A stretch of DNA of 22,060 nucleotides from Ectocarpus siliculosus (lineage: Eukaryota; Sar; Phaeophyceae; Ectocarpales; Ectocarpaceae), in the NCBI GenBank assembly GCA_000310025.1, contig FN648746.1, positions 8,056 to 30,115 of the forward strand, read 5' to 3'. The notes beneath the pieces are model-generated. The model searched no databases. It was not told where the DNA came from and saw only the letters and a list, made by a program, of their open reading frames with translations. The number at the start of each line of letters is the position of its first letter. Position 1 is the first letter of the stretch. This document shows, one piece after another, positions 1 to 22,060 of this stretch. Both the position numbers and the translations under genes were made by a program.

Positions 1-1392
1 TTTAGACTGACGTTTGGATGGGCAGGTTCGCCCGGTTTTTGGGGAGTCATGGCGTCCGCTGCTGAACACTCACACCGCAACACCAACGTACACAACGTAC
101 AACTAGTAGACGAAGGGATCGAAATGATGTCACATGTAAAAATAGTCGAGCCGTGGGAAGACGGACCACCCGCCCGAGTGCCCCGAGACGCCAATGTGAA
201 ACCGCATGACGGAGGCGGACCCCACGACGATTTCTCGTGCGGGGTGTACGTAGACGATTTCGCTTTACTGAAAGTACAACATGCGCCGGACGACGCTTCA
301 GCGCTGGTAGCCTCCGCGTCATTAGCGTCTGACTGTGTGAGACTCTTCGGGCCAGCAGAGGCGGGCCAAACGCCCATTCTCGCCCCGAAGAAAAGCACAG
401 ACTGGAACACGAAAGTGGACTTTCTTGGACACACGATAGACACCCATAAAATGACGATCGCAACAACACATGAGAGGATCGATGCGATAAGGACCGCGCT
501 AGAGAACGATTGGCCACAGACCAGAGAATTCGCTAGTGTGCAAGAAGTCCTGAGTATGGCTGGAAAACTCTGGAACATGACATATGTCATGAGGGCGGGG
601 AAGTATTTCGTGTGGCACCTCTTACGCCTTACTGGCCTACACGACAAGGCTAACAGACGGTCGAGAGAGAAGAGGCAGGTACGTCTCGGTTGGGAGTTCC
701 ATGGAGACCTAGACTTCTGGAGATGGGCGCTGAAAGTTAAACTGGCGGAGAAAGGAGAGTCACTTAGCGCGTTTTTCTTTAACCACGTCCAACGCACGCC
801 TTTCCGTCACTACCTGTCTGATGCTAGCTTCGACGCAGTCGGCGGACACTGTCCCGAACTAAAGGTATTCTGGCGGTATCGATTTAAACCCGCGTTTACC
901 GCGGAGCTGAAAAGGAAAGCGGAAGCCAAAGAAACCAGCGCGATCACGATCAACACGCTAGAACTGCTCGGAATGATAATTACATGTTGGGTGGTCCAAA
1001 TGGTCGTGGGAGAAAAGCCGACGCAACACGGACAAGCTATCATGATGAGGGGAGACAATATGTCGGCGGTGTCGTGGGTGAACAGATGTGGGGGCTCGAG
1101 AGACAGGCGAGCGGGACTGCTCATGAGACTGCTTGGTCGCATGGAGATTGAAAACGGATGGTGTCATGTGGCAAAACACATCCCGGGACGCGAGAATACC
1201 CTCGCGGACGGGATATCTAGATGGAAGTCAGAGGACGTAGAAGTCAATGTGGAAAAACTCACGCATGATAATAACTGGCGAATGCAAGACATCGGAGACA
1301 CCGGAAGAGAGCTGATTGAAATGATACTGCAAGAGAAACTCCAGAACCAAAGAATGGATGGCCTCGTATGGAGCCGCATGGCAAGCGTGTAA
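1..1392 (+). CDS. Reverse transcriptase / RNase H (partial, 5' end outside window)
   Basis: The frame is open from base 1, and the first methionine at 49 is internal. Bases 13-48 encode FGWAGSPGFWGV, the conserved RT block before the catalytic site. The motif YVDD (247-258) carries two catalytic aspartates of the palm. The DFLGH motif and a helical thumb/connection region follow. RNase H is intact: Asp at 820 (in LSDAS), Glu at 961 (TLELLG), Asp at 1054 (RGDNMSAV) and Asp at 1207, inside the HIPGREN-LADGISRW ending typical of DIRS-type RNase H. Its role is to make element cDNA from RNA and degrade the RNA strand. The tail after RNase H is only about 50 residues, so there is no room for the methyltransferase found in DIRS1. 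The stop overlaps the next ORF by 25 bases. The N-terminal RT motifs, including the first catalytic Asp, lie off the left edge. Confidence 0.92.
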   Translation, partial: FRLTFGWAGSPGFWGVMASAAEHSHRNTNVHNVQLVDEGIEMMSHVKIVEPWEDGPPARVPRDANVKPHDGGGPHDDFSCGVYVDDFALLKVQHAPDDASALVASASLASDCVRLFGPAEAGQTPILAPKKSTDWNTKVDFLGHTIDTHKMTIATTHERIDAIRTALENDWPQTREFASVQEVLSMAGKLWNMTYVMRAGKYFVWHLLRLTGLHDKANRRSREKRQVRLGWEFHGDLDFWRWALKVKLAEKGESLSAFFFNHVQRTPFRHYLSDASFDAVGGHCPELKVFWRYRFKPAFTAELKRKAEAKETSAITINTLELLGMIITCWVVQMVVGEKPTQHGQAIMMRGDNMSAVSWVNRCGGSRDRRAGLLMRLLGRMEIENGWCHVAKHIPGRENTLADGISRWKSEDVEVNVEKLTHDNNWRMQDIGDTGRELIEMILQEKLQNQRMDGLVWSRMASV

Positions 1393-2555
1393 AGAAAAGA
1401 AGTAATAAGAGTAAGACGAGAATGATGAGCAAAAGAACTAAAGAAGGTGTAATGACCCTAACGTGTTCAAGTACAGGAAGCGAACACGGGACGAAGGGAA
1501 CGAGCGATGAAGGCGAAAGGCTCCTCAGGATAATGGAGCACGGCTCCCTGAACGCGAGCACGCTGAAAGGATACCACAGCAAGTGGGACACGTGGACAGA
1601 TGAAAGAGCTAAAGCGAATCTGAGTCCATGGTTGTACGAGGAGGACGGCGTGGATAGCGCAGTGAGAGAGCTGACTGTGTTTATGGCATCGAGGTGCTTA
1701 GTGTATAAGAACCAGAGCCAAACGGTGAAGGGGTACCTCGCGGCTATCAAGTACTTCCATAAACTGTACGCAGGCTGGGAGCTGCCCACGTCGCACTTCA
1801 GAGTGGCAGCTGTTGGGAACGCAATAGACAGACTGCATGCGAGGGCAGAGACGAAACAGTTGGTAAGGCAACCGCTCACCGTGCCGATGATTATAGCAGG
1901 GAGAGAAAGAGCGCTGACGGATGTTTTCAGACTAGTGACGTGGATGGGGATCGCTCTCTCGTATTTCTTGCTGTGCCGAGCGTCTGAGCTGTGGGCCTAC
2001 CACAACGGATTAGTACACGCCGATTTTTGTCTTACGAGGGGGAACCTCGTATTCTTCGAAGGATCGTGTCGGCTAGCGTGGGACGAAAGAAGGCGGGCAG
2101 ACAGAGTAGAAGTGACTTTTCGGGCATCAAAAGCGGACCAAAAGAGGCGAGGCGCGGTAGTGACGAGAGAGAGAGTAACGCGGGACGAGGAAGTGGGACA
2201 GATGGCTGAGAAGATGGGGGCGCTCGAGATTTTGCTGAATCTGCTTGACGTGCACCCAGAGTTAGGAAGTACCGCGCCGCTCATGCAGTCGGTCAAGCAG
2301 GGACGGTGGGCAGTAGTGTCGAGGTCGGAAGCAACAACAGCGTTGAGAGACATGGCGAGAAGAGTAGGAGAAAACCCAACGCACTTCGCGCTACACTCAG
2401 GGAGGATAGGTGGTGCGACGCAACTAGCAAAGCAGGGCGCATCGGTTATTCAGATTCAGAGGGCGGGAAGGTGGAAGTCAGGAGCCTTTATGACGTACGT
2501 TAGGGCAGGAGGGGAAGGCGCTAATTATGTATCGCGCGCACTAGCGTCTAGTTGA
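1368..2555 (+). CDS. Tyrosine recombinase (integrase of DIRS-type element)
   Basis: A 395-residue protein that integrates circular element DNA by site-specific recombination through a tyrosine nucleophile. Residues about 55-170 form the helical core-binding domain. The catalytic domain follows: first Arg at R204 in LLCRASELW (codon 1977), H343-S-G-R346 (codons 2394 and 2403), W369 in GRWKS at the usual His/Trp position, and nucleophile Y377 in FMTYVR (codon 2496). A basic stretch near residues 251-261 may supply the catalytic Lys. All expected residues are present, so it may be active. The first ATG (1368) lies 25 bases inside the RT ORF in another frame; a second ATG pair sits 18-19 codons on. 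Expression could be by reinitiation, frameshifting or splicing, and the sequence does not decide. Cryptons also carry this enzyme, but the adjoining RT/RNase H rules that out. Confidence 0.92.
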   Translation: MEPHGKRVKKRSNKSKTRMMSKRTKEGVMTLTCSSTGSEHGTKGTSDEGERLLRIMEHGSLNASTLKGYHSKWDTWTDERAKANLSPWLYEEDGVDSAVRELTVFMASRCLVYKNQSQTVKGYLAAIKYFHKLYAGWELPTSHFRVAAVGNAIDRLHARAETKQLVRQPLTVPMIIAGRERALTDVFRLVTWMGIALSYFLLCRASELWAYHNGLVHADFCLTRGNLVFFEGSCRLAWDERRRADRVEVTFRASKADQKRRGAVVTRERVTRDEEVGQMAEKMGALEILLNLLDVHPELGSTAPLMQSVKQGRWAVVSRSEATTALRDMARRVGENPTHFALHSGRIGGATQLAKQGASVIQIQRAGRWKSGAFMTYVRAGGEGANYVSRALASS

Positions 2556-2603
2556 AGGGGAGAAACAGCGTGGACAAGAGCGCCGAATATCGGGCCGCGC
2601 AGT

Positions 2604-2781
2604 GGGATATGACCTGGGCATAGACGTCGGGTTGGCCCGATAAGTGATACCTAGTGAGTCCGAGAGGAAGTCAATGGTTCGGTTCATAGGTTGGATTTTG
2701 GTTTTGATATTTCTTGGTTTCGGCGTTTCTGATTTCTTGTCGCTTTTTCTAATAATCCAAATTTCTTGAGCAAATCACAAA
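2604..2781 (+). repeat. Split direct repeat, copy B1 (178 bp)
   Basis: Begins GGGATATGACC and ends CAAATCACAAA. By eye it is identical over all 178 bases to the copy at 3151-3328, and the flanks diverge at once on both sides. It starts 48 bp after the recombinase stop codon. In split-repeat YR retrotransposons the internal B copy is thought to template restoration of the termini during replication; that role is inferred here. Confidence 0.93.
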
Positions 2782-3150
2782 ACGAAGGATTCGGTATAAC
2801 CGTGAATCCGTGGTTTGTGGAAGCGTACCGGAAATTTCGTGAAAGAGCGGCGAGAGACAAAAAAGGGTATACGGGGGTATAGCTATGTACAGGGTACAGA
2901 GAAGAGAGAGAGGTTGGCAGAAGCTTTTGGGATCCTTGGGAAGCCGAGGACCTCGAAGGGAAAAACGTTGCATCGCCCGCAAAGGCAGTGCAGCAAAGCA
3001 GCAGCGAGAGAAAAGAGTTTTCGTTTGGGACTTGATCGAATTTTCCCACCCACCCACCCTGTCGCTCAAGAGAGGAGGGATCAATGGGAAGAGAAAAATC
3101 TGTCTAGTGCCAAATTTGTTCTCCAATTTGCGTTGACTTTTGTGTGTATG
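2782..3150 (+). repeat. Putative A2 segment between the two B repeats (369 bp)
   Basis: The 369 bases between the identical repeats have no convincing coding capacity; the short ORFs on both strands lack domains. By analogy with PAT/Ngaro elements this should be A2, a copy of the element's left end A1. The left end is outside the window, so the match cannot be tested here. Confidence 0.6.
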
Positions 3151-3328
3151 GGGATATGACCTGGGCATAGACGTCGGGTTGGCCCGATAAGTGATACCTA
3201 GTGAGTCCGAGAGGAAGTCAATGGTTCGGTTCATAGGTTGGATTTTGGTTTTGATATTTCTTGGTTTCGGCGTTTCTGATTTCTTGTCGCTTTTTCTAAT
3301 AATCCAAATTTCTTGAGCAAATCACAAA
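3151..3328 (+). repeat. Split direct repeat, copy B2 (178 bp, right end of element)
   Basis: Second identical copy of 2604-2781. The flanking sequence on the right (TTCCACGTGGGAAATT) is unrelated to what follows the first copy, so 3328 is the best estimate of the element's right terminus. Confidence 0.9.
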
Positions 3329-4806
3329 TTCCACGTGGGAAATTAACCCGTCGTGCGCATTATCCTTGGTGAGCCTGCGTCCGTTCGTCCCTTGCTAATC
3401 TGGCCCGCAGCACGGCTCGTCCTACCCTCTTCGCCGCCACCCCTCACGGTTGACAACCATTCCTCAATTCTCCGAGGCACTCTCCCAATTTTTTGTGGCT
3501 CTTCTCTCCTCCGCTCCTTCTTCGTTAGGGTGCGCAAACATATCTACTGCTGTAGTTGGGCTAAGTGCTGAATACGAGTCCATCCTCCCCAGTTGCTGTT
3601 CTCGCGTCGTCAACCGTACACGTTCTTACACCGGAATCCACACCGCGGCAGTGAGAATAGATGTCTCGAACATACTAGTGCATTTGCGTCGAAATGGCAG
3701 TCGTCTATCCTTGCCTGTGTTTGTATCGCACTGGGTGTACTGCTGTAGCACCGCGTAGGCGCCTTTGCTAGATATGCAGATTTTCCGGAAAGAGATGGTT
3801 CAAAACAGCAGCTTCAACATGGCCGCCGCATAAATCTTAATCTTAGCGTGGATAGTCTGTTTTCCTTCATGTTCAATGCGCCCGGGGTGAACCTCGGGCG
3901 TTGAGTCGGTGGTGTACAGTAGTAGACTAGTACTTTTCTATCTGCTTGGATCTAATTCTCTGCTTTGTGCTCGCTGCTCCAACTTCACCCGTGAAAAAGT
4001 GCACGGACGAGTTTCAGCGCAACGAGTTTGATTCCCGACTACAGACACCAAAGACGGTTGGTGGAGTGGTTTCGCTCCACTTCAAAAAGCTGGTGGCATC
4101 GCTCGGGCGACCGACAGGCTTGCAAGATCGCCAAGTATCTCTAGAACGGTGGGTGCGTTCTGTAGGTCTGACTGCCCAGGTCATATCACCCGTTTGTGTT
4201 CTTCTTCATTTCGATTCTGTCTCGCCACAACATGCGGTAAACTGTACCACTACTCGACAGTACAACACACAAAGGATTATCCTGTGTGTCTGTTCGTTCC
4301 ATCTATCCCTGGCGCTTTTCTTTGTACACTATTTGGCACAGGTTTGGTGCGCACCAGCCGGGGCTCTCACAGGAGAAAGAGAAACACAACCGTAAAACCT
4401 CTCCTCCCTCAGCGGTTCTTGCCTAATTTAGTTTTTCATCGCAAGAAAAGTCCCCCAGCAGTCCGTCCCGTTCGCTCTGTTGTGTGTGCTCCGAACGGCT
4501 ACAAGTATTTTCGTACTCCCCCGAATTCGCTAGTTTCCACCCCAGAGAGACTCGAACCACAACCCAGAGTCAGAAAAACGTTTTGCGAAATTGCAACCTC
4601 AAGCAGGAGCCACCGGCCCTAGACAAACTATCTGCCATTTCTCACAGGACGTTGGGTACTTCGGCCTGTTAGTCCCTCCATTTCTTGACAGGTATGGATG
4701 GGTGGTGCAGTTGTTCTATCGTCTGCATAGGTTGCGGACTCAACTCTTTCGTGCTTTGATGGCGCGTCGGGCTATTTTTCCAACCCTCTCTGTGCATTTG
4801 AAATAA
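3329..4806. other. No recognisable gene; short ORFs only
   Basis: Several + strand ORFs of 60-157 codons lie here (3946-4395 and 4149-4622 are the longest). They overlap in different frames, are rich in Ser/Arg/Pro/Cys and show no domain, signal peptide or convincing splice structure. I read them as chance ORFs. No tRNA, tandem repeat or transposon end was seen. Confidence 0.5.
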
Positions 4807-5085
4807 TTCCTTCGGCCGCCGCCAGCTGCTTACAACTCTCCGGATGGCCTTGGCGAATCCCAAGAGTATGAGCATCGGATCGAAGACGAAGCGGCCGGGA
4901 TAGTCGTGCGCACAACACACTATTATTTCATCAGTCCCATACACTTCATCTACGCGAGGCTGCAACAGTGGCTCAAACAGAATATTACTACATCCGTTTC
5001 CGCCTTTCCAATGTACGGCATCCCGTTCGGCGACCCACCGCTTGGTACACCCAACTTGAGAGCGATCAAGAGCGATCAAGAATAA
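4807..5085 (+). other. Coding-like open stretch, function and strand unknown
   Basis: The + frame is open for 92 codons between stops, with no ATG near its start, and ends with two TAA stops. Its composition looks protein-like, for example EYEHRIEDEAAGIVV and HYYFISPIHFIYARLQQW. A plausible acceptor (CGCCAG at 4820-4825) could make 4826-5085 a last exon. The opposite strand is also open across it (minus frame 5211-4669, codons in register), so either strand, or neither, could be real. No family recognised. A short 11-bp direct duplication (GAGCGATCAA type) lies at about 5059-5081. Confidence 0.25.
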
Positions 5086-5597
5086 TAAACGTGCGCAGTG
5101 AGGTTGGGGCTCTCTCTCTGCATTCCAAGCGAGTTTGATCTGTTCTTGCTGGGCGAGAGAAGAAAAACCAGAGAAAGAGAAAGACCGATCTTTCTGCTCA
5201 CAAATGGACACATGCTTGTCTTCAAGCTTGGAGACAAGCTTCCGTGACCACAGACGATGCCAGAAGAAGGGACAACAGAAGACCTAGCATTGCTAGGGAA
5301 CTTGCTCATTGTTGGGTTGCCGTCGAATGATTCAGGCGCCTCAAAACCCTGGAGGCGTGAGAAGCCCTTCTTCACAAATCGAATCAATGCGACAAACCCT
5401 GCGCACATCTAACAAGGTACCCCCGCCTTGTTCTCAAACTCATCTCCAGACGCCTACGAAATGCCGAAGTTGCCTGTAGGACCAACAGAGAACAACAACT
5501 AAAACCAATCGACACAGAAACTCTGCTTGCCTCCTCTCCCGACCCTCCCCGCTCTACGGCCCCTCCGTAGCCACTCGGTGGACCTCGTGTGGGTCTG

Positions 5598-5755
5598 CTA
5601 CCGTCCTATTGGCTTCCATGACATACCCATGCACCTCTTCGCCCCTAGTAGAACGTGCCGCAACACCCGGTCCTCCCTGAACGGCGTGCCTATCCAGACC
5701 AGCATGTCGACTTCGGGCGACCACTGATCTGTGGGCGTCGAGCCGTGCAACGGCT
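5598..5755 (-). other. Possible small terminal exon, unknown protein
   Basis: The minus strand has a good acceptor context (AAACATCATCAG, ending at 5756). About 51 codons follow with coding-like text (WSPEVDMLVWIGTPF, then REDRVLRHVLLGAKR) and end at a TAG at 5600-5598. No upstream exon could be joined with confidence. The + strand over the same bases is also open. Unknown function; may be chance. Confidence 0.18.
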
Positions 5756-5768
5756 CTGATGATGTTTA

Positions 5769-6134
5769 AACAGGCATATGATGAGCGCACCAAAGCGTCT
5801 GACCCATTGTGGAGTATCCAAAACAGCTTCTCGAGGGCCCTCCGTAGACTGGGCGAAACGTCCTAGCACTAGACACTAGACCCAGTCGATGTTCCCGGCG
5901 GGGGTGCAGCCTTTTCCAGCCTATGATTTCGAGACATACTCGGTCTTACAAGGCTTGTACAGCTTTCTACACACACATTCAAGGTGTGGGACATTTCTTC
6001 TATGCAATATGCACGGAGTGGATCCGATGAACGGAAGATCTGGTCGCGTGTTTCCAAGGCGTCAATCGACTCCGACCACGGTAGTCTCAGCATAACACGC
6101 AGAATGGGGATGCTGCTAATAATACCGGACATTG
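5769..6134 (+). pseudogene. Decayed coding-like fragments on + strand
   Basis: One + frame reads MFKQAYDERTKASDPLW and continues to a TAG near 5870. After three in-frame stops the same frame resumes protein-like text (HTFKVWDISSMQYARSG, then KIWSRVSKASIDSDHG) up to a TAA at about 6132. It could be a disrupted gene or transposon relic, or an exon starting after GTACAG near 5961. It sits just upstream of the Cys-rich ORF on the same strand and may belong with it. No family recognised. Confidence 0.22.
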
Positions 6135-6147
6135 ACTAAGAAAGGAG

Positions 6148-6789
6148 ATGCGTCCATTCCCACAACATTGTGATGTGTCGAATTTCACTGGAACACATTG
6201 TCCCAACCCAGATATGTCGCGGCAATGCACACCTCCCCTAGTTTGTGACCCCGTGCCACACCCACAAGCCTGTCCGTATTATGACGCCAGCTATGTAACC
6301 TACCTGTCGATGTTCTCTTCTCGCTGGTTTCCTGGCGTTTCGCTCGTGCTGACTTTCTCAGAAGCCAAGCTGCCGTACCGGTGGTGCCGACGTGCAGAGT
6401 ACACCCCTTTCAGGATGGGTGTGAAGGTGTCCAAGTACCCTGATGCGCGATGCTCTGCGCCTGGCTGTAGCGCGATCTGCTGCGACTCCCGCGGGCATCG
6501 TGTTCGGCAACCGCACAAGTCACGCGTCTGCTGCGTCTGTGGTCGGTGGTACTGCGGGGAACACAAGAAGCAGTTTCTGAGAAAGCGGGACAAGTCTCAA
6601 GGAATGGGCCAAAGCTACAAGGTTACAAGTGCTATGGTTGTGTCGGAAAATCGCGCCGTAACTCCAACAGGCGCTCCTGACATGCCATATTCCGCTCATG
6701 AGGCATGCTTCTCATGTGAAAGGCGGGAGATGTTGTTGGATCCTTCGTGCCGGTACACACGATATGGTGAAAAGGCCAATCAATGCTGA
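6148..6789 (+). CDS. Cys/His-rich hypothetical protein (zinc-binding-like), possibly transposon-derived
   Basis: A 213-residue ORF starting at the first ATG after an in-frame TGA. The N-terminal 60 residues are Cys/Pro-rich without clear structure. Residues 98-145 and 184-190 hold a metal-ligand-like pattern: C102-x4-C107, C111/C112, C128-x2-C131, C136-x2-H139, then H184-x2-C187-x2-C190. That could form a treble-clef or zinc-ribbon-like fold. The stretch CCVCGRWYCGEHKKQFL resembles the Cys-rich tail found after PiggyBac-type transposase domains, and decayed coding-like sequence lies directly upstream, so a transposase C-terminus is possible. No DDE-domain motif was found upstream. It could equally be a host exon or chance. 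Function unknown. Confidence 0.4.
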   Translation: MRPFPQHCDVSNFTGTHCPNPDMSRQCTPPLVCDPVPHPQACPYYDASYVTYLSMFSSRWFPGVSLVLTFSEAKLPYRWCRRAEYTPFRMGVKVSKYPDARCSAPGCSAICCDSRGHRVRQPHKSRVCCVCGRWYCGEHKKQFLRKRDKSQGMGQSYKVTSAMVVSENRAVTPTGAPDMPYSAHEACFSCERREMLLDPSCRYTRYGEKANQC

Positions 6790-8352
6790 GAGCATGGCTT
6801 GATACATGTTGCAGAAGTGAGATATTTCTACCTTATCTTCCCGCCCTTGAACCCTCGGTTGTTGGCGATGTGCTTCCTGCATCAACCTAACTTGTAGACT
6901 CCCTCCTATTGAGAATGTCATGCCTCGTTCGCAGTCAAGGGAACGAAGTCGATTGTGGCAGTCTGAAATATGAGAACGGAAAGGTAATGACGTGGTACGT
7001 ATGGCGGGGAAGCAAGTGACCCAACGCTGCCAAGAATGCATTTATGTAGAGCGTTCTTCTGGGCTAATTGAGCGATTCTCCATTTTGTCCCCAAATTGTC
7101 TCGCTTACCTTAGAGTGTGGATGGGTGTGTATACCATTCCTTGAACAGCAGTCGAAATTATTTGGTTGTGGAATGCTGGAACCCAGCCATGCAACAACCA
7201 GTCACGCTGCGTACAAAGCTGAGCAGTTCGATATTGGTGGAGGCGAGTGGAGGTAGCGGGGTAGGAGAGTGCCAGCTGGAATAGTTAGTTTACCTTGGTA
7301 GATGATACGGATATGCGTGTTTCAAATGAAGTCAGTGTACCTTTGTAGATGAGGTGGATATGTGTGTGTTGGGGTGGCTGGTACTGTAGAACGAGTGCAT
7401 ATCAGAGTATGAAGACAACGGTGGTACAGAAGAAACTAACGGCGGGATCGGACATTGCGGCACCACGCAACTCGCGGGTGTTGCGCCGAACATCTCTTGC
7501 GAAATAACTGTTCCTCCTGTATATCTGGAGACCGCACAAACGGCGTCGCCTTTCACGGCGTGCATGTGAGTCGTCCAAGAAAATGAAAGGTGTACGGAGT
7601 CGGAGTGTCGGTGTTGGCGATACGTGTATCCTTTCTGGGCCACAGAACAGGTCCTCTCACATTGGTAAGGATGTGGCGCTAAGAGAATGCAGCCAACCGC
7701 CGGACGGAGCCATGGACTTTCGACATCATGGTGGCACGCGAAACGGCCTCTCTTGGATAACTGGTTCTTGGTACGATAGATAACACCAAGATGCACAATT
7801 TTGGCCGTAGAGGCGATCAGCTTGGCGTTGTTGTTGGGGGCCATCTGCCCCCCAACACCGAGGTAATATGCACCACACCTAGGATACGAAAAAGGCTTTA
7901 AGCAACGCCACGCTTAGTTGAAACTGCATAAGTCTCCAAACGTGCCTGAGCAAGCACGTGCAAGGAACCGACAGAGGGCGGAACTCACTGAACGATTTGA
8001 TGGTGCGGATTTCCTATCCCCCGGGCGGAGAACGAAGGGGGCTTGAACTTACTGCGGGGACGTGCGCCACAAACACAGACAACACGAAGATATCACACTC
8101 AGGGACAACGGAATCGTACGTCTGGGTGTAAACAACGCAGATGATGGCTTCGTCCCAAGAATGCCCGAGATGTCGTCACGCCAAAATCACCGTAAACAAC
8201 CACCTTGTCGACGGAAATCCGGAGAAGAATCGAGTTTTCCTTCGAAACGGGTTATAGAAATCCAAGCTGACGAGAGGGGGGGGGCGGGGGGGCTTTCAAG
8301 AACGTTTTTCGTCGTCAAACAACAGAAAACCTGTACGACACAAACCCTTGAC
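6790..8352. other. No recognisable gene; imperfect repeat and G-rich tract
   Basis: A 170-codon minus ORF (7844-7332) and a 170-codon + ORF starting at GTG 8062 are present but have no domain. A 30-bp imperfect direct repeat (TACCTTGGTAGATGATACGG at 7291, related copy at 7338) lies in a GT-rich tract. A short hairpin (GTTGGGGGCC / GCCCCCCAAC) lies at about 7833-7855. A G9-C-G7 run lies at 8276-8292. Confidence 0.4.
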
Positions 8353-8596
8353 CTCTCCTGCGCCGCAGGTGCTGCCTTCCTCTCCATTAGTGTCCGCATC
8401 TATGTGACGCTTGACGTCCAACGCCTGCCACCTACTGTACCCCATCGTTTCCGTCGTGAACAGCAGTATTGTTGCTCCCCCCTGTCCCATCACAGTCACC
8501 ACCGTGTACAACACAATCTCCCACACGGTGAATGCGCAGAAAATGGCCAACAACCCCATTTTTTTTGTCAGTAAATAGAAACCGGAGTCGTCTCGT
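8353..8596 (-). CDS. Candidate membrane-protein exon, unknown gene
   Basis: On the minus strand an acceptor-like CACAG (8601-8597) is followed by 81 open codons to a possible donor GAG|GTCAAG at 8353/8352. The text has a strong hydrophobic segment (MGLLAIFCAFTVWEIVLYTV) followed by GQGGATILLFTTETMGYSRW and a polar tail. This looks like one transmembrane pass and a loop. I could not join it to another exon, and the family is not recognised. It lies downstream of the transporter gene on the same strand but shows no sign of belonging to it. It may be chance. Confidence 0.25.
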
Positions 8597-8613
8597 CTGT
8601 GCAGCGGCAACAT

Positions 8614-9313
8614 CCGCTAATGTACCTAGGGACGCTGAGTTCACCGCTGGAGGCTGTGGACCAACAGCCACTGTTTCGTGAGGATACCGTGTCAGCTGTG
8701 CTGAAGGCAAGGGTGTTGAAGGTAAGGGGGTTGACTCTATTGACAGCTTGTTGTCAAGATTTGCGGTCTCATAAACTCGCACAGAGGCGATCAATGCCCC
8801 ATGAAACAACCTTCTTCGCCCTGCACGCCAAGAGATCAAAAAAGTGTCTCCGTCAATGCTCGAAGGTCTACAGGGATGTGGCTTACACAGTGGTGGGGGG
8901 GATACGTTTGCCGCAGCGGAACTGTTGCAGCACAGCGTGATTCTAAAAGATCATGGACTAATCCGCGTGGAACGGCGTTGCATCGCACGTTACTCCGCTA
9001 CTAAACGCGATGGATATACTTTATCTTGACACTTGAACATCGTGTTTGACGCAAGCACAACTCTCCACCCTCCCCTGGTGTCGGCGCCCTTAGTAATCCC
9101 ATCGACCCTTGTAGATGGCACACCAATTCAAAGCCATGCGGACCTCAGGAAGACTCTTTGGCACACTGCTTCCGCTCTCGGCAACAAATAAAAGAGGCAA
9201 GCTACTTACTCTAAAATACTAAAATTTCTCTAAATTTGTAGAATGCTTTCTTCTCGTATCGTACACACACCGTGTTGTGATGTAACGGGACAGAAGAACA
9301 GAGCGGGTTTCGT
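8614..9313. other. No recognisable gene; possible 3' region of transporter gene
   Basis: Only short, domain-free ORFs are present. The part next to 9314 would be 3' UTR of the transporter if the acidic exon is used. It is AT-rich around 9205-9240 on the minus strand, with no canonical AATAAA signal seen. Confidence 0.4.
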
Positions 9314-9502
9314 CTACACGGCCGTTGCCTCCCGCCGCTGTGCCTCTAGGTCGCTGTCGTCGCTGCTGACGTCTTCGCCGCTGTCGCTGCCGTTGTTGCT
9401 GCTGTTGTCGGTCTTGTCGATGCTGTTCCCACCTCCGTCGGCATCGACGTCGTCGTCACAGCAGTAGCCGTTTCGATCGTTGGGACTGTTGGCTTGAGCC
9501 TC
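9314..9502 (-). CDS. Possible alternative last exon: acidic C-terminal tail
   Basis: A pyrimidine-rich acceptor (minus-strand TGCTCTTGTAG ending at 9503) leads into 62 codons and a TAG at 9316-9314. The text is Asp/Ser/Asn-rich (SSNNGSDSGEDVSSDDSDLE), typical of a disordered acidic tail. It can be joined in phase 0 to exon 8 of the transporter if that exon ends at 9923 (AAG|GTCGGT), which removes a 420-bp intron and bypasses the stop at 9911. The proposed donor is weak, and the exon could belong to another transcript. The bases are a GTC/GCT-type repeat, so triplet expansion may explain the composition. Confidence 0.4.
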   Translation of the reverse strand, partial: EAQANSPNDRNGYCCDDDVDADGGGNSIDKTDNSSNNGSDSGEDVSSDDSDLEAQRREATAV

Positions 9503-9910
9503 CTACAAGAGCACAACGCGAGAGAGGAATTCGTATCGTGGCGCAGAACGAGTGGTTGAGACTACACGCTACTTTCACGGTTGTCACTGTGGTAGATTAC
9601 CTGGTGTACCTGACAAGAGGGATTGTTCGCGAGGTTGCGGCGTGTGGGCAGGTACTGATGATATACTTCGAAGTATTTGCCACGCATGCCGCCGCGATTT
9701 GTTTCTTTCTCATCGCCGACCCACAAAACTTGAACGAAGAACATCTTGCGCTGCGGCCATCCCAGCCCTTCCGCCGAGCGCACTACACGCCCCCTTTAAC
9801 AATTGCGTCGCCAGCCGCCCCGTTTACCCCCCAGACCCGATCCTACAGAACAAAAAGGCCCGGATTGCCTGAAATTTGCCCTGTGGAGTACAAGCGATAC
9901 ACCATCGTGT

Positions 9911-10242
9911 TCATTCACCGACCTTCGCAACGAGCTCGTACGAAGAGCGCCCATCATCGCCACCACCGCCGCAGCAGCCGCCCCAGCACCGTCGGCTGCT
10001 ACCAGGTGGCATACCTTTTGCCCCCGGTCGCCCGTCGCGCGCGTCGGTGCCGCTGATCCACCGTTTCGCCGTGGGAAGGACCAGCAACAGCAGGGACAGC
10101 GAAGGCAAAGCGGCGCTGACGGCGAAGCACCTAGAAGCACCGAGGCCTGCGTACAGGAGCCCTCCCAGCATCGCCCCGAGCCCGAAGCCCAGGCCCCAGT
10201 GGATCCCGGACACGACTCCTTGAATCGTCGTCCGCAAGTGAG
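9911..10242 (-). CDS. Transporter exon 8 (TM11-TM12, C-terminus)
   Basis: Acceptor CCACAG|CTCAC, phase 1; the junction reads IAP-A-HLRTTIQG. Encodes TM11 (HWGLGFGLGAMLGGLLYAGL) and TM12 (CFAVSAALPSLSLLLLVLP), then a Gly/Arg-rich tail ending SYELVAKVGE and TGA at 9911. A weak donor nine bases before the stop codon could splice this exon to the acidic exon at 9502. Confidence 0.85.
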
Positions 10243-13127
10243 CTGTGGTTGGATTTTGTGTTTGTGAGGTCCGTGGAAGGACCGAGGGACGGTTAGATGG
10301 GAGGCAGCCCTCGGGTCAGGGCGAACCGTTCGCATGCCTACGCATGGCGTATGGTGTGTGTGGTGGGCGTATGTGGGCGCGCGCGTGGGCGCGAGGCAGT
10401 GTTTTGCGTGTGATCGCGCCGGCCACGTCCACGAGAGGGAGGAAAGTTTCCGAGAGGTTACATGTATTCTGTATGGGGAATGGGCGAGTTCGGTATGAGG
10501 ACTGTCCAAGAACAACACCCGTTGTGTTTCGTTTGTTGCCTAAACATGCGGCATCGGCACGACCACACCCAGCCCGAATCCAAAGCTACAACGCCGTGCC
10601 AAAACTCGCAGTGCAGTGTAGGAGTCAGCCGTGGTATCTTGCAACGATTGACGAAATACAAAAGCGTGCATGGGCAGGACGAGAGAGCACAAAGAAACAA
10701 GAACACTAGCATTTGTAGTTGGCAGCGGCAGCAGCACAACGTGCCTGGAGCGATCCCGTGCGCGTATTCGGTGGTGGCTGCCCACATTGCGGCGAAGGTC
10801 AGGCCGTGCAGCACCTCGGCCGGGAGGACCCACCACGGCTTTCGTAGCACCTGAGCCAGTTCGAGGGTCGAGTTCGTCCCGAAGAGGACAGCACAGGGGC
10901 AACGAGACACTTCAATTCCATGCAACTCAGAACAGAGGTAGAGACTAACAGCCTTCCGCCATGGCAGGAATAGCCGGCAGAGTCGGTCTCATGTCCCCCA
11001 ATGGACCGGGCGGCCAGAATGTGATTCAAGTGAAGGCATGTATGCGATGGGCGCGTTCGGCACTACTTTAGCACGGGTTCAGATAGGTAAGAGTGGTTCA
11101 GTGCGCTGCTATGGTCGTCACCGCCCTCGTTGGACGGAAAGACATTGCTGTGCAATCCTGTGAACGCGGAAAAAGAGATAGGGTGAGGGGATCCTGGTTC
11201 CCGAGGTAGGAGGAAGCAGACGAGACAAACGGAGAGACAAAGAAGGATATGTCGCTGCAGTTGGCCGACGAAATTTGTAAAGCGTCGAGTACGAGCCAAG
11301 GCTCGATATTCTTTCTTTGCCTCCGTCGCCCAGGATGGCCCATGGCGAACGACCTGGTGTCCAATCCACCATTGACCTGCTGTGTCCCTAGGGCAAGAAG
11401 AAACAAAATGATTTTCCTTTTGTCTTCAGTGCTTGGGCAACCTGTACACCTTTGAACCACTGAAAGAGTCTTCCTGTGCGGTGGTGGCCGTACGAGGGAA
11501 AAAAATGTTTCAGGACACCCGATTTTCTGCCTCACAGCGACCTCGCGAACGCCGGCTGAACTCACTTCGCAACAACACCAGGCACCCTACCCCTCTACCT
11601 CTACAAACGTGGCCACTGCTCTGAAGGAGCGAAAGCTAAACAATTGGAGGGAAGGGGAAGGGAGGGCCCCCCACCACTGCCTGCGGAGGCGACAAACTTC
11701 CATCCAGGCGGATAGCGAGTGCGCCAGCTCTCTCGAGCCTACGGTAAGCGGGGGAAGACAAAAGACAAGGCTCACCGAATAGTAGATGAAGCGAGTCAGG
11801 TAGGCCACCTGGGTGAGGGCGATCACTCCCCGTACGCCGACCCGCCTGATGAGAGGCCCCGAGAGGTAGAAGAACGGCACTTCCGCGATGCACATGATGA
11901 GACGCGCGAGCCCGCACAGCACGTGCGAACCCCCGAGCTCTTCCAGCCTTGGTTGGGAGATGGGGTTGGGGGGTTGTGTGGGAGTTGAAGCACAAGAGTA
12001 CAAGGAGGGCAGCAGCGTAGGGGTTATAGCAGGGTCAGGGTTAACATCCGTGTGGGAGTTGAAGCACAGAGTAGAAGGAGGGTGGCAGCGTATGGGCTAT
12101 AGCAGGGTCAAGGTTTACATCAAAGGTCAACTCCAGTCCAGAATGCAGTCATATTTAGGGGCCTCGAGTGTCTACCGGTGGAGGGATAAGGGCGGCGCAA
12201 TGTGCGGCATGGAGGAAAATGGGCAAGCCGAGGTTCATGCAGGCTTCGCCTTAAACACCAACGCGAACACAGAGCATGCGTACAGGAGGGCTGCTCTTGC
12301 GCGTGTGGTTCGCCACCTCAGAACGGCCGGCATGATGAGTGTTTAGCTTCGGTTTCAGTTTCGCCTCTCATACAAAAAACCAGAATAAACTCTGTTCATG
12401 CATCGACGTCGGCGACGCTTTGTCACTGAATCGGCGAGAGCACAACATGGTCGACTAAAAACAAACCACCCAAGCATCAGAGCATCACCACGCAAAACCA
12501 TGCTATTTGTACTGCAGTGCTATTGAGACTCCGACCAACCAACCACCAACAAGAGGATTTTTCAGTCAACAACCGCACGATCCCCACGAACAAGAGCAAA
12601 CGATTGCTCCAAAACGTCGGTAATTTCTCCGCCATCACCTAATGAAGAGAAACGTGTCGATCACGCCCGCTCCCATGCCGCTGAGCCCCACTGCCATGAA
12701 AAAGGAAGCGCTCTCTCCCGTGTACATCATGATCCGGACGGCCATGAGCACACCCTCCTGCTCTTTCGCCTTCGCCCCGGGTCCCTCACCATCACCTCTG
12801 CTGGGGCCGCTGCTGCCGTTGTTGTCGCCGCCCCCGTCCTTGTCCGAGGTCGTCCTAGGGCGGGACAGCAAGGCGGCGTGCGTTTGGGCTTCGTCGTTGC
12901 CTTCGGGCTCGTCGTCGTCGCGGAGATGGAGCTTAATATCATCAGCGGTGGCGGCGGTATCGGTGGCCACTGCTGGGGTCACGGCGGCAGTTCCGATGAG
13001 ACCGCCGCACTCCGGTTCTCCCTCCGTCTTGTCACGAGCAACAGCGCAGCCTCGGGATGAGGTCCGAGGAGACACGGGACTCTCCGTGCTCTTTTCGCCG
13101 AGCTCGAAGTCTCCTCCCGTAGCGACG

Positions 13128-13159
<32 letters not shown>

Positions 13160-16100
13160 GCCAAGCTGCTTGTCTCTGGGTTTGGTTCAGGAGGACACGG
13201 AAACCAGATGCACGGACATCATCATCATCATCATCATCATTGATTCATCGGTGAAGGCAAAACAAACTGTCCCGGCGAAGTTATCAACCCGTCAGGCCAC
13301 ATTGCGCAGACGTTGTAGGTTGTAGTGGGATGCGCGCGCAAGGTCGCAGAGCCGTGAGATATCGAAAGGCACGGGCAATTTCAACGCTTCAGGCGGGGGC
13401 GAAGAGACACGCGCTCCTTTGTGGGCACCCGTAGGAGGGTCAAAATGCGCACGCGCGGATGTCTCCTTGTGCCCTGACTCGACGCTCGTGACAGTGGTCT
13501 TGAGCGCTTCACGCCACCGTGGGTTCGGTCGGCCGTTGGGCACTGCATAGCGTGCAGATCTACAAAGATGTAACACCATTCGACGGCTCTGCTGCTGTAC
13601 CGGGGTGCCTCCCTCTCCTTAGCCACACCTCTTGTCAACAGCAGCAGCGCGTGCCACTCGATCGTCTCGATGCACACTTTGCCACTCAACGCAGCGCTTG
13701 GCAATTCAACACTGTTCCCGACAGGAAACGCAACTTATCCTGACGCACCTCACAAGGGACCGGCCCATAAGCACCAAGCACACCATCCACAAAACGCAGC
13801 ATGAAACTCGCCCTGCTCACGGTTCTCACCGGGTGGCGGTTCCGCCCCCTCGTCGCCCGATGGGAACGCCGGTCGACGCCGCCATCGCCACCGCGACATT
13901 CGCGACGAACACGATCATGACCCCGGTGTAGCTGCCGCCGTAGGAGTCGCACACGTAGCCCCCGATGAGCGAGGCGATCCCGAAACCAATCGCACCCCAC
14001 AGCCGAAGATTGCCGGTATCTGCTTTGGTAAGGAGAGGTGTCGGGGGGGGGGGGCGGCGGCGTTACTCTAGATATGTTGCGCAGCCATGAAACAACAGAA
14101 CCACGCATGTTCGGAGGCAAAGCACGCGGTCAGGATATCAAAAAGGTGGGTTATTAAAGCTTTATAAGATAGCCAGCCCGGTCCCAAACGTTTGGCGTAG
14201 ACGCCATGACTTATCCCAGTCACGTCGAATAGCCACCTACTTTTGTTTCGGATAGCCTAGTCATCCAAGGTCTGTTGGCACTACCCTTGAGAGAGGGTGC
14301 TACGGTTTTAAATTTTTAGAACGCGACCTCTGTAAAAAACGCAAAATAGTATATTATTCCTTCGACAGAAGTAAGTAGTGAGTGAAAGACTCTGAATTCG
14401 GGTACCGCCGCGGGGTATCGAAACACGACACCGCAACTGCAATCACGTTTCCCGCTGGTGGTGGTCGCTTTCTCCGGCTCCGACACGATACGGCAGGCCG
14501 ACGACCTCAAGGTGTTTCGCGAATGGTTGTACGACTGAGTTGCTGCCAACGCATTGGCGTACGGAGCAACTCCCATAGCTCCCTGACCCAAAGGCAGATA
14601 TACAGAAAGCTCCCGGTTGATAGATGTTTTTTCTCTCACCCGTCCCCTCCGAAGGCATGCCTAATGGACGAGTCGATGAGGCTGCCGGTGGGACTGGTCG
14701 AGAAGGAGCAAGACGCCTCCACCGCTGCCACCGCCAAGAACGTTCCCGCGAAAAGCACCGACGGTCGAGTGACGGTGTACAAAAACAACGCCGTATAGAC
14801 CACCTTGGTTTTCGCATTGATGGGCCGTGGGGAGGGGTCGGAGGGCGGACAGTTGCTGGCTCGTTCATGGGTGTTTTTCGGAGAGCCCACCATGGCCTCG
14901 CACAGAGATGCGGCTACCGCTCGGCTGACACGAGTTTTCGACCCTCCATGGAACAGGAGGGATGCAAACAATCGAAGATACGTCAAGATACCATCCTGAT
15001 ACACATGCACGAGCAGTGCGACGTAGAGCGGTACAATTGTAGGCGATGGGGGCGGCGGCTCAACAACCACACATGTCAGCAGTCCTCGCCAAGAGACTGT
15101 AGACCGCCAACAAAATACAAGAGGCACGTTCCGCGCACATCGGGCGAGCCTACCCGGACATGAACCGTTTGAAACGCACACGCCTTCTGCGCAACGTCAT
15201 CAAACTCGGGGCTGGCTGGCAAGATACTTGGTATGGTATACACGAGCCGGGGCGACCTCTGGCCATGCACATGATCAAGAGACTTGGCCTTGTTCGTCCT
15301 CAAACGAGTCCCTCGGCAGCGCTTTAGGTAACCAACCCCCCACGATCCGTAGACTGCTTCCAAGTCGTCCCGGGCGAATGCACGCGTGTGGGTGCGTCAC
15401 TAGAAACGCATATGGCAGGCCTAGTGCTGCCATGGTTTGACACAGCACGCACGCACCTGCTGGTGAATGCTATGCCTGTCCGCGAACGCGCACATGACCG
15501 GGGTTACGAAGAAGGAGGCCACGGGTCGAATCGCCCCCAATATACCGACCTGGTGTTCTGGTTTTCTCGGCGGGCAGCGAACAGCAGCAAGGCAAAACGG
15601 CAGCAACATTAGGTAAGCAGAGCAAAAGGAGAGGTATTTCAGGGTGTCACTCTACTTCTAACGTTTCGTTGAAGTTCACTAGCCTTCCCATGGGGTGACG
15701 TCGGTATGAACTTCGGGAGGTGTGCATATCACTGAGTTTGTAAGCTGATCGGCAGCTTTACCAGAGGCTTGAACCTCGGAACTTGTCGATGAGCGCCGCT
15801 CTCGAAAACCAGGTTTCGATTTATTCTTTCCTTGAGTCCGCCAGGTACATTCGAGAATGGCAGCTGTATCCCCGCTCCTTGCGTGCAGTTTCCGTACGTC
15901 CTGATGCTCGAGACCAGTCTACATACGGCACCTATAAATGCTCGACAGCAGTGTACAGCACCCTGTCGCAACCAACTAAATAATAAGATTTGATGGTCGG
16001 TAAATATTAAGCAAGCAGTAAATTTTGTACACAGCAGCATCCTCTCACCGGAGAGCCCCTTGGATCGCCAGATGAGGGGCATGAACGGCGCGACACAGCC

Positions 16101-16160
16101 GTGTGCCATGAAAAGGAAGAAATAAAGCACGCATGCTATCACGGCTGCTCTTTGCGCCAT
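9911..16160 (-). CDS. Multi-exon MFS transporter, MFS_1_like / MFSD6-type
   Basis: A roughly 570-residue, 12-TM secondary transporter. Exons read on the minus strand: 16160-16049, 15557-15457, 14803-14640, 14022-13830, 13175-12639, 11947-11776, 10850-10745 and 10242-9911. Introns are 491, 653, 617, 654, 691, 925 and 502 bp. Family signatures in order: APFMPLIW-SKGLSE, GILGAIRP-ADR, SPTGSLID, NLRLWGAIGFG, DTFLFIRLEELGGSH, AEVPFF-SGPLI, VLPAEVLHGLTFAAMW, and IQGVVSGIHWGLGFGLGAMLGG. These are hallmarks of the MFS_1_like (MFSD6-related) family; the substrate is unknown. The start is the first ATG after an in-frame TAA, in GCCATGG context. All joins keep phase except intron 3 (donor phase 2, acceptor phase 1), which suggests a missed microexon or an indel. 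Intron 7 needs a GC donor. The C-terminus may instead continue into the acidic exon at 9502-9314. Location is likely a cell or organelle membrane; no targeting signal is evident. Confidence 0.85.
10745..10850 (-). CDS. Transporter exon 7 (TM10)
   Basis: Acceptor GGCTCAG|GTG, phase 0. Encodes VLRKPWWVLPAEVLHGLTFA then AMWAATTEYAHGIAP, the family's proline/glutamate-rich TM10. The only donor that keeps frame with exon 8 is CCAG|GCACGT, a GC donor, phase 1. Confidence 0.87.
11776..11947 (-). CDS. Transporter exon 6 (TM8-TM9)
   Basis: Acceptor CCAAG|G, phase 2, gives DTFLFI-R-LEELGGS across the junction, a family signature. Encodes CIAEVPFFYLSGPLIRRVG and TM9 (VIALTQVAYLTRFIYYS). Donor TTCG|GTGAGC, phase 0. 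Confidence 0.9.
11976..12122. repeat. Tandem duplication, 74-bp unit x 2, inside intron 5
   Basis: Two imperfect copies beginning GTGTGGGAGTTGAAGCACA at 11976 and 12050 run through GTAGGGGTTATAGCAGGGTCA-like text. Copies differ at about ten positions. Both lie fully within the transporter's intron 5, close to its 3' splice site. Confidence 0.8.
12639..13175 (-). CDS. Transporter exon 5 (central loop and TM7)
   Basis: Acceptor ACCCAG|A, phase 2, completes an Arg codon. The first 140 or so residues are a low-complexity cytoplasmic loop between TM6 and TM7: a run of ten Gly from a (GGC)n microsatellite, then Asp/Glu/Gly/Pro-rich text. TM7 follows (AVRIMMYTGESASFF-GMGAGVIDTFLFI). Donor ATTAG|GTGATG, phase 2. 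The family normally has a shorter loop here. Confidence 0.87.
13134..13162. repeat. (CCG)9 microsatellite, translated as poly-Gly in exon 5
   Basis: Nine CCG units plus CC on the + strand, read as GGC codons on the gene strand, giving a Gly run near the start of the central loop. Length changes would stay in frame. Confidence 0.9.
13217..13240. repeat. (CAT)8 microsatellite in intron 4
   Basis: Eight perfect CAT units, about 40 bases upstream of the exon 5 acceptor on the gene strand. They sit in the region where branch-point and tract sequences would be expected. Confidence 0.9.
13830..14022 (-). CDS. Transporter exon 4 (TM5-TM6)
   Basis: Encodes DTGNLRLWGAIGFGIASLIG, the signature TM5 start of this family, then TM6 (VMIVFVANVAVAMAAS). 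The acceptor is either AAAG|CAG (14022) or CAG|ATACC (14019), both phase 1 after a C-rich tract. Donor ACCCG|GTGAGA, phase 2. A run of 12 G (+ strand, 14043-14054) lies just upstream in the intron. Confidence 0.82.
14640..14803 (-). CDS. Transporter exon 3 (TM3-TM4)
   Basis: Acceptor AACCAAG|GTG, phase 0. Encodes VVYTALFLYTVTRP, a second hydrophobic run, and TSPTGSLIDSSI-FGGD, matching the family's SPxxxLLD motif after TM4. Donor GACGG|GTGAGA, phase 2, which conflicts with the phase-1 acceptor of exon 4. Confidence 0.75.
15457..15557 (-). CDS. Transporter exon 2 (TM2)
   Basis: Acceptor AACCAG|AACACC in phase 1 completes a Glu codon with exon 1. Encodes QVGILGAIRPVASFFVTPV and an ADR motif at the TM2-TM3 loop, the usual MFS position for D-R. 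Donor CAG|GTGCGT, phase 0. Confidence 0.85.
16049..16160 (-). CDS. Transporter exon 1 (start codon, TM1)
   Basis: ATG at 16160-16158 in GCCATGG context, with an in-frame TAA 15 bases upstream. Encodes TM1 (VIACVLYFFLFMAHGCVAPF) and the start of the GLS-E loop. Donor TCCG|GTGAGA, phase 1. Confidence 0.82.
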
Positions 16161-17962
16161 GGCTTGTCCTGGTTATTGTATGCGAGTCTCGAGTTTCCTG
16201 ACACGACGAAACGCGCTGGTTGGAGCATCACCAAAGGTCGCGAAGATTGGGTGTACGACCATGGCACCAACAAAATAGCAGTACATAGTACTGAACAGCA
16301 ATGGATTCATTAGATAGGGGAACAAAGAACAAGGGGAAAACTGGACAATTTTTGAAGTACATTCATCCAGGTGCGAGGGTGGTAAGGCATGATCACGTAT
16401 CTGCGCACATGTCTACAATCAGCGGGGCTCATCATCTCGACAGGAAACGGAGCTTCGCCGAGTGCCTTCTACAGGCATCGTTGCGCAGATCTCAGCATCG
16501 GCTACCCGTTCTGCGTCGGTGACTGACATAACACCAGATAGGATTTGATGCTCCGTTACGAATACGCACGACCGTGCACCGACAGGAAGTAACCTTCAAG
16601 CCCGCAGCAGCTGCAGCTTGGTACCTGCACAGCAGATGAGATCCTCGGTGCTGACTGTACACAAGGACACAAGGTATAGCAGTCACCATCATTGAAGTTG
16701 GCGTACACATATATGCATACGCACACACCCGCTCAACACCACAGATCACGGCGACGACAATGGCCGGGAATTTACCACTGAAACGCATTTCTTCACCTTC
16801 TTCGCTGTCGCGCCGTGCACTTCGCCCCTCCTCGCCGGAGGGGGGGGGCTGGTTGCTGGTCGTCCAGAGATGATGTCAACGTCACAGAGGTTCTGTTCTC
16901 CAGAACGTTCCTGTTCGTGTTGCGCCGCACGCGCATCCGATCCGGAGATGCGCCGAGAACCGTCCCGGACCTCTGCCCCAGTCTTCCCCCCCCCCACCCC
17001 TTCAGGTGTGTGCCACACCGAGTGTGCTCCTTGCGGGAAGTCAACAACATGGTACACACACATATCGGTGGAATTCTCTCCGATGGTTTGTTACTGCCAA
17101 CACAGCTTTGAAAAGGAGAGAGGGGTCTCATTTTTCGGGGTTGTCATCATCTCCCTCCTCTCCAAAAACGATCCGGGATCGATCCCGGTCAGTATCTTCG
17201 TTTTCTGTGTTCATGACCCCAACAGCACAGAATCATTTTCCGTCCCCACAGCTTTCACCTGTCTATCCTACCTGGGAGCCTCCCGCAGTTAGGCGTCGTT
17301 GATCAGCTATTTACGAGGGGGGGGAGTGACGATGCAGCATCCGCGGTGAGGGTACGAAAAAATGGTCGCAACAAAACCTTTGGGCACGAGAAGGGCATCC
17401 AGGTTATCTTATCGAAGCATGTCTGCAAACAGCAACGCAAAAAACAAACTGCAGCAGCAGCAGCAGCAGCAGCAGCCATGTGTATTGTTGCCCTGGCTGT
17501 GGCTCTTCTGAGCTTAGGCGCGGCAACGGACAGTCGTGAAAATACAATTCCAATGCAACAAGGGAATAATCAGAAGGCTCGTACCTACAATGGCAGACAG
17601 ACCATCTATTAGATCAAGATCCGCCCGGATCATGTAAATCATGTGAGTGAGCGAGTTTGGATTTATTTGGGTGAGGCCTCCTACTGCGCCGGACTGTGGT
17701 CCCGCTCATGTACTCCAGTGCCCACTTTGAATGCACTTGACCACTAGGGTGGTTCGTTGCCGCCTCACCCCCCTGTAAATTTTCTTAACACGCTTGCTTG
17801 GTCACAACAACACGCCGCAGCGTGTACGGGGAAATAACTGTGGTATTCATGGTAGTATTGGATAGGCGATATCGTGTGGCGATCACTACAGCAGCAGTAA
17901 GTCCATAGCAACGTACGGAACCTCCCCCAGGGGGTGAACGGGTTGATCCACATCATATACAA
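16161..17962. other. Upstream flank of transporter gene; no recognisable gene
   Basis: Contains the 5' flank and probable promoter of the minus-strand transporter; no TATA box or known element could be assigned. Short ORFs on both strands are domain-free. There is a 16-bp perfect palindrome CCGGGATCGATCCCGG at 17173-17188, a CAGTA-N5-TACTG hairpin near 16275, the (CAG)8 run, and poly-G/poly-C runs near 16845, 16987 and 17315. Confidence 0.45.
17452..17475. repeat. (CAG)8 microsatellite
   Basis: Eight perfect CAG units, preceded by CTG and followed by CAGCCATG. A + strand ORF reads it as poly-Ala, but this ORF has no other protein-like feature. Confidence 0.85.
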
Positions 17963-18239
17963 ATAGAGCACCTCCACGAGAGACTTTTTTCTGCTGCGAA
18001 AAAGCTAGGCACAGGGAATGCCACTGCATCAATTTCGGCCAATAGACCGGATCTTGCCAATTCGTTGGTTTGATGCAGAGCAGTGAGCGCACCCCACACA
18101 AGCACGCGTAAAGCTTGCCGCCTGCACCAGCCGGCGCGCTGGGAGTGGGCTGAATAGTCTTGCTGGCCCTACTAGCCTTTGTCACACAAAGCTCCAAGCC
18201 ATAAACGGTATTCTGAAGGAGTAACGAGCGTGGAATGTA
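17963..18239 (-). repeat. Long inverted repeat, left arm (277 bp)
   Basis: Reverse complement of 19813-20090 with six substitutions and one 1-bp indel (about 97.5% identity). Outer end ATAGAGCACC, inner end GGAATGTA; similarity stops abruptly at both ends. It carries an open frame on the minus strand (GLELCVTKASRASKTIQPTP and onward) shared with the other arm. The differences include both silent and replacement changes, so it need not be coding. Confidence 0.92.
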
Positions 18240-19812
18240 GACGACCCTCTCCGTTAAGTATCGCTGAAAAAATAAGGGAAAAGAAGTCAAGTTTCCTTCA
18301 AACAAGCATATCAAAAAGGAGCGGGCACGCTCCACGCCTGAGAGCGTGTATCAATGACTGCAGCCGTAATTCCTACGGTAGGTTGACTGCCAGAGACTGC
18401 CCTATACCATGCAGCCACCCGCAGACCGTTGATACGTGGTAGGCATCAGCGTATGGACTCATGGCCAGGCTCGTCTTCATTTCTATTTGAACACAAAAAG
18501 AGACATGTTTGCTGTACACAGCAGCAATAATCACCCGCACGGGCGTCAAAGAGGGGATGACACGCCAAGCAATCTCTGACTTCTCAGGTCAAGGATGAAG
18601 CTAAAAATTTCGGGGCTTCCACCTCTGACAGAGTTTTCCGTGTGTGACTGTGTTGTTTGGTTACCTGGTGACTTTGTCGCTACGTTTTACTCTGCATCTA
18701 CAACCGCCCCGGGGAGAGAACGGGGATGGGCGACCATGCTGTACAACGAACCGTATTTCCGCAAGAATCATTTCTTCTTGACAAGTTGTTTGTCTTTTTC
18801 TCGCCGTCGCTCGCTCTCGTTTTGCTCCTTGAAACCCTCGCCGTTTTGATTCATGATGTCTCGCGACATGTCTAACCTGAGTGAGAGCAAGCTCACCCAG
18901 GCGGAGTTCAATGAGTAAGGGTGACAGCCTTCAAGGTTCTACCATCATGTGGGACCCAAGAGGCCAAAGCACACTGCCTTTTACTCCCACTCAAAATTTG
19001 TCGGAGATTTGCCACTTGATTGTTCCACATAGAAAAACAAAGACAAAATGATGTTATCCTTGAATTTGCCGTGAATCAAACCGACAGCAGACCTTTCTCT
19101 CACCTTTGGGCGAGAGATACGAGCAAGCGATCTGAGAGTTAATCACCACCGCCCTGGGTAGCATGGGTCCATGCGCTCATGATGCACGCGTCGCTGCACG
19201 TGTCGCTGCACACGGGAGCCTAGCTGCTTACAAACGCAGCAGCAGCTGGTGTGCCATGCTGCCATTTTCGACTGCCTGACGTACTACCAGGAAGATCCGG
19301 TCCATTGGTGCTTGCTTCCGTTCGAAATGAGCAAGCGAAGCCCTGCTCCTGATGTCGGGCTTGCTCGTTTCACAAGCAAGTTAGGTACGGGATAAAATAA
19401 AGTGCCCAAGCAACCCAACGTTTCTACGGACGGAGATTGAAACAGCAGTTTGGAGCCAGCACGTTTTGCCTGTATTCTTGACCCAAGAGGTAAGAACTCG
19501 ATTGAAATGTATCCCCCTCTCGCATTCTCGTTGTGGGTGTTTTTTTAGACCGGATCACCGACTTGAATTGGACAGCGAGACCCTAAAACTAGCTCCTGTG
19601 GCCCACAGGCCACGCCGTAGCGCATACACCGATCTGTTCCTTACGGGCATAAGGTTGTTCGGAACCTCTTGGTCTCTCGAAACGTTGAGTATTGCGGCCA
19701 CAGTTGTACCTTGAAGCACCCGGGGCGGGCGTCTGACCGTTCCTTTTGTCATAGGCTTGGTTGAATGCATGTTGGACAACTATTTTTGTATCCACCCGCG
19801 ATGTTTCCCTTA
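18240..19812. other. Interior between the inverted repeats (1.57 kb), no gene recognised
   Basis: No transposase, RT or other domain found; ORFs are under 90 codons. If the flanking arms are terminal repeats, this is a non-autonomous element interior. Otherwise it is ordinary sequence between two repeat copies. A 12-bp duplication (GTCGCTGCACGT type) lies near 19188-19211. Confidence 0.4.
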
Positions 19813-20090
19813 TACATTCCACGCTCGTTACTCCTTCAGAATACCGTTTTATGGCTTGGAGCTTTGTGTGACAAAGGCTAGTAGGGCCAGCAAGACTATT
19901 CAGCCCACTCCCAGCGCGCCGGCTGGTGCAGGCGGCAAGCTTTACGCGTGCTTGTGTGGGGTGCGCTCTCTGCTCTGCATCAAACCAACGAGTTGGCAAG
20001 ATCCGGTCTATTGGCCGAAATTGCTGCAGTGGCATCCGCTGTGCCTAGCTTTTTCGCAGCAGAAAAAAGTCTCTCGTGGGGGTGCTCTAT
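19813..20090 (+). repeat. Long inverted repeat, right arm (278 bp)
   Basis: Inverted copy of 17963-18239. The open frame seen in the left arm is present on the + strand and ends with a TGA at the outer edge; a 1-bp indel shifts its upstream part. The outer flanks of the two arms show no obvious target-site duplication. Confidence 0.92.
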
Positions 20091-21755
20091 GATAGCCGAA
20101 TGAATGTATCATCATCCGTTCGATTCGTTTCTCGTGAGAACTTGTTTTTCAATCTTGCTTTTTTCACGGCATGATGGACTTCGCTGTCATATATGTTGGC
20201 CTCATCGTGGCCAGTTACCTCAATTTTTCACGAAATATTTGAAAAATGGGCCGAGCAACATGTGTAAGCCGAGGATCCTCCTACTAGGCACAAGAAAACA
20301 GTAGCCTGACTGAGTCGACGGTGGTGTCGAAACAAGAATTGGCCAAACCGACGCGATGGTGACATTTGTTCCTGGTCTGCGGGCCCGCACTCTTACGTGC
20401 CTCACGCTCCCGGCTGTGTGAAGAGGGAAGATCCTGCATTATGAGAAGGAGTACGTGGGCGAGACAACTTTGGACAACAAGAGATTTCTTTCTTGTACTT
20501 GATGGCGTGTAGTGTAGTGTAGGCGAGTGATGAGGGAAACCCTCAGAATGTCTCGTAGATCGTGACGTATCAATCAGACTATTTGTCGGAGATATGCCCT
20601 TCAGCGGGGGTTGCCACAAAGCAGAGCAACGGACACGCTGAACCCGCGTACGATGTACAGGGGGTAAGCTGCCCTCTCGAACAACCCTCCCTCTCGTAGA
20701 TAGACAGTTCTACCGTTCTCACGAGAGCTGAACATCGCACAAGGAACCTTGGGCCGCAGCGTCTCCTAAGAATTGAAGAAAAATAGATGTTAGTCCTCCA
20801 CGACCAGCTTACCCTAGCGTACCAGGGACAACACACACGCGCGCAGGGGAAGGACCCGCTCTTCGGCATTGCGATGAACCGCAACCGTTCACATGGCTGG
20901 TGACCCTACTCCGCTTAATCGATTAGTGATAGTGCATGTTGCACTCGCTCTCGTTTATCGACACCAGGCAGAGCGAGACACACCCCCGCTGGAAGAAAAA
21001 CACCAAACACAAGGGATACAACCAAGCACAGACACCACCCGGACCCCGCAACCTTTAAGGCTACCTGCTCCTCTAGTATAGATGCCAAATAAATCAAATC
21101 TCAATGAAATAAAAAAACGGAACCACGCCAAGAAAGAAGTTGCGCACGCCGCCCTGATTTAAAAAAAAAACAAAAACAAAGGGACACTTGTACTTTCCTA
21201 TCGAACCCGATCCAACGTCACGGGAGACAAAACAAACTAAACGTTGATCGCCTTCGGGTATTTTGCCTCGACCATGTAGCCGAAAAAACAACCCCCAAGA
21301 CAGCAGGCAAGAAACAATGACATGACAAAAAAAAGTACATGGGATAACGACCCCTCGCGAACGTGTCCGCAAAACCATAGCCCACACCAGTAACCCATGT
21401 CGGAGCGACAACCAAACAACTCTCACAATCGGATTCAAGTCGCGCGTCATCCCTTCCGCCAGACACGCAACAATCAGTGCACCGCACAGCCAAAGGGAGC
21501 GCGGCGTTACAATCACGCTCCGCGTTCGAAATTAACAACGCCAACACGGGACGCAAACAAACGCAACAACAAACAGAAGACAGTATTAGACTTCACCGCC
21601 TCCTGTCCCGCTTTAAAACTGCAGCTTTCGAAAAAGCTACATAGTGGATAAACTGCTGTGGCGGGGGGCCTTCCTTCTACACGGTTGCTGCTGTGACGCC
21701 GACCGCAATTCTCACACGCTGACGGCAAGGTACTTGGCTACCGCCCTCCTGGTAC
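20091..21755. other. No recognisable gene; hydrophobic minus frames at 21.1-21.56 kb
   Basis: Mostly short ORFs. At 21556-21094 all three minus frames are open and hydrophobic. One ends with a plausible C-terminus (FVMSLFLACCLGGCFFGYMV, then EAKYPKAINV and stop at about 21237), while the adjoining frame reads VVAPTWVTGVGYGFADTFAR up to a run of eight T. A terminal membrane-protein exon with a homopolymer indel is possible but unproven. An A10 run lies near 21161. Confidence 0.3.
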
Positions 21756-22013
21756 ATGAAACTGTTCACTGCGATGGGGCTGACTTTGCTCGCTGCGTTG
21801 GCTTCATTACTGCTCTTCGCACAACGGAGAGCGGAAAACATACCCTTCCCCTTCCCAGCAGGCCGTCCCTTACTCCCACCTCCTGGTCCGAAAAAAAGAG
21901 AAGAAAAAAGAAAAAAATTGGCTGCCACGAGCATTCGGACAGGGAGCGACCAACTCGCCCATACTGGGAGCGCGCCAATACTCATACAGCTCTCTCTAAA
22001 ATGCTCGATTTAG
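21756..22013 (+). CDS. Small ORF with N-terminal signal/anchor-like segment
   Basis: 85 codons from an ATG. Residues 1-22 (MKLFTAMGLTLLAALASLLLF) look like a signal peptide or signal anchor. A Pro-rich stretch and a strongly basic run (KKREEKRKK) follow, then a polar tail and TAG. No domain recognised and no clear splice donor. The opposite strand is open across much of the same bases (21985-21677). It could be a short secreted or single-pass protein, a first exon, or chance. Confidence 0.3.
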   Translation: MKLFTAMGLTLLAALASLLLFAQRRAENIPFPFPAGRPLLPPPGPKKREEKRKKLAATSIRTGSDQLAHTGSAPILIQLSLKCSI

Positions 22014-22060
22014 TCTGTCTGTATCGCTCCCCTACTTCTCGTCACCATCTACTTTACGGC

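Follow-up and report, generated by a model that had tools for sequence, protein, structure and literature searches.

The right-hand part of a tyrosine-recombinase retrotransposon occupies positions 1–3328 of the window, the whole 22,060-nt stretch of DNA that was analysed, and the element is probably Ngaro-like. Reverse transcriptase (RT), RNase H and a tyrosine recombinase (YR) are combined in one element, which confirms a YR retrotransposon, belonging to the order DIRS in the wide sense. Two identical direct repeats separated by a spacer follow the recombinase gene and give the element a complete right end. Ngaro-like elements are a rare kind that has already been described, and the element reported here is a further member.

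Reverse transcriptase and RNase H

The RT/RNase H open reading frame (ORF; positions 1–1392, plus strand, 463 amino acids) is open at the left edge of the window and comprises the RT from motif B onward together with a complete RNase H, motif A of the RT lying outside the window. The RT motifs FGWAGSPGFW (13–42) and YVDD (247–258) and the RNase H motifs SDAS (817–828), LELL (958–969), RGDN (1048–1059), HIPGREN (1177–1197) and LAD (1201–1209) align with their counterparts in other retroelement proteins.

Relatives were collected with a degenerate pattern around the end of the RNase H, which returned 23 loci from GTDB contigs; a stricter RNase H pattern returned none from the same contigs. Twenty of the 23 have an ORF that aligns as RT/RNase H, and these are probably eukaryote-type retroelements that contaminate MAGs; L021 and L022, two loci from a separate search, were judged to be chance matches. 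Among the BLAST matches listed for the window RT, the best is the RT/RNase H of locus L025 (E = 1.5e-9, residues 91–412), followed by the best DIRS1-like locus (E = 1.3e-8) and L028 (E = 9e-7); among the matches listed, L025 is also the best for the window YR. The L025 protein itself is assigned to Pfam RVT_1 (E = 3.5e-13). A profile built from the window RT, L025 and L028 recovers solved RT and RNase H chains with a best E-value of 2.9e-5, a result that tests the group rather than the window protein alone, as the two relatives are included.

Searches with the window sequence by itself returned little. Pfam gave neither an RT nor an RNase H match for the ORF at 1–1392, phmmer of the RT pieces against the PDB gave no matches, and tblastn of the RT protein against phages and plasmids gave none. 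Peptide searches of the viral_contigs set with the YR, the RT and the RT alignment A1 confirmed no close relative, and AlphaFold models predicted from single sequences had mean pLDDT values of 39.1 and 33.9, too low to be of use.

Tyrosine recombinase

The YR ORF (positions 1368–2555, plus strand, 395 amino acids from the ATG) overlaps the RT ORF by 25 nt on the same strand. Its residues R (in CRASE, 1974–1988), K (in ASKADQ, 2124–2141), H and R (in LHSGR, 2391–2405), W (in GRWKS, 2466–2480) and Y (in TYVR, 2493–2504) line up with the equivalent positions in other tyrosine recombinases, and we take these R, K, H, R, W and Y positions to be catalytic in the window protein. The quartet R-H-R-Y is described as catalytic in tyrosine recombinases (PMC3212892). 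The original prediction that the catalytic residues are kept thus holds within the window for RT, RNase H and YR alike.

Identification of the YR draws on several profile searches. Sixteen YRs from IMG/VR contigs (20 loci, minus L005, which runs off the locus end, and L006, L013 and L020, with no YR ORF at the match) were combined in a profile that finds the window YR with an E-value of 3.6e-14, whereas the best E-value among 200 shuffles is 0.2; the match falls on the C-terminal, catalytic half. PHROGs assigns the protein to an integrase family (E = 8.2e-4), and the Pfam Phage_integrase match (E = 0.0087, 16.3 bits) is below the cut-off of 27.1 bits. BLAST aligns the window YR with that of L025 over residues 119–379 (E = 8e-11), and a profile of these two proteins reaches Cre with a best E-value of 2.9e-5, which, with the relative in the profile, again speaks for the group rather than for the window protein alone. 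PADLOC and NCBIfam found nothing.

Direct repeats and the right end

The repeat search identified two copies of a 178-nt direct repeat on the plus strand, B1 (2604–2781) and B2 (3151–3328), which are identical at 178 of 178 positions and are separated by the 369-nt segment A2 (2782–3150). Exact direct repeats reached no more than 15 nt in 200 sequences generated from a first-order Markov model of positions 1–3500 of the window. B1 begins 48 nt past the YR stop codon, so the internal repeats lie downstream of the YR, and the B1–A2–B2 layout proposed in the original prediction is present. A2 is identified by its position between B1 and B2, with a copy predicted at the unseen left end of the element, and we infer that the end of B2 is the right end. 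No third copy of B occurs within the window, and the identity of the single pair fits a recent insertion.

Just inside A2 lies an imperfect dyad (2787–2809, plus strand). As a recombinase-binding site it is a weak candidate: an equal or better fold was obtained for 9 of 200 shuffles. The RNA fold of B is less stable than that of shuffles (z = +1.66). A 21-nt piece of B and a 26-nt piece of A2 had no exact match in viral_contigs, and blastn of 2560–3328 against phages gave no match; Rfam at the gathering threshold and a tRNA scan each returned zero hits. An inverted match of the start of B near 4166–4187 was rejected as chance level (blastn E = 0.15). A near-palindrome, TTCCACGTGGGAA, is found at 3329–3341, directly after the end of B2, at the putative insertion point.

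Search for a methyltransferase-like domain

A methyltransferase-like domain is described as present in DIRS and PAT elements and absent in Ngaro and VIPER elements (PMC4157794, PMC3266345). The tail that follows the RNase H is short in the window element (55 amino acids), as it is in L025 (34) and L028 (31). In five DIRS1-like loci (L031, L032, L037, L043 and L044), 171–198 amino acids follow the RNase H motif; from its place, we presume this tail to be the putative methyltransferase domain. A profile of the DIRS1-like tail recovers held-out members with E-values of 1.1e-50 to 6.5e-44, and yields no match in the coding strand of positions 1–3500 of the window. An antisense stretch at 961–1227 matches the full tail profile at E = 0.056, and the three held-out runs gave it E-values of 7.2, 0.38 and 0.0037; since this stretch lies within the RNase H gene and on the strand opposite to it, the match was put down to chance.

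Phylogenetic placement

The RT/RNase H tree contains the window and 20 of the 23 loci (21 rows; L026, L030 and L035, with short ORFs or another protein, were omitted). Eight of the rows, namely the window, L025, L028 and the five DIRS1-like loci, are separated from the 13 others with support of 99/100; not every one of these 13 non-YR rows was individually classified. The window RT is apart from the Gypsy-like rows, on the side of the YR retrotransposons, which, together with the two ORFs, bears out the original prediction of a retrotransposon with RT/RNase H and YR at 1–3328. Inside the YR group, the window is placed weakly beside the DIRS1-like rows (60/53), and alternative placements with L025 and L028 (p-AU 0.35) or outside both sets (p-AU 0.45) are not rejected.

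The YR tree of 22 rows places the window with L025 and L028 (support 96/98), and a topology that unites it with the DIRS YRs is not rejected (p-AU 0.20). Its rows include the YRs of three of the five DIRS1-like loci (L037, L043 and L044), the motif having missed the other two, and the four loci dropped from the YR profile were left out of the tree as well. The rows of both trees are loci classified in the present analysis, with no named Ngaro or PAT reference among them, and the status of L025 and L028 as elements with no methyltransferase-like domain comes from the tail test above. The window RT and YR are 25–27% identical to the relatives retrieved, and the end branch of the window is very long, the longest in both trees.

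Classification and comparison with known elements

Because the methyltransferase-like domain was not found and the YR groups with L025 and L028, the element is not assigned to DIRS or PAT proper, and Ngaro-like is the better label. The original prediction had named the element DIRS-type, which stands for the order DIRS in the wide sense and is not supported as a narrow assignment to DIRS or PAT. Published Ngaro elements are described with the layout A1-[ORFs]-B1A2B2 (PMC8547959), and the internal repeats of Ngaro and VIPER elements are placed downstream of the YR (PMC4157794). In the Ngaro-like elements described from Cafeteria burkhardae (PMC8547959) and Ectocarpus (PMC12477816), as here, an RT/RNase H ORF precedes a YR ORF, no methyltransferase-like domain is indicated, and B1–A2–B2 follows the YR; the window shows the right part only, and the comparison is with the published descriptions of those elements. 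The 25-nt overlap of the RT and YR ORFs departs from the lack of overlap that is described as usual in Ngaro elements, a tendency rather than a rule (PMC3266345); the open frames of L025 overlap too.

L025 and L028, whose contigs are recorded as those of a tubeworm (Escarpia laminata) endosymbiont, share with the window element the RT/RNase H, the overlapping YR frame and the short tail. Their RT differs in having approximately 46 fewer residues between motifs B and C, no split repeats were seen in their contigs, and the YR of L028 is cut by the contig end. Overlapping direct repeats are present upstream of the first long ORF at L025:1–351 and L028:3708–4138, unlike the right-end layout of the window. 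The five DIRS1-like loci likewise carry RT/RNase H and YR, but their YR is quite different. Three of them (L031, L032 and L037) are on contigs under one Breoghania MAG (MO_035.B22); these DIRS1-like retrotransposon genes presumably entered the record of a bacterial genome as contamination from a eukaryote.

The main alternative within the order is a PAT-like element of the DIRS group that has lost its methyltransferase-like domain, which would leave the mechanism unchanged. PAT-like elements (PAT, TOC and Kangaroo) are described with split direct repeats (PMC4157794), of which the window would show the right half, loss of the domain is reported for a PAT lineage of C. briggsae (PMC4157794), and PAT-like elements are also reported in Ectocarpus (PMC12477816); the weak position of the window RT beside the DIRS1-like rows points the same way. 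We consider this origin unlikely, however, as PAT-like elements carry the domain that the window element lacks, and the YR groups with the elements in which it is likewise absent. Kangaroo differs further in its inverted YR, whereas RT and YR are on the same strand in the window. A DIRS1-like element, which the order of the genes and the same RT placement would allow, is the least credible of the readings considered: such elements are described with inverted terminal repeats (PMC3266345), whereas the right end in the window carries direct repeats and no methyltransferase-like domain is found, and the YR motif of three of the loci lies in an ORF of approximately 1,000 amino acids with an extensive pol overlap, compared with 25 nt here. 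The element could also represent a deeply separate lineage of YR retrotransposons, one that could deserve a superfamily beside Ngaro, PAT, DIRS and VIPER, since its RT is securely grouped with neither the loci lacking a methyltransferase nor the DIRS1-like loci and is approximately 46 residues longer than that of L025 between motifs B and C; we regard this, too, as improbable.

A VIPER-like element would have an equal repeat pattern and would also lack a methyltransferase-like domain, and the split-repeat and domain layout described for VIPER is alike (PMC6681497), but VIPER is reported from kinetoplastids (PMC4157794, PMC6681497). In the window, an MFS_1_like gene seems to be divided, apparently by introns, among several ORFs of the minus strand, whereas introns are almost absent from kinetoplastid genes; a VIPER-like origin is very improbable. 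The B1–A2–B2 block taken by itself resembles two short direct repeats flanking a spacer, and could in principle be an independent insertion of a miniature LTR element that landed by chance behind a YR retroelement. As a rule, LTRs begin with TG and end with CA, but the repeats here have neither the TG start nor the CA end, no duplication is visible by eye in the bases adjoining 2604 and 3328, and the block begins at the short distance from the YR stop that the Ngaro layout expects, which together make a chance insertion highly unlikely. A Ngaro-like element is thus the preferred reading.

Proposed mechanism

The complete element would have the layout A1, gag and the start of the RT outside the window, followed by RT/RNase H, YR, B1, A2 and B2. 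The formation of a circle and its insertion by the recombinase, with no target-site duplication, is the accepted model for YR retrotransposons. Following the published model for such elements, the element RNA would be copied by the RT, and the split repeats would serve as annealing regions through which a complete DNA circle is produced, with the end of B joined to the start of A. The B1/A2 boundary at 2781/2782 would then be a stored copy of the circle junction. The recombinase would cross the circle into a short, similar host site with no target-site duplication, and insertion by the recombinase is most likely the route for this element. Circle insertion with no target-site duplication is stated for DIRS1-like elements (PMC3266345).

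Other features of the window

The GC content of the window ranges from 48 to 61% in 1-kb steps. On the minus strand, from approximately 16172 to 9914, four ORFs match successive parts of the Pfam MFS_1_like profile in profile order, three above the Pfam cut-off and one below; they probably belong to a single transporter gene interrupted by long introns, which would make the host eukaryotic; a brown alga would be a fitting, though conjectural, host. At 11976–12121, a 73-nt unit occurs twice in tandem (89% matches). An inverted repeat at 17963–18239 and 19813–20090, with arms of approximately 278 nt that are 97.5% alike and 1.57 kb apart, may be a non-autonomous DNA transposon; the ends of its arms show no target-site duplication.

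Implications

The analysis corrects the label of the element from DIRS to Ngaro-like and supplies a complete right end, in which the two B repeats match perfectly. It is useful for annotation because Pfam gives no RT or RNase H match and the recombinase match is below threshold. DIRS- and Ngaro-like elements have been noted in the Ectocarpus genome (PMC3145265), an element named NgaroDIRS6 is reported as induced in the infected alga (PMC3174193), and a survey of Ectocarpus gives 15 Ngaro families with 3893 copies, 689 of them intact, and five PAT-like families (PMC12477816). Should the host be a brown alga, the element would belong to a group that is already catalogued in Ectocarpus, and its value would be mainly curatorial.
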